52,446 nt of DNA from Lysobacter antibioticus (GTDB lineage: Bacteria > Pseudomonadota > Gammaproteobacteria > Xanthomonadales > Xanthomonadaceae). Location: contig NZ_CP013141.1 of NCBI RefSeq assembly GCF_001442535.1, positions 4,766,321-4,818,766 of the forward strand, written 5' to 3'. A model generated the notes under the pieces. The model ran no database searches and was not told the DNA's origin. It was given only the letters and a program-made list of their open reading frames with translations. This document shows positions 1 to 52,446 of this stretch, in pieces. Numbering within the stretch: position 1 is the first letter of the stretch; each line of letters starts with the position of its first letter. Position numbers and translations under genes: made by a program.

Positions 1-3000
1 CCCTTGTGGTCGTAGTCGAAGTTGGTCAGGTCGTCGCTGAACTCGGTGAAGTTGTAGCCCACACCGACGCGGAAGTTGCGGCCGATGTCGCGGTCGACGC
101 CGATCAGGAAGCCTTGGCGATCGCCGCCGTCCTTCACGCCCAGCCAGCGGTACTCGGCCAGCGCATGCCAGGTTTCGGCGAACTCGTAGCGGGTCTGCAC
201 CGCGGCGAAGGTGGTCGCCGAATCGGCCCACTGCCCCTCGAGACGGCCGTAACGCACTTCGCCTTCGCGACGCGCCAGCTTGCCGGCGAATTCCCAGTGG
301 TGGTTCGGGTTGTAGATGCCTTCCAGCGACAGGATCTGGCTGCGCTGATCGTAGAACGCCACGTTGTCGCCGATCTGCGGCAGCGCCGACACGTCGTACA
401 GATACGTGTACTTGCCCAGCAGCGCGTACTTGGTGCTGTTCCACGGCCGCCAGGCGAAACCGACGTTGCCTTCGATGAACTTGGCGCCGGCCTCGGCGTT
501 GATCTGGTCGGTGGTCTTGGAGTAGTTGAAGCGTGCCGCGATACGGAAGCTTTCGTTGATCTTGTGGGTCAGGTTGTTGGTCGTGACCCACTGCTCGCGA
601 CGCTCCGCACCGGTGTCCTCGCGCCATTCCAGCTTGCTCTGCCACTGCGTCGCGGCCGAGGTGTGGCCGCCGCTGAGGCTGACCGCACGGCGATCGACTT
701 CGCCGATCTCCTTGTCCAGGCGTGCGCTCTGCAAGGTGAAGCCCAGGTTCCAGCCCTGGCTCGGATAGAAATCCATGCCGTAGGTGTGGGCCAGACCGGA
801 TTCGTTCGGCGCCTTCAGGAATTGGCTCTCGTTGTACATGCTGACCTGGTTCGACAAGCGCCAGCGCTGGCCGAGGGTCCAACCCGAGTTGAGGCGGTTG
901 TTGAACAGCGGGTCGAAATCGGTGCGATCGGTCGAGTAGGTGTAGCTGCCGTAGACCGTGTGGTCGGGCTGGATGCGGTACTCGGCGTTGATCTGCGCCG
1001 CGTCGCCGCGGTCGCCGGTGGTCAGCTCGGCGCCGACGCTCGACAGGTTGCCGAACACGTACTTGCCGCCCAGGGTGAAGGCGTCGTTGTCGGCGTAGCG
1101 GCCGTTGTCGTCGTCCAGGGTGACCTGGGCGGTGCCGTACAGATCGAAGCTGCTGCCGAAGCGGCGCTTGTACTGCAGGGCGCCCAACACGCCGGCGGCG
1201 TCGAGGGTGGCGCGGTTTTCTTCGACGCGACGGATTTCCGCGGCCCAGGTGGTCGAGTCGCTGATCCGCCATTCGCCGGTCAACTGCGCCTGGGTCAGCG
1301 ATTCGCTGCCGCGTTCGGCGCGGCTGTAGCGGCCGTAGATGTTGAAGGCCGGATTGAACTGGCCCAGCACCTCGAACCCGTGCTCCTGAACCTCCTGGCC
1401 CAGGTCGTAGCGCGAGATCGAGAAGCCCGGATCGACGCGACGCCACCAGGCGCCGGCCGACCAGTCCAGATTCGTCCAGCCCAGCTCCTTGAAGTTGGCG
1501 CGCGCTTCCACCGAGCGCGCCGTGCCCTTGCGCTGGTCGAGCCCGGAGTTGATTTCGTTGAAGCTCAGGCCGCCGTTGTCGGAGAAGAAGATCGGCGAAC
1601 TGGTCGACTCGGTCTGGCTCTGCTCCAGCTTCAGGTAGGTGCCGCGACCGGCCTGCAGGGTCAGGTCCGCCCCCTTCAAGGTGTAGTCGTCGCCGGCGCG
1701 GTTTTCGTCGACATAGGTCGCGCCCAGCGCGACATGGTCGCCGAACCAGTGCTTGCCGCGGAAACCGGCGGTGACCGAGTCGGCATCGAAGCCGTTCGGA
1801 ATGAACTCGTAGTCGACCAGCAGCACCTGGGTGAAGCCGTCCAGGGGCGTGTCGCGGGTCAGGGTCGGGATGTTCTCGCGGGTCACCTGCGCCAGCGGAC
1901 GGGTCAGCAGGATGCGGCCCTGCATCTCGTCGATCTCGTAGTCGGCGCCGCGCACCAGGTCGACCCGGTTCTCGACTCGGCCGGTCGTCGCATCGCGCAC
2001 TTCCAGCACGATCTTGTCCGAGCCCGGCAGCACGTCGGTGTGCTTGAGGTAGTACAGGCTGCCGCCGGTGCCGATGAACTCGTTATGGCCGGGCGCGGTC
2101 TGCGCCTCGGAACCGAACACCCGCAGTTCGCTGCCCGGCTCGCCGAGCACGGTGCTGCGGCGGCTGCGCCAATTGAGCGCACCGCCGTACAGCGAACGGC
2201 TGTACTGGCCGTATTCGGTGCCGGTGATGCCGGTCTCGAAGTTGCCCCACAGCGCCTGGCTCTTGTCCCAGTCGACGCGGACGTACAGCCGGCCCATGGT
2301 GTCGACGTCGCGGTAGGTGGTCGAGTCGTCGCCGTAGACCGGGTAGTACAGGTCCGGATCGAGGCGGCGGAAGATGTCCTGCGGGTCGGCCTTCCAGAAG
2401 CCGTTGAACAACTGGCTGACCTCGCGTTCGCGCGTGTCGGCCTGGGCGGTGACCAGGTACTTGCCCTTGATCTTGCCCTTCAGATAGAAGCCCAGGCGGC
2501 CTTCGAGCAGAAAGCTCTTGTCGAAATGCTCGTCGCCGGCCAACGGCTCGATCGAACCGGAGGTGCTGCCCTTGGACGCGGTCACATCGGCGATCGCGAC
2601 GGCGAACATGTAGCGCCCGCTGACGTCGATGTCGAGCGTGTGGTTGATCTCGCCGCCCTCGCCCTTCAGGCGCAGGTCGTACTCGTGGCGGCCGATCGGC
2701 TCGAGGTATTCGGCGACCAGCTTGCGTTCCAGGTCGACCGGGAAATTGCGCCCGTTGATGGTGACCGAGTAGTTCTCGGGAATGTTGCGGCCCTGGATGC
2801 GGATGCGCGAGCCGTAGATGCCGATGTTCTGCTGGCGCAGGGTGCTGCTGCCGAACACGGCTTCGGTCAGGCTGTTGCGTTGCGCCTCTTCGATGCCGAG
2901 CGAGGTGCCCTGCTTGCGTTCCATGGCGTTGCGCATGGTCTGCAGGCCGCGTTCGGCCTCTTCCGGCCGCACCAGTTGCATGCGTTGCGGATAGGTCTCG

Positions 3001-3701
3001 TCGACGCTGCCGTCGGCGCCGTAGGCACGCACCAGGTACAGCAGTTCGTCGCCGGCACGCGCTTCGTAGCCGGCCGGCAGGGTGCCGTCCCATTCGGCCT
3101 CGCTGATCGCCCCGACCGGCAACTCGACCTTGGCCAAGGGATCGACCAGGTCGGTGTCGCTGGCGCGGTAGATCAACACTTCGGCGCGCTGGATGAACGA
3201 GGAATAGTTGTTGTACGCATAGAAGCGCACCGGCTTGAGCACCTTGGTGCCGTCGAACGAGACCAGGCTGGTGCCGCTGATGTTCATCTCCGGACGGCCG
3301 AGGGTGGGATCCTCGGTCGCCCAGATCACCCCGCCGTTGGGCAGGCTGACCGACCACTTGCCGATCGCCACCGCCTTGCCCGGCTGCTCCAGCGCCACCG
3401 ACACGCGGCGGTCCGGCTGCAGGGCTTCCGACGAGGATTTCGCCGTCGTGCCCTCGGTGACCGGCTTGCTGTAGCTGCGCGTACGCAGCTTGAACAGCAA
3501 GCCGTCTTCGCCGCTGCACGCTGCTTCCGTGCACTTCATGGCTTCGGCGACGCCCTCGGCCTGGGCGGCATCGGACCGAGCAGCATCGGACTGAGCTGCG
3601 GCGGTCTGTGTGGGCTGCTGCGCGGCCGCCAACGGGGCTGCGCCCGCCAACAGGCTGATCAGGGTGTAGTCCAGCAGTTTCATCTTCATCTTCGTCTTCA
3701 T
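1..3701 (-). CDS. Large outer-membrane beta-barrel protein, 3' end cut by window edge
   Basis: The frame opens at the ATG at 3701 and stays open to the window edge, giving at least 1233 residues; the stop lies outside. The last visible residues (FSDDLTNFDYDHKG) look like the final strands of a barrel, so probably little is missing. The N-terminus has a basic start and a hydrophobic stretch (LLDYTLISLLAGAAPLAAA), a signal peptide with likely cleavage near AAAQQ. The first third is a mixed beta-rich soluble part. The rest is alternating short strands rich in Tyr, Trp, Gly and Asp/Asn turns, as in outer-membrane barrels. The start lies only 10 bp after the stop of the giant DUF11/OmpA gene, so the two are almost surely co-transcribed. 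I infer that the barrel anchors, exports or partners the giant protein. A TonB-dependent receptor is less likely because I see no plug or TonB box. The long plus-strand frames over this region are antisense shadows. Confidence 0.8.
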   Translation of the reverse strand, partial: MKTKMKMKLLDYTLISLLAGAAPLAAAQQPTQTAAAQSDAARSDAAQAEGVAEAMKCTEAACSGEDGLLFKLRTRSYSKPVTEGTTAKSSSEALQPDRRVSVALEQPGKAVAIGKWSVSLPNGGVIWATEDPTLGRPEMNISGTSLVSFDGTKVLKPVRFYAYNNYSSFIQRAEVLIYRASDTDLVDPLAKVELPVGAISEAEWDGTLPAGYEARAGDELLYLVRAYGADGSVDETYPQRMQLVRPEEAERGLQTMRNAMERKQGTSLGIEEAQRNSLTEAVFGSSTLRQQNIGIYGSRIRIQGRNIPENYSVTINGRNFPVDLERKLVAEYLEPIGRHEYDLRLKGEGGEINHTLDIDVSGRYMFAVAIADVTASKGSTSGSIEPLAGDEHFDKSFLLEGRLGFYLKGKIKGKYLVTAQADTREREVSQLFNGFWKADPQDIFRRLDPDLYYPVYGDDSTTYRDVDTMGRLYVRVDWDKSQALWGNFETGITGTEYGQYSRSLYGGALNWRSRRSTVLGEPGSELRVFGSEAQTAPGHNEFIGTGGSLYYLKHTDVLPGSDKIVLEVRDATTGRVENRVDLVRGADYEIDEMQGRILLTRPLAQVTRENIPTLTRDTPLDGFTQVLLVDYEFIPNGFDADSVTAGFRGKHWFGDHVALGATYVDENRAGDDYTLKGADLTLQAGRGTYLKLEQSQTESTSSPIFFSDNGGLSFNEINSGLDQRKGTARSVEARANFKELGWTNLDWSAGAWWRRVDPGFSISRYDLGQEVQEHGFEVLGQFNPAFNIYGRYSRAERGSESLTQAQLTGEWRISDSTTWAAEIRRVEENRATLDAAGVLGALQYKRRFGSSFDLYGTAQVTLDDDNGRYADNDAFTLGGKYVFGNLSSVGAELTTGDRGDAAQINAEYRIQPDHTVYGSYTYSTDRTDFDPLFNNRLNSGWTLGQRWRLSNQVSMYNESQFLKAPNESGLAHTYGMDFYPSQGWNLGFTLQSARLDKEIGEVDRRAVSLSGGHTSAATQWQSKLEWREDTGAERREQWVTTNNLTHKINESFRIAARFNYSKTTDQINAEAGAKFIEGNVGFAWRPWNSTKYALLGKYTYLYDVSALPQIGDNVAFYDQRSQILSLEGIYNPNHHWEFAGKLARREGEVRYGRLEGQWADSATTFAAVQTRYEFAETWHALAEYRWLGVKDGGDRQGFLIGVDRDIGRNFRVGVGYNFTEFSDDLTNFDYDHK

Positions 3702-3711
3702 GATCCGCCCC

Positions 3712-6700
3712 TCAATTCCGCTTCACGTCGACAGGGGCGGTCGGATCGTTGCTCGACTCGACTCGCACCTTGGCGCGCACTTCGGGGCTCAGTCGCTGGG
3801 CCAACGCGTCGTAGACGGCCTTGGCGCGTCGCATACCGAGCGCAGTGTTGTATTGGTACGAAGCGCGCACGTCGGTGTGGCCGACGATCGCGATGACGCC
3901 GCCGTGCATGCGCTCCAGCGCAACCGCGACCTTATCCAGCAACGGCTCGAACTCCGGCTTGATGCTCGACTTATCGGTGTCGAACAACACCGTGCCCAGC
4001 AGCGCACCGCCTTCGCCCAGACCGACGATCAGCGAACCCGGGTCGTCGGCGTTGCCGCGCACGCTGACCTTCAGCGCCTGCAGCACGTCGGCCGGCAATT
4101 GCTTGACCAACTCGGCCTTGACCGCCGAAGCCCGATCGAACGCCAGCGACTCGCCATCGCCGTTGGCGCTGATCACCACTTCGCCGCCGCGGTGTTGCTT
4201 GATCTGCGCGGCCATCTTCTCGATCGCCGGCAGGTACTGCGCACGCACCTCGGCGCTGCCCGGGGCGAAGAACACTTCGCCCAGTTCCATCTCGATCTGC
4301 TCCTCACCGCCTTCGATCAGCCCGGCCGGCAGCTTGACGCCCCAGTCGAAGCGGACCGGCAGGCCCGGGGTGACGCGGCGCGTCAGCGGGTTGTCGGTGG
4401 TGAACACGCTGCCCGGCGGCAGGGTCGACGGATCGACCTTGAGGATGAAATTGCGGCCGCGTTCCAGGGTGCCCACGTCCACGCCCTCGAGGTGATAGCG
4501 GCCGTACTGGTCGGTCTCCATCAACAAACCCTCGATCGAGGCGATACGCACGCCCGGGATACCGCGTTCGTCGACACCGGTGTTGCGGACGATGTAGTCG
4601 ACCACGTAGCCGCCTTCGGTCGGGCTGACCCGACGTTCCACCGTCGGGGCCGCGCCACTGAGGTTCTTGGCCGCGTCGCCGCTGCGCTCGATCCGGGTGG
4701 TACCGGCCGCATCCATCCGCACCGTCACGCCCTGCTTGGTGGTCAGCGCGAAGTCGTCGGTGAAGCTCAACTCCTTCAGGCGCTGGCTGATCACCACGCG
4801 GTGCGCGTCGACCGGATCGGCGTCGGACTGACGGGCCGAGATGCTGCCCAACACGATGCCGTGCAGCATCGGCGAGCTCGCGTCCGGTTCCGCCTTCGGA
4901 CCGGTGCCGCGATCGACCGTAGTCGAGTTCGGCACGTAAGCGTCGGCAGCGAAGCCGCCCTGGACCCGCGCGTCGTCGATCGCCGCGCTGTCCTGCCAAC
5001 CGTCGCCGTCGCGGTCGTCGAACACCGTGCCCAGGATCAGGGCGTGGTCGAGCAACGGATCGGCGATCAGTTGCACTTCGGCGGTGGCCACGTTGGAGAC
5101 GATCTTGCCGTTGTCGCGCATCAGCGCGCTGTTGGAGTGGATGCCCGCACGCACGCCGGCGCCGACCCGCAGCAGGTAGGTGAACGTCGCGCGCTCACCG
5201 GCGGCGATGTCGACCTGGTCGACCTGGATCGGATAGGTACCGACCAAGCGACCGACGCCGTCGCGATCTGCGACCGACAGCGAACCGTCGACGAAGGTGA
5301 AGCCCGCAGGCGGCGTATCGACCAGGGTCGCATCGATCGTGTCGCGGGTACCGGTGTTCTCGACCGTGACCGTGTAGCGGACCAGGTCGCCGATCTTCAC
5401 ATCGCGCGGCGAGGCCTGCTTGATCACCCGCAGGCTCTGCGTCAGCGTCACCGGCGTGCTGGTGGCGCAGTTGCCCTGGCAAGTCGGGCTGTCCGTACCG
5501 GTGCCGAGCACGGTGTTGTCCACCGTCTCCGACGCCTGTTCGTTGACTTTCGCGGTGTAGGTCACCGTGTAGGTGCCCGGCACCGTACCGGCCGGCAAGG
5601 TGCACACCAGCGGATTGGCCGCATTGCAGCTGTAGCCGGCCGCATTGGTCACCGCGGTGAAGTCCAGGCCGGTGCCGAGGGTGTCGGTCAGCGTGGTCAC
5701 GCCCAGGGTCTTGCCGCCGCTGATCGTGGTGGTCAGGGTGTAAGTGATCGTGTCGCCCACGAGCACCGGACCGGCGGTGTTCGCCGCCTTCGCGTAACGC
5801 ACCGAGGCGGGAATCACCGGGGTGTTGACCGTGGCCGTGCAGGATGCAGCGGTGCTGCCCACCGCACAGACCGGGCTGGTCGAGGTCGCGGTGTTGACGA
5901 TGTTGCCGGCGGTCACGTCGGCCGCCGTCACCACATAGGTGCCGGTCAGCACGCAGGTCGCGCCCGGCGCCATGGTGGCGCAGGTAATGCTGTTCGGGGT
6001 GATCTTGTTGTCGTTCACCACCACGTTGGTCAGGTTGCCGCCGGTGCTGGTGTTGGTCACCGTCACCGTGTAGGTCAACGTGTCGCCCAGCGACACCGTG
6101 CCCGAGCGGTCCTCGTCGGCATTGCCGGTCAGCGCCTTGACCAGGGTCTGGCTCAGCGACGCCACCGGGGTGGTCACCGTGGTGGTGCACGCGGGATCGG
6201 TGCTGCCGGCCGGGCAGATCGGGCTGGTCGAGGTTGCGGTGTTGACGATATTGCCCGCGGTCGCATCGTCCGCCGTCACCAAGTAGGTGCCGGTCAGCAC
6301 GCAGGTCGCACCCGACGCCACGGAAGCGCAGGTCGTGCTGCTCGGGGTGATCTTGTTGTCGCTCACCACCACGTTGGTCAGGTTGCCGCTCGCACTGGTG
6401 TTGGTCATCGTCACCGTATAGGTCAGCGTGTCGCCCACCGATACCGTGCCCGAACCGTCTTCGTCGGCATTGCCGGTCAGCGCCTTGGCCAGGGTCTGGC
6501 TACGCGGCGGCACCGGCGTGGTCACCGTCGTGGTGCAGCCGGGATCGGTGCTGCCGGTCGGGCAGACCGGGCTGGTCACGGTCGCGGTGTTGATGATCGA
6601 ACCCGCGCTCGCGTCGGTCGCCGTCACCACGTAGCTGCCGCTCAGCACGCAGGTCGTACCCGGCGCCACGGTGGCGCAGGTGATGCTGCTCGGGGTGATC

Positions 6701-9700
6701 TTGTTGTCGCTCACCACCACGTTGCTCAGGGTCGAGGTGGTGCTGGTATTGGTCATCGTGACCGCATAGGTCAGCGTGTCGCCCACCGACACCGTGCCCG
6801 AGCCGTCCTCGTCGGCATTCGCGGTCACCGTCTTGGCCAGGCCCTGGCTCAGCGACGAGACCGGCGTGGTCACCGTCGTGGTGCAGGTCGAATCGGTACT
6901 GCCCGGCGGGCAGATCGAACTGGTCGAGCTCGCGGTGTTGACGATGTTGCCCGTGGTCACGTCCGCTGCGACCACCGTATAGGTGCCGATCAGGGTGCAG
7001 ATGCCGCCCGGCGCCACGCTCGCGCACGGCGTCGTGCCGCCCGTGGGCGTGATCTTGGAGTCGCTGATGACCACATTGTCGAGATTCGTGGTCGTGCTGG
7101 TGTTGGTCACCGTGATCGTGTAGGTCAGCGTGTCGCCCAAGGTCACCGTGCCGGTGCTGTCTTGGTCGGCATTGGCGGTCACCGCCTTGACGATCGTCTG
7201 CGTCGGCGGAGGCACGTCGTCGTTGACGATGGTGCAGGTCGCCGAAACACCGCTGGCCAGGGTCAGGCTGTTGCCCGCCAAGGTGCCCGCGCTGCAGCTC
7301 CACGCACCAGCGGTGTAACCGGCCATGGTCGCTTCGGTCAGCGTGTAGACGCCGGCACTGACCGACACGTTGGTCACCGCCGTGGTGCCGCTGACGCCGT
7401 TGATCGGGGTCGGACCGGCCGCGCTCAACGGGAAGTTGTTGATCGTCGCGGTGCCGCCGTTGTTGTTGATCACCGTCTTGACCAGGGTCAAGGTCGCGGC
7501 CTGGTCGTTATTGTCGATCGTGCAGGTCGCGGCATCGCCGACGGCGAGCGTCAGGCTGTTGGAAACCAGCGCGGCGCCGCCATTGACGACACAACTGTAG
7601 GTGCCGGCGGTATAGCCGCTCGGGCCGCCGGTTTCGGAGAGGTTGTAGTTACCCGCGCTGACCGAGGCATTGGTGACAGCCGTGGCGCCGGTGGCACCGC
7701 TGATGCTGGTCGGGCCGTTCGCTTGCAGCGTCCAGGCCGTCGCAACCGCGGTACCGCCGTTGTCGTTGGTCACCGTCTTGACCAGGGTCAGGGTCGCGGC
7801 CTGGTCGTTATTGTTGATCGTGCAGGTCGCGGTATCGCCATCGGCCAAGGTCAGATTACTACCCGACAACGAGCCACCGGTGCAGCTCCAGGCGCCGGCG
7901 GTGTAACCGGCCATCGTCGTCTCGCTCAAGGCATACACGCCCGGGGCGACCGATGCATTGGTCACCGTCGTGGTGCCACTGACGCCGGTGATCGGGGTCG
8001 GACCGGCCGCGGTCAACGGGAAGTTGCCGACCGTGGCGGTGCCGCCGTTGTCGTTGGTCACCGTCTTGACCAGGGTCAGGGTCGCGCGGGACGTCGGAGT
8101 GGTCTCCGCGCAGTCATTGTCTTGCGATGCGCAATCGACGAACTGCGGCAGAGCGACCGTATTGAGGATGTTCTGGGTACCCGCGGGGAGCGGGCTGTCC
8201 ACGGTCACCCGGAAGGTCAAGTTGACCGTACCGCCGTTCGCCGCCACGGTCACTGCAGCCGTGTTGGTGCAACTCGTACCCGCCGCCGCACCGGCGGCGC
8301 AGCCAAAGCTGTCGCCCGCTGCCGCGGTGGTCGCCGTCGGTACGGTCTCGGTGATGCCGCCGACCGGAATGGTGGCCGAGGTCGTACCGCCGTTAGTCAG
8401 TTGAATCTGATAGACGAGAGTTTCGCCGGCGGCAGCCGTCGGGCCGCCGGTCAGCAGCGTCTTCTCGACTTTGATGATCGGGGTAACTTCGGTGCAGTCG
8501 TTAGGACCGCCCGGGGTGCAATCGATAGGCGTACCGCCGGTACCGTTCGGCAACCTGCCGATGGTGGCCGCGACGACATTGTTGATCTCCACGACGCCGT
8601 TCGGTAGCGGGCTATTGACCCGGACGACGAACATCAAGTCGTCCGTGCCGCCTGCCGGCACCGTAGCCGTATTGATGTTCGTACAGGTAGTGCCGCTGCA
8701 GTTGCCGAAGTCCTGTTCCGGATCGCCGGTCTCCACCGTGGTATTGGGCGGAATGGTCTCGGTCACGTTGTTGGCATAGACGGTGCCCGCATCTTGGCCG
8801 GTATTGCGGAACGTAAGCTGGTACGTCAGCTTGTCACCGGCCTTGATCGGCTGACCGGTCACATAGGCCACGTCATTGACCAGAGCGAGCGTCTTCACCA
8901 GTCCGGTGATATTCGGCGCCAACGGGGGAGGCACCGCGCAGGACGCGGTGTCGTTAGTCGACGCCCCCGTAATCGCCGGACTATATCGGCCCGTGGTGCG
9001 GTTGTAGTAATAGTGACCGCTGTTGTTGGACGCGTAGACGGAGTCGCTGGTCCCCGCGAGAGAAAACCACTCGAGGAGATTCGGCGAGCCATCGGCCAAT
9101 ACCGGCCGAGTGAGGCGCGTCAAAGTGAGCGCGCTGATATCGAAGGAGTAGAAATCTTTACCGATCGCGACCATACCCGAATCGGGGCCGGAAAATATCA
9201 GGTCTCCCGTGCCGCCCCCTTCGGGCAGAAAGTCGGGAGTCAGCGTGATAGGCGCACCGATCGTATAGTTGGCGGCACCACTGGGGGTGACCGGATACAG
9301 CCTGATATTAGGGCTAGAGCCGGACGAAATATATCCAGTACCAGGGGTTCCCGGCGCCCAGGCCCCGCGGACGATATCTCCGCTGATAGCGAACGGCGCA
9401 GCCGCGTCGTACATGACGCCATCGGGGTTTACACCTTTCAGCTGAACTGATCCGGCAGACTTCGTGACGAAAAGCAAGCGACCGCTGCCGGCATTGGCCC
9501 CCGTGTCGATCATCAACCCGTTGGCTGATCCTGGACCAAGGGGGTCCGGCAACGAAAAGACGGTCGATTCGGTGCCGTTCGGAAAGAATTTTCTGATGGT
9601 AAGGGGCTGCCCCGCGTTCGCTTCTTGCAGCGAATAGATCGCGCGCTCCCCACCGACCACCGCGCAGAAATTTTCCTGGGCCAGCGCCTCGCCGCCCAGC

Positions 9701-9855
9701 AACTGCGCCAACAGCAAGACGCTCCATACGAGCCCTTGTCGCCGGTTTCGCTCCGAAGCAGCCACGCGTTGCCGTGCCACAGACCTGAGAGGCGCGCAAA
9801 GCATGCTCCTCAGCCTGCCTACAGCGTTAAAGATTCCTAGCCCAGAGATATTCAT
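3712..9855 (-). CDS. Giant DUF11/prealbumin-repeat surface protein with OmpA-like C-terminus
   Basis: This 2047-residue protein is probably an envelope or surface protein. I chose the ATG at 9855 because it precedes a signal-like hydrophobic segment (LVWSVLLLAQLLGGEALAQ) and has a purine-rich GGCGAGAA just upstream; an in-frame extension to 10071 reads as non-coding. Order: signal sequence; a propeller-like N-terminal part to about residue 310; two or three DUF11 units; three prealbumin/SpaA-like repeats (ATLTLVKTV... ending CTINNND); four near-identical 116-residue DUF11-type repeats (NADEDGSGTVSVGDTLTY); further DUF11 units; an SdrD-B-like segment (GTVFDDRDGDGWQD); then two OmpA-like domains. 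The last domain, about residue 1956 onward, has LFDTDKSSIKPEF and GHTDVRASYQYN, the peptidoglycan-binding signature. Family knowledge supports cell-wall tethering. A role in adhesion or surface structure is inference. The barrel gene follows in the same operon. Confidence 0.88.
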   Translation of the reverse strand: MNISGLGIFNAVGRLRSMLCAPLRSVARQRVAASERNRRQGLVWSVLLLAQLLGGEALAQENFCAVVGGERAIYSLQEANAGQPLTIRKFFPNGTESTVFSLPDPLGPGSANGLMIDTGANAGSGRLLFVTKSAGSVQLKGVNPDGVMYDAAAPFAISGDIVRGAWAPGTPGTGYISSGSSPNIRLYPVTPSGAANYTIGAPITLTPDFLPEGGGTGDLIFSGPDSGMVAIGKDFYSFDISALTLTRLTRPVLADGSPNLLEWFSLAGTSDSVYASNNSGHYYYNRTTGRYSPAITGASTNDTASCAVPPPLAPNITGLVKTLALVNDVAYVTGQPIKAGDKLTYQLTFRNTGQDAGTVYANNVTETIPPNTTVETGDPEQDFGNCSGTTCTNINTATVPAGGTDDLMFVVRVNSPLPNGVVEINNVVAATIGRLPNGTGGTPIDCTPGGPNDCTEVTPIIKVEKTLLTGGPTAAAGETLVYQIQLTNGGTTSATIPVGGITETVPTATTAAAGDSFGCAAGAAAGTSCTNTAAVTVAANGGTVNLTFRVTVDSPLPAGTQNILNTVALPQFVDCASQDNDCAETTPTSRATLTLVKTVTNDNGGTATVGNFPLTAAGPTPITGVSGTTTVTNASVAPGVYALSETTMAGYTAGAWSCTGGSLSGSNLTLADGDTATCTINNNDQAATLTLVKTVTNDNGGTAVATAWTLQANGPTSISGATGATAVTNASVSAGNYNLSETGGPSGYTAGTYSCVVNGGAALVSNSLTLAVGDAATCTIDNNDQAATLTLVKTVINNNGGTATINNFPLSAAGPTPINGVSGTTAVTNVSVSAGVYTLTEATMAGYTAGAWSCSAGTLAGNSLTLASGVSATCTIVNDDVPPPTQTIVKAVTANADQDSTGTVTLGDTLTYTITVTNTSTTTNLDNVVISDSKITPTGGTTPCASVAPGGICTLIGTYTVVAADVTTGNIVNTASSTSSICPPGSTDSTCTTTVTTPVSSLSQGLAKTVTANADEDGSGTVSVGDTLTYAVTMTNTSTTSTLSNVVVSDNKITPSSITCATVAPGTTCVLSGSYVVTATDASAGSIINTATVTSPVCPTGSTDPGCTTTVTTPVPPRSQTLAKALTGNADEDGSGTVSVGDTLTYTVTMTNTSASGNLTNVVVSDNKITPSSTTCASVASGATCVLTGTYLVTADDATAGNIVNTATSTSPICPAGSTDPACTTTVTTPVASLSQTLVKALTGNADEDRSGTVSLGDTLTYTVTVTNTSTGGNLTNVVVNDNKITPNSITCATMAPGATCVLTGTYVVTAADVTAGNIVNTATSTSPVCAVGSTAASCTATVNTPVIPASVRYAKAANTAGPVLVGDTITYTLTTTISGGKTLGVTTLTDTLGTGLDFTAVTNAAGYSCNAANPLVCTLPAGTVPGTYTVTYTAKVNEQASETVDNTVLGTGTDSPTCQGNCATSTPVTLTQSLRVIKQASPRDVKIGDLVRYTVTVENTGTRDTIDATLVDTPPAGFTFVDGSLSVADRDGVGRLVGTYPIQVDQVDIAAGERATFTYLLRVGAGVRAGIHSNSALMRDNGKIVSNVATAEVQLIADPLLDHALILGTVFDDRDGDGWQDSAAIDDARVQGGFAADAYVPNSTTVDRGTGPKAEPDASSPMLHGIVLGSISARQSDADPVDAHRVVISQRLKELSFTDDFALTTKQGVTVRMDAAGTTRIERSGDAAKNLSGAAPTVERRVSPTEGGYVVDYIVRNTGVDERGIPGVRIASIEGLLMETDQYGRYHLEGVDVGTLERGRNFILKVDPSTLPPGSVFTTDNPLTRRVTPGLPVRFDWGVKLPAGLIEGGEEQIEMELGEVFFAPGSAEVRAQYLPAIEKMAAQIKQHRGGEVVISANGDGESLAFDRASAVKAELVKQLPADVLQALKVSVRGNADDPGSLIVGLGEGGALLGTVLFDTDKSSIKPEFEPLLDKVAVALERMHGGVIAIVGHTDVRASYQYNTALGMRRAKAVYDALAQRLSPEVRAKVRVESSNDPTAPVDVKRN
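5815..7207 (-). repeat. Four tandem 348-bp repeats (116 codons each) in the DUF11 gene
   Basis: The same marker sequence around GTGTCGCCCA..GACACCGTGCC recurs at about 6080, 6428, 6776 and 7125, a spacing of 348 bp. Each unit encodes one DUF11-type domain with two Cys residues and a TNTST and NIVNTA motif. The high nucleotide similarity suggests recent expansion by recombination, so copy number may vary between strains and short-read assemblies may collapse it. Confidence 0.85.
7208..8090 (-). repeat. Three tandem prealbumin/SpaA-like repeats of about 290-300 bp
   Basis: Segments coding for ATLTLVKTVTNDNGGTA followed by a CTINNND-type ending recur with boundaries near 7495, 7795 and 8088. 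The middle repeat is divergent (SGYTAGTYSC instead of AGYTAGAWSC). They lie upstream, in gene direction, of the 116-codon DUF11 repeats. Confidence 0.8.
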
Positions 9856-10712
9856 TTCTCGCCGCCCATTTGAGTATTCAGCTGCCGGCACAGCGCTATT
9901 CGTCAACCGGAAAACGGATACCGCTCGACCTCCCGACCGCACGCGGTCTGGAGACTCCCAATCGGAACTTCGCCCACGCTTCGAACGAGCGCGCGCTCCC
10001 CTGAGTCGGCAGGAGCGCCCACATCGAGCGTGGAAGTCATGGTGTGCAGTCGGGACGGAGACGAACTGCACGCCGATCGGCGCCAGCTCTCACCACCCTC
10101 ACTGCCCTCAATCCCAAATACCTGCAGCTGGCCAATGCGCCGGCTGCGGGTCCCCAGTTCGGCTCACCATGCCGCGAGGCCAATGCCAATTAAGTCCAAA
10201 AATAATGTGACATTAGTCTCATAGCGGCACATTTTCGTCAGATCCGCCGGCATTGAAATAGGGAAATGTCTTAGTTCCAATTCGGGCGCCTAAGAAAAGT
10301 CTTAGATGCCCCCCTTGGGAGCCAGGGTCGATGCGGGTGGGGCAGGCCTGTGCCAGCGGCGTGGGCCCGCTGTTCCGCCACACCGCCGAGGCAGCCGTGC
10401 CCGGCTCGCCGGACACATCGCGTGCATGCATGCGGTCGTCGCGACTGTGCGCCTGGTGCTTGCCGCAAGCAGGCGATGCATGGCGCGGCCGCCGCGTAGG
10501 AACGAACCGTTGCTAGGGACGAGCTGCCGTGTAGCTTCAAGCTCTTCGATGAGGACGGCGCGAAGCACCGGCTATCGGAATCGACGCGCGCCCGCGAGGC
10601 GAATGCTTAGCTTGGGTACGGAGCAAGAGGGTAAGCGGCGCAGCTTGCCGTCCCGCCGGAAACTTCCGCGTGAGGGCTCGCTCGCGGCCAATGAGCCGAA
10701 AACACCCGCCGG
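9856..10712. other. Intergenic region upstream of the giant surface-protein gene
   Basis: About 860 bp without a convincing gene. The open frames present have no recognisable domains or good ribosome sites. It contains the palindrome TAATGTGACATTA (10203-10215), whose TGTGA starts a TGTGA-N6-TCTCA element resembling a CRP/Clp site, and CTAAGA-AAAG-TCTTAG (10290-10305) with a further TCTTAG at 10269. These may be regulatory for the minus-strand operon; the promoter itself was not resolved. Confidence 0.5.
10206..10221. promoter_or_regulatory. Candidate CRP/Clp-like binding site
   Basis: The sequence reads TGTGA-CATTAG-TCTCA, one base from the TGTGA-N6-TCACA consensus recognised by CRP-family proteins, including Clp of xanthomonads. 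It lies about 350 bp upstream of the chosen start of the giant surface-protein gene. Assignment is by motif only. Confidence 0.3.
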
Positions 10713-11216
10713 TTACGCGCCTGGCGCGTAGAGCATTCGGCAACGATCACGATCGAGCGCGATGCCGTCCCCTATTTCCAGGAAATACCGCAACTGCCAA
10801 TCTTGCGTAACCCGGGCCTGCCCGCTCTTCGTCGTATCCCAAGGCGGGTATACGCGTATCGCTCGCTTGCCGCCCTTGCCGTTACTCGACAGTACGCCTC
10901 GCTCACTAAGCACCCGCTTCGGAAACACGAATTGCCCGAAGCCCGAGCGACAGCGCGCACTGACGACATAGAAGTCGACATCGTCAGACGAGTCGAAGGG
11001 TTGAATCGGGCCAGCCCCGATACGCTTCCATAGCGTCACGAATTGCCCGGCCTTTACCGGCGTGGTCTTCGCAACGCGAAAGCAAATCGACGCCCCATCG
11101 AGCCTGAACGTGCAAGCGGCATACGCCGAACTCTCGGCTTCGGCGCGAAACTCGGCCAGCTCGTACCGACCCGGGTCGTAAACGAGCGCCTTCGCGGCAA
11201 TAAGATCGTTATGCAT
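10713..11216 (-). CDS. mepB: MepB family protein
   Basis: The 167-residue product matches the MepB family along its whole length: FRVAKTTPVKAGQFVTLWKR, then GPIQPFDSSDDVDF, FGQFVFPK and KRAIRVYPPWDTT. The family is named after the third gene of the staphylococcal mepRAB efflux operon; its biochemical role is not established. No signal peptide or membrane segment is visible, so it should be cytoplasmic. The ATG at 11216 is preceded by GGGAGG at a good distance; the in-frame extension to 11660 has no family similarity. It stands alone and is divergent from the candidate effector gene at 11934, 717 bp apart. No MepA-type MATE pump or MarR repressor is nearby, so a link to efflux is not supported here. 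Confidence 0.85.
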   Translation of the reverse strand: MHNDLIAAKALVYDPGRYELAEFRAEAESSAYAACTFRLDGASICFRVAKTTPVKAGQFVTLWKRIGAGPIQPFDSSDDVDFYVVSARCRSGFGQFVFPKRVLSERGVLSSNGKGGKRAIRVYPPWDTTKSGQARVTQDWQLRYFLEIGDGIALDRDRCRMLYAPGA

Positions 11217-11933
11217 GAAACCTCCCTCTGAAACGATAGATTCGTTGACGGCATGCCCAGCATGCCCCGGCATCTCACATGCCAACGGCTTCAATGGCAA
11301 TGCGCATGCCGCCGATGACGGCGCCGACCGACCTGATCGGCAATCGATCGCGGCCATCGATAGCGGATACACCGTAGAGATCCGCATTGGACCAGTGGAT
11401 AAACGGCCGACTGGGCAGCCGCTTCCGCGTTCTCGGCTATAGCTCCCGGCGCAGCCGATGTCGCATGCGCAACGCGCGTCTTGCCGGCTGCGCCTGAAGT
11501 GCCCGTCCGACCAGCCGGAACGCTTACAACGAGCCGAGTATCGCGCCTTGCAGGCCGTACGGGGCGGGTAAGATTTTTCCCTATGTCGTCGACAGCCAGC
11601 TTGATCGACAATCCCAGCGGCCTTCCCCCTGAGATGCCAAACGGGTGCGCCCGCGACCACATCGATCTGAAGAGGTCTTTATTCCAGCCCCGGGCAGGCC
11701 TGGCTGAAGACCTGGTAGCAATCCCCTCGGCGGCAACCAGAGCGCACTGTGCGCCGGCCCGCCGGATACATGAGCGCTCCAGGACCTGGCTCGCGCATCG
11801 CTTGCGCTTTATCGCGCAGCACTCGAACAGGCCAGGAAGCAAACAAAGCCGCTCTTGCATGATCGCGGTCGAAGCGCCTGCTCCAAGGCCTCGGCAGCAT
11901 GCATGCACCACCACGCAACCGGAAACCGCGTCC
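11217..11933. other. Intergenic region between mepB and the candidate effector
   Basis: About 720 bp. An in-frame extension of the effector reaches 11481, but it lacks family similarity and its codons look irregular. One stretch (LIDNPSGLPPEMPNGC, near 11605) looks weakly protein-like and could be a remnant. No confident gene or promoter was found. Confidence 0.4.
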
Positions 11934-13109
11934 ATGCCCTTTGCAGTCTATCGCGCAGACAATCGAGCCCCCGAGCAGATCGCGACCACGGGATTTCAGG
12001 CCCGAGTGCCGCTGGATGAAGTATCGGCGCGCCAGCTGATCAATCGCTCGCTGGTCGATGCCAACACACCGCTGCAGCTCCCCAAAGCGCACGGGAACAC
12101 GATTGCCGAGTACTTCAATGCGACGAAACAGCAACCGACCTTAGTCGGCCTGCCTGCTCTTTACGACCAGATTCGCAAGGAGACCAGCGGCACCACCATG
12201 CACGTATCCACATCGCCCAGCACCGGGGTCGGCGGCTTCGAGCATCGCAAGAATCTGTATCAGATCGAACTCCCTGTCGAACGCATGTATGCGTGGGAGA
12301 TCGATCCTTCGCGAAAGAATCGCATCGTCGCGGCGCCAAGAACGATATCCGACCTCGACGAAACCCGTTCCGCTCGCGACCCCGCGACTGGAATTGCCTC
12401 AAGCAAGCCAGTTCTGCTGACCGACACGCCTACGATCGACGCTGCTCGAATCATCGCCATTTCAAGCCCGAGCGGAGACGGCGAAGTCGCATTCCTGACC
12501 GGTATCCCTAAGGAATGGATCAACCGATCGCGGAGCCTAGAACACAGCGGCCCCTGGCAAGCCATGCCTCAAGCCGTGGCGCACGCGGCAACCGGGCCAA
12601 CCGCGCAGGCCGCGCCGCTCCAACCCGCGCATACATCGAGCACCCCCCCGGCCGCCGCGGGGGCACCGGAGCGCCAAGCCAACGACGCACACCCGTATGC
12701 GAACCCCGCGCATGGTTTCAACACCTTGTACAACCAGGCCCTGAGCGGCATCGAAAGACTCCCCGTCAACGCAAATCTGTCGCCATCGGCCCGCGGAGAG
12801 AACGCGGCCTTGTTAGTCGATGCAGCCCGGCTGGCGTCGCCGCCGTTGGAACGGATCGACTCGGTCGCCCTCGGGAAGAACGGTGGCCTGTTCGCGATAC
12901 AGGGCGCGCAAAACGACCCGGCCAGCAGACACGTACTATTGGACAAGCCTGCCGCGCTTCCCGCTGCGCAGTCGCCCAACCCGCCACCCGCACAGCGCTC
13001 TGCACCCGAGCCCAGCGGCCCGCAACAATCCGTCAATGCGTTGCGGCAGATGTTCGAATCCGTGCAGGAACCGTCTGCCGCCGCAGTTCCGGGCCCACGT
13101 CGGCATTGA
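11934..13109 (+). CDS. Candidate T4SS effector: ADP-ribosyltransferase-like N-terminus, XVIPCD-like C-terminus
   Basis: A 391-residue protein with two parts. Residues 3-200 resemble the R-S-E class of ADP-ribosyltransferases (cholera/pertussis type): FAVYRADNR with Arg7 at the expected strand start, HVSTS at 90-94, and GEVAFLTGIPKEW at 183-195 matching the EV..LGGIP element that carries the catalytic Glu in cholera toxin (here Glu184). Residues 255-350 resemble the XVIPCD, the C-terminal signal by which Xanthomonas-type T4SS effectors bind VirD4: FNTLYNQALSGIERL, ENAALLVDAA, ERIDSVALGKNG, AIQGAQNDPASRHV. The linker is Pro/Ala-rich. I chose ATG 11934 because the fold begins immediately after it, although its ribosome site is weak. 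There is no signal peptide, as expected for T4SS substrates. Activity and delivery are inferred. No obvious ADP-ribosylhydrolase immunity gene is adjacent. Confidence 0.7.
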   Translation: MPFAVYRADNRAPEQIATTGFQARVPLDEVSARQLINRSLVDANTPLQLPKAHGNTIAEYFNATKQQPTLVGLPALYDQIRKETSGTTMHVSTSPSTGVGGFEHRKNLYQIELPVERMYAWEIDPSRKNRIVAAPRTISDLDETRSARDPATGIASSKPVLLTDTPTIDAARIIAISSPSGDGEVAFLTGIPKEWINRSRSLEHSGPWQAMPQAVAHAATGPTAQAAPLQPAHTSSTPPAAAGAPERQANDAHPYANPAHGFNTLYNQALSGIERLPVNANLSPSARGENAALLVDAARLASPPLERIDSVALGKNGGLFAIQGAQNDPASRHVLLDKPAALPAAQSPNPPPAQRSAPEPSGPQQSVNALRQMFESVQEPSAAAVPGPRRH

Positions 13110-13650
13110 TCCGAAGGCCGACTTCATCCCCTGATCGACAGGCGACAGGCGAGACGAATCACTTTCGGCGCTCGCTCGATCGACAACGGCTGTCGAGCAG
13201 GTAGCGGCCGGCACCGCGTCCGGACTCCTTTCGCAGGCAGCTCGCGGGCGAACTCCGCTTCGAATCTGCCGCTGGCGGCGATCGGCAAGGCCGCCACTGT
13301 TGCAGTGCAGCTAAGAGTATTCCGTATACGATTTCGGATAAGACTCTGTCCTAATGCATCGGGCTCGAACGTCCGGGAGCGAGCAACGCTTCCGGGAACG
13401 GAGAATCGATGGACTGTGCCTACGAATAACGCCTGAGTGCGTAACCAAGCCTCGGAACCGGGCCGCCTCCGCCGGCCGACGCTTGTGTGCGCCCGGGATG
13501 CGTCGTCGCGGCATCGAAACCGGCTGGGGTACGCCTTTCGGGACATCTCCGAAACGGGGTAATCCAGCAACTGCATAGGCCCAAAGAACGTTTCTAAACG
13601 TATCCGAGATCAGCCTGTCCCTGGCGGATCTCAACAACAGGGGTTCGATC
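13110..13650. other. Intergenic region upstream of the collagenase-like gene
   Basis: About 540 bp. Several frames are open on both strands by base composition alone, but none has domain similarity or a good start. I see no immunity gene for the upstream effector and no clear promoter. Confidence 0.4.
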
Positions 13651-16527
13651 ATGCGAGCGAAAAAAGGTTCATTGGCGTTGCTGCTGATGGCAGTCAGCGC
13701 CGTGCCGGCGGTATCGACGGCGGCACCTATAAACAATCCACGCGACGAAAACTGTAGTCGCCCGGAGAACAACGTATCCAAGTTCTGGAGCGATTCCAAC
13801 TTCGCCGCCAAAGTCGCGCAGATGAATTTCAGCGGCGGAATCGTCTGCATCAACGCGAACGTGGGCATGGCCGCGGGCCAGGTTTCGGCGAGCGATGTCT
13901 ATACCGCCGATCACATGTACTGGGTGGCGGACGCCATCGCCGTCAAGGCCCGGGAATTGCCGGGCCTGAAGGGCGATGCCGATGCGTTCAATTCGAAACT
14001 CAACGAACTCAACAGCCTGGTCGCATTTCTGCGCATGGGCCTGGTCAATCAACCGATCGACCGACCGATCTCCAGTCAGCCGAGTTGGCTGATCGAGAAG
14101 ATTCAGCTCGCGATGGACGCGTTGGTCTACGGCTCGGGCGAGCCGAACAAGTACATTTATGCGTTCAACAGCGACACCCCAGCGAACTTTCCTACCGCGA
14201 CCAATAGCGAACTGGTTCGCAACATCGCGCTGCTGTTCGCCGACGGCGCCGACACCCTGCCTTACGACGATGCCCGCAAGGACTATCTGATCTCCACCAC
14301 GAAGGCGGTCATAGAACGTCTTAAGCACATGAATAACTATGTGTCCTTGTTCGTACCCGCCGACGCGCCGGGACACCGGGCGCATGAGCATCTCAATGCC
14401 AACGCCTTCATGAACCGGCTGCCCGGGTATCTGATGAGGACGCTTCGGCAAAGTCTGCTCTCGACCAAGCTGGCGAACAACGCCCAGGCGTTCACCACCG
14501 AGGTGCGCTATCCGAAGCGGATGAGCACTTCTGGTGTGCTACCCGGCACCGACGATCGCGTCGACGTTCCGTTCTCCACCGGCACGGACAAGGGCTACCG
14601 CCAGGTGCTGCCGGCACGCGATTGGGCATACTTCAACCTGTCGAACCGCGCCTACGACCAGAGCTACCAGAACCCGAACGTCGAGGTCAACGCGGTAGCG
14701 CCGCACTGCGACACCGTGCGGTTCGAGCTGGTGTACAAGCCGAACTACGCACCGAAATCCGCCGGCGACAGTCCCGCCTACTTCCCTGTGACCTTGAATG
14801 TCCGATCGGCGGGGTACTACGACGCCAAGGACAAGAAGCAGATCGATACCAATATGTCCTACGGGACCAACCCGGGCGGCTTGCCGAAACAGGTCTATCT
14901 GCAGGCATCGGACGAACGGGACGGTAAGTTCTACTATTCGGCGACGTTCAAGCTCAACGCCGGTAGCGGCATCGATGCTGTCGAGTATCCCCTGAGCACC
15001 TTCGACATCCAGCTGCTGCAAGGCTCCCCGGTATACAAGAACAGCGACGGCACCCTCCTGGCCACGGACAGCCGGGGCGCTTACAACCAGTCCGAAGTGA
15101 GCGTGGGCAAGTTCAGGTATGACTGCCGGACGACGAAGGGACAGGTCGCAGCCGCTCGCATCAGGAACGAGCCCGCATTGCGCAGCGCGTTCTTCGACAC
15201 CTACAACACGGCATTCGACACCGCACGCAGCGCGATCCTTTCCGAGAATCCGTATCAATCCGGCGGAGCGCAGGCCGCATTGATGCGCGAACTGATGGAG
15301 GCCTATGGAACCTATCAGTTCTCCTCGCGCTACCAGAACGCCATCCAGGACACCGGGGTGCTGGAGTGGTGGAAGGGCCGGATCAAGCCGATAACCCAGG
15401 CCGTCAGCAACGAACTCGTTGCGGGGCGTACCCGGCACAAAGGCATGGTGATGGCTCTGAGCTACGTCCTGAGCTATAGCGGGCTGCTCGGCAACTGCGA
15501 GTCCTACAGCATGTGCCGCCCCTACCGTGACAGAAGCAGCGCCGACGACTACTACTACGATGTCAAATTCACCTACAGCCGCGGCGGTTACGACTGGCGT
15601 ATCTGGGCGCAGAAGCCGAGCGACCTGGTCGCGGCCTCGTCGGATTATATCCGCGAGCGGATCACCAAGGAGCTCGATCTGGCCCACGAGTACTTCTACA
15701 AGAAGGTGTTGAACAACCGCTGGAGCGAGTCGGAGAAGAACGGCCATAGCTATCGCGCCGGCGATTTCTACGTCAATGCGAACGCATACAACTGGCAAAC
15801 CACCTTCGAGCCTTTCGTGGAAGGTATCTTCGACTTCAACGAGTATCACCAGAACAATACCTTTGCGGGCGGCACTTCGTACGGCCAGTTCTCCGACCGC
15901 TCGGATGCGGCATTGGATCGTGGCTTCTGGATCTATGCGTATGCCGACAACCCGTCGTACCGCGCCGGCAACTACGTTCCCTGGGAGCTCGGCCACGAGG
16001 CAGCGCACGAACTGGATCGCAAGAGCCTGTTCCTGAAGCACTCGAGCGATACCAGTGTGGCCTCGTATACCGGTTGGCCGAGGGATTCGATCACCGAAGG
16101 CCTGGCGGAGGTCGTGCAAACGTATCTGAGCGAAGAGCTGGATCGTCTGGCCGACAGCAGATATCTCACCACCAAGACCGCCGGCCGTCCGGTGTCCTTC
16201 CTGGTGCATGCCGCCCAAGGCACGGTCGCTGCGAAGTCGACCTCGGACATCTGGATGGCCGGCGCTCGCTATGACGACACCGCTTTCTGCAAGAACCGCG
16301 GCGGCTGCGTCTACGACATCAACACCAGCATCTACAAGCATCTGATCGACAAGGACCCTGCCCAGCTGGACTACATCAACGACCTCAAGCGGTCCGGGCG
16401 CTACTCGGCCGCTAACGACTACTACGCAGGCGGCCTGCGGGATACGTACGAAGCGGCGTTCTCGCAGAGCATGCGCAACGCCAAGGATCAATACGTACGA
16501 GAAAACCCGGGCAAACTCGTGGAGTGA
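13651..16527 (+). CDS. Secreted M9-type (collagenase-like) metalloprotease
   Basis: The 958-residue product starts with a typical signal peptide (ALLLMAVSAVPAVSTAAP). The zinc site is H782-E-A-A-H786 in WELGHEAAHELD, followed 30 residues later by Glu816 in TEGLAEVV. This spacing matches the HExxH...E gluzincin site of M9 collagenases, where the third ligand lies about 28 residues on in an EGLAE motif. The large N-terminal half would be the activator domain. No PKD or PPC collagen-binding domain follows the catalytic part, so the enzyme ends soon after it. It is predicted to be secreted and to attack collagen-like or other structural proteins; substrate specificity is inference. CAGGGG upstream of ATG 13651 can serve as ribosome site. 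A perfect 11-bp hairpin follows the stop, then a small membrane protein gene. Confidence 0.8.
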   Translation: MRAKKGSLALLLMAVSAVPAVSTAAPINNPRDENCSRPENNVSKFWSDSNFAAKVAQMNFSGGIVCINANVGMAAGQVSASDVYTADHMYWVADAIAVKARELPGLKGDADAFNSKLNELNSLVAFLRMGLVNQPIDRPISSQPSWLIEKIQLAMDALVYGSGEPNKYIYAFNSDTPANFPTATNSELVRNIALLFADGADTLPYDDARKDYLISTTKAVIERLKHMNNYVSLFVPADAPGHRAHEHLNANAFMNRLPGYLMRTLRQSLLSTKLANNAQAFTTEVRYPKRMSTSGVLPGTDDRVDVPFSTGTDKGYRQVLPARDWAYFNLSNRAYDQSYQNPNVEVNAVAPHCDTVRFELVYKPNYAPKSAGDSPAYFPVTLNVRSAGYYDAKDKKQIDTNMSYGTNPGGLPKQVYLQASDERDGKFYYSATFKLNAGSGIDAVEYPLSTFDIQLLQGSPVYKNSDGTLLATDSRGAYNQSEVSVGKFRYDCRTTKGQVAAARIRNEPALRSAFFDTYNTAFDTARSAILSENPYQSGGAQAALMRELMEAYGTYQFSSRYQNAIQDTGVLEWWKGRIKPITQAVSNELVAGRTRHKGMVMALSYVLSYSGLLGNCESYSMCRPYRDRSSADDYYYDVKFTYSRGGYDWRIWAQKPSDLVAASSDYIRERITKELDLAHEYFYKKVLNNRWSESEKNGHSYRAGDFYVNANAYNWQTTFEPFVEGIFDFNEYHQNNTFAGGTSYGQFSDRSDAALDRGFWIYAYADNPSYRAGNYVPWELGHEAAHELDRKSLFLKHSSDTSVASYTGWPRDSITEGLAEVVQTYLSEELDRLADSRYLTTKTAGRPVSFLVHAAQGTVAAKSTSDIWMAGARYDDTAFCKNRGGCVYDINTSIYKHLIDKDPAQLDYINDLKRSGRYSAANDYYAGGLRDTYEAAFSQSMRNAKDQYVRENPGKLVE

Positions 16528-16539
16528 TGCTGGGCCCAA

Positions 16540-16565
16540 GCAGCGCCTCGGAGACGAGGCGCTGC
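16540..16565 (+). terminator. Hairpin after the collagenase-like gene
   Basis: GCAGCGCCTCG and its exact reverse complement are separated by GAGA, giving a perfect 11-bp GC-rich stem. There is no T-run after it, so it may only attenuate transcription or protect the 3' end, with partial read-through into the gene at 16585. Confidence 0.55.
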
Positions 16566-16584
16566 CTACCTATGAGGTTGACGA

Positions 16585-17094
16585 ATGATGCAGGCAAAGT
16601 GGTTATGGGCCGTCGTTCTTGTGGCGCTGGTCGGGTCGGTATTCGTAGCCGTTTCCGATCCGCTGCAGCGAACGCTTACCGGGTTCTTCGAGCAAGACGC
16701 GAGCCGATCGACTTCTCCGACCGGCACCGATGAGCACCGCACCGACAACGCGCGCAAGCAGGCGGTCGGGCTCGCCGTTCGGGACGAGGAGTTGCTCACC
16801 CGGCATTTGCTCGACCAGGGCGCGGCGGCCCCCTTGGCCGCGCCTTCCGAAGCGAGCGTCGTGCCGGAGGACTTGGAGAAACTACCGGAAGCCGAACGGA
16901 TGGCGTATCTGGCCCGCGAGCGGTTCGGGCCCAGGATTGCCCCTACGCCAAGCGAAAGCGCTCGCTACAACATCCCCACGGCTCGGATCGAAAAGCAGAG
17001 CGATGGCAGGTATTGGTTGATAACGGACGATGGCCCGAGTCGCCCCGATCTCCCGCCGGGCACGATCGTCGAACGCGATCCGGAGCGGCGATGA
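16585..17094 (+). CDS. Small membrane-anchored hypothetical protein
   Basis: A 169-residue protein with one N-terminal hydrophobic segment (WLWAVVLVALVGSVFVAV), likely an uncleaved anchor or signal sequence, and a hydrophilic, Pro- and acid-rich remainder. The C-terminal part (YNIPTARIEKQSDGRYWLIT, then PPGTIVERDPERR) looks like a small folded unit. I do not recognise the family. GAGG about 8 nt before ATG 16585 supports the start. It follows the collagenase-like gene by 57 bp with a hairpin between, so it may be partly co-expressed with it. Any role in protease export or activation is speculative. Confidence 0.65.
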   Translation: MMQAKWLWAVVLVALVGSVFVAVSDPLQRTLTGFFEQDASRSTSPTGTDEHRTDNARKQAVGLAVRDEELLTRHLLDQGAAAPLAAPSEASVVPEDLEKLPEAERMAYLARERFGPRIAPTPSESARYNIPTARIEKQSDGRYWLITDDGPSRPDLPPGTIVERDPERR

Positions 17095-17208
17095 ACCGAG
17101 GAACACAACGGCACTCAGCACGGCTCTCCTCCGCGCGGTCGCCGTTCGTTAACGCTGTATCTGATCGGCCTGCCACAATCCAGCCACGACGATTCGAGGC
17201 AGCTAACC

Positions 17209-17802
17209 GTGTCCAAACTCCAAAATACTTTGCCGTTGATGCTTTTGGTTGCCATGACCGGTTGCGCGCCGGAGCAACCGACTGCTGCGACTGCTCCGCC
17301 CCACTCGGCACCGAATGTCGTGCCTGCCGCAGCCGCCGTCCGGCCTGGTAAAGACGCCAAGAATGCGACCTATATGATCGACGGCGAGCCGGTCACCCTG
17401 ATCGACGGTGTCGAGGAGAAAACCATCGTGCCCGGCTCGGCTTCCAAGCAAGTGACGCGCCTTACCGAGCATGCGTTCGAGATGGATCTCAACGACGACG
17501 GCCAGAAAGACCAAGTTTTCCTGTTGATCCAGGACAGCGGCGGCAGCGGCACCTTCTACTACGCCGCAGCGGCGCTAAAGACCCCGCAAGGCTACCAGGG
17601 CACGAATGCAGTGTTCATCGGCGACAGAATTACCGTTCAGTACTTCAAGGCCGACCCGGAGCAGTCGTCGCAATTCTGGATCAGCTATGGCGACAGGCAG
17701 GTCGGGGAGCCGACAGCGGACGACCCGATGAACATGGCGTCCAAGGAATTCCGATGGGATGGAGCTTCACTCGTCGAAGTGGCCGCTGCCGCTGCGAAGT
17801 GA
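17209..17802 (+). CDS. Hypothetical lipoprotein with an EF-hand/VCBS-like Asp-rich loop
   Basis: This 197-residue protein begins at GTG 17209, preceded by GAGG. The N-terminus is a lipoprotein signal with lipobox VAMTGC, placing it in the envelope. After an Ala/Pro linker, residues around 95-160 contain DLNDDGQKDQVFLLI, a calcium-loop-like motif of the type found in VCBS/FG-GAP proteins, and GGSGTFYYAAAAL and VFIGDRITVQ. These are typical of a widespread uncharacterised family of periplasmic proteins. No enzyme motif is seen. It is separated from the upstream gene by 114 bp and may be transcribed alone. Confidence 0.7.
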   Translation: MSKLQNTLPLMLLVAMTGCAPEQPTAATAPPHSAPNVVPAAAAVRPGKDAKNATYMIDGEPVTLIDGVEEKTIVPGSASKQVTRLTEHAFEMDLNDDGQKDQVFLLIQDSGGSGTFYYAAAALKTPQGYQGTNAVFIGDRITVQYFKADPEQSSQFWISYGDRQVGEPTADDPMNMASKEFRWDGASLVEVAAAAAK

Positions 17803-17852
17803 ATTCACGAATTCACCGGCAAAATTTCCGCGCTGTGGTTCTCGGCTCGACC

Positions 17853-17875
17853 CCGGCATACGCCGATGATGCCGG
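17853..17875. terminator. Short hairpin between convergent genes
   Basis: CCGGCAT and ATGCCGG form a 7-bp stem between the stop of the lipoprotein gene (17802) and the stop of the convergent SDR gene (17877). No T-run is present, so it is a weak terminator candidate. Confidence 0.3.
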
Positions 17876-17876
17876 C

Positions 17877-18743
17877 TCAACCGGTGTAGTAGGCCGACTG
17901 ATCGAGGTCGGCCAACAGGCTCGGGCCTGACGGCGTCCAGCCCAGCAACCTGCGCGTGCGCTCGCTGGAAACCGCCATGTCGCCGCCGGCCATACCGGCG
18001 AACCAAGCGAAATGCCCGCGGTCGCGGGACTCAACCGGCAGCCCGAGCCGCCGGCCGATCACCTCGGCAATCGCCTTGAACGGCACGGCCTCATCCGCTA
18101 CCGCGTGATACGCCGTCTCTGTCGCGCCCTGCTCGAGCGCAAGCCGGTAGAGGCGCGCGGCGTCCAATCGGTGCACGCCCGACCAGCAGTTCTCGCCTGC
18201 TCCAATGAATGCCGACACGCCGTGTTGGCGCGCCATGCGAACCAGGATCGGAACGAAACCATGGTCGCCGATGCCGTGAACCGAAGGTGCAAGGCGTACC
18301 GTCGCGACGCGCACGCCCCCCTCGCGAGCGGCCTGCGCGGCTTGCTCCGATTTGCGCGGCCAAACCGACTGCGCCGCGTCCGCTTCGGTGGCGCCGCGAG
18401 GCAGTCCCGACAGACCGGAGGTGACCAGCAGAGGGCGATCCGCCCCCTCCAGAGCGCCGCCGAGCGCCGCGATGGCACGTTGGTCTTGCTCTGCGTTCTC
18501 GGCGAACTTCGAAAAGTCGTGATTGAACGCCGTGTGGACGACAGCATCCGCGGCCGATGCCGCAGTGCGCAACATATCAAGGTCGTCGAGCGTGCCCCTG
18601 ACTACCTGCGCACCGGTCGCCGCGAGAGCCATTGCTTTCTCATCTGTCCGGGCGAGGCCGGCGACCGCATGGCCGGCGCGAAGCAATTCATCGACCACGG
18701 CAGAGCCGACCCAGCCGGTCGCTCCTGTTACGAATACTTTCAT
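17877..18743 (-). CDS. Extended/atypical SDR family NAD(P)-dependent oxidoreductase
   Basis: The 288-residue product has the Rossmann nucleotide-binding motif at the very start (MKVFVTGATGWVGSAVVDEL, GxxGxxG) and, further on, DAVVHTAFNHDF, PLLVTSGLSGLP, VRLAPSVHG and a substrate-binding C-terminal part with LGWTPSGPSLLADL. This is the pattern of NAD-dependent epimerase/dehydratase-like SDRs. The usual YxxxK catalytic pair is not evident, consistent with the atypical subgroup. GGGAGATCGCC precedes ATG 18743. The gene lies 35 bp downstream of the O-methyltransferase gene in the same direction, so both probably form one operon controlled by the divergent TetR regulator. Substrate unknown. Confidence 0.85.
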   Translation of the reverse strand: MKVFVTGATGWVGSAVVDELLRAGHAVAGLARTDEKAMALAATGAQVVRGTLDDLDMLRTAASAADAVVHTAFNHDFSKFAENAEQDQRAIAALGGALEGADRPLLVTSGLSGLPRGATEADAAQSVWPRKSEQAAQAAREGGVRVATVRLAPSVHGIGDHGFVPILVRMARQHGVSAFIGAGENCWSGVHRLDAARLYRLALEQGATETAYHAVADEAVPFKAIAEVIGRRLGLPVESRDRGHFAWFAGMAGGDMAVSSERTRRLLGWTPSGPSLLADLDQSAYYTG

Positions 18744-18778
18744 GGCGATCTCCCAGAACGTTGAAGGACGAAACCGAC

Positions 18779-19435
18779 TCAGCCGAGCCGCATCGAAAGT
18801 TCGACGTCGTCGGCGAAGGCAATGGACAAATAGCCGGACGCCGGCGAACGCACATGCGCCAGGTATTCCGGGCTGTAATCGGCGTTGTCGGCCACGATGA
18901 GCGCGCCCGGCCGCAAGCGTGTTTCCACCAGGGCCAGCACGTCGCCATACAGCGACTTGGCGCCGTCGAGCACGAGCAAATCGATCGAATCGGGCAGATC
19001 CGAGCTCAAGGTCCGCAACGCGTCGCCGGCGCGAACCTCAACCAGGTCGAGCAGCCCGCCCTCGGCGAGGTGTTGCCTGGCGCGTGCGACCTTCGAGGGT
19101 TCGAACTCCGTGGTCAGGACCCGGCCGCCGCCGTTATCGCGTACTGCCGCGGCCAAATGCAGCGTTGAAATTCCGAACGAGGTACCGAACTCGACGACAT
19201 TACGAGCGACGGTCGTGCGCGCCAGCAGATAAAGCAAACGGCCGGTCTCGCGGGAGACCGGAAGCCACAGATCCTTCAGCTTCTCGTAGAAATCCAGGTA
19301 CTCGGTCTTGCTCTGCATCAGACGCAAGCGATCCTCGCGCGACCACTCGGCGACAGCCGGGCTGCTCGCCGCATCCGCTTCTTTGAAGAGTCGGTCGAGC
19401 AGGGGCGCTAGGGGTTCGACAGTAAGGGTGTTCAT
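18779..19435 (-). CDS. Class I SAM-dependent O-methyltransferase
   Basis: The 218-residue product shows the O-methyltransferase (caffeoyl-CoA/catechol type) layout: NVVEFGTSFGISTLHLAAA as SAM motif I, VLTTEFEPSKVARARQHL as motif II with the acidic residue binding the ribose, LDLVEVRAGDALRTL, then DLLVLDGAKSLYGDVLALVE and ALIVADNADYSPEYL with the conserved metal-ligand Asp/Asn. It should methylate a catechol-like or small hydroxylated substrate. The start at 19435 fits the family; upstream residues are not conserved. It is the first gene of an operon with the SDR gene. The palindrome at 19479-19500, about 45 bp upstream, is well placed to control it through the divergent TetR protein. Confidence 0.85.
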   Translation of the reverse strand: MNTLTVEPLAPLLDRLFKEADAASSPAVAEWSREDRLRLMQSKTEYLDFYEKLKDLWLPVSRETGRLLYLLARTTVARNVVEFGTSFGISTLHLAAAVRDNGGGRVLTTEFEPSKVARARQHLAEGGLLDLVEVRAGDALRTLSSDLPDSIDLLVLDGAKSLYGDVLALVETRLRPGALIVADNADYSPEYLAHVRSPASGYLSIAFADDVELSMRLG

Positions 19436-19478
19436 AGCGATATCTGCCTTGAATGAGTGAAATTTCGTGTCGACACAC

Positions 19479-19500
19479 AATACGAATAAACCTTCGTATT
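19479..19500. promoter_or_regulatory. Candidate TetR-family operator
   Basis: AATACGAA-N6-TTCGTATT is a perfect inverted repeat with 8-bp arms, followed closely by a third related half-site (TTGTATTCG). It sits in the AT-rich gap between the divergent O-methyltransferase and TetR genes, about 45 bp before the methyltransferase start. This is the usual position of an autoregulatory TetR operator. Confidence 0.6.
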
Positions 19501-19791
19501 TTGTATTCGCATTCGAGACCACGTCGCCTAACAGCAATGAATCGCCAGGTTTCCCCGGTGAATTTCGATCAAAGCGGATCGCCTCGACGAGATAATTCCG
19601 TGCATCGAACCGCCGCCGTTCGCATTTTTCGATTCGCTAACCCAGCCTTCATCGGGACAAGCGCAAGGCATACGCCGCTTATGGGCAGCCACACCGAGGC
19701 GCGATGCGAAGGCGACGCCGCAGCCATTTCTCTTTCCAGGGCCTATGATGCGATCAACTCGTCATATCCACTCCGCATCGACAGACCGGCC

Positions 19792-20424
19792 ATGGCAGAT
19801 CGCAAGCCCCCCAGAATTTCTTCGCGAAAGCATCCGAGACAAGCCAGATCGAACCAGCTCGTCAGTGCGATCCTTGAAGCTGCCGCTCAAGTTCTGGCCG
19901 CGGAAGGCGCGCAACGGTTCACCACCGCCCGGGTGGCCGAGAGAGCGGGCGTCAGCGTCGGGTCGCTGTATCAATACTTTCCCAACAAAGCGGCCATTCT
20001 GTTCCGGCTGCAGAGCGACGAGTGGCAGCAGACAACCGATTTGCTGAGCACCATCCTGAAAGACCTCGAGAAGCCGCCGCACGAGCGGTTGCGTACCCTG
20101 GTCCAGGCTTTCATCCGTTCGGAGTGCGAAGAGGCCCAGATGCGGGTCGCGCTCAACGATGCCGCCCCGCTCTACCGCGACGCGCCCGAGGCCAAGAAAG
20201 CACGCGCTACGGGCAAACGCACGTTTCAGGCGTTCATGCGGGAGGTGCTGCCGAACACCTCCAGAACGGCTAGCGTACGCGCAGGCGACCTCATCGGCGC
20301 GACCCTCAGCACCGTCGGCAAGCAATTCTCGGAATCCCCGCGAACGCTACCGGAGATCAAGACCTATGCGGAGGCCATGTCCGACATGTTCCTGGCCTAT
20401 ATCGAGCACATAAATCGGGCGTGA
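19792..20424 (+). CDS. TetR/AcrR family transcriptional regulator
   Basis: A 210-residue protein with a basic N-terminus (RKPPRISSRKHPRQARS) and a standard TetR helix-turn-helix at about residues 18-65: ILEAAAQVLAAEGAQRFTTA, ERAGVSVGSLYQYFPNKAAIL. The C-terminal helical ligand domain contains RTLVQAFIRSECEEAQMR. I chose ATG 19792 because the conserved region begins soon after; the frame is open far upstream but has no similarity there. It is divergent from the O-methyltransferase/SDR operon, and a perfect palindrome lies between them, so it most likely represses that operon and itself in response to an unknown small molecule. Confidence 0.88.
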   Translation: MADRKPPRISSRKHPRQARSNQLVSAILEAAAQVLAAEGAQRFTTARVAERAGVSVGSLYQYFPNKAAILFRLQSDEWQQTTDLLSTILKDLEKPPHERLRTLVQAFIRSECEEAQMRVALNDAAPLYRDAPEAKKARATGKRTFQAFMREVLPNTSRTASVRAGDLIGATLSTVGKQFSESPRTLPEIKTYAEAMSDMFLAYIEHINRA

Positions 20425-20553
20425 GCCTGCGTTTCATGGACAGGCACTGTCGACGACGGCTGCGGTCCAGATCTACAGGAGCCAAGAAAGGGGCATACCT
20501 GCGGCAGGATCGGTCCAGCAAGGAGGCGCCCGCATGCTCCATACCACAGGGTT

Positions 20554-21789
20554 TCAACCGCGGTAACGCGGGTAGACCGCGGGAACTGCGATGGGATCGC
20601 GTTGTCGGCGCTTTAGTTTCCCGCCTTCCTTCTTGGTCGTCGCCCTGGTGCATTCGCGCGCGGGCCGCTCCGTGCCAGGCGCATGGGCCGCATCGATGCA
20701 TACGACCTTCCCATCGGCAACCATCAATGCCTGGCCGCCGCCGTAATCCTTCACCTCGTTGTACTTGAACAGCGTCAGCGGCCGGCCGTCGGCATCGAGC
20801 AAGGCGAATTTGTTCGTCCGGGATACCGCGATGAGCCCGCGCAGATCCCAGGTCGCGCCGATATCGCTCTGGTCGTAGACCAACTTGCCTTGCGTATCGA
20901 ATAACTCAAGCCGGTAACGTTCCGCATGCTCTTTGCGATACTGCATTTTCTGGTACTGGTTCAGCGCTTCCGGCGGTGGATTGAGCAAGGCGCTATAACC
21001 CACGGTCCGCCCATAGAAGCTGCCGCCGGTTCGATGCATGCGCACGCCGGTGATGAAGTTGACCGCCACGCCCTCGTGCTCCTGCTCGAACACCGTCGCC
21101 CAGCCTCGGTCCAGGCCTTGGCGATCGATGCCCGGGGATACGTCGTAGTAGGCGATCGGCAGAACGGTCCGCCCTCTGGCGTCGAGCAAGCCAGCGCGAA
21201 TTTTCCCGGGTTCGCCCGGGCCGGCGATATCGCGACGGACCCGATACCACGACACGGTCGGACTCGCGTCCGTACTGGACTCGAAGATGCCGCTGTATTC
21301 GAACGGGATAACGGTCTTTCCGCGCGTATCGATAACGCCGTACCGCTCCTCGCTCGAACCGCCCACGGCCGCCTTGACCACGGCCACCGCCTGACCGTTC
21401 CGGAAATGCAGCTCGCGCTCGAACTGCGTCGTCGACGTCTCGTTGCCCTGCCGGTCGAAACCGCGCAGGCTCTGCGAGCCGATAGCGACGAAACCCTGAC
21501 CGCCAAGATCGGTGAGGTACTGGTAGCCGATCGGAATCACCACCCGGCCGGACCGATCGACCACACCGAACCGCTGTTCGCCGTGCTTGCGAATCCGCGC
21601 GAGGTACGAGCCATCGCTCATCGCCGTCACCTTCTCGTGCGACGGGGCGCGCTGCCCGCGCTCCACGATCTTCGGCGGCTCCGGCTCCGCGACGGATTTG
21701 CCGGCGAGCGCTTGATAGTAGCGAACAGGGGCGCAACCCGAGATCGAACATACCAACGCGATCGCAGCCACTTGCACTATCTTCGACAT
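20554..21789 (-). CDS. WG-repeat lipoprotein
   Basis: The 411-residue product begins with a lipoprotein signal (VQVAAIALVCSISGC) and contains several WG-type repeats, each with a GVVD..GRVVIP-like core: FGVVDRSGRVVIPIGYQYL, YGVIDTRGKTVIPFEYSGI, AGLLDARGRTVLPIAYYD and FALLDADGRPLTLFKYNEV. Repeats of this kind form beta-propeller-like or KWG-type folds in envelope proteins. The start at 21789 has GGATCGAG upstream; nine extra residues to 21816 are possible but unlikely. It should be anchored in a membrane facing the periplasm. Function unknown. It is convergent with the TetR gene and monocistronic. Confidence 0.8.
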   Translation of the reverse strand: MSKIVQVAAIALVCSISGCAPVRYYQALAGKSVAEPEPPKIVERGQRAPSHEKVTAMSDGSYLARIRKHGEQRFGVVDRSGRVVIPIGYQYLTDLGGQGFVAIGSQSLRGFDRQGNETSTTQFERELHFRNGQAVAVVKAAVGGSSEERYGVIDTRGKTVIPFEYSGIFESSTDASPTVSWYRVRRDIAGPGEPGKIRAGLLDARGRTVLPIAYYDVSPGIDRQGLDRGWATVFEQEHEGVAVNFITGVRMHRTGGSFYGRTVGYSALLNPPPEALNQYQKMQYRKEHAERYRLELFDTQGKLVYDQSDIGATWDLRGLIAVSRTNKFALLDADGRPLTLFKYNEVKDYGGGQALMVADGKVVCIDAAHAPGTERPARECTRATTKKEGGKLKRRQRDPIAVPAVYPRYRG

Positions 21790-22152
21790 ACGCTCGATCC
21801 TTGGGCGCGCAACCAATCACGGAAGACTGCCATGATTAGCACGAATCTCGACGCCTGCGGAAGGGAAGTCGCAGTCGGCGCAGCACCACGCAGGCGGTCA
21901 ATGCGCCAGAAAGATCGCTCGAAACGCAGCGACCGGCAGGGTTGCCAGCGACGCCAGAACCGTCGGTAGGGGCCAGGCCTCAGGTTAGTGCCCCCAAACC
22001 GGGCATGAAGAACGCCGCCCGGTTGAGCGCCGCGGGTTCGCGACAGGGCGAAGGACGAGGACGGTGGTCCGTCCTCGCCCTTCGATCAGATCAGCGCTAT
22101 CGGACTATCGCCCTCGATGTCGCCACATCGGTGTCTGGGCGACCAACCCGGT
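21790..22152. other. Intergenic region with a strong hairpin
   Basis: About 360 bp without a gene. It holds the hairpin described at 22049-22084 and nothing else that I can support. Confidence 0.5.
22049..22084 (-). terminator. Hairpin downstream of the small secreted protein gene
   Basis: Two 16-base arms (left CGAAGGACGAGGACGG, right CCGTCCTCGCCCTTCG) pair with one A-C mismatch around a TGGT loop, about 70 bp after the stop of the minus-strand gene ending at 22153. No T-run follows, so termination may need Rho, or the hairpin may act as an RNA stabiliser. Confidence 0.5.
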
Positions 22153-22503
22153 TCACAGCGGGAACGGCAGCGGATTGGTGTGGTGGATGTAAATGTTGAC
22201 TACGCTGATTCGGCATTGAAGATGCACGAGCGGGACGACCTCATTGGCACCGGGGTCCGGCCAAACCTGCGACCGATAGATATCGCAGGTGGACTGCGCG
22301 AAGTTCCCATATCCGCGATACGCAAAAAGCATTGCGTTATCCCACAGTTGCCGGAAGAACTCGACCGATTCGGGGGATGGGGCTACCTTTGCCGAGGTGG
22401 CCGCTGTTGCCGTGGGATACGGCGCTGCGGCCGCGGCGTTGTCCGCGCTCAGCAGTGTTGAGATGGCGAGCGCGCCAGCAAAAGCGATCTTCGTGATGTT
22501 CAT
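22153..22503 (-). CDS. Small secreted hypothetical protein
   Basis: A 116-residue protein with a signal peptide (ITKIAFAGALAISTLLSADN, Ala-rich cleavage region AAAAAPY). The mature part contains ESVEFFRQLWDNAMLFAYRG and two Cys residues (STCDIY, VHLQCRISVV) that could form a disulfide. GGAGCG before ATG 22503 supports this start over the longer frame. I do not recognise the family. No operon partner is visible; a hairpin lies after the stop. Confidence 0.65.
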   Translation of the reverse strand: MNITKIAFAGALAISTLLSADNAAAAAPYPTATAATSAKVAPSPESVEFFRQLWDNAMLFAYRGYGNFAQSTCDIYRSQVWPDPGANEVVPLVHLQCRISVVNIYIHHTNPLPFPL

Positions 22504-23073
22504 AGTTACGCTCCATGTGATTAAGAACAGCGAGCAATGGACCGCACTGGAGGTGCGATGGCTCCGTTCTTCGTGACGTAGGTCGGACGCCGGAATCCGC
22601 GGCATTAGCTTTCGATGACAATTATTTCCCCGGCCTGCGAGCGGCCCGGTTCAAGAACTGCACGCGGAGTCGGTGTGGCGCCGGATGCGGAGATCCACAT
22701 CGCATATACAGACGAACTCGAACTAACGCACCCCCTACCTCCGACGACACGGGCATTCGGTTTTAGGGGCGGCGTCACAATCGATTTCGAGCTCAGCGCA
22801 CAGGTCGCAAGCATGCGAGCGATGAGGGGCAGTCCTCCACGGGGAGGCGGAACAAGACACCCGCCGCAAGATCCTGCGACCGCCACTGCGCGATAGCCGA
22901 CGCCATCCGAATCTGGCTCACGCGATCACAGAATGAAGGTTCGTGAGCAACATTATGGCCGGCCGGTGTTTCCATCCTGCCAGGCAACGATCGCGACGCG
23001 ACCGGTCGGAAACCGCCGATGCCGAGAGGGAGATCGCACCCTCGATTCAACCCCCACGAAGGAGACAGCAGCC
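22504..23073. other. Intergenic region upstream of the aegerolysin-like gene
   Basis: About 570 bp. Overlapping frames of about 93 codons on both strands near 22605-22896 lack similarity and ribosome sites and are treated as compositional. The promoter for the gene at 23074 should lie here but was not resolved. Confidence 0.4.
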
Positions 23074-23475
23074 ATGTCGGATTCGACCTCCCGAAAGCAG
23101 TCGAAGGACGCCGCGCGCTCGGTAGTCGTCACCCTGCGGAACAACACGCCCTTCGATCTGCAGCTCAACAGAAATACGGAGAGCTTGCCCCACGGCAAAT
23201 GGGACGAATACCCGCCGGCCTTCATCAGATCCGGAGACAAAGGCGCGTGGAAGACCGAGTCCGATGAACCCATGAGCGGGACGGAGGGACGAGTGAGCTA
23301 CAACATCCTCGACCAGTCGCACAACTCGGTATCGGTGAATTGGGATGACCCCTTCCAAGGCAGTGACGCCGACGGTGGCAGTGTCAGCGATACCAACCGG
23401 TACAAACTCGACAAACCGGGCCCGATAAGCGGCAATAACATCGAAATGGATTTCACGCTCCGGTACCTCGGCTAA
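23074..23475 (+). CDS. Aegerolysin-family protein resembling Cry34/Gpp34 insecticidal proteins
   Basis: A 133-residue protein beginning at ATG 23074 with an ideal AAGGAGAC seven bases upstream. The body aligns by eye with the Cry34Ab1/Gpp34 type of aegerolysin: ARSVVVTLRNNTPFDLQL near the start, HGKWDEYPP, WKTESDEPMSGTEGRVSYNI in the middle (Cry34 has AESNGFMTGTEGTIYYSI) and VNWDDPFQGSD (Cry34: FDNPFAGSN). Aegerolysins are small beta-sandwich proteins that bind membrane lipids; several form pores only with a partner (MACPF protein or Cry35). No such partner gene is in this window. There is no signal peptide, as in the family. A role against insects or other eukaryotes is inference. Confidence 0.8.
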   Translation: MSDSTSRKQSKDAARSVVVTLRNNTPFDLQLNRNTESLPHGKWDEYPPAFIRSGDKGAWKTESDEPMSGTEGRVSYNILDQSHNSVSVNWDDPFQGSDADGGSVSDTNRYKLDKPGPISGNNIEMDFTLRYLG

Positions 23476-23513
23476 GACACGAAAGCACCCTGCGGGGTTC
23501 GATGCGACCGACG

Positions 23514-23548
23514 CCCCGGCCCAGCGCTGTAGCTGCGCTGGCCCGGGG
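23514..23548. terminator. GC-rich hairpin between convergent genes
   Basis: CCCCGGCCCAGCGC pairs with GCGCTGGCCCGGGG (one mismatch) around a TGTAGCT loop. It lies after the aegerolysin-like gene and before the 3' end of the convergent hydrolase gene, so it may serve both. No clear T-run. Confidence 0.5.
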
Positions 23549-23656
23549 GCCGGAACGTGAAGGCTATCCGGGGCACTCGGAGAGCGTGACTCGGCTACGC
23601 CCAGCTAATCGTTGCAATGGCCCAGATTCCCAGCCCCAGGCTTCATCACCGGCACC

Positions 23657-24697
23657 TTAAGGGCTGGATGTGCCGGGGCGAATATATCGCTTGAAGAAGT
23701 CGACATAGCCGGCGTATGCCGCTATCGGGTCGCCTTCATATCGCGTGTCCGCATCGTAGGTGCAATAGGCGCTGCTGCCGAATGCCAGCGCATACGCACG
23801 ACACAACGCCGGCCCGAAATCCGGGTAATGAATCGGGTCGCGCTTGCTCATTTCCTCCAGCGACAACAGCCGCCCCACCTCCGGGCTGTCGTAGATCAAG
23901 CGGACCGGCGGATCCGCCTTGACGCCGGCATTGACGCTGCCGATCGCGCTGCCGAATTGCTCGTGCTTCGGATGTTGTTGATTGAACGCGGCGGTGAACT
24001 TCGCCCGGTCAGCCGGAATCAAGAAGCGATTGGCGAATTCCGCCCCGGAATACGTGGTCTGGGCATTCACCGCATAGACCGCATTCACGCGCGTGGATTG
24101 GCGCGCGACGGGGTCCGGGCTGTCCGTATCCCGCATGTCGTCCTGCAGCGCCGTCCATACTGCCAAGCTGCCACGCGATTGCCCGACGAAGAATACGTTG
24201 CGCTTGTCGATATTCAACGCGTCGGCGTTGGCGCGAATGAACTGCAGCGCATAGGCGAGGTCGTAATGCGGCACGCCCGGATCGGCATCGCTGTTCGGCA
24301 GCGCGTCGTTGGCCACCGGATGCCGGAATTCGATCGACGCGAACGAGAAGCCGGCCCGCAGCGCCGGGACGACCAGCGCCTGATACATCGGCGAATCTTG
24401 CGGCAACGCCTTGCTCATCCCGTTCGGATGGGCCCAGACGATCAACGGAGTCGGCGTCGTCGAGGGCGTCCGGTAGAAGTCGAACTGCTGCTCCAGCGTC
24501 CGCCCTCCGAGCGTCGGCTCCGGCCAGGTTTCCGCCCCATAGCAAAGCCCCGGCCCCTTCACGCCCATCGGCAATTTCGTCGGTACGCACGCGCTGGCAT
24601 CGGCGACAAAGAGAGCCAACGCCGCGCCCGCGCACAGCAGGCCTGCGCGCAGGCGCGATCTCGTATTACTTCTCGTTCCTTCTTCTTTCAAAATCAT
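23657..24697 (-). CDS. Secreted alpha/beta hydrolase
   Basis: The 346-residue product has an N-terminal signal (AGLLCAGAALALFVADASA) and an alpha/beta-hydrolase core: VWAHPNGMSKALPQDSP (HPNG, oxyanion-hole loop), YALQFIRANADALNIDKRNV, and the nucleophile elbow VFFVGQSRGSLAVW (GQSRG, Ser nucleophile). Later Asp and His residues (LIYDSPEVG, RDPIHYPDFG) could complete the triad. It is expected in the periplasm or outside the cell, acting as an esterase or peptidase-like hydrolase; substrate unknown. GGAGCG precedes ATG 24697. It follows the PuuD-like gene by 178 bp on the same strand and could share its transcript. Confidence 0.78.
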   Translation of the reverse strand: MILKEEGTRSNTRSRLRAGLLCAGAALALFVADASACVPTKLPMGVKGPGLCYGAETWPEPTLGGRTLEQQFDFYRTPSTTPTPLIVWAHPNGMSKALPQDSPMYQALVVPALRAGFSFASIEFRHPVANDALPNSDADPGVPHYDLAYALQFIRANADALNIDKRNVFFVGQSRGSLAVWTALQDDMRDTDSPDPVARQSTRVNAVYAVNAQTTYSGAEFANRFLIPADRAKFTAAFNQQHPKHEQFGSAIGSVNAGVKADPPVRLIYDSPEVGRLLSLEEMSKRDPIHYPDFGPALCRAYALAFGSSAYCTYDADTRYEGDPIAAYAGYVDFFKRYIRPGTSSP

Positions 24698-24875
24698 CGC
24701 TTCGCTCCATGATTGATCGTCGGCGCGCGGGACGCGGCCGACGTCGCCATCCAACGCACCACCCGGCAATCGGTTGACGACGCCTGTCCGGCCCGCGGAG
24801 CCCGACGCCGTGCCGGGCCGGTGAACACCCTTCACCCCGAACTTCAGGCCGTGGCAGACATGTCAGGGCGATAGC

Positions 24876-26087
24876 TCAGCGTGAATGACCGGTCGCCCAT
24901 TCCGTCAGCGCCTTGCGCTCGCTCGGCTGCATCTGCGTGGCATTGCCGGGCGGCATGCGCTCGGTACCCACCGCTATCGCGATCTGACCGGCGTAGCGAG
25001 GCAAAGTGTCGGGAGTGAAGACGATCCCGCGAGGCGGCGAGGCCATGCCCGGATAGCTGGGTTGCGCAGCGTGGCAGGCTGCACACCGGCGCAGAACGAT
25101 CTCCTCCGCGAGCAAGGGGCGGTTATCGGTTGCGGGGCCATGCGCATGGCGCTCGATGCGAACTTGCTCCGCCCCATTCCGGGCCCACGCAAGCCAACCT
25201 GCTCCCAGGCCAACCGTCACTGCCGCACAAGCGGTGATCCAGCGAAATCGCGAGGGCATGACGCCGCCATTCCTGTGCGTCGCTTCAAGTATAAAACGCG
25301 ATATCACGCTAAGGACCAGAACCGTGGCGATGGTGAGAAAGGCGTGGCCATTGGCCCGTACGACGGCCCCCATATGGCTGGACAGCATCAGGAAGACTAC
25401 CGCCGGCAGGAGGAACGAGTGATGGTTACGTCGGTCCCAGAGCTGCTTTTTCTCCGGATCGGGACGCTCGCCTCTGACCAGGGCGTCCACCGCTTCGCGC
25501 GTCGCCGGGTAGAGGTACCACAAAATATTGGTAGTGATGGTCACCCCCAACATCGCGCCGATCTGGATCATGGCGCCGTGCTGCGAGAACTTACTGGCGT
25601 ACGCATAGACCCAGGCAAGAACATGGATCGCGCAGCAAAGAATGTAGGTGCGTCGATAAGAAAGCGGAATGCGGTTAATGATCTCGTTGATCAATGGGGC
25701 ACCCAACAACCCCAGCAACGAGAAAGCGATGGCCGCTCGCCCTGACATTGAAAGAACACCGGGGTCGATCAGATAGGCTTGGGGCTGGCGGTAATAGATG
25801 AGACCGAACAACACCAGGCCCGTGAAGAACAGCCAGCGAATCTGATTGAACGACCAGACCAGGCCTTCGAGTTCCGACGCCGTCGGCGCGGCCACTTTCG
25901 TGGTCCGCCAGAAGCCCAGGCTATGAGTATCCCAAACCTCCAACTCGGCGCTGGGACCGACCAATGGCCGAGCCCGGAATGCCAGGCGCCTGAGCCACAA
26001 GCCGAACCCCATCCATGCGACCGCAGCAAGCACATGCAACCAGCGGGCCATGTCGGCAACGAAATCGAGCAAGGTATCGACTATCAC
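24876..26087 (-). CDS. puuD: PuuD-type urate hydroxylase-like membrane protein with C-terminal cytochrome c
   Basis: The 403-residue protein has the PuuD layout. Multiple membrane helices (ARWLHVLAAVAWMGFGLWLR, LFFTGLVLFGLIYYRQP, GAMLGVTITTNILWYLYP) make up the urate-oxidase N-terminal domain to about residue 300. A c-type cytochrome follows: C335-A-A-C338-H339 in RRCAACHAAQP, with Met378 in ERMPPGN as likely axial ligand. PuuD proteins are inner-membrane enzymes that oxidise urate to 5-hydroxyisourate and pass electrons to the respiratory chain. The start is GTG 26087 with GGAAGG upstream. No other purine-degradation gene is adjacent, and it has two divergent paralogues at 40032 and 42101, so the true substrate may differ from urate. 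Confidence 0.8.
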   Translation of the reverse strand: MIVDTLLDFVADMARWLHVLAAVAWMGFGLWLRRLAFRARPLVGPSAELEVWDTHSLGFWRTTKVAAPTASELEGLVWSFNQIRWLFFTGLVLFGLIYYRQPQAYLIDPGVLSMSGRAAIAFSLLGLLGAPLINEIINRIPLSYRRTYILCCAIHVLAWVYAYASKFSQHGAMIQIGAMLGVTITTNILWYLYPATREAVDALVRGERPDPEKKQLWDRRNHHSFLLPAVVFLMLSSHMGAVVRANGHAFLTIATVLVLSVISRFILEATHRNGGVMPSRFRWITACAAVTVGLGAGWLAWARNGAEQVRIERHAHGPATDNRPLLAEEIVLRRCAACHAAQPSYPGMASPPRGIVFTPDTLPRYAGQIAIAVGTERMPPGNATQMQPSERKALTEWATGHSR

Positions 26088-26773
26088 GAGGTTTCCTTCC
26101 GTCCCGTCCCGATAATCGAGAAACCCGTCCCGAATTCGAGCGCTTCCTGGGTCCAGTGCGTACCGCCATAAAACGCTACTTCCGAACAGCGCGGCGGTTC
26201 ACTCACGCACCCTCACTGCAACACGCCCACTGCGGCGTCGCGGAACCTGACCTTTCCGAGCACCACGAGAGACACCTTGAGCTCGACCCGACAACCGGCC
26301 GCAGACCTTGGGCCGGCCACGAGCCCTTTGAGAGCTCTGCCGCCAATGAAGATCCGATGCGGTGCCGCAGCGGTTGTCTGCAGGCGTTCGCCGGAACTCA
26401 CCCACGCGCATGCATCGACGCCCCGCCTTTGACCGATAGCCCCCGCTTGATCAATGCGCCATGGATTAGCTCGAACCGCGAGCGCAATCATCCGGGCCGC
26501 CCTCGCCGCTCACGTGCAAGTCTGGATACGGATTTATTTAAGACCGCAATCGAGGAGTCGGGCGTTCGCACGCGAATATCGCCTTCTGCAAGTGTGATTG
26601 ATCCCGCGTTTATCTGTGATTGTCATCGGTGTCTTGGTCTTCTATTCGCACACACCCTCCCGAAGTATGGATCCGGATCGCGCCACCCGATCTTTCCAAC
26701 ACTGCGCGGCCAGTTCGATCGCTGCGTTACTAACCACATAACTAATCACGTAAAGAACTCTTGGGGAGTGGAT
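26088..26773. other. Divergent intergenic region between puuD-like and subtilisin genes
   Basis: About 690 bp; the half next to the protease (26520-26773) is clearly AT-richer. It contains the direct repeat TGTGATTG at 26593 and 26615. No reliable gene was found: the extension of the protease frame to 26015 lacks any similarity. Confidence 0.5.
26593..26622. promoter_or_regulatory. Two TGTGATTG direct repeats 22 bp apart
   Basis: Identical octamers TGTGATTG start at 26593 and 26615, two helical turns apart, about 150-180 bp before the protease start. TGTGA is the half-site of CRP/Clp-type regulators, which control extracellular proteases in xanthomonads. Binding here is only suggested by the motif. 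Confidence 0.3.
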
Positions 26774-28996
<2,223 letters not shown>

Positions 28997-29057
28997 TGAT
29001 GGCCTTCGACAGGACTCGCAGAACGATTCTGTAACTGCGGTTACGGATGAGGTAAAG

Positions 29058-29086
29058 AACCCCGGCTCCGGCCGGGGTTTCTCTTT
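29058..29086 (+). terminator. Rho-independent terminator of the subtilisin gene
   Basis: AACCCCGGC pairs perfectly with GCCGGGGTT around a TCCG loop, followed by TCTCTTT. It lies 61 bp after the protease stop codon. Confidence 0.8.
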
Positions 29087-29273
29087 GAGAGCCCCGAGGT
29101 GGAGGTACACCTGGGGCGAGCCGGGCGCCGCGCAATATCGATGTTTTAGAGAGTCTCACCAGCAAGGGCGATGGGGACTACCACCCGTACAACAGGGAAG
29201 CCGCCCTGCTTTGACCCTATCATCGACGGGCATCTCATCCTTCGATCGGCGTTCGCCGGTTGCGTTGTCGGAA

Positions 29274-29687
29274 TCAGCGGGGCCCCTGGCACTCTTTAGT
29301 CATGCCGCTCAGTACCTTATGTTTCAGCATCGCGATTTCGACCTGAATCTCATATCCACTCCAGGTGTTATCCAGCGGCGGCAGCGATTTCAACCTGGCG
29401 TCGAGCGCGTCGATTTCGGTCGCAGCTGAGGCCGCTGACTGGGCACATTGCCCGGCGCTCAACTGCCTCATCAGCAGTTCGATTGAGGCCGAAATGGTGC
29501 CGAGCTGCCGGTCGTAGCAAGTGCCAATGATGTTCCCGCAGCCGCCGAAGCTGCATTGCTCACGGTCCGCCTTCGTCTCCGTCATGCATTCATCGAACTG
29601 TTTTCTCGCCTCCGCCTGTATGCCCTGGGCGAAAGCCACCGCGGGCAAGAGAGCGTAGATAGAAAGAATAGTCTGTGCGAGTTTCAA
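29274..29687 (-). CDS. Small secreted Cys-rich protein, LprI-like; last cassette gene of the array
   Basis: A 137-residue protein beginning at TTG 29687 with GAGGG upstream. The N-terminus is a signal peptide (KLAQTILSIYALLPAVAFAQ). The mature part has the Cys spacing of lysozyme-inhibitor LprI/DUF1311-like proteins: FDECMTETKADREQC, GTCYDRQL, LSAGQCAQSA and a final Cys in KECQGPR. Such proteins are periplasmic. It starts 16 bp after the recombination end of the attC-like site at 29703, as a cassette gene should. No attC is recognisable after its stop, so it is probably the end of the array. Function is only suggested by the Cys pattern. Confidence 0.65.
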   Translation of the reverse strand: MKLAQTILSIYALLPAVAFAQGIQAEARKQFDECMTETKADREQCSFGGCGNIIGTCYDRQLGTISASIELLMRQLSAGQCAQSAASAATEIDALDARLKSLPPLDNTWSGYEIQVEIAMLKHKVLSGMTKECQGPR

Positions 29688-29702
29688 CGCCGGACCCTCG
29701 GG

Positions 29703-29756
29703 CGGGGCTAAAGTCGCGCCGAAAATCGGCTTCGGATTGAACGAATCGCTAGACCT
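29703..29756 (-). repeat. Degenerate integron attC site (site A)
   Basis: Read on the minus strand, GTCTAGC...TTTAGCC flank an imperfect hairpin (CCGAAGCCGATTTTCGGCGC). The stop codon TAG of the gene at 29749 is part of the first core, as is common for cassettes. The cores differ from RYYYAAC/GTTRRRY, so this site is the most decayed of the array. Confidence 0.55.
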
Positions 29757-30045
29757 TTCCCAGCCCGGCCCAGACCGCGTTGCTGTGGAGCCTGAAGAAC
29801 GAGAACAGCGAACCTGGAGGCCCAAAGACAGAAACAAGGCCATAGAAGACGGCACTTTTCCCTTGGGCTTTGGCCGCCTTGAACAAGTATGTGGCGGTGA
29901 TGAGATTAAACAGCCATACCCCCACAAGCACTGGCTCGCCCGGCAGACCAAACTGACCGAGGACAAACATCAGGACGATGCCAAGAACCACCTCAAAAAA
30001 CAGGAGGCGGCCGGCTATGGAGAGGTTTGGTTCTCTTTGGCTCAT
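29749..30045 (-). CDS. Cassette gene: small membrane protein
   Basis: A 98-residue product with two to three hydrophobic segments (LLFFEVVLGIVLMFVLGQFG, PVLVGVWLFNLITATYLF, SAVFYGLVSVFGPPGSLFSF). It is an inner-membrane protein of unknown function. I chose ATG 30045, just inside the cassette; a longer frame to 30090 runs into the attC site and is not expected to be used. It is flanked by attC sites A and B, so it is the only gene of its cassette. Confidence 0.6.
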   Translation of the reverse strand: MSQREPNLSIAGRLLFFEVVLGIVLMFVLGQFGLPGEPVLVGVWLFNLITATYLFKAAKAQGKSAVFYGLVSVFGPPGSLFSFFRLHSNAVWAGLGKV

Positions 30046-30062
30046 CAGTAATTTCAACCTAC

Positions 30063-30122
30063 GCCTAGCGCCGTAATTAATCTGAGCCACGAAGCGGTTT
30101 CGGCTTCGACGAATCGTTAGAA
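30063..30122 (-). repeat. Integron attC site (site B)
   Basis: On the minus strand TTCTAAC opens the site and GCTAGGC closes it; between them are GATTCGTCGAAGCC and the stem GCTTCGTGGC, pairing with CGAAGCCGAAACCGCTTC. The layout is the same as the other sites of the array. Confidence 0.75.
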
Positions 30123-30273
30123 CAGGGCCCGTCTACCGACAGCATGGCGCTTATACCGCTATCAGAACTTGTGATCGCTACTGAGACACGCATGCCGTCT
30201 CCCAAGATAATGCGGCGCAGCCATTGCTCAGCGATTCGGAGACTCATTGGATCGCATCCTTCAGCGAAGCATG

Positions 30274-30468
30274 TCAGTTTTCCGCGACGAGAGAAAGCCT
30301 CACAGACGGCAGCCCGACATCGAAGTAATGGCGATGGACCTCTGAAAGAGTACCGGAGCGCCAGTCACTGTCCGACCGGTTTGACGAGACGCAGCCGCAG
30401 CTAGGACAAGGTTTCCCAGGCCCGGTCAAGAACCCGCACAATCCACAAGCAGCCGCTGATGCTGTCAA
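30274..30468 (-). CDS. Cassette ORF: small zinc-ribbon-like protein (tentative)
   Basis: A 64-residue frame starting at TTG 30468, immediately inside the cassette after site C. It contains CGLCGFLTGPGKPCPSCGC, a CxxC...CxxC arrangement like a zinc ribbon. The rest is not recognisable. In another frame, 30123-30290 also reads plausibly on the minus strand (from MSLRIAEQWLRRIILGDG at about 30245 into site B), so this 350-bp cassette may hold two small genes or one frameshifted gene. Confidence 0.4.
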   Translation of the reverse strand: MTASAAACGLCGFLTGPGKPCPSCGCVSSNRSDSDWRSGTLSEVHRHYFDVGLPSVRLSLVAEN

Positions 30469-30472
30469 GGGG

Positions 30473-30532
30473 GCCTAACGCCTGAATTAGTTCGAGCTGC
30501 GAAGCGGGTTCGGCTTGAATGAACTATTAGGT
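30473..30532 (-). repeat. Integron attC site (site C)
   Basis: On the minus strand the site runs from ACCTAAT to GTTAGGC, with TTCATTCAAGCCGAACCCGC, TTCG and GCAGCTCGAAC forming the imperfect hairpin. The final core GTTAGGC is canonical; the first core is altered (TAAT instead of TAAC). Confidence 0.8.
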
Positions 30533-30541
30533 GCCCACCAG

Positions 30542-30856
30542 TCATGGCGACCGCAGTTCCTGCTTACACACAACCTTACCGTCTTTGTTGAATCCGATAA
30601 CGTCCCAGCTAGCGAAGACAGCGGCGCCATACATGTACTCATGCGCGATATCAGGTCCGTCGCACCACATGGGGCCTGGAGAAGTGTTGGCCATGACGGG
30701 GCGACCCACAACTGCCAGAACCCGCTCTTCCGTTTCGCCGATTGAAATTCGCGAAACCCATTCCGAGTAATGACTTACGCGATACCACCACCAGCTCATG
30801 TATCCGGCAGCCGCAGCTCCTAGAACCAAGACGACCACCTTAGAAGCGCGTTTCAT
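30542..30856 (-). CDS. Cassette gene: membrane-anchored SmpA/BamE-like small protein
   Basis: The 104-residue product has one N-terminal membrane segment (VVVLVLGAAAAGYMSWWWY) and a C-terminal part reading ISIGETEERVLAVVGRP, with later VFASWDVIGFNKDGKVVCK. The G.TE..V...G.P plus a final beta hairpin ending in DGKVV recalls the SmpA/OmlA (BamE) fold of small envelope proteins. There is no lipobox. It lies between attC sites C and D and is the sole gene of its cassette. The stop is 10 bp from the attC core. Confidence 0.65.
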   Translation of the reverse strand: MKRASKVVVLVLGAAAAGYMSWWWYRVSHYSEWVSRISIGETEERVLAVVGRPVMANTSPGPMWCDGPDIAHEYMYGAAVFASWDVIGFNKDGKVVCKQELRSP

Positions 30857-30878
30857 CTGCGATGCCCCTCTATCCGGC

Positions 30879-30938
30879 GCCTAACGCCCTAATTAAGCCG
30901 CGCCGCAAAGCGCGCTCGGCTCGAATGAATTGTTAGCT
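30879..30938 (-). repeat. Integron attC site (site D)
   Basis: On the minus strand AGCTAAC and GTTAGGC, both canonical cores, enclose an imperfect palindrome (ATTCATTCGAGCCGAGCGCG, TTTGC, GGCGCGGCTTAATTAGGGC). It is one of the best-preserved sites in the array. Confidence 0.88.
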
Positions 30939-30944
30939 GGCGGC

Positions 30945-31340
30945 CTACTGCTCCCACAGTATCTCCAACCCCTTATGATCACCTAGAGCAAGGGATATCG
31001 TCTTTTTCCCGTCTGGAGAGTTAAGCCCGTTGAAGTAAAGATCAATCTTGTCGTCAACACAGCCTGAAATGTGTATGAGCGCCTTACCGCCCCCGACGCG
31101 AAGGTATTTTGGATTCAGGTCGGAAATCTTTTTGGGAACCGGATTCCCTGGGAAGTCCATGCTAATTGGATCTAAGTTTTTCCGCCTGGCATCAACAGAC
31201 TCTATATATTGATAGAGCTCAGCAAGCCGCTCGTCCGGCAGCGCACGCATTGCCCGAATTGCGTCTTCGTTTCCGCCGCACCAACAGCCGGCAAGTAGGA
31301 AGACAAGACCCAGGTGGAATAAAGCACGAGAGAGTTTCAT
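30945..31340 (-). CDS. Cassette gene: small lipoprotein (intact copy of a duplicated cassette)
   Basis: A 131-residue lipoprotein: signal with lipobox LLAGC (MKLSRALFHLGLVFLLAGC), then EDAIRAMRALPDERLAELYQ, YIESVDARRKN and a C-terminal part with HISGCVDDKIDLYFNGL and LEILWEQ. I do not recognise the family. A clearly homologous but frameshifted copy lies at 36093-36486, also flanked by attC sites, and the flanking sequence beyond the attC is shared too. The stop codon lies 6 bp from the core of site D. It is probably a periplasm-facing lipoprotein; function unknown. Confidence 0.75.
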   Translation of the reverse strand: MKLSRALFHLGLVFLLAGCWCGGNEDAIRAMRALPDERLAELYQYIESVDARRKNLDPISMDFPGNPVPKKISDLNPKYLRVGGGKALIHISGCVDDKIDLYFNGLNSPDGKKTISLALGDHKGLEILWEQ

Positions 31341-31344
31341 AGCT

Positions 31345-31404
31345 GCCTGCCGCTGGAGTTAAGCCGTGCCGCAAAGCGGGGGCGGCTTGAATGAATTGTT
31401 AGAC
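31345..31404 (-). repeat. Integron attC site (site E)
   Basis: On the minus strand GTCTAAC opens the site; the closing core is altered (GGCAGGC). The hairpin part (CAAGCCGCCCCCGC, TTTGC, GGCACGGCTT) is well formed. About 45 bp beyond the GTCTAAC end are shared with the sequence beyond site I at 36551. Confidence 0.75.
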
Positions 31405-31449
31405 CTTAGCGTATCCAACTGATCGCTTGGCCGATATAACACGTGCCCG
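31405..31449 (-). repeat. 45-bp sequence shared with 36551-36595
   Basis: CTTAGCGTATCCAACTGATC and the following GCTTGGCCGATATA occur here and again at 36551, each time next to the attC core beyond a copy of the lipoprotein cassette. In minus direction it would encode the same tail (VLYRPSDQLDTLRSNNSF) of an otherwise lost upstream gene. It marks the edge of a duplication that was longer than one cassette. Confidence 0.7.
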
Positions 31450-31637
31450 CAGGATAGGGAAACCGGGTTTGCATCTGAGACCGTTCCTGCTCGCTCGGAC
31501 TCACCGACTCGACCAAGCGGCGCCACTTCGACGCTGATGCCTTGTCTACAGCAGTCAACCGACCCAGCGCAAAGGCAGGACACTGACTTTGGCATGACTT
31601 TGCAGAGTTGAAGCATCGTTCGCACGGCCAGACGCCA

Positions 31638-32459
31638 TCAGTCCTGGCCGAACATCCGGCCCACGCTTCCCTGAATGTCGAAGATGTCCGAAACAGTGAA
31701 AAGCCCCACGCCTTGGGGCAGGTGCGCGTTATCCGGCGCGGTCTCCACGCAGGCCTTTACCAGTACGATCTGTCCGGCCGGGTCGGGCATGAACTTCATT
31801 CCCGCCACCGAATACTTCGACACGCTCTCGCTTCCGTCGTCATAGCGCTGCCCTTTGGCCCGTCTTCCAGTCAGTTCGGCCAAGCTAGGGACGTGGTCGA
31901 ACACGGCGTCGTAGAACTCGATTATCGGGCTTTCATTGGGATTAACGCAGCCGTGCACGTAAGCGGCGTAGTAACGGCCGTCGAGCTGCATCGAGACGAC
32001 GTCGGCGGCGCGATGGAAGCTCAGGCTGTCGGGATGACCGGGTGCGCGCTTGAGCGAGGCCGGCGCAGTACGCAAGAACATCGTTTTGATGGCGTCGCTC
32101 CTGCGATGGAAGTCGTCGCTGAGGGCGACTTTCGTATTCAGAGCGTCGATAGCCACGTCAGCGCGCGCCGCGATGGCGGCATCGGCGATGCCGTACTTGT
32201 GCAACAAGATTGCTAGCGCCACCGCGGTCTTGTCGCGATAGATCGGAGAGGCGGCATCCGCCCCAGCCTGCAGCACGCAGTTCCACCGACGCAGCAAGGG
32301 CACCAAGGCGTGGGCGGCCGGATCGGCAGCGATTGCACGATCGTACTTAGCGTAAGCGAGCGTGCTACCGAGCTGTCGCGCGATGTCTTCGTCCAGATTC
32401 TGCACTAATGTTCTGGCAGCGAGTTTGTCGAGAGCCTGCGCGTGGGTGACGTTGGTCAT
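31638..32459 (-). CDS. Hypothetical 273-residue cytoplasmic protein
   Basis: The product begins MTNVTHAQALDKLAARTLV and has an alpha-helical N-terminal half and a mixed C-terminal half with motifs such as SFHRAADVVSMQLDGRYYAA, YVHGCVNPNESPIIEFYD, AVFDHVPSLAELTGRRA and GLFTVSDIFDIQGSVGRMFG. I do not recognise it. Its size, lack of signal peptide and position among cassette remnants are reminiscent of immunity-type or orphan proteins, but this is not supported by any motif. I chose ATG 32459; the frame is open further upstream without similarity. It is not flanked by recognisable attC sites on both sides and therefore seems to belong to a block inserted in the array. Confidence 0.65.
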   Translation of the reverse strand: MTNVTHAQALDKLAARTLVQNLDEDIARQLGSTLAYAKYDRAIAADPAAHALVPLLRRWNCVLQAGADAASPIYRDKTAVALAILLHKYGIADAAIAARADVAIDALNTKVALSDDFHRRSDAIKTMFLRTAPASLKRAPGHPDSLSFHRAADVVSMQLDGRYYAAYVHGCVNPNESPIIEFYDAVFDHVPSLAELTGRRAKGQRYDDGSESVSKYSVAGMKFMPDPAGQIVLVKACVETAPDNAHLPQGVGLFTVSDIFDIQGSVGRMFGQD

Positions 32460-32867
32460 GCAGCTTGTCCAGTGCCTTCGAGTACCGATGAAATGCTGCT
32501 CATTGAAACTTGACCGGCATCTGAAGCTAGCGTGGGCCAACACCACCCCACCAAAGCGAACAGCTCTTTCCGTCGGCGAGAGCGCTTCATGCATAGGCAT
32601 AGCCACGATTAGCCCCAGAGTCGTGGCGTAGCGCGGATTGTGGGCACGGCTTGGATAGCCCGCCAATCGGGTTTTGCCCAAACGAAACCATTAGTTACCG
32701 CGACATCACGGGCCGGCAGAGCGGGCAAAATTGCGGGTGTTGATCAGAGCCCCTTTCCTGCGCGCACACTGAGCATCCGGCTATTGAAATGGCGCTCTGA
32801 CCCGATTCTATTTCCACATGGGCAGCGAGTTGTTGTCGACACAACCCGTACCCGCGACTCGGTTCCT
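32460..32867. other. Intergenic region between the 273-residue gene and the LysR gene
   Basis: About 410 bp. No attC site, promoter or gene could be supported; the frames present are short and without similarity. Confidence 0.4.
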
Positions 32868-33707
32868 TCACTGAAAGGCCAGCGTGAGGACGCGCAATGC
32901 ATCGCGCGTTCGCCGATCGCTGAGGTTGCTGTAAAGCATCACGTCCTGCGAGCGAATCGCCGGCAGCGACAGGATCCCACTGACGTCGACCGTGCCCGGC
33001 GGCGCCGCGCGCCGTGCCAACAGCGCCACCGCGAGGCCGGCGACAGCGGCGGCACCCAGGATTGCGGCACCCTTGCCTACGAAGACTTCGCGCCATGCGA
33101 CGCCGGCCCGGTCAAGCGCGCGTACCGCCTCGATGCGGATGCGGCACGACTCGCCTTGCGTCGCCAACGGCAGTGGCTGGCCGGTGCGCAGCTCCCAGCC
33201 GGCCGCCGCGAACCATGAAAAGGACTCCGCGAACACAACCTTGCCCCGCTTGCCGCGATCCTCGGGACGCAGCACCAGCACGGCGTCGAGCTCCCCGCGC
33301 TCCTGGCCTTGCATGAGTTCCTTGGTGCCGCCTATGCGCATCTCGACCAACAGGTTCGGATCGTGGTCGCGTATCTGCCGCAGCAGAAGCGGGAGTTCGC
33401 TGCCGACCAGTTGCTGGTTGATGCCGATCGCCAACCGGCGCTGCTCGGTCTCGAAGGCAGCGGCCGCGCGATCGTGCGACGACACCAGGTCGCGCGCCAC
33501 GCCGAGAAACGCCAACCCCTCGACCGAAAGGCGAACATGCCGCGGTGTGCGTTCCAGCAAGCGGCGGCCGAGTTGTCCCTCCAGACGCTGCAGTTTGAGG
33601 CTGACTGCGGACTGGGTGGTGCCCAGCACATCGGCCGCGCGGGTGAAGCTGTGCAAGTCGGCCGCCAGCAGAAAGGCCCTGACCGCGTCCACGTCCATCG
33701 CTTTCAT
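32868..33707 (-). CDS. LysR family transcriptional regulator
   Basis: A 279-residue protein with a classic LysR winged helix at residues 5-65: VDAVRAFLLAADLHSFTRAA, DVLGTTQSAVSLKLQRLEGQ, LGRRLLERTPRHVRLS. The effector domain follows (LAIGINQQLVGSELPLLLRQ, GELDAVLVLRPED). It ends somewhat shorter than typical 300-residue members. ATG 33707 is used; an internal ATG three codons later is also possible. It is divergent from the lipocalin-like gene at 33819, with an AT-rich 110-bp gap between them, the usual layout of a LysR regulator and its target. It probably regulates that gene and itself. Confidence 0.88.
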   Translation of the reverse strand: MKAMDVDAVRAFLLAADLHSFTRAADVLGTTQSAVSLKLQRLEGQLGRRLLERTPRHVRLSVEGLAFLGVARDLVSSHDRAAAAFETEQRRLAIGINQQLVGSELPLLLRQIRDHDPNLLVEMRIGGTKELMQGQERGELDAVLVLRPEDRGKRGKVVFAESFSWFAAAGWELRTGQPLPLATQGESCRIRIEAVRALDRAGVAWREVFVGKGAAILGAAAVAGLAVALLARRAAPPGTVDVSGILSLPAIRSQDVMLYSNLSDRRTRDALRVLTLAFQ

Positions 33708-33818
33708 CTCGAATGATTCGATTTTTAAATGTCAGATATCTTTGTAAATGCATTCTTCATATCGATCAAGCGACTTAGGATGGGACGGTCGATCCCCAAC
33801 CCATAAGGACTCACCGCG
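33708..33818. promoter_or_regulatory. AT-rich divergent promoter region between LysR and lipocalin-like genes
   Basis: This 111-bp gap is far richer in A/T than its surroundings and contains AGATATCT and the surrounding partial dyad AAATGTCAGATATCTTTGTAA, suitable for a LysR-type site. Promoter boxes could not be assigned with certainty. Confidence 0.4.
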
Positions 33819-34313
33819 ATGAAACCATTGACCGGCGCATTCGTCGCAATGCTGGCAGGACTGGCCGCGCGCGACGCGTCAGTTCCGACAAACGCCTTCC
33901 CGCTGCAAGGCACCTGGACCCTGGTCGCCGCGGACAAGGTCTTGCCGGATGGCAAGACGACGCGGGACTACGGCGAGCGCCCGAAGGGCAGGCTTGTCGT
34001 CGATACCAAGGGGCGGTATTCGCTGCAGATCTTCAAGTCCGAACGCCCGCGTTTCGCCAGCGACAGCAAGGCCGATGGCAGTGCCGACGAGTTCAGGTCC
34101 GCGGTCATGGGCAGCAGCACTCACTACGGCACGATGTCGATCGACGATCGGGCGGGGATGCTGCTGTTCTCGATCGAAGGCTCGTCCTTCCCGAACTGGG
34201 AAGGCACGACCCAGAAGCGCCAATACAAGTTGGATGGCGCAGAGCTGCGTTACAAGGTGCCGCCCCGGGCGGATGGAAGCATCCCGGTGTCGGTGTGGCA
34301 GCGGCTTGATTAA
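33819..34313 (+). CDS. Lipocalin-like domain protein
   Basis: The 164-residue product starts with a short hydrophobic segment (LTGAFVAMLAGLAARDAS), a weak signal peptide, followed by a lipocalin-like domain: FPLQGTWTLVAADKVLPDGK, GRLVVDTKGRYSLQIFKSER, MSIDDRAGMLLFSIEGSSFP and a last strand ending in SVWQRLD. The G-x-W motif near the start and the beta-strand periodicity fit the family, often found next to regulators in Proteobacteria. AAGGA precedes ATG 33819. It is divergent from and probably controlled by the LysR gene. Ligand unknown. Confidence 0.75.
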   Translation: MKPLTGAFVAMLAGLAARDASVPTNAFPLQGTWTLVAADKVLPDGKTTRDYGERPKGRLVVDTKGRYSLQIFKSERPRFASDSKADGSADEFRSAVMGSSTHYGTMSIDDRAGMLLFSIEGSSFPNWEGTTQKRQYKLDGAELRYKVPPRADGSIPVSVWQRLD

Positions 34314-34379
34314 GCCTTCCCCCGTTTCCGTTCGGAGGCAATCGCGCCCTCGATTCATTCTTCAAGCGATGGAGTCGTC

Positions 34380-34775
34380 ATGCCGCACTTCGTAGTCGAC
34401 TGTTCCCAGGGAGTACTTGAGATTCATAACGAAGAATCGATAATCGCTCGGCTGCATCGAGTGGCGAGCTGTTCGGGGCTATTCGAGGAATCGGACATCA
34501 AGGTCCGCATACTCCCTTTTCGAATCTATGCTGTCGGGGGCGGACGAGAGGACTTCATCCACACCTTCGCTTGGATCATGCAGGGACGCAGTGTCGAGCA
34601 GCGCGCTGCCTTGTCGAAAGCCATCGTCAACGAGCTGGCCGAAATGTTCCCACTGCTTCCTCGCATTGCAGCGAACATCGCCGAGTTCGAGCAGGCGACC
34701 TATTTCAATCGCGCAATGATGCAACTGCCTGGTCCGCGTATGGCGCCGTTGGGCATGCCGATCGGCACCGATTGA
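34380..34775 (+). CDS. 5-carboxymethyl-2-hydroxymuconate isomerase (CHMI) family protein
   Basis: A 131-residue protein of the CHMI branch of the tautomerase superfamily: MPHFVVDCSQG with the catalytic Pro2 (Pro1 after Met removal), GLFEESDIKVRILPFRIYAV, GGREDFIHTFAWIMQGRS and ANIAEFEQATYFNRAMMQ. Family members isomerise 5-carboxymethyl-2-hydroxymuconate in homoprotocatechuate breakdown. None of the other genes of that pathway is present here, so this is an orphan copy and may act on another keto/enol substrate. It follows the lipocalin-like gene by 66 bp, likely in one transcript. A partial attC lies just after the stop. Confidence 0.85.
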   Translation: MPHFVVDCSQGVLEIHNEESIIARLHRVASCSGLFEESDIKVRILPFRIYAVGGGREDFIHTFAWIMQGRSVEQRAALSKAIVNELAEMFPLLPRIAANIAEFEQATYFNRAMMQLPGPRMAPLGMPIGTD

Positions 34776-34789
34776 CGGATATTCCACCG

Positions 34790-34832
34790 CGCCGCGAAGC
34801 GGCTTCGGCTTGAATGACTGTCAGGCGACCGG
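34790..34832 (-). repeat. Partial integron attC site
   Basis: GCGCCGCGAAGCGGCTTCGG followed by CTTGAATGACTGTCAGGC matches about two thirds of the other attC sites of the array, but the left core (GCCTAAC-type) is missing and is replaced by the end of the CHMI gene region. It marks one edge of the non-cassette block 31638-34775. Confidence 0.6.
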
Positions 34833-34873
34833 CTCGTGCAATTTGCTGGCCGCCAGAAGCAGGAAGCGGCTGC

Positions 34874-35080
34874 TCACTTACCCAAGTCCGCCCGCACTTG
34901 CCACCAGAAGCTCAAGCCTATTCCGGCGACACCCAACGGGGCTGCGATGATCCACGCCAGAGTTTCACTTGGGATGGAGGCAAAAACGAGCCAGCACAGC
35001 GTGGCGGAAACGGCTATTCCGACATAGAGCCGCCATGACAAGAATAGATCCCCGAGCTCGAAGATATCCATTAGCGCCAT
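34874..35080 (-). CDS. Cassette gene: 68-residue membrane protein
   Basis: A 68-residue product with two hydrophobic helices (LYVGIAVSATLCWLVFASI and LAWIIAAPLGVAGIGLSFWW). ATG 35080 has GGGGAGAG just upstream and lies 17 bp from the recombination end of site F, the typical cassette spacing. It is an inner-membrane protein of unknown function. Confidence 0.65.
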   Translation of the reverse strand: MALMDIFELGDLFLSWRLYVGIAVSATLCWLVFASIPSETLAWIIAAPLGVAGIGLSFWWQVRADLGK

Positions 35081-35096
35081 TTTTCTCTCCCCTGCC

Positions 35097-35162
35097 GCCT
35101 AATGCCTTAATTGAGCCCCGCCACGAAGCGGCTTCGGCTTCGGCTTGAATGAATCGTTAGGA
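35097..35162 (-). repeat. Integron attC site (site F)
   Basis: On the minus strand TCCTAAC opens the site and ATTAGGC closes it; the hairpin arm contains an extra CGGCTT unit (GGCTTCGGCTTCGG), making it 6 bp longer than its neighbours. Confidence 0.8.
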
Positions 35163-35172
35163 GTGATACCAG

Positions 35173-35526
35173 TTACCTGCCACCACTTCGTTTTTGGCGG
35201 AACAAGAGAAAAGCGACACCCAGGCCGCCCCCTAAGGCGAGAAAGAACCAGGTGAAAATGTCTCTATGGCCGGTAATGGCCAGAACCAGCCCAAGACCAA
35301 AAGAAAGTGCCGCAAACAACGGCTGGACAGCGCGCTGAGCGGACAATAGACCTATGTTGCGAATGGACGCCTGTTGCACCTTCGACAAAGACTCGGCGAA
35401 TGGTCGGCAGCTCTCGGAACAAGCGAGACCTCGCTCGACTTGAACGGCGCATGTGCGACAGACACCCTTGCCGCAAGATTTGCAGACACCAACGGCCGCG
35501 GTGTTTTGGTGTGCGAAACATTCCAT
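35173..35526 (-). CDS. Cassette gene: B-box-like zinc-finger membrane protein
   Basis: The 117-residue protein begins at ATG 35526 with AGGAGTGATT upstream. Residues 1-45 hold a Cys/His cluster (MECFAHQNTAAVGVCKSCGK, GVCRTCAVQVERGLACSESC) that fits a B-box-type double zinc site. Two C-terminal hydrophobic segments follow (LFAALSFGLGLVLAITG, FTWFFLALGGGLGVAFLLF). Proteins with this order are widespread, uncharacterised and inner-membrane bound with the zinc domain in the cytoplasm. It is the single gene between attC sites F and G. Confidence 0.75.
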   Translation of the reverse strand: MECFAHQNTAAVGVCKSCGKGVCRTCAVQVERGLACSESCRPFAESLSKVQQASIRNIGLLSAQRAVQPLFAALSFGLGLVLAITGHRDIFTWFFLALGGGLGVAFLLFRQKRSGGR

Positions 35527-35541
35527 CCAATCACTCCTGAC

Positions 35542-35652
35542 GCCTAGATTAAGCCGACCCTCAGCGCAAACAGAAAGGAGCCGGCGCAGCTGCAGATACG
35601 GCACGACTGCCGAAGCCGCGAGGTGGTTTTGGCTTGAGTGAACTACTAAACG
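35542..35652 (-). repeat. Long integron attC site (site G)
   Basis: GCCTAGATTAAGCCG at one end and GGCTTGAGTGAACTACTAAAC at the other define an attC of about 111 bp, nearly twice the length of its neighbours, because the loop region contains some 50 bp of extra sequence. The distal core (CTAAAC) deviates from the consensus. Confidence 0.65.
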
Positions 35653-35698
35653 GTAACTCGTACTGAGTCGTGCGAACGCGCTACTGCGGAATCAGCCA

Positions 35699-36010
35699 TT
35701 AGTCATCAACGTCGCCCAAACCATGCCCTACATCCTTTGAGTCGCTCGTGCCTATGCGCGCAAGCCAGGCGCCCTCATCCGCCGCGTCCAACCTGCCCAG
35801 ACTCCTCAGCTGTACTGCAGCCGCCGTACACAGGGCTGCGGACCCGAGCGCTAGCCAGTAGATCCATTTCGCGGAGGATGCGACCACTGGGTGAATCACG
35901 ATCACCACCAAGCAGCAGATCAGAGTGACGGCGCCAACACAGAAAGCCGCTATCCAAAGCTTGCGGCCCGAGGCACTACCCTTCGTCGCTTTCACCGGAT
36001 CAGGTTTCAC
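35699..36010 (-). CDS. Cassette gene: small membrane protein with GTG start
   Basis: A 103-residue product beginning at GTG 36010 with GGGGAGAG upstream. Two hydrophobic helices (LWIAAFCVGAVTLICCLVV, WIYWLALGSAALCTAAAV) are followed by an acidic C-terminal tail (LDAADEGAWLARIGTSDSKD). The family is not recognised. It occupies the cassette between sites G and H. Confidence 0.6.
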   Translation of the reverse strand: MKPDPVKATKGSASGRKLWIAAFCVGAVTLICCLVVIVIHPVVASSAKWIYWLALGSAALCTAAAVQLRSLGRLDAADEGAWLARIGTSDSKDVGHGLGDVDD

Positions 36011-36025
36011 CGATCTCTCCCCGCC

Positions 36026-36085
36026 GTCTGACGCCCGAATGAAGCCGAGCCGCGAAGCGGGTTCGGCTCGAATGAATTGTCAGCT
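36026..36085 (-). repeat. Integron attC site (site H)
   Basis: On the minus strand AGCTGAC opens and GTCAGAC closes the site around a regular hairpin (TTCGAGCCGAACCCGC, TTCG, CGGCTCGGCTTC). Both cores have C in place of the conserved T/A, so recombination activity may be reduced. Confidence 0.7.
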
Positions 36086-36092
36086 GGCCGCC

Positions 36093-36486
36093 CTACTGTT
36101 CCCACAGTGTTTCCGATCCTTTCCACTCACCAAGGGTGAGGGTGATCTTCTTTTTGCTATCCGGGGACTCAAGCCCATCGAAGAAGAGATAGATCTTGTC
36201 GTCAACACAACCTGAAATGTGTATGCCCCCCAAGACCATCGACCCTAAGGTATTTTGGATCCAGGTCGGAAATCTCTTTTGGAATTGGATCCTTATCGAA
36301 GCTCATGATAATCGGATTTGATTTTTTCCGACTTGAATCAACGGATTCAATATATTGGTAGAGCGCAGCAAGCCTCTCTTTCGGCATCGCACGCATTTTG
36401 CGCACAGCGTCTTCGTTTCCGCCGCAGCCACAGCCGGCAAGAAGGAGGACAAGGCTTAGATGGAGCATGACACGAGAGAGTTTCAT
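36093..36486 (-). pseudogene. Frameshifted copy of the cassette lipoprotein at 30945
   Basis: The frame from ATG 36486 encodes a lipoprotein (lipobox LLAGC) highly similar to that at 30945-31340 for its first 80 residues. It then leaves the family frame at a run of six G (near 36225). In the next frame the similarity resumes (HISGCVDDKIYLFFDGLESP) and ends in SETLWEQ and TAG at 36093-36095. Removing one G restores the full protein. It is either a true pseudogene caused by slippage in the G run or a sequencing error there. Flanking attC sites H and I show it is a cassette. Confidence 0.8.
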
Positions 36487-36490
36487 AGCT

Positions 36491-36550
36491 GCCTGTCGCC
36501 GGAATCAAGCCAAGCCGCGAAGCGGATTCGGCTCGAATGAATTATTAGAC
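36491..36550 (-). repeat. Integron attC site (site I)
   Basis: On the minus strand GTCTAAT opens and GACAGGC closes the site; the inner part (TTCATTCGAGCCGAATCCGC, TTCG, CGGCTTGGCTTG) is regular. It is closely related to site E, together with the flanking 45 bp, as expected for a duplicated cassette. Confidence 0.72.
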
Positions 36551-37026
36551 CTTAGCGTATCCAACTGATCGCTTGGCCGATATAGCACCTGCCCCGCCCA
36601 CCAGGCGCCCACCCGTTGCGCCAGCCTCATTGCGAGGCCACGACAAGGAGATGGGGCAAATATCGGGCTGTTTCGGCCCAAAATCGGCCTTGCGCCTGCC
36701 CCCCCCGAAACCATCGGCTATTGCAATAACAACCAAAAATAAGGCGTTCTTCGCCTAGCCACAAGGGAGCAAAAAACGGTTTGGCGCGGTGCGAAGGTGG
36801 AGCCAGGGGAACCCGGTTCAGCCCCCCTTGACCGGCCGATGGGGGCGCCCGGAGTCCCGGGGAGGGCCAATGAAGGATGGCATCAGGCGGCTCGGACCGA
36901 CACTTGCGCCCCCTCTCGTACAGCCCCAGCTCCGACGGGCTGCCGCTTCCCGCCCGAGGCGCATTCTCCCAGGCCATCGGCCTTACTGCTTGACAGGTTG
37001 ATGGGTAGGGCTGGACCCTTCGCGGC
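36551..37026. other. Region beyond the cassette array: shared repeat, no integrase
   Basis: About 475 bp. The first 45 bp repeat the sequence at 31405-31449. The rest has G runs (eight C at about 36703-36710) and a TTGACA (36990-36995) upstream of the H-NS-type gene without a convincing -10 box. I looked here for an intI gene or attI, the expected place given the array orientation, and saw none. Confidence 0.5.
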
Positions 37027-37446
37027 ATGAACATAGATATCGAAAAGCTCAGCCTGTCGGAACTGACGTCCCTTCTGATCGCCGCGGAGCAGCGAAGGCA
37101 GTTGATATCCAGCCGTCGCCCCATCGCCTTAGTGCGTCGAAACGTGATCGCACTCGCGGCCCAGCACGGTTATACGATCGAAGAACTCTATGGGGATCGG
37201 CCGGTAGTTGAGATTGCCGGCAAGAAGCGGGCGCCGCGCCGAAAGGCGAGCAAGGTTGCCGCCAAGTACCGCGACCCGGAGAACAAGCGCAATACCTGGT
37301 CGGGTCGTGGGCGGATGCCGCTGTGGCTGGTCAAGAAAACGAAGTATGGCCGGAGCGTCACCGACTTCCTGATCCCCGGCCTGGCAAAACCGACCGCGCG
37401 CAAGAGCAGTTCAATAGGCCAACGAACACTCGTCAAGCAGCGCTGA
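37027..37446 (+). CDS. H-NS family nucleoid-associated protein
   Basis: The 139-residue protein has an N-terminal helical oligomerisation part (MNIDIEKLSLSELTSLLIAA) and the C-terminal H-NS DNA-binding domain with AAKYRDPENKRNTWSGRGRM and PLWL; the W-S/T-G-R-G-R segment inserts in the minor groove of AT-rich DNA. A basic linker (GKKRAPRRKASK) lies between. It resembles the Xrv-type H-NS proteins of xanthomonads. It is next to the cassette array and upstream of the Rieske/PuuD block, and could silence AT-rich or acquired DNA, but local action is only an inference. The ribosome site before ATG 37027 is weak. Confidence 0.85.
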   Translation: MNIDIEKLSLSELTSLLIAAEQRRQLISSRRPIALVRRNVIALAAQHGYTIEELYGDRPVVEIAGKKRAPRRKASKVAAKYRDPENKRNTWSGRGRMPLWLVKKTKYGRSVTDFLIPGLAKPTARKSSSIGQRTLVKQR

Positions 37447-37625
37447 CGCAGAATCCTCGAAGCCTGAGAAAGCTGCGCGGCTCCATTCGGCCTTTTATGG
37501 CCTAACAGCCGTGCCGCGATCGCGGCTCAGTCGATGCGCCAGCCCAGCAGCGTCGGTCGACCGTCAAAATCATAGACCTTTAGCGGCGCCCGTCGATCTC
37601 GACAATCCGGCGATGCCGCAGCCGC

Positions 37626-38606
37626 TCAGGCTTTGACCAGGCCAAGGTTTCGCAAGATTTTCCTATAGGCAGTGGATGCCATATCCGCGCCAAAGGATTG
37701 CTCGGAGTCGCTGGTCAGATCGATGTATCTGGGCCGTTGCCTTTCCACGACGGCAAGATCGTCCATCTGCACCTTTTGCGAGAATGCATTGACTTCCGCA
37801 TCCGAGCCAAGCCTCAATGATTCATCGAACTGGATCGGATAAAACCAGACGCTCTGTTCCTCGCTGACGGGGCATGCGCAATTGAAGATGGTGAACAGCC
37901 CGTCCGGAAAATAAATGTCCAGAATGGCGATAAAAGGCGCATGTATTCTGTAGGCGCGACGCCAGGCGAAATCCTTTGGCGACGGGTGGTCGAATGGATA
38001 ATTTCCAAGTGAACTGCTGTATTCAAAACCAAAGCCGCCGTCAAAGGATTCGACTTTATACGGCGGCATAGCCTCGGCAGTGCAATCGCTGAATGTCGTC
38101 CGATGTACGAATGGCAAGTGCGAAATATCCATGAAGCCTTCGACCTGTCGGCCAGCGGAAGCATTGACGTTCACCGGCGGCGCCACCACCAGCCGCTGGC
38201 TTTCACTCTCGCGCCCAAACCCAAGCTCATAGAATGCACCGGCTCCAAGGCTGGTCCACAGCAGCCCATGAGACTCAACGGCCGGATAGGAACAAAGATC
38301 GAACCTTTTCAAGTTCTGCACTTGGGGATGAGCTGGAATCCGGGTGCAGGCCCCCAGATGGGCGAATTGCAAGCCGTGGTAAGGGCATTGCAACCCCGCT
38401 TCATTCACAGCTCCTGCAGAGAGCGTTTCACCCCGATGCGGGCAGCGGTCATCTGCAACCACAACTTCACCTTGAATTTTATAGATCACCAGCGGCTTGC
38501 CAAGCAACACGGCCGCCAGCGGCTTACCTTCTTTCGTGGCTGCCTCGAGGTCCTGCAATCTGGCAACCGGGTAATAGAAATCCATGATGTTCTGTGAGTA
38601 GCTCAT
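37626..38606 (-). CDS. Rieske-type oxygenase alpha subunit A
   Basis: A 326-residue Rieske non-haem iron oxygenase. The [2Fe-2S] site is C55-P-H57-RG and C74-PYH77-G. The mononuclear iron site is in GRQVEGFMDISHLPFVHR, the D-x2-H-x4-H triad pattern. Length and order fit the VanA-like (phthalate/caffeine demethylase) family, which hydroxylates or demethylates aromatic and purine rings using electrons from a separate reductase. No reductase gene is seen in the operon. GGAGG six bases before ATG 38606 is an ideal ribosome site. It is the last gene of a minus-strand run, 61 bp after the MFS gene. It is clearly homologous to the second Rieske protein at 41152, and the two differ enough to have distinct substrates. 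Confidence 0.88.
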   Translation of the reverse strand: MSYSQNIMDFYYPVARLQDLEAATKEGKPLAAVLLGKPLVIYKIQGEVVVADDRCPHRGETLSAGAVNEAGLQCPYHGLQFAHLGACTRIPAHPQVQNLKRFDLCSYPAVESHGLLWTSLGAGAFYELGFGRESESQRLVVAPPVNVNASAGRQVEGFMDISHLPFVHRTTFSDCTAEAMPPYKVESFDGGFGFEYSSSLGNYPFDHPSPKDFAWRRAYRIHAPFIAILDIYFPDGLFTIFNCACPVSEEQSVWFYPIQFDESLRLGSDAEVNAFSQKVQMDDLAVVERQRPRYIDLTSDSEQSFGADMASTAYRKILRNLGLVKA

Positions 38607-38667
38607 AAAGCCTCCGACTGATCCGTCAGTAACGCCTCGACAGCGTGCTGCTCGACGACAGGACGGG

Positions 38668-40035
38668 TTAACCCGGTTCGCGCACGGCGCGATATCCGGT
38701 CAGATAGGTCCCCCACCAGGCCTGCAGCAGAGGCAGGACGACCATCAGTCCCATCGCACGAACCTCGCCGCGGCCCCCGCCTCCGTCCAGCCATCCGATG
38801 GCTGCCACCACCGCTACCGCGCCTAGCGCACCGCTGACGCGTTGCACGATGTTGACCAGCGTGGCCGCGCCGCCGATGTCCTTTCGGTCCACCGCGGCAT
38901 AGGCGGCCGCGGTGGTCGGATTGGTCGTCCAGGCCAACCCGATGCCGCGAACAAACATGAACATCGCCGCGATGTCGGACGGCACGGATAGCAGGGCAAA
39001 TGGCGCCGCAGACACGGCCAGCATGGCGGCTCCGGCCAGGACCACCGGCCGCGGGCCGAAGCGGTCCACCAAGTGGCCGGCGAGATACAGCGCGGATGAG
39101 GTTCCGGCCCCCATGAAAACCAACATCATGCCGATTTGCGAGTAACTCATCTCTTGCTGGGCGTGGAAGTACAGCGGGAACAGTAAAAGCCCCCCGAACA
39201 GGTTTGCGCTGTTTCCCACGGCCAGCAGCGACGACGCGCGGAACTGGGGATTTCGCATCAGATCGAGCGCCAGCAGCGACGATGGGCTCGTGCGCGCCAC
39301 CGCGATGAAGAGAGCCAGCAACATGGCGCCGCCGCCGATAAACAGCCAACCGTTTCCGGAAGGGTAGCGAGAGGTGATCTCCGACGCGCCGTACAGAGCC
39401 AAAGGCAGCCCGGTAACGATGAGGAAAAACTGTCCCAGAGGAAGTTTGAGGCCGTGCTGGGCCCTGCCCGCCGGCATCACCTTCGCCGCCCATACCGCGG
39501 CGATCGCTCCTAACGGCACGTTGATCCAGAACAGCCAGCGCCATGAGGCGACATCGACCAACCAGCCACCTATGCCCGGCCCGATGGCGGCGGCCAGGCT
39601 GATCAAGGTGCCGACCACGCCGAGGACGCGGCCGAGTTGGTCGCGCTCGGCGCCTCCTACCAGGATGGCGTGCCCGGTCGGCAGCAGGATTCCGGCAGCC
39701 AGCCCCTGGGCGATACGGGCGGCAATCAGCGCGTCGAGGCTGGCCGCAAACGCACAGCCTATCGAGGCCGCGATGAAGGCGGCCAGCGCGACGCCCCAGA
39801 TCCGTCCATGCCCGAACCGGTGGCCGAACCATGTCGAGGTCGGCAGCGAAACGGCGATGGCGATGAGATAGCTGGTGATGACCCACTGCGCGTCTTCGAG
39901 GGGGGCATTCAGATCCGCTTGAACACAGACAAGAGCGAGCGCGGCGAGAGTGGCGTCCAGCATCACCAGCATGCCCCCCATGCCGGACACCAGGCCGATA
40001 GACCATACTCGTCGCGATACCTGTGAGGTGCTCAT
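38668..40035 (-). CDS. MFS transporter, DHA2/EmrB-QacA type
   Basis: The 455-residue protein has about 12-14 membrane helices and the family signatures: LDATLAALALVCVQADLNAP in helix 1 (D1 motif), WVITSYLIAIAVSLPTSTWF, GRIWGVALAAFIAASIGCAF and GPGIGGWLVDVASWRWLFWI (motif C region). DHA2 members export drugs and small metabolites with proton influx. The ATG at 40035 overlaps the TGA of the PuuD-like gene (ATGA), so the two are translationally coupled. In context it most likely exports the product, or imports the substrate, of the Rieske/PuuD enzymes. A degenerate fragment of a second copy lies at 44780-44866. Confidence 0.9.
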   Translation of the reverse strand: MSTSQVSRRVWSIGLVSGMGGMLVMLDATLAALALVCVQADLNAPLEDAQWVITSYLIAIAVSLPTSTWFGHRFGHGRIWGVALAAFIAASIGCAFAASLDALIAARIAQGLAAGILLPTGHAILVGGAERDQLGRVLGVVGTLISLAAAIGPGIGGWLVDVASWRWLFWINVPLGAIAAVWAAKVMPAGRAQHGLKLPLGQFFLIVTGLPLALYGASEITSRYPSGNGWLFIGGGAMLLALFIAVARTSPSSLLALDLMRNPQFRASSLLAVGNSANLFGGLLLFPLYFHAQQEMSYSQIGMMLVFMGAGTSSALYLAGHLVDRFGPRPVVLAGAAMLAVSAAPFALLSVPSDIAAMFMFVRGIGLAWTTNPTTAAAYAAVDRKDIGGAATLVNIVQRVSGALGAVAVVAAIGWLDGGGGRGEVRAMGLMVVLPLLQAWWGTYLTGYRAVREPG

Positions 40036-41048
40036 GGCACGGGGCTGCGCGAGACCGCCCTTGCGGACGGCACGCCGGCATCTGCAGCGATGAAGGGAAT
40101 GTCTGCAGGTGCGTCAGCCTTGGCCTGAAGATCGGCCTTGTGCTCGAAGCCTGCCAACCACGCCAATGCCATCGCCAGAGCGAACGCGGCGGCGACGGCT
40201 GCCCTGCGAAGTCGCGTCGGCATGGTGCCGCCGTTGCGATGGATGATCTCCAATACATGGCGCGAAGCCACGCTGAGGGCCAGTACGGTGGCGATGGTAA
40301 CGAACGCATGGCCGTTGGCTTTTATGGCGCCGCCAAAGTGATTGGACAGCATCAGGAAGACCACGGCGGGCAGGAGAAACGAGTGCTGGTTGCGTCGATC
40401 CCAGTACAGCTTCTTGATCGGGTCGAATCGCTCGCCCCGCATCACTGCGGCCATCGCCTCGCGCGTCGCCGGATAGAGATAACCCAGGATATTGACCGAT
40501 ACGGTTATTCCAAGCATCGCGCCGATCTGAATCATCGCGCCTTGCTGCGCGAACAGATTCGCGTAGAGCGATGTCCAGGCCAGAACATGGACGGCGCACG
40601 CGGCGTAATAGATGGCCTGGCGGTTCAGCGGGATGCGATTGACCGCCTCATTGATCAGCGGGGCACCAATGAATCCCGCCAGCGAAAGGGCGATTGCTGC
40701 GCGAGACGACAGCGACGGGTCGCTGGGGTCGAGCAGGTAGATCTGCGGTTGCCGGTAATAAATCAGGCTGAAAAGGATTAAGCCGGTGCCGAACAGCCAA
40801 CGGATCAGATTGAAAGACAAGACCAGTCGTTCGAGATCGGATGCACTGGGATGAGTGATTCTTTCCGTTTTCCAGAACCCGAGGCTATGCGTGTCCCAGA
40901 CCTCGACATCCGCCGCCGAGCTGAGGAATGGACGGGCCCTCATTACCAGCCTGCGCAGCCACAGCACAAAGCCCATCCAGGCGATAGCGGCAATGACATG
41001 CAGCCAGCGCACGATGTCGGTCATGAAATCGATCAAAGCATCCATCAT
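40032..41048 (-). CDS. PuuD-like membrane protein lacking the cytochrome c domain
   Basis: A 338-residue protein homologous to the membrane part of PuuD (VRWLHVIAAIAWMGFVLWLR, EVWDTHSLGFWKTERI, LIYYRQPQIYLLDP, GAMIQIGAMLGITVSVNILG, HSFLLPAVVFLMLSNHFGG). Unlike its two paralogues in this window it stops shortly after the last helix with a Pro/Ala-rich tail (SRSPVP) and has no CxxCH. It must either use an external electron acceptor, such as the cytochrome domain of the partner at 42101, or have lost oxidase function. ATG 41048 (or the ATG directly following) has GGAGGAGG upstream. The stop overlaps the start of the MFS gene; the Rieske B gene ends 103 bp upstream. Confidence 0.85.
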   Translation of the reverse strand: MMDALIDFMTDIVRWLHVIAAIAWMGFVLWLRRLVMRARPFLSSAADVEVWDTHSLGFWKTERITHPSASDLERLVLSFNLIRWLFGTGLILFSLIYYRQPQIYLLDPSDPSLSSRAAIALSLAGFIGAPLINEAVNRIPLNRQAIYYAACAVHVLAWTSLYANLFAQQGAMIQIGAMLGITVSVNILGYLYPATREAMAAVMRGERFDPIKKLYWDRRNQHSFLLPAVVFLMLSNHFGGAIKANGHAFVTIATVLALSVASRHVLEIIHRNGGTMPTRLRRAAVAAAFALAMALAWLAGFEHKADLQAKADAPADIPFIAADAGVPSARAVSRSPVP

Positions 41049-41151
41049 GATGGCCTCCTCCGATTAATCAGGCAGGCGTCTTATCCTGCGGCGCCGGTGC
41101 CGCCCCACTTCGGTCTGCGCTGAAAATTCGACAGCAGTGGAGAGGTGCTGC

Positions 41152-42111
41152 TCATGCCGTCGACAGCCCCATTTGTCGTAACAGACGCCTGTAATAAACG
41201 GATGCGAGGTCCGCTGCGAAAGAGGCTTCGGCGGCCTCCAACGGAAGATGGCGCGGCTGCTGGTTCTCGACCATCAAACGGTCTTCCGCGAAGATGCGGG
41301 CGTTGAAATCCTTGACCGCCTCGTCGGTGCCGATTTCGAAATCGAAACACACCGGGGAGAACAGCACGCTACGATCGCTCGCCACCGGGCTGGCGCCGTT
41401 CAAGATATTCAAGCGCCCATTGGGGAAATGCACTGTCAGGTGGGCCAAGTATGGGACGCGAACGTCGAAGCTGCGACGCCAGACGAAGTCCTGCGCAGTC
41501 ATTCCGCTGCCGACGGCGTAGTTCGAGACCGTGCTGCAGTAATCGAAACGCAAGCCGTCCTCGTCGACCTGGACGGAGTAAGCAGGCACGGCCGTGTTGG
41601 CAGGATCGGCAAACGTTGTGGTGTGCACGTGTGCGAAATGGGCCACGTCGATGAAGCCCTCTACTTGTCGCCCCGCACTGGCGGCGATCGGAACCGGATC
41701 GGGCGTCACTTTGCGGAATGCCGGATCGTCCCAGTCGGTGCTCAGTTCCGGAAACGGCGAAGGCGAAGTCCCAAGGCAGGTCCAGACCAATCCATAACGC
41801 TCCACGGCCGGGTAAGTAGAGAGCCGGAACTGCTGGGACGGGGTGAGATGGGGATGCGCCGGTATATCGGTGCAGCGCCCCTCCTGCCCGAATGCCAAGC
41901 CGTGGTAGGGGCATATCAAGGCGCCATCTCGATGCTGCCCCAAGCTAAGCCGCATACCGCGGTGCGGGCAACGATCGGCGGCCACCACGACGTCTTGGCC
42001 GGCCCGATACAGCACGAGGTCGGTTTCCAACAGCAATGCGCTGACGGGGCGTTCGCGAACGTCTTCACTGCGCGCTATCGGATACCAATAAGGGAGCAGC
42101 TCAGCGTGCAT
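41152..42111 (-). CDS. Rieske-type oxygenase alpha subunit B
   Basis: A 319-residue Rieske oxygenase with C48-P-H50-RG and C67-PYH70-G for the [2Fe-2S] cluster and GRQVEGFIDVAHFAHVH for the catalytic iron. The C-terminal part (DFVWRRSFDVRVPYLAHLTV) is the VanA-type catalytic fold. It is homologous to the protein at 37626 over its full length. Rieske enzymes of this group act on small aromatics and on oxopurines (HpxD, NdmA/B). ATG 42111 lies inside the 3' end of the PuuD-like gene (11-nt overlap), so the two are translationally coupled and probably act in sequence. No reductase partner is encoded nearby. Confidence 0.88.
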   Translation of the reverse strand: MHAELLPYWYPIARSEDVRERPVSALLLETDLVLYRAGQDVVVAADRCPHRGMRLSLGQHRDGALICPYHGLAFGQEGRCTDIPAHPHLTPSQQFRLSTYPAVERYGLVWTCLGTSPSPFPELSTDWDDPAFRKVTPDPVPIAASAGRQVEGFIDVAHFAHVHTTTFADPANTAVPAYSVQVDEDGLRFDYCSTVSNYAVGSGMTAQDFVWRRSFDVRVPYLAHLTVHFPNGRLNILNGASPVASDRSVLFSPVCFDFEIGTDEAVKDFNARIFAEDRLMVENQQPRHLPLEAAEASFAADLASVYYRRLLRQMGLSTA

Positions 42112-43381
42112 GTCCGGTTGCCCATTCAGTCACTGCCTTGCGCTCGTCGGGTTGCATATCCGTAGCGTTGCCGGGCGGCATGCGTTCGCTCTGCACTACA
42201 GCGGCGATCAGGCCGGCATAGAGCGGCATGGTTTCGGACGTGAAGACGATTCCGCGCGGAGCTGAGGCCATGCCAGGGAAGCTGGGTTGCGCGGCGTGGC
42301 AAACTGCGCAGCGCCGTTGAACGATCGCATCAGCGCGCAATGGCGCCGCATCCCTGGAGGCTGAGCTCGTAATCGAACTCGCGCTAGAGTGCTCGGGCGG
42401 GTGCGTGACCGGGTGCGCGGCACTGCTTGCCGAGACCTGTGTGCTGGCAGGAACGGCGACCGGTTTGGCCGGAGTACGCGGCAAAGCCATCCAGGTTATC
42501 CCCAGCGCGAGCGCCACGACCGCAGTCGCAGTGATCCAGCGGGGTTCGATCGGCGTGACCCCGCCATTGTGGTGGGTGGCGTCGAGGACCCATCGAGCAA
42601 CCACGCTCACAGCCAATATGGTGGTGATGGTAAGGAAAGGGTGGCCGTTATCCCGGACGAGACTTCCCATGTGGCTGGAAAGCATCAGGAAGACGATCGC
42701 TAAAGTGATGTACGCATGGCGGCCTCGCCGATCCCAGTACTGCCTGTCGATGGGGTCCGGCTGCTCGCCCTTCAGCACCGCGTTATACGCCTTGCGCATC
42801 CTGGGATAGAGGTACCACAAGACATTGAAGGCAATCACTACGCCCAGCATGGCGCCGATCTGGATCATGGCGCCGTGCTGGGAGAACAGGTTCGCATACA
42901 GCCCCACCCAGGCGAGGAGATGAGCGATGGATGCGGTCATGTACAGAGTTTTGAAGTGCAGCGGTATGCGATTGACGAACTCGTTGAGCACAGGCGCGCC
43001 CACCAGGCCAAACAGCGAGGCTGCGATCGCTTCGCGGGCCGTCAGCGCAGCGATGCTCGGGTCGACCAAGTACGCCAGAGGTTGCCGATAGTAGATCAGG
43101 CAGAACAGCACGATGCCGGTGCCGACCAGCCAGCGAATCTGATTGAACGACCAAACCAGGCCGTCCAGCTCTTCGGCAGTCGGTGCTGCGACTTTCGAGG
43201 TCCGCCAGAACGACAGGCTGTGCGTGTCCCAGACCTCCATCTCGGACCGCTGATCCAGGAGCGGTTTGGATCGCAGCGTAAGACGCCTTATCCAAAGACC
43301 GGCACCCAGCCAAGCGAATGCAGAGAGTACATGCAGCCAACGGGCCACATCGGCCGTTAAGTCGAGCAATGCGCCTATCAT
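42101..43381 (-). CDS. PuuD-like membrane oxidase with C-terminal cytochrome c
   Basis: The 426-residue protein has the multi-helix PuuD domain (ARWLHVLSAFAWLGAGLWIR, EVWDTHSLSFWRTSKVAAPT, SHMGSLVRDNGHPFL), then a Ser/Ala-rich linker of about 50 residues and a cytochrome c domain with C358-A-V-C361-H362 and Met401 in ERMPPGN. The cytochrome domain is nearly identical in pattern to that of the paralogue at 24876. It should oxidise urate or a related heterocycle at the membrane and feed electrons to the respiratory chain. I start it at ATG 43381, preceded by AGGAGAT; the longer frame to 43648 is not conserved. It overlaps the Rieske B start by 11 nt. Confidence 0.85.
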   Translation of the reverse strand: MIGALLDLTADVARWLHVLSAFAWLGAGLWIRRLTLRSKPLLDQRSEMEVWDTHSLSFWRTSKVAAPTAEELDGLVWSFNQIRWLVGTGIVLFCLIYYRQPLAYLVDPSIAALTAREAIAASLFGLVGAPVLNEFVNRIPLHFKTLYMTASIAHLLAWVGLYANLFSQHGAMIQIGAMLGVVIAFNVLWYLYPRMRKAYNAVLKGEQPDPIDRQYWDRRGRHAYITLAIVFLMLSSHMGSLVRDNGHPFLTITTILAVSVVARWVLDATHHNGGVTPIEPRWITATAVVALALGITWMALPRTPAKPVAVPASTQVSASSAAHPVTHPPEHSSASSITSSASRDAAPLRADAIVQRRCAVCHAAQPSFPGMASAPRGIVFTSETMPLYAGLIAAVVQSERMPPGNATDMQPDERKAVTEWATGHAR

Positions 43382-43680
43382 CGCGGAATCTCCTAGCCTG
43401 CCTCCGGGCGGCTCAAGCGCGGCCCGGGCGCGCCGAGTGTTCGGCATGCGGACTTCACGCTCGGCCGGTGTGGCCACGGCGATAGACGCTCTGAAGCCCC
43501 GAGAAGCAGGGGCAACCATTCGAGCCGCTCGCAGCAGCTGCGCTGATTGTTTCGCAAACCCCCTCTCCTTTCCTTGCCAGGTCAGCGCGGCGAATGCGGT
43601 CCGTAACGTAACGCTATCGGACAGGACTCGGGCTACTTCTGTGCACACACCTCATAACGCCGGACGCTCACTATTTCTCA

Positions 43681-44280
43681 CTACGCCATAAGCGACGACG
43701 GCGCGATGGCATCAGGGCGCACGAGGTTTACCGCTTCGATCAGCCCACAGTCGCGCGCGACCGCGTAGTCCGCCGCCGCCCAGAAAATCGGCAGCCAGCC
43801 GCGTGGAAACACGCGATTCAACTGGGAGCGCACTGCCCCATGTTCGGCGTAATCGGCACGCAATCGTTTCAGCCCTGCACAGCTGAGAAAGACCCCGTCG
43901 TTGCGGGACGCGAATCTCTCATGAGCAGGCGGCTCGCGAGCAATACTCTCAGGCATTACGTCCCGCCAATCGGTCGCGTACTGGCCGAAATCGGGAAGCT
44001 CCAGCAACGCGGAAAAGCGGTAGTTGCTCGTATACCAGCAGCTGCGTAGCAGACCCGAAACTTTGGCCATGTTGTATGCATGCGCCTGGCACAGGCTCAT
44101 CCCCTCGGGGCGAGCGCGACCACTATGCGACAAAATGGCTTTCAGCCTGGCCGAGGCGTCCAGGCCCAGTCCTAGTTGCAGGCCCAGGCGCTCGATGGAC
44201 GCATCGCGGTCCATATCGTCGAAGTACAGGCTGTGTACTTCGGCCGGCGCAAACGGGTGATAGCTGATGTGAATACCCAT
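43681..44280 (-). CDS. Hypothetical 199-residue protein in the Rieske/PuuD block
   Basis: The product begins MGIHISYHPFAPAEVHSLYF and contains SGRARPEGMSLCQAHAYNMA, CWYTSNYRFSALLELPDFGQ, GLKRLRADYAEHGAVRSQ and a C-terminal PRGWLPIFWAAADYAVARD. There is no signal peptide or membrane segment, and no family is recognised. I use ATG 44280 because the protein-like character starts there; the frame continues to 44382 but overlaps the next gene. It lies 58 bp after the DUF1508 gene and 300 bp before the PuuD-like gene on the same strand. It could be part of the same transcription unit. Confidence 0.6.
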   Translation of the reverse strand: MGIHISYHPFAPAEVHSLYFDDMDRDASIERLGLQLGLGLDASARLKAILSHSGRARPEGMSLCQAHAYNMAKVSGLLRSCWYTSNYRFSALLELPDFGQYATDWRDVMPESIAREPPAHERFASRNDGVFLSCAGLKRLRADYAEHGAVRSQLNRVFPRGWLPIFWAAADYAVARDCGLIEAVNLVRPDAIAPSSLMA

Positions 44281-44338
44281 GAAGCGTTCCGTCCCTAGAC
44301 TGACCGACCGCACGGCATGAACAATGGCTGCTGATTCA

Positions 44339-44581
44339 TCAGCCGTTGACTTCCAGTATTTCAGCGCCCCCCAAGTTCGCAATGATGACGATGGTCCGCA
44401 TCATCGAGTCCTTGTCGGGGTAGGACTCACCATGGGCCATCGGCTCCCCATTGCCGCCGACCAGCCGCCAGCGCCACTGCCCATCGGTCAGCGACCCGGC
44501 CAGAAACGCATTGGACAATGAGCGCTGCCCGCCCGGTTTCATGCCTTCCCGATAAACCTCGAAGTGCGGTTTGCCAGCCAT
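44339..44581 (-). CDS. YegP/DUF1508 family small protein
   Basis: An 80-residue protein with one DUF1508 (YegP) unit: HFEVYREGMKPGGQ, GQWRWRLVGGNGEPMAHGES, YPDKDSMMRTIVIIANLGGA. Usual YegP proteins carry one or two such units of about 50 residues of unknown function. GGGGGAGGGAG before ATG 44581 is an excellent ribosome site. It is the first intact gene of the minus-strand block that leads to the PuuD/Rieske/MFS genes. A regulatory or stress role has been suggested for the family, but nothing in the sequence tells more. Confidence 0.78.
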   Translation of the reverse strand: MAGKPHFEVYREGMKPGGQRSLSNAFLAGSLTDGQWRWRLVGGNGEPMAHGESYPDKDSMMRTIVIIANLGGAEILEVNG

Positions 44582-45156
44582 GGCGCTCCCTCCCCCTGGT
44601 TACTGGGACAACGGCGCTCGACGCTCCTTGCGGCCAACGGTCACCGGAGGCGGCCGGGGCACATCGCCGGGGGCACTTAGGGCCCGCATCTGACCGAAGA
44701 CGCGCAGGCCTTGCTGTTCGCGGCCATACAGCTCCTCGAAGTCGGACAAGAACTCAGGCGCGACCACCCGCGAATGTCGTTCGGTGCATCGCGGAATAGA
44801 CGGCGGTGGTCGCCTGAGTCCAGGCCAGTCCGATGCCGCGGACTGTAGATGAAGATAAAGACCCCGGACTTCGGCTGGGTCTTACTTTGTCGATTTCGAA
44901 GGTTGAAGTTGTATCTGTTGCGACGGAACACCTGATGCATGGGGCAGCCCATGTTGATCAAGATTCGAGGCGACCTGGAAGTGCGACTGCATGCGCTCTC
45001 TTAATGTGCTTTGCCCCGAATCAGCCGTCGCTACACGTCGAAGCGCAACTACGATTTGCGCTTATGTTCAGATACCGCCCTTCGGGCTACGAATAGCATT
45101 GACTCGGTCTTAGAAGCTGATAGATGCTGGCCGTGAGAGCGCCTACCGAGGGATTA
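44582..45156. other. Divergent region with gene remnants
   Basis: About 575 bp between the DUF1508 gene and the lipoprotein gene. It contains the MFS remnant at 44780-44866. A minus-strand frame ending at 44600 (VVAPEFLSDFEELYGREQQG followed by LRVFGQMRAL) may be the tail of another lost gene. The sequence near 44860-45150 is AT-richer and should hold promoters for both directions; no clear boxes were assigned. Confidence 0.45.
44780..44866 (-). pseudogene. Remnant of an MFS transporter gene
   Basis: On the minus strand one frame reads VRGIGLAWTQATTAVYSAMH, matching VRGIGLAWTTNPTTAAAYAA of the intact MFS protein encoded at 38668-40035 (DNA about 38890-38967). The preceding FIFI, matching MFMFV of the same protein, is in another frame, so a frameshift separates them. 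Similarity ends abruptly on both sides. This is a short relic of a second DHA2-type transporter. Confidence 0.7.
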
Positions 45157-45657
45157 ATGGACGTCAAGACCGTCGCAGCTGCAATAGCCCTTGCTGCCGT
45201 CACTTCTGGCTGCCAGTTTTCGGCAAGCACCTTGGTGAATCAGCACGCCACGCTGCCAACCGTTGATCGAATAGGCTCAGCGACTCAACCTAAATCAACC
45301 TCCGCCCCTGTCGATATAGAGAGCACGCTTGAATCGCTAAGTTATCTTGAAGCCAGAGCACTGCTACTCGAAGAAGGGTGGAGCCCGGTGGTTAGCAAGA
45401 CCTGCAACGAAGACGTCGTGGGAAGCTACGAACTACAATGCGTAGCCAAGAAGATCAGCTCATGGTGCCATCTCTGCGCCGAGCTTCCAGAACTTCAGAC
45501 ATGCACATCGAATGGCTTGTGTGCGATGCAATTCTCGCTTCCTGGCACTGCGAAGAAGATTTCGATTGCAACTTATGGCGACATCGAAACATGGCGGGCT
45601 TCTCCTGAGAAGACGGACCTCATGATTCAGGGAGCGAAACTGACAGAAGGGAACTGA
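45157..45657 (+). CDS. Lipoprotein, candidate immunity-type or envelope protein
   Basis: A 166-residue lipoprotein: DVKTVAAAIALAAVTSGC provides the signal and lipobox. The mature part has the order YLEARALLLEEGWSPVVSKT, LQCVAKKISSWCHLCAELPE and CTSNGLCAMQFSLPGTAKKI, with six or seven Cys residues. The pattern of GW.PV near the start and a C.G.G.C.F motif is common to small uncharacterised periplasmic proteins of Gammaproteobacteria. GAGGG precedes ATG 45157. It is followed at short distance by another lipoprotein gene and a lysozyme-like effector gene, so it may belong to an effector/immunity unit. Confidence 0.7.
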   Translation: MDVKTVAAAIALAAVTSGCQFSASTLVNQHATLPTVDRIGSATQPKSTSAPVDIESTLESLSYLEARALLLEEGWSPVVSKTCNEDVVGSYELQCVAKKISSWCHLCAELPELQTCTSNGLCAMQFSLPGTAKKISIATYGDIETWRASPEKTDLMIQGAKLTEGN

Positions 45658-45740
45658 CACGAGTGAAGATCATAGTGGCAGCCCCAGTTCCACAGTCGTC
45701 TTGAAATACGAATGCAACAAGCAGTAAACAGGGAAAGTTT

Positions 45741-45968
45741 ATGAGCGATATCCATCTCAATGGAGTACCTATCGACGAGTTGATCGCACGAGCGCGCGAT
45801 GCAGCGTTGGATCGTGATCTTGCCAACATTAACTGTTGCACATGCCGCGAACTCGGCCCTCTGCTGGGGGGGGGCGGGCTGCCAACCGCCCCTAAGTCCC
45901 AACCTAAGATAAGGCAGCCCGGGCCAACAGCCCCATCCCCCGCCTACACCCCTCAAGAGAATGAAGCG
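45741..45968 (+). other. Possible short peptide frame running into the next lipoprotein through a G9 tract
   Basis: ATG 45741 has a good ribosome site (AGGGAAAG) and begins MSDIHLNGVPIDELIARARD, continuing with DLANINCCTCRELGPLLGGG. A run of nine G (45866-45874) follows. In the given sequence the frame continues through a low-quality Pro-rich stretch into the lipoprotein start at 45969. With one G more the peptide would end about 5 residues after the tract, at TAA; with one less, about 12 residues after it. The protein-like part is therefore probably a separate small peptide gene, possibly phase-variable or affected by a sequencing error. Confidence 0.45.
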
Positions 45969-46784
45969 ATGAACTTCAGAAAAGTGGCAGCGACTGTTGG
46001 GCTTGCTGCATTGGGCGCCGTAGCGTGCCAAGGAGAAACGACAGCGACCTCAAAAGAACCTGAAGCACGAGAGCAGTTTACCAAACAGCTCGTAGCCGAG
46101 AGTCGCAGCAAGCAGATAAGCCCCACAAATGTGGAGCAAGCAATTCGGTCGACGATGAGCGAGCAATACGGTGATTCCTTCGACTCTGGACTGGGTTGCT
46201 GGCGATATGCCTTGGAAGCGAACGGTGAGCGCTATGAGTACTGCATGGCGCCTCGCGGGCACCAACTCGTGGAAACCAGCCAAGGCCAAATGCTTTACTT
46301 CTTTGCGTCAAATCGCTCCGACATTAAGGACGATCCCAAATACCTTTACTCGTTGCCCGACTCCGGGGTCATGGGCGCCTTCGCGCTAAGGTTGAACTCT
46401 TCGTCCGCATGGACTTTGACGGCCGCGACCAAGGACCTGGATTTCGGCTCGATCGGCAACTGCGGTTGCGAATCCGCCAAGCTTGTGAAGCTAGGCCGGG
46501 AGTACTACGGCTGGATGTTTGTCAGCGGCGGCGTTTGGCAAGGGATCGCTTCACTGTCCCACAACCTGGTAGCTCCGCACAGGAAGGAGTTCGTCGACCT
46601 GAGCGAAATACCCATGCAAACCGAGAGCGATCAGGACTCGGAGTACAGGATCGAGATCGACGACTCTTCGGTCGATGAAGATCACTATCCGGTGATCGTG
46701 ACCAAAGTTAGGCCGGGTGGCGATTCCGAGCGCACGAAAGTAGCCTTCGACCGCACCCGCTGGCGCTACTCGCTGCCTAAGTAG
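45969..46784 (+). CDS. Lipoprotein, candidate immunity protein for the downstream lysozyme-like effector
   Basis: From ATG 45969 the product is a 271-residue lipoprotein (FRKVAATVGLAALGAVAC, lipobox). The mature part includes NVEQAIRSTMSEQYGDSFDS, GCWRYALEANGERYEYCMAP, FALRLNSSSAWTLTAATKDL and a C-terminal EYRIEIDDSSVDEDHYPVIV. No family is recognised. The frame also reaches an upstream ATG at 45741, but a lipoprotein signal cannot lie 76 residues inside, so the later start is preferred despite a weaker ribosome site. It ends 39 bp before the peptidoglycan-hydrolase-like gene. Periplasmic lipoproteins directly upstream of T4SS lysozyme effectors commonly protect the producer; that role is inferred here from position only. 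Confidence 0.68.
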   Translation: MNFRKVAATVGLAALGAVACQGETTATSKEPEAREQFTKQLVAESRSKQISPTNVEQAIRSTMSEQYGDSFDSGLGCWRYALEANGERYEYCMAPRGHQLVETSQGQMLYFFASNRSDIKDDPKYLYSLPDSGVMGAFALRLNSSSAWTLTAATKDLDFGSIGNCGCESAKLVKLGREYYGWMFVSGGVWQGIASLSHNLVAPHRKEFVDLSEIPMQTESDQDSEYRIEIDDSSVDEDHYPVIVTKVRPGGDSERTKVAFDRTRWRYSLPK

Positions 46785-46823
46785 AGCACCTGGAGCTGGC
46801 GATCATTTTCATAAGGACTTGAG

Positions 46824-48716
46824 ATGAGTCGGGAAGAAAACTGGGAACAGAACAAAGGACTCTTGGCTCAAGCGGCCACTGAGGCAGGTATTGACCCGGG
46901 CATAATGGCCCGGATCGCTGGATTTGAATCCGGATTCCGGACTGACGCACGGCCAGTTCATCGCAGGCCAGAACTGAACACGGTGCGGCAGTTCGATGGC
47001 GTTATGGCGATGTCCACTGGGTACGGCCTTGGTCAGTTCCTGGACGGCACCTGGAAGGAAATGATCAATGCGTACGGTGAAAAGTATGGTGTCGCCGACG
47101 CATCCAGAATGACGGACGCACAGACGAACGATCCGATATTACGGACCGATCCTGCCATCCAAGCCGCAATGCTCGCTGAGTTCACTCGAGAGAACATCGA
47201 TAAGGGCGCCGCGTTAGGTGGGACCGACGCCGACGCAAATGTCTATGCTTTCCATAATCTTGGAGCAGGTGATGCAAAACGGTTCTTGAGGGCACTCGCT
47301 GAGAATCCTAGCCAGCCCGTCGACGGGATATTGTCCGGCCGTGTAATCAGGGGGAACCCTTCGCTTTATGGAGATGGCAGCCGAACCGTTGGCGAGGCCT
47401 ATGGCATCATGGGCGGGTTGATGCGCCAGTACGAAGAATATGCGGTCGAGGCTGTTCAGATGACGACCGCGTTCAGAGGCGTGCCGTATGCCAATCCAGA
47501 GCACCGACCTCTGAATGCAGGTAGCAAGGGGCACTCAGTCAAGTCCTTGCAACAGGACTTGAATGCCATTGGTGCGACGGACGGTCGTGGTGGGCCGCTA
47601 GTTGCGGACGGCGCCTATGGCCACAACACCAGAGAAGCCGTTGGGAGATTTCAGCAACAGAACAATCTATCCGTGACGGGTAATGCGGACAGTGCAACAC
47701 TCGCGGCTATCAGCGCCCAGGCTTCGGCGGTGCGGTCGTCGCCGAATATCCAAGACGTTGCACGGAAATTTCAACCTGCGGGCTTCCGCCAAGACTGGCT
47801 GCAGACCGACGAGAGCGGGCTGCCGAACTATCTGTACGCCGCCGCCGAGAAGCCCCGGCGCGACGATCCCCAACAGACCCGAGGCGCCCTAGCGGACGGT
47901 GCGCTGAAGATAGGCGAACGGGGTCCGGAGGTCACGAAGCTGCAGGAAAGCCTGATCCAGCTCGGCATCAACGATCACGTCAAACAGCCCGTCAAGGCAG
48001 ACGGTGTATTCGGTCCCGACACGCAGCGGGCGGTGCAAGCCTTCCAGCTCTGGCACGGCATCGATCAGGTCAATGGCATAGCCGATCGCCAGACGATGGC
48101 TGCCATCAACACGCAGGCCGGTTTGGCGATCATCCAGCGGTCGGCCGATCAGGTGCACGGCGTGCCTGCGCGAGACTTCGTCGCCAACGTCGGTATCGCC
48201 GCGCGTATCGATCCGGAGGCGGCAGCCAATCCGCGCGACGTCGGCTATACGCCCGCCAGCGTTGTCGCGCCGGCTCCGGTGCAGCCCGCGCCGCTGACTC
48301 CCAAGGCAGAGCCCGTTGCGCCCGCGGTGGGGCCGACGACCGCGCCCGGCAGGTCCGAACCCACGGTCGACGCTGTTCGGTTGTCGCCGAGCGATCAAGC
48401 GATGTTCGCGAAGATACGCGGAAAGGTATCGACCGACATACCGGACGAAACAGTCGCAGCGGCGATGCTCGCGGCCAAGCGCAACGGCATACCCGACGCG
48501 GAGAGCATAGGACCGGTCGGCGTCGCCAATGGCACGCTTTGGGTAAGCGCACACACCCCGGGCTTTCATACCGGCGTCTCAGTCACCGCCCCCGCCCCAC
48601 CCATGCAAGATACTCTGCGCGAAACGCAGTCTTTCAATCAGCAGCGCGATCAACAATTGTCGCAAGAGGCTGCGCAGCGCGGGCAGGACGATCCGAATCG
48701 CGGTCCGAGGATGTAG
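46824..48716 (+). CDS. Lysozyme-like, double peptidoglycan-binding candidate T4SS effector
   Basis: A 630-residue protein without signal peptide. Residues 10-200 form a lysozyme/SLT-like domain: IDPGIMARIAGFESGFRTDA with catalytic Glu35, GYGLGQFLDGTWKEM, and YAFHNLGAGDAKRFL. Two PG_binding_1 domains follow: about 233-298 (GHSVKSLQQDLNAIG, DGAYGHNTREAVGRFQQQN) and 363-430 (GPEVTKLQESLIQLGI, DGVFGPDTQRAVQAFQ). After a Pro-rich linker, residues 515-630 (MFAKIRGKVSTDIPDETVAA, AMLAAKRNGIPD, LWVSAHTPGFHTGV, PPMQDTLRETQSFNQQRDQQ) resemble the Gln-rich end and fold order of XVIPCD signals of Xanthomonas-type T4SS effectors. I infer delivery into competitor periplasm and cell-wall cleavage. AAGGACTTGAG precedes ATG 46824. 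The lipoprotein gene just upstream may give immunity. T4SS genes are not in the window. Confidence 0.8.
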   Translation: MSREENWEQNKGLLAQAATEAGIDPGIMARIAGFESGFRTDARPVHRRPELNTVRQFDGVMAMSTGYGLGQFLDGTWKEMINAYGEKYGVADASRMTDAQTNDPILRTDPAIQAAMLAEFTRENIDKGAALGGTDADANVYAFHNLGAGDAKRFLRALAENPSQPVDGILSGRVIRGNPSLYGDGSRTVGEAYGIMGGLMRQYEEYAVEAVQMTTAFRGVPYANPEHRPLNAGSKGHSVKSLQQDLNAIGATDGRGGPLVADGAYGHNTREAVGRFQQQNNLSVTGNADSATLAAISAQASAVRSSPNIQDVARKFQPAGFRQDWLQTDESGLPNYLYAAAEKPRRDDPQQTRGALADGALKIGERGPEVTKLQESLIQLGINDHVKQPVKADGVFGPDTQRAVQAFQLWHGIDQVNGIADRQTMAAINTQAGLAIIQRSADQVHGVPARDFVANVGIAARIDPEAAANPRDVGYTPASVVAPAPVQPAPLTPKAEPVAPAVGPTTAPGRSEPTVDAVRLSPSDQAMFAKIRGKVSTDIPDETVAAAMLAAKRNGIPDAESIGPVGVANGTLWVSAHTPGFHTGVSVTAPAPPMQDTLRETQSFNQQRDQQLSQEAAQRGQDDPNRGPRM

Positions 48717-49117
48717 TTAGATCAACCTCACGCACAACCAGGCCACGACACCGCGCCTCATGGCGACGATAGGCCTTCGACACACCTGGCCGCCGCAACC
48801 GCAATTGAGACGGCCAGGAACAGCGCGGTTTCCATGAAGGCGTCGGGGGTCTGCAGGTCCCGCAGAAGAGTTCGCGGTCGGGCGTTCCATTAGAGACGAG
48901 CGTCCAGCGCGAGCCGCAACCGCGCCAAAACATCTGCGGCCAAAACTGTTCGACCTCGGGCAACGGGCCGGGCTCGTTTTCCGGGAGACCTCTGGTTATG
49001 GCTGGCGTGAGTTTACGGGGAGGCGACACAAAAAATCGGCGCCCACCAAGGGCGCCGAGTTGGGATGAGTTGGAGGGCAGGCAAAACGTCGCCCGCCCCC
49101 GGCTTTTTCGCTGCCGA
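48717..49117. other. Intergenic region between convergent effector and chitinase genes
   Basis: About 400 bp. Apart from the chitinase terminator at 49028-49057 I see no supported feature. A minus-strand frame of 131 codons (48634-49029) runs into the effector gene and has no recognisable similarity. Confidence 0.45.
49028..49057 (-). terminator. Rho-independent terminator of the chitinase gene
   Basis: On the minus strand CGGCGCCC and GGGCGCCG form a perfect 8-bp stem around TTGGT, followed by ATTTTTTG. It lies 60 bp after the chitinase stop codon. Confidence 0.85.
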
Positions 49118-50911
49118 TCAGGGCAAGGTGTTCAAGGTCGCCCGCACCGGCCTTGAGAAGTTGAAACCATCGTGCCGGTCCCAATTGACCGACCAGGTCA
49201 TGACGCCGCGGAAGCTGGGATAGGCCTGCTGGGGCCGGATGGTTCCGCAACTCTGCAGCCGCGTCAGGCAGTTCAGGGCATTGGCGATCGTGGCCGACGA
49301 TGCCTGTCCGCTGTTGGCCGAGGACGGGCCCGAGGGCAGCCCGAGCGCCACCTGTTCCGGCCGCAGGCCGTTGAAGACGATGCCGGTGTTGTTGTTGGTC
49401 CTGAACCCCTCGATCAGCATCAGGCTGGCGCCGACCAGCATGTCGACCGATCCCTCGGGCAAGCCGTTCTGGCTGTACGGCGAATACAGCGCGCCGTTGT
49501 TGTAGTACTGCACGTGGATCAAGTCCAGCTCCTGGCGCAGTCCGTCGATGATCGGCAGATAGGCGCCCCAGATACCGCTGTACGCGACAAACCCGCCCTG
49601 GACATACGGGTGCTCGGGCGCCATCGACAGGTAGAACGACGGACCGATGCGCGTATTGAGCTGCTTGACCGCCGTGACCAGGTTGGTCTGCACGGCCGCC
49701 CCGTGGTAGACGCCCGCGCCGCTTTCCAGGTCGATGTCCACGCCGTCGAAACCGTAGTAGCGGATCAGGTCCTCCATGCTGTTGACGAAGTTCGCGACCT
49801 GGGTCGCGTTGTTCAGGGTCACCGTGCCGTTCTGGCCGCCCAGCGACAGTACGACCTTCTTGCCACGCGCACGCGCCGCGGCCACGTCGGCCCTGAACTG
49901 CGCTTCCGTTCCGGCGCCCGGATCGACCGTGAAGCTGACGGCGCCGTTACCCGCATCGTCGCCGAAGGCCACCACGATGACGTCGAAGTCGTTGGAGACC
50001 TGGCTGATCGGGATGGTCGGTCCGGAGGGATTGGTGAAGTTGTGCCAGTACCCCACCAGCGCATGGCGCGGCAAGGTGTTGTCACCGCCGGCGCTGGTGG
50101 TCGCGCTGATCTGCGTGCCTTGCGCCGAGGCGTTGCCGGCGTTGTCGCGGGCGCGCACGCGGAAGGTGTAGGCCGTGGACGCGGCCAGGCCGGTGTTGCT
50201 GAAGGACGTACCGGCAGGCGAGCCGACCAGCGCGCCATTGCGGTAGACGTCGTAGCCGGCGATGCCGCTGCCGCCTGCGTTGTCGGTGGAGGCGTTCCAG
50301 CTCAGGTTGACGCTCGACGAAGTTACCGACGTCGCGACCAGTCCGGCCGGCACGCTGGGTGCGGTGGTGTCGGGCGTGCCGGTGTTAACGGTGATGTTGG
50401 CCGTTGCGGAAGTAGTGGCGGCGCCCTCGTTGTCGGTGGCGACCGCAGTGATCGCGTAACTGCCTGCGGCCGCATTGGTCCAGGCCGCGCTGTAGGGGGG
50501 CGTGGCATCGATGCCCAGCGAGGTGCCGCCACGGAAGAACTGCACCTGGGCGACGGTGCCGTTGGCATCGGCTGCATTCGCCGTAGCGGTGATGGTGGCG
50601 CCTGCAGTGAAGCTCGCGCCGTTCGCCGGTGCGGTCAACGTGACCGTTGGCGGCTGGTTGCCGCCCGCGCTGCAGGCACCCAGATCCTGGTAGTAGCCGC
50701 AGCTGGGGCAGTGCGTGGGCGGTGTATTCCAGATCGACATAGTCGCCTGGTACAGCCGCCCCTGATAGACGAGCTTGCTGCCCGCGTTATAGATGGTGGC
50801 CGCGTTCCATTCGGCGATCCCCGTGCAACTGACGCTCTGCGCGTGCGCTGGCGACAGCGAGGCCGCCAGCCAAACGCCGGACAGCAAGATTCCTGCCAAT
50901 CTGATGCTCAT
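49118..50911 (-). CDS. Secreted GH18 chitinase with CBM5/12, Ig-like and FN3 domains
   Basis: The 597-residue precursor has a signal peptide (AGILLSGVWLAASLSPAHAQ). A CBM5/12 chitin-binding module follows at about 28-85 (EWNAATIYNAGSKLVYQGRL, YYQDLGAC), then a bacterial Ig-like domain (PPTVTLTAPANGASFTAGA), an fibronectin type III domain (APSVPAGLVATSVTSSSVNL, NLSWNAS) and a GH18 catalytic domain from about residue 285. The active site is D389-GVDIDLE396 in YYGFDGVDIDLESG, with the DxxDxDxE signature intact. Other conserved elements are HALVGYWHNF at the barrel start and GVMTWSVNWDRHDGFNFSR at its end. It cleaves chitin outside the cell. GGAGAACACACCTA precedes ATG 50911. Confidence 0.95.
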   Translation of the reverse strand: MSIRLAGILLSGVWLAASLSPAHAQSVSCTGIAEWNAATIYNAGSKLVYQGRLYQATMSIWNTPPTHCPSCGYYQDLGACSAGGNQPPTVTLTAPANGASFTAGATITATANAADANGTVAQVQFFRGGTSLGIDATPPYSAAWTNAAAGSYAITAVATDNEGAATTSATANITVNTGTPDTTAPSVPAGLVATSVTSSSVNLSWNASTDNAGGSGIAGYDVYRNGALVGSPAGTSFSNTGLAASTAYTFRVRARDNAGNASAQGTQISATTSAGGDNTLPRHALVGYWHNFTNPSGPTIPISQVSNDFDVIVVAFGDDAGNGAVSFTVDPGAGTEAQFRADVAAARARGKKVVLSLGGQNGTVTLNNATQVANFVNSMEDLIRYYGFDGVDIDLESGAGVYHGAAVQTNLVTAVKQLNTRIGPSFYLSMAPEHPYVQGGFVAYSGIWGAYLPIIDGLRQELDLIHVQYYNNGALYSPYSQNGLPEGSVDMLVGASLMLIEGFRTNNNTGIVFNGLRPEQVALGLPSGPSSANSGQASSATIANALNCLTRLQSCGTIRPQQAYPSFRGVMTWSVNWDRHDGFNFSRPVRATLNTLP

Positions 50912-51600
50912 TAGGTGTGTTCTCCAGGTACCTGGTGGATAGGGAAGGAGGCGGGCGCGACGCGCCGACCTTTCAAGCCACGCGGCAAACCTGCTGCGCG
51001 CGGCTCTTCCCCCCAGAGAACAATGACAACGGTCGTGCGGTCAGTTGCTGACCGCGCAGTGCGCTGCATGCATGTGCAGCGCTATCGGACGCCGCCGACT
51101 GTGGTGGGCGGCGCCCCGCATGTCAAGCAGCCCCATTCCGATTAATGCGGTGCCCGTCACACCGCGAAACAGGCTGCCGTGCCGCGATGTGCGCACGCGC
51201 CTGAGCATGCTCGATCGGCATGACCTGAAGCGCCGGCACCGCATCGAGCGCAAGGCGACGTTGCGCGAGGCGGGTGCATCATGCGGGAAGCGTCCATCGA
51301 TACCGACGCTATTGAATATCGAAGGGTCACAGGCGGCTCGATGGGCGTCGAGATGCGTGGCTTTAGCCGCCCATCAAGCAGATGCATAACGATCGTCGAA
51401 TGAGTCCCTCTGGCACGACCACTGCCTTAATTCGCTTCGCAGTCCACCTGCGCCCGCAACTCGACAGGCAGATTCAATCCTGAGCACAACGATGGGGCCA
51501 GGCTGAGCCCCCCCCTGCTTTCCGCGGCTTGGGCTCGAGGGCACCGCGCGACCGCCACGCATCGCCCGGAAGCGAGAACGCTTCCGGGCCCTCGCCTTGC
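50912..51600. other. Intergenic region upstream of the chitinase gene
   Basis: About 690 bp without a convincing gene. Two perfect hairpins lie close together at 51037-51055 and 51061-51082. The remaining sequence shows nothing that I can name, and no promoter boxes were assigned. Confidence 0.45.
51037..51082. repeat. Two adjacent perfect inverted repeats
   Basis: GCGGTCAG-TTG-CTGACCGC (51037-51055) is followed after a few bases by GCGCTGCA-TGCATG-TGCAGCGC. Both have 8-bp perfect arms. Neither has a T-run. They could be protein-binding sites or RNA hairpins upstream of the chitinase gene or at the end of an unseen transcript. Confidence 0.5.
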
Positions 51601-52446
51601 TTAATAGGTTAGATATTCCAGACGTTTCACGCCCAATTTCGTAGGGGATTCGTTCCGCTCGTCGGCACTGAAGCCTTTCCCACTCATGGTGTCCAGGTTG
51701 ATCAGGAAGCTGAAGATACTCGGACCCGGACCGGTCTCTCCGTTGTCCCTGGGGTATTGCGCGTTGCCGTGGCAACCCATGCATCCACCCATCACCACCT
51801 TATCGACATTCTTAGGGAACCCCGCCTTCCCATTCACGCGCAGGATACTTGGTAGCCCGCGCTCGGCAACCAGGGTGAATTCCTTCTTGTCGGGGTGGGG
51901 ATCCATGACTCCGCCCTTGAACAACTGGATACCAGGCTGGCTGCTCTCGACCACGATATTCGCCAGGTAATAGTCCTGGGTAAGCGGATCAGGCGTCTTC
52001 GGCGTTATGGAGCTGTCCTCGTTCGTGGGCAACACCTGGATCCCTACGAGACGATAGTATTGCCACACCGATTTCTCGAACCCGGGCGCTTTGGCCATGG
52101 CTTTCTGGACTTCATTGTTGACGTCAAAGACAGCGCTTGTCCCTACCGGTGGATTCTTCACCTTGATCGGACCCGAAAACCCGTGAGGCACGGTGAATTT
52201 GCCGGGAATGACATCGTAGCCGTTCGCACTATTTATCTCGCCCGCCAAGGGCAGCGCGACCAGGGTACGGCTGGATCCGGTATTGAGGATGGCCGACGGC
52301 CGCGTCCCTGGCGGTACCGAGGCATCGTATTGCATTTGGTCATAGAGGTTGACGACATACAACCCGGTGTCTTTGCTGTCTGGCGTGGTCAGGCTGTCCA
52401 CCTGTTCGAAGGTGGTGTAGACGAACGCCGGGTAGTTCTCCATCTT
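51601..52446 (-). CDS. CxxCH-containing cytochrome-c-like protein, 5' part outside the window
   Basis: The minus-strand frame runs from the window edge to the stop at 51601 (TAA), at least 280 residues. It is the C-terminal part of a larger protein: visible motifs are NYPAFVYTTFEQVDSL near the edge, VWQYYRLVGIQVLPT, DYYLANIVVESSQPGIQLF and a haem-attachment-like VMGGCMGCHGNAQYP (CxxCH) about 50 residues before the end. Proteins of this type in Proteobacteria are periplasmic and may carry one or more c-type haems. An ATG at 52443 is present but is unlikely to be the true start, because conserved sequence already begins there. Function not known. Confidence 0.65.
   Translation of the reverse strand, partial: KMENYPAFVYTTFEQVDSLTTPDSKDTGLYVVNLYDQMQYDASVPPGTRPSAILNTGSSRTLVALPLAGEINSANGYDVIPGKFTVPHGFSGPIKVKNPPVGTSAVFDVNNEVQKAMAKAPGFEKSVWQYYRLVGIQVLPTNEDSSITPKTPDPLTQDYYLANIVVESSQPGIQLFKGGVMDPHPDKKEFTLVAERGLPSILRVNGKAGFPKNVDKVVMGGCMGCHGNAQYPRDNGETGPGPSIFSFLINLDTMSGKGFSADERNESPTKLGVKRLEYLTY

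Follow-up and report, generated by a model that had tools for sequence, protein, structure and literature searches.

The locus analysed here raises the question of what is oxidised, and for what purpose, by an operon in which Rieske oxygenases and PuuD-like membrane oxidases are each present twice, together with a transporter. It lies in a 52,446-nucleotide stretch of the Lysobacter antibioticus chromosome (NZ_CP013141.1; hereafter, the window) and comprises RieA (37626-38606), an MFS transporter (38668-40035), PudA (40032-41048), RieB (41152-42111) and PudB (42101-43381). As the original prediction described, all five genes share one strand, here the minus strand, and MFS/PudA and RieB/PudB overlap by 4 and 11 nt, respectively. 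On the same strand, a 299 nt intergenic stretch that is conserved in part (43382-43680) separates PudB from Unk (43681-44280), a family-less protein of 199 amino acids that heads the conserved unit, and a third PF06181 gene, PudC (24876-26087), is found ~11.5 kb from the operon. The start of PudB is uncertain; it is most likely at 43381, which gives 426 amino acids where most homologues have 422-426, while the longest open reading frame begins at 43648 and the database entry of the window's own protein has 472 amino acids (P0144). We place the start of Unk at MGIH; the list of open reading frames has it start at 44382. A promoter/terminator scan returned about as many sites as did shuffled sequence (2 versus 2.5, and 8 versus 6.4). 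At the Rfam gathering threshold, the window has no RNA element, the xanthine/urate (NMT1) riboswitch included.

The six-gene order from Unk to RieA recurs in four copies, in three of the 20 Lysobacter genomes searched, and these three are the only ones among the 20 with a PF06181 protein. All six genes are under purifying selection (dN/dS 0.06-0.40; for Unk based on 214 columns, some upstream of the likely start), and since the order recurs in four copies at such values, the arrangement is more than chance. A block of DNA shared with the two copies in strain ISL-50 covers, at its largest extent, 37538-44647 on the minus strand (blastn of L021 and L022 against 30-50 kb of the window), reaching from 37650 to 44647 with one copy and from 37538 to 44643 with the other. 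The gap between Unk and PudB measures 511 and 526 nt in ISL-50 and 306 nt in L. antibioticus 13-6. One of the operon copies adjoins a phage-type integrase. Unk itself is present in all four copies, and the four of its 20 homologues that bear an organism name are all from Lysobacter. It has no significant match in Pfam or the PDB (best PDB E 0.036, to a designed repeat protein), and a fold search with its poor AF2 model (pLDDT 63.5) gave nothing.

In sequence, RieA and RieB look like HpxD, a (hypo)xanthine hydroxylase that works without molybdenum. Both have intact CxH..CxxH and 2-His-1-carboxylate ligands, at the metal-ligand positions of this type of Rieske protein. RieB (PF00355 and PF19112) keeps 78 of the 82 columns that are conserved at ≥97% in 116 HpxD-like sequences, and RieA, the second and more diverged of the two, keeps 66, so that the earlier assignment as purine-type Rieske enzymes holds, more weakly for RieA. 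Proteins at about 48-53% identity to RieB, with ~320-356 bits for the HpxD-like ones, include P0103 (49% identical), named "molybdenum cofactor-independent xanthine hydroxylase subunit HpxD". The methylxanthine N-demethylases NdmA and NdmB, likewise VanA-type and purine-acting, match RieB over nearly the full length in the PDB, at 128 and 110 bits (a different database from that of the HpxD-like scores). A tree joined RieA and RieB as sisters (support 100/99); the RieA branch is very long (2.5) and the program warned of false joins, and we do not rely on this relation. In Klebsiella, hpxDE act in the oxidation of hypoxanthine to xanthine and urate, as a passage in Yu and Breaker (2020; PMC7373994), citing earlier work, relates. 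RieA and RieB share with that two-component hydroxylase the Rieske and VanA_C domains, the ligand positions and most conserved residues; the Lysobacter operon differs in having two Rieske paralogues, one strongly diverged, and no adjacent reductase. Indeed, as predicted, the window contains no VanB-type match. With one VanB-type query, the same genome gave a best match of 40% identity at a distance of about 1.7 Mb from the operon, and ISL-50 one of 32%.

Elsewhere, Rieske relatives at 44-50% identity in other genera adjoin purine catabolic or salvage genes in five of the seven loci whose neighbours were scanned by Pfam. Three of these loci (G035, G349, G358) place adenosine deaminase with nucleoside hydrolase and/or a purine-type permease beside the Rieske gene. 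The clusters of G035 and G349, from other genera of the same family, share the HpxD-like Rieske protein, adenosine deaminase and nucleoside hydrolase, with a permease in G349; unlike the Lysobacter operon, they have a linked reductase, a single such Rieske protein per genome (E≤1e-25) and no PF06181 protein in the genome. In the other two (G291, G267), canonical PuuD and allantoicase accompany an HpxD-type Rieske, with about 3 kb between the Rieske and PuuD genes; in the order sample, 18 other genomes encode a Rieske protein of this kind, and only these two of them have a full-length PF06181 protein. The original prediction knew of no described system of this composition; an HpxD-type Rieske close to PuuD is not unique to Lysobacter, and what is unusual there is that the set is duplicated and diverged, has an MFS protein resembling exporters, and lacks the downstream enzymes that are known.

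PudA, PudB and PudC all exceed the PF06181 (Urate_ox_N; DUF989) cut-off, and PudB and PudC have, as does PuuD, a C-terminal cytochrome c (CxxCH and Met). The AF2 model of the divergent PudA has eight long helices (pLDDT 82), in common with the membrane domain of PuuD; a cytochrome c is missing both from this protein and from the 10 homologues nearest to it (P0121-P0130). The three proteins belong to a separate clade, with ≥50% identity inside and ≤33% outside it, and about 24-33% to PuuD. This clade keeps the four invariant histidines of PuuD, one of which (H54) sits in a low-confidence stretch of the PudA model (52-60), and has lost ten other invariant polar or aromatic residues. A comparison with 77 PuuD sequences covered the membrane domain up to PudA position 300; of the 43 columns that at least 76 of these sequences share, 18 are kept in ≥90% of the clade. 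The description of these proteins as PuuD-like membrane oxidases stands as far as kinship goes, but they cannot be read as urate oxidases, because so many PuuD-invariant residues have been lost; with residues lost and gained in this way, they may act on a compound other than urate. We found no relative of PudA in the PDB and no match at E≤0.001 in a fold search against it, which left no template for placing a cofactor site. Beyond Lysobacter, the clade has members that include an Inquilinus limosus protein (P0158). A search of 385 genomes from the class to which G452 belongs gave 44 matches at E≤1e-40, all at 28-35% identity and so none of them in the clade, and of 159 plasmid records matching PudA none reached 60% identity, with the 20 listed at 30-31%.

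We favor, with moderate confidence, the view that the operon is specialised for oxidising a purine or an 8-oxopurine, with a product that is probably exported. The main competitor is purine-nitrogen catabolism by another route, in which hypoxanthine would be converted via xanthine and urate to 5-hydroxyisourate, followed by spontaneous decay or unrecognised enzymes, with the MFS protein moving purines. The setting of the HpxD-like relatives speaks for it, as do the metastability of HIU and OHCU, which decay without enzymes, and the record, if in very few genomes, of a urate oxidase unaccompanied by urah and urad (Doniselli et al., PMC4562309). Set against this, HIU hydrolase (Urah) and OHCU decarboxylase (Urad) were not found in any of eight Lysobacter genomes tested (including G000, G005, and G017), in line with the original prediction, which saw neither enzyme; the same searches each matched in four of 14 control genomes, with both enzymes found in G020 and G035. 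Allantoicase was not found in any of the 20 genomes, in a search without a positive control. Moreover, the PuuD-invariant residues are lost, a single pass through a pathway seems to need fewer paralogues than the two Rieske and two to three Pud proteins present, and the transporter is EmrB/DHA2-like. We agree with the original prediction that this is not ordinary urate catabolism, since the genome has no Urah or Urad match and the window no VanB-type reductase match, and we regard the catabolic route as unlikely. The xanthine dehydrogenase model XdhB (TIGR02965, the single model used) exceeded its cut-off in none of the 20 Lysobacter genomes, which fits a Rieske route.

We give a little less credence to a biosynthetic operon in which enzymes of the Rieske type and the PuuD fold, drawn from purine metabolism, modify some other heterocycle whose product is then exported. 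In the PDB, RieB is matched best in sequence by two biosynthetic Rieske enzymes, SxtT and SxtDIOX, whose scaffold is not a purine, and both RieA and the Pud clade have diverged strongly; yet RieB keeps nearly all HpxD-conserved positions, and the unit has no recognised scaffold-building gene. Detoxification, in which a toxic purine analogue from competitors or prey is oxidised and expelled, would suit the exporter-like MFS, the patchy distribution and the integrase beside one copy, but the number of oxidative steps is high for mere resistance, and we think it improbable. More speculative still is a closed redox loop, in which the membrane Pud proteins would take electrons from the oxidised purine and PudA, having no cytochrome, would return them to the Rieske clusters in place of a reductase; such a loop would yield a new exported purine-derived metabolite.

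For the specialised oxidation that we prefer, RieB and probably RieA would act as cytosolic HpxD-type hydroxylases, placing oxygen on a (hypo)xanthine- or guanine-like ring; a reductase encoded elsewhere would supply the electrons. The 8-oxopurine-like product would next be oxidised by PudB and PudA, as putative PuuD-fold membrane oxidases; PudB would pass the electrons to its own periplasmic cytochrome c, and PudA could share that of PudB or use another acceptor. The original prediction read the repeated gene pairs as consecutive oxidations followed by product export, a course that the reactions may take. The transporter clearly matches Pfam MFS_1, and its best NCBIfam match is TIGR00711 (DHA2/EmrB), yet at 206.4 bits it is under the 230.2 cut-off; it is of an export-pump type and may carry the product out. 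As no HIU hydrolase or OHCU decarboxylase was found, that product is probably secreted and not degraded to allantoin.

According to Doniselli et al. (2015; PMC4562309), DUF989 proteins of full length have a cytochrome c and act in purine breakdown, nearly always in the company of Urah and Urad. The Pud clade departs on both counts, with one conserved paralogue that lacks the cytochrome and with no match to Urah or Urad in its genomes. The clade offers natural residue swaps for locating the urate-binding site and redox center of PuuD. For Lysobacter, the operon may point to a secreted purine-derived metabolite, with purines perhaps oxidised for secretion and not as food.

The genome carrying the window is a single 5.77 Mb contig. 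As the original prediction proposed, genes for two Rieske oxygenases, two PuuD-like (PF06181) proteins and an MFS transporter lie on one strand with overlapping reading frames. All are on the minus strand, running from PudB (42101-43381) through the Rieske protein RieB (41152-42111), PudA (40032-41048) and MFS (38668-40035) to the second Rieske protein, RieA (37626-38606). PudB and RieB overlap by 11 nt and PudA and MFS by 4 nt, and the remaining gaps in this set are 103 and 61 nt. Upstream of the five genes, also on the minus strand, is Unk (43681-44280), whose product belongs to no known family. An H-NS-like gene (37027-37446, plus strand) is found at the RieA end. Six matches to a ~33-40-base repeat occur in the 30-37 kb region, at about 30493, 30898, 31364, 34785, 36045 and 36510. 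Elsewhere in the window, 11481-13109 (plus strand) encodes a protein bearing an X-Tfes XVIPCD domain (PF20410), the signal of Xanthomonadales type IV secretion effectors acting on rival bacteria.

Full-length RieB orthologues (87-95% identity) were found in 2 of 19 other genomes of the genus, or 3 of 20 counting its own; L. antibioticus 13-6 has one copy of the operon and Lysobacter sp. ISL-50 two, and the order Unk-PudB-RieB-PudA-MFS-RieA is kept in all four copies. When the 30-50 kb region of the window was compared, DNA similarity to the ISL-50 copies spanned 37650 or 37538 to ~44645; beyond this block, one copy gave only short repeats and H-NS-region matches, and the other no similarity. 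Both the ~33-40-base repeat (L021 15446-15486) and, at the Unk end, DNA related to the H-NS-like gene (L021 16418-16844) lie beside one ISL-50 copy. Pairwise dN/dS over the four copies was 0.06-0.10 for RieA, 0.06-0.15 for RieB, 0.15-0.18 for MFS, 0.20-0.28 for PudB, 0.22-0.34 for Unk and 0.26-0.40 for PudA. In ISL-50 (L021 4642-8065 and L066), one copy directly adjoins phage-type replication genes and three serine recombinases, one of these matching phage integrases (phrog_95), a setting that would fit a prophage end or carriage as cargo. At 0.613, the G+C content of the operon is below the 0.659 average of ten 20-kb samples from its own genome; since two of these samples are also ~0.60, composition alone does not mark the operon as foreign.

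RieA and RieB each carry PF00355 and PF19112, and the ranked PDB matches of RieB are SxtT, SxtDIOX, NdmA and NdmB. Neither protein matched any NCBIfam HpxD model. Among the best 120 of 1133 RieB matches at E ≤ 1e-20, one (P0103) is named HpxD, and those from P0010 onward are ~48-53% identical, except P0019, an 84% fragment; orthologue clusters among the matches listed number nine at 69-95%, followed by a drop to ~53%. Unk has 20 database homologues in total. Several RieB and Unk relatives fall on contigs as long as those of Pud matches, which suggests, and does not prove, that the contigs are the same. Comparison with 116 HpxD-like sequences gave 82 columns of ≥97% conservation, of which RieB retains 78 and RieA 66, including the ligand positions.

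A RieB-type Rieske protein (E ≤ 1e-25) was present in 19 of 398 genomes of the order. Besides the own genome, a full-length PF06181 protein was found only in G267 and G291 (2 of the 18 other Rieske-bearing genomes). Ten loci of such relatives were retrieved, among them those of G205, G318 and G398, and the neighbours of the other seven were scanned with Pfam. Purine enzymes adjoin the HpxD-like Rieske gene in five of the seven: a reductase, Xan_ur_permease, adenosine deaminase and nucleoside hydrolase (G349); Xan_ur_permease and adenosine deaminase (G358); a reductase, adenosine deaminase and nucleoside hydrolase (G035); canonical PuuD and allantoicase (one G291 copy); and canonical PuuD, allantoicase and ureidoglycolate lyase (G267). 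The G020 locus has a generic amidohydrolase, together with a reductase that shares 69% identity with the G035 one, and the sole neighbour scanned for the other G291 copy is a reductase.

PudA, PudB and PudC, a third divergent protein with cytochrome c (24876-26087, minus strand), score 138-149 bits against PF06181. The family was matched in 75 of 398 genomes of the order sample: 52 genomes have a PuuD at ≥228 bits, in some cases truncated at a contig end, the three Pud proteins score 139.7-149.3 bits, and all other stretches score ≤46.7 bits (≤74.9 summed over the frame), mostly in short frames resembling the 4-TM variant of Doniselli et al. (2015; PMC4562309). In the phylum sample, PudA matches (E ≤ 1e-8; 119 of 398 genomes) were single-copy except in the own genome and 24-32% identical, in frames of at least 399 aa (except G662, at a contig end), compared with 343 for PudA. 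Among the best 120 of 127 database matches to PudA (8000 best candidates scored), 43 proteins show ≥50% local identity and the remainder ≤33%. In a 60-row tree, with every fifth PuuD row taken and P0144 and P0155 left out, a long branch with 100/100 support splits the Pud clade from PuuD. L. antibioticus 13-6 likewise has a third PF06181 protein (G017:C4:21820-22674), the four of ISL-50 all lie inside its two operon copies, and the clade extends beyond Lysobacter to Inquilinus limosus (P0158).

In the membrane domain, 43 columns are shared by 76 or more of 77 PuuD sequences, a reference set that was retrieved with PudA as query and is therefore weighted towards PudA's nearest relatives. Of these columns, 18 are retained in ≥90% of the Pud clade. 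H17, H54, H222 and H237, putative cofactor ligands, are kept, as are R14, W24, W51 and R219; S28, D35, Y59, Y83, T85, Y133, K217, S220, W249 and the Asn after H222 are replaced or lost, which may alter substrate contacts. The CxxCH motif is present in PudB, PudC and 72 of 77 PuuD sequences (the exceptions being P0166, P0193, P0196, P0210 and P0231) and missing in PudA, its ten nearest homologues (P0121-P0130) and, further within the clade, P0131, P0133, P0137, P0155 and P0162. PudA thereby departs from the description by Doniselli et al. (2015; PMC4562309), where full-length DUF989 proteins bear cytochrome c and serve purine degradation. P0162 and the CxxCH-bearing P0163 are on equally long contigs, echoing the PudA/PudB pair. 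The AF2 model of PudA has eight long helices (mean pLDDT 82; residues 38-46 and 52-60 <50), and a Foldseek search returned no PDB relative.

The original prediction noted the absence of HIU hydrolase and OHCU decarboxylase. Searches for Urah (PF00576) and Urad (PF09349) gave no match in any of 8 Lysobacter genomes, while each search was positive in 4 of 14 controls, G020 and G035 having both. XdhB (TIGR02965) exceeded its cut-off in one control and in 0 of 20 Lysobacter genomes, all 20 of which have weaker molybdoenzyme matches (best 192 versus a cut-off of 849.5 bits). Allantoicase was detected in 0 of 20 Lysobacter genomes by a search in which no control was positive. For the reductase, the best match in the own genome is 40% identical and lies at 3116739, and L. 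antibioticus 13-6 has a similar one; the best in ISL-50 is 32%.

Within the literature and terms searched, we found no publication joining PuuD, urate and Rieske, or Lysobacter, urate and purine degradation, and no mention of this operon system in the related papers listed. From the HpxD-like residues, together with the purine genes beside relatives, we argue that the Rieske pair would work on purines; possibly, the operon acts instead on a non-purine heterocycle. It could also possibly serve catabolism, or detoxification. Given that the known downstream enzymes were not found and that the transporter is DHA2-like, we lean, with some reserve, towards secretion of an oxidised purine product as the most economical reading of what the operon may do for Lysobacter.
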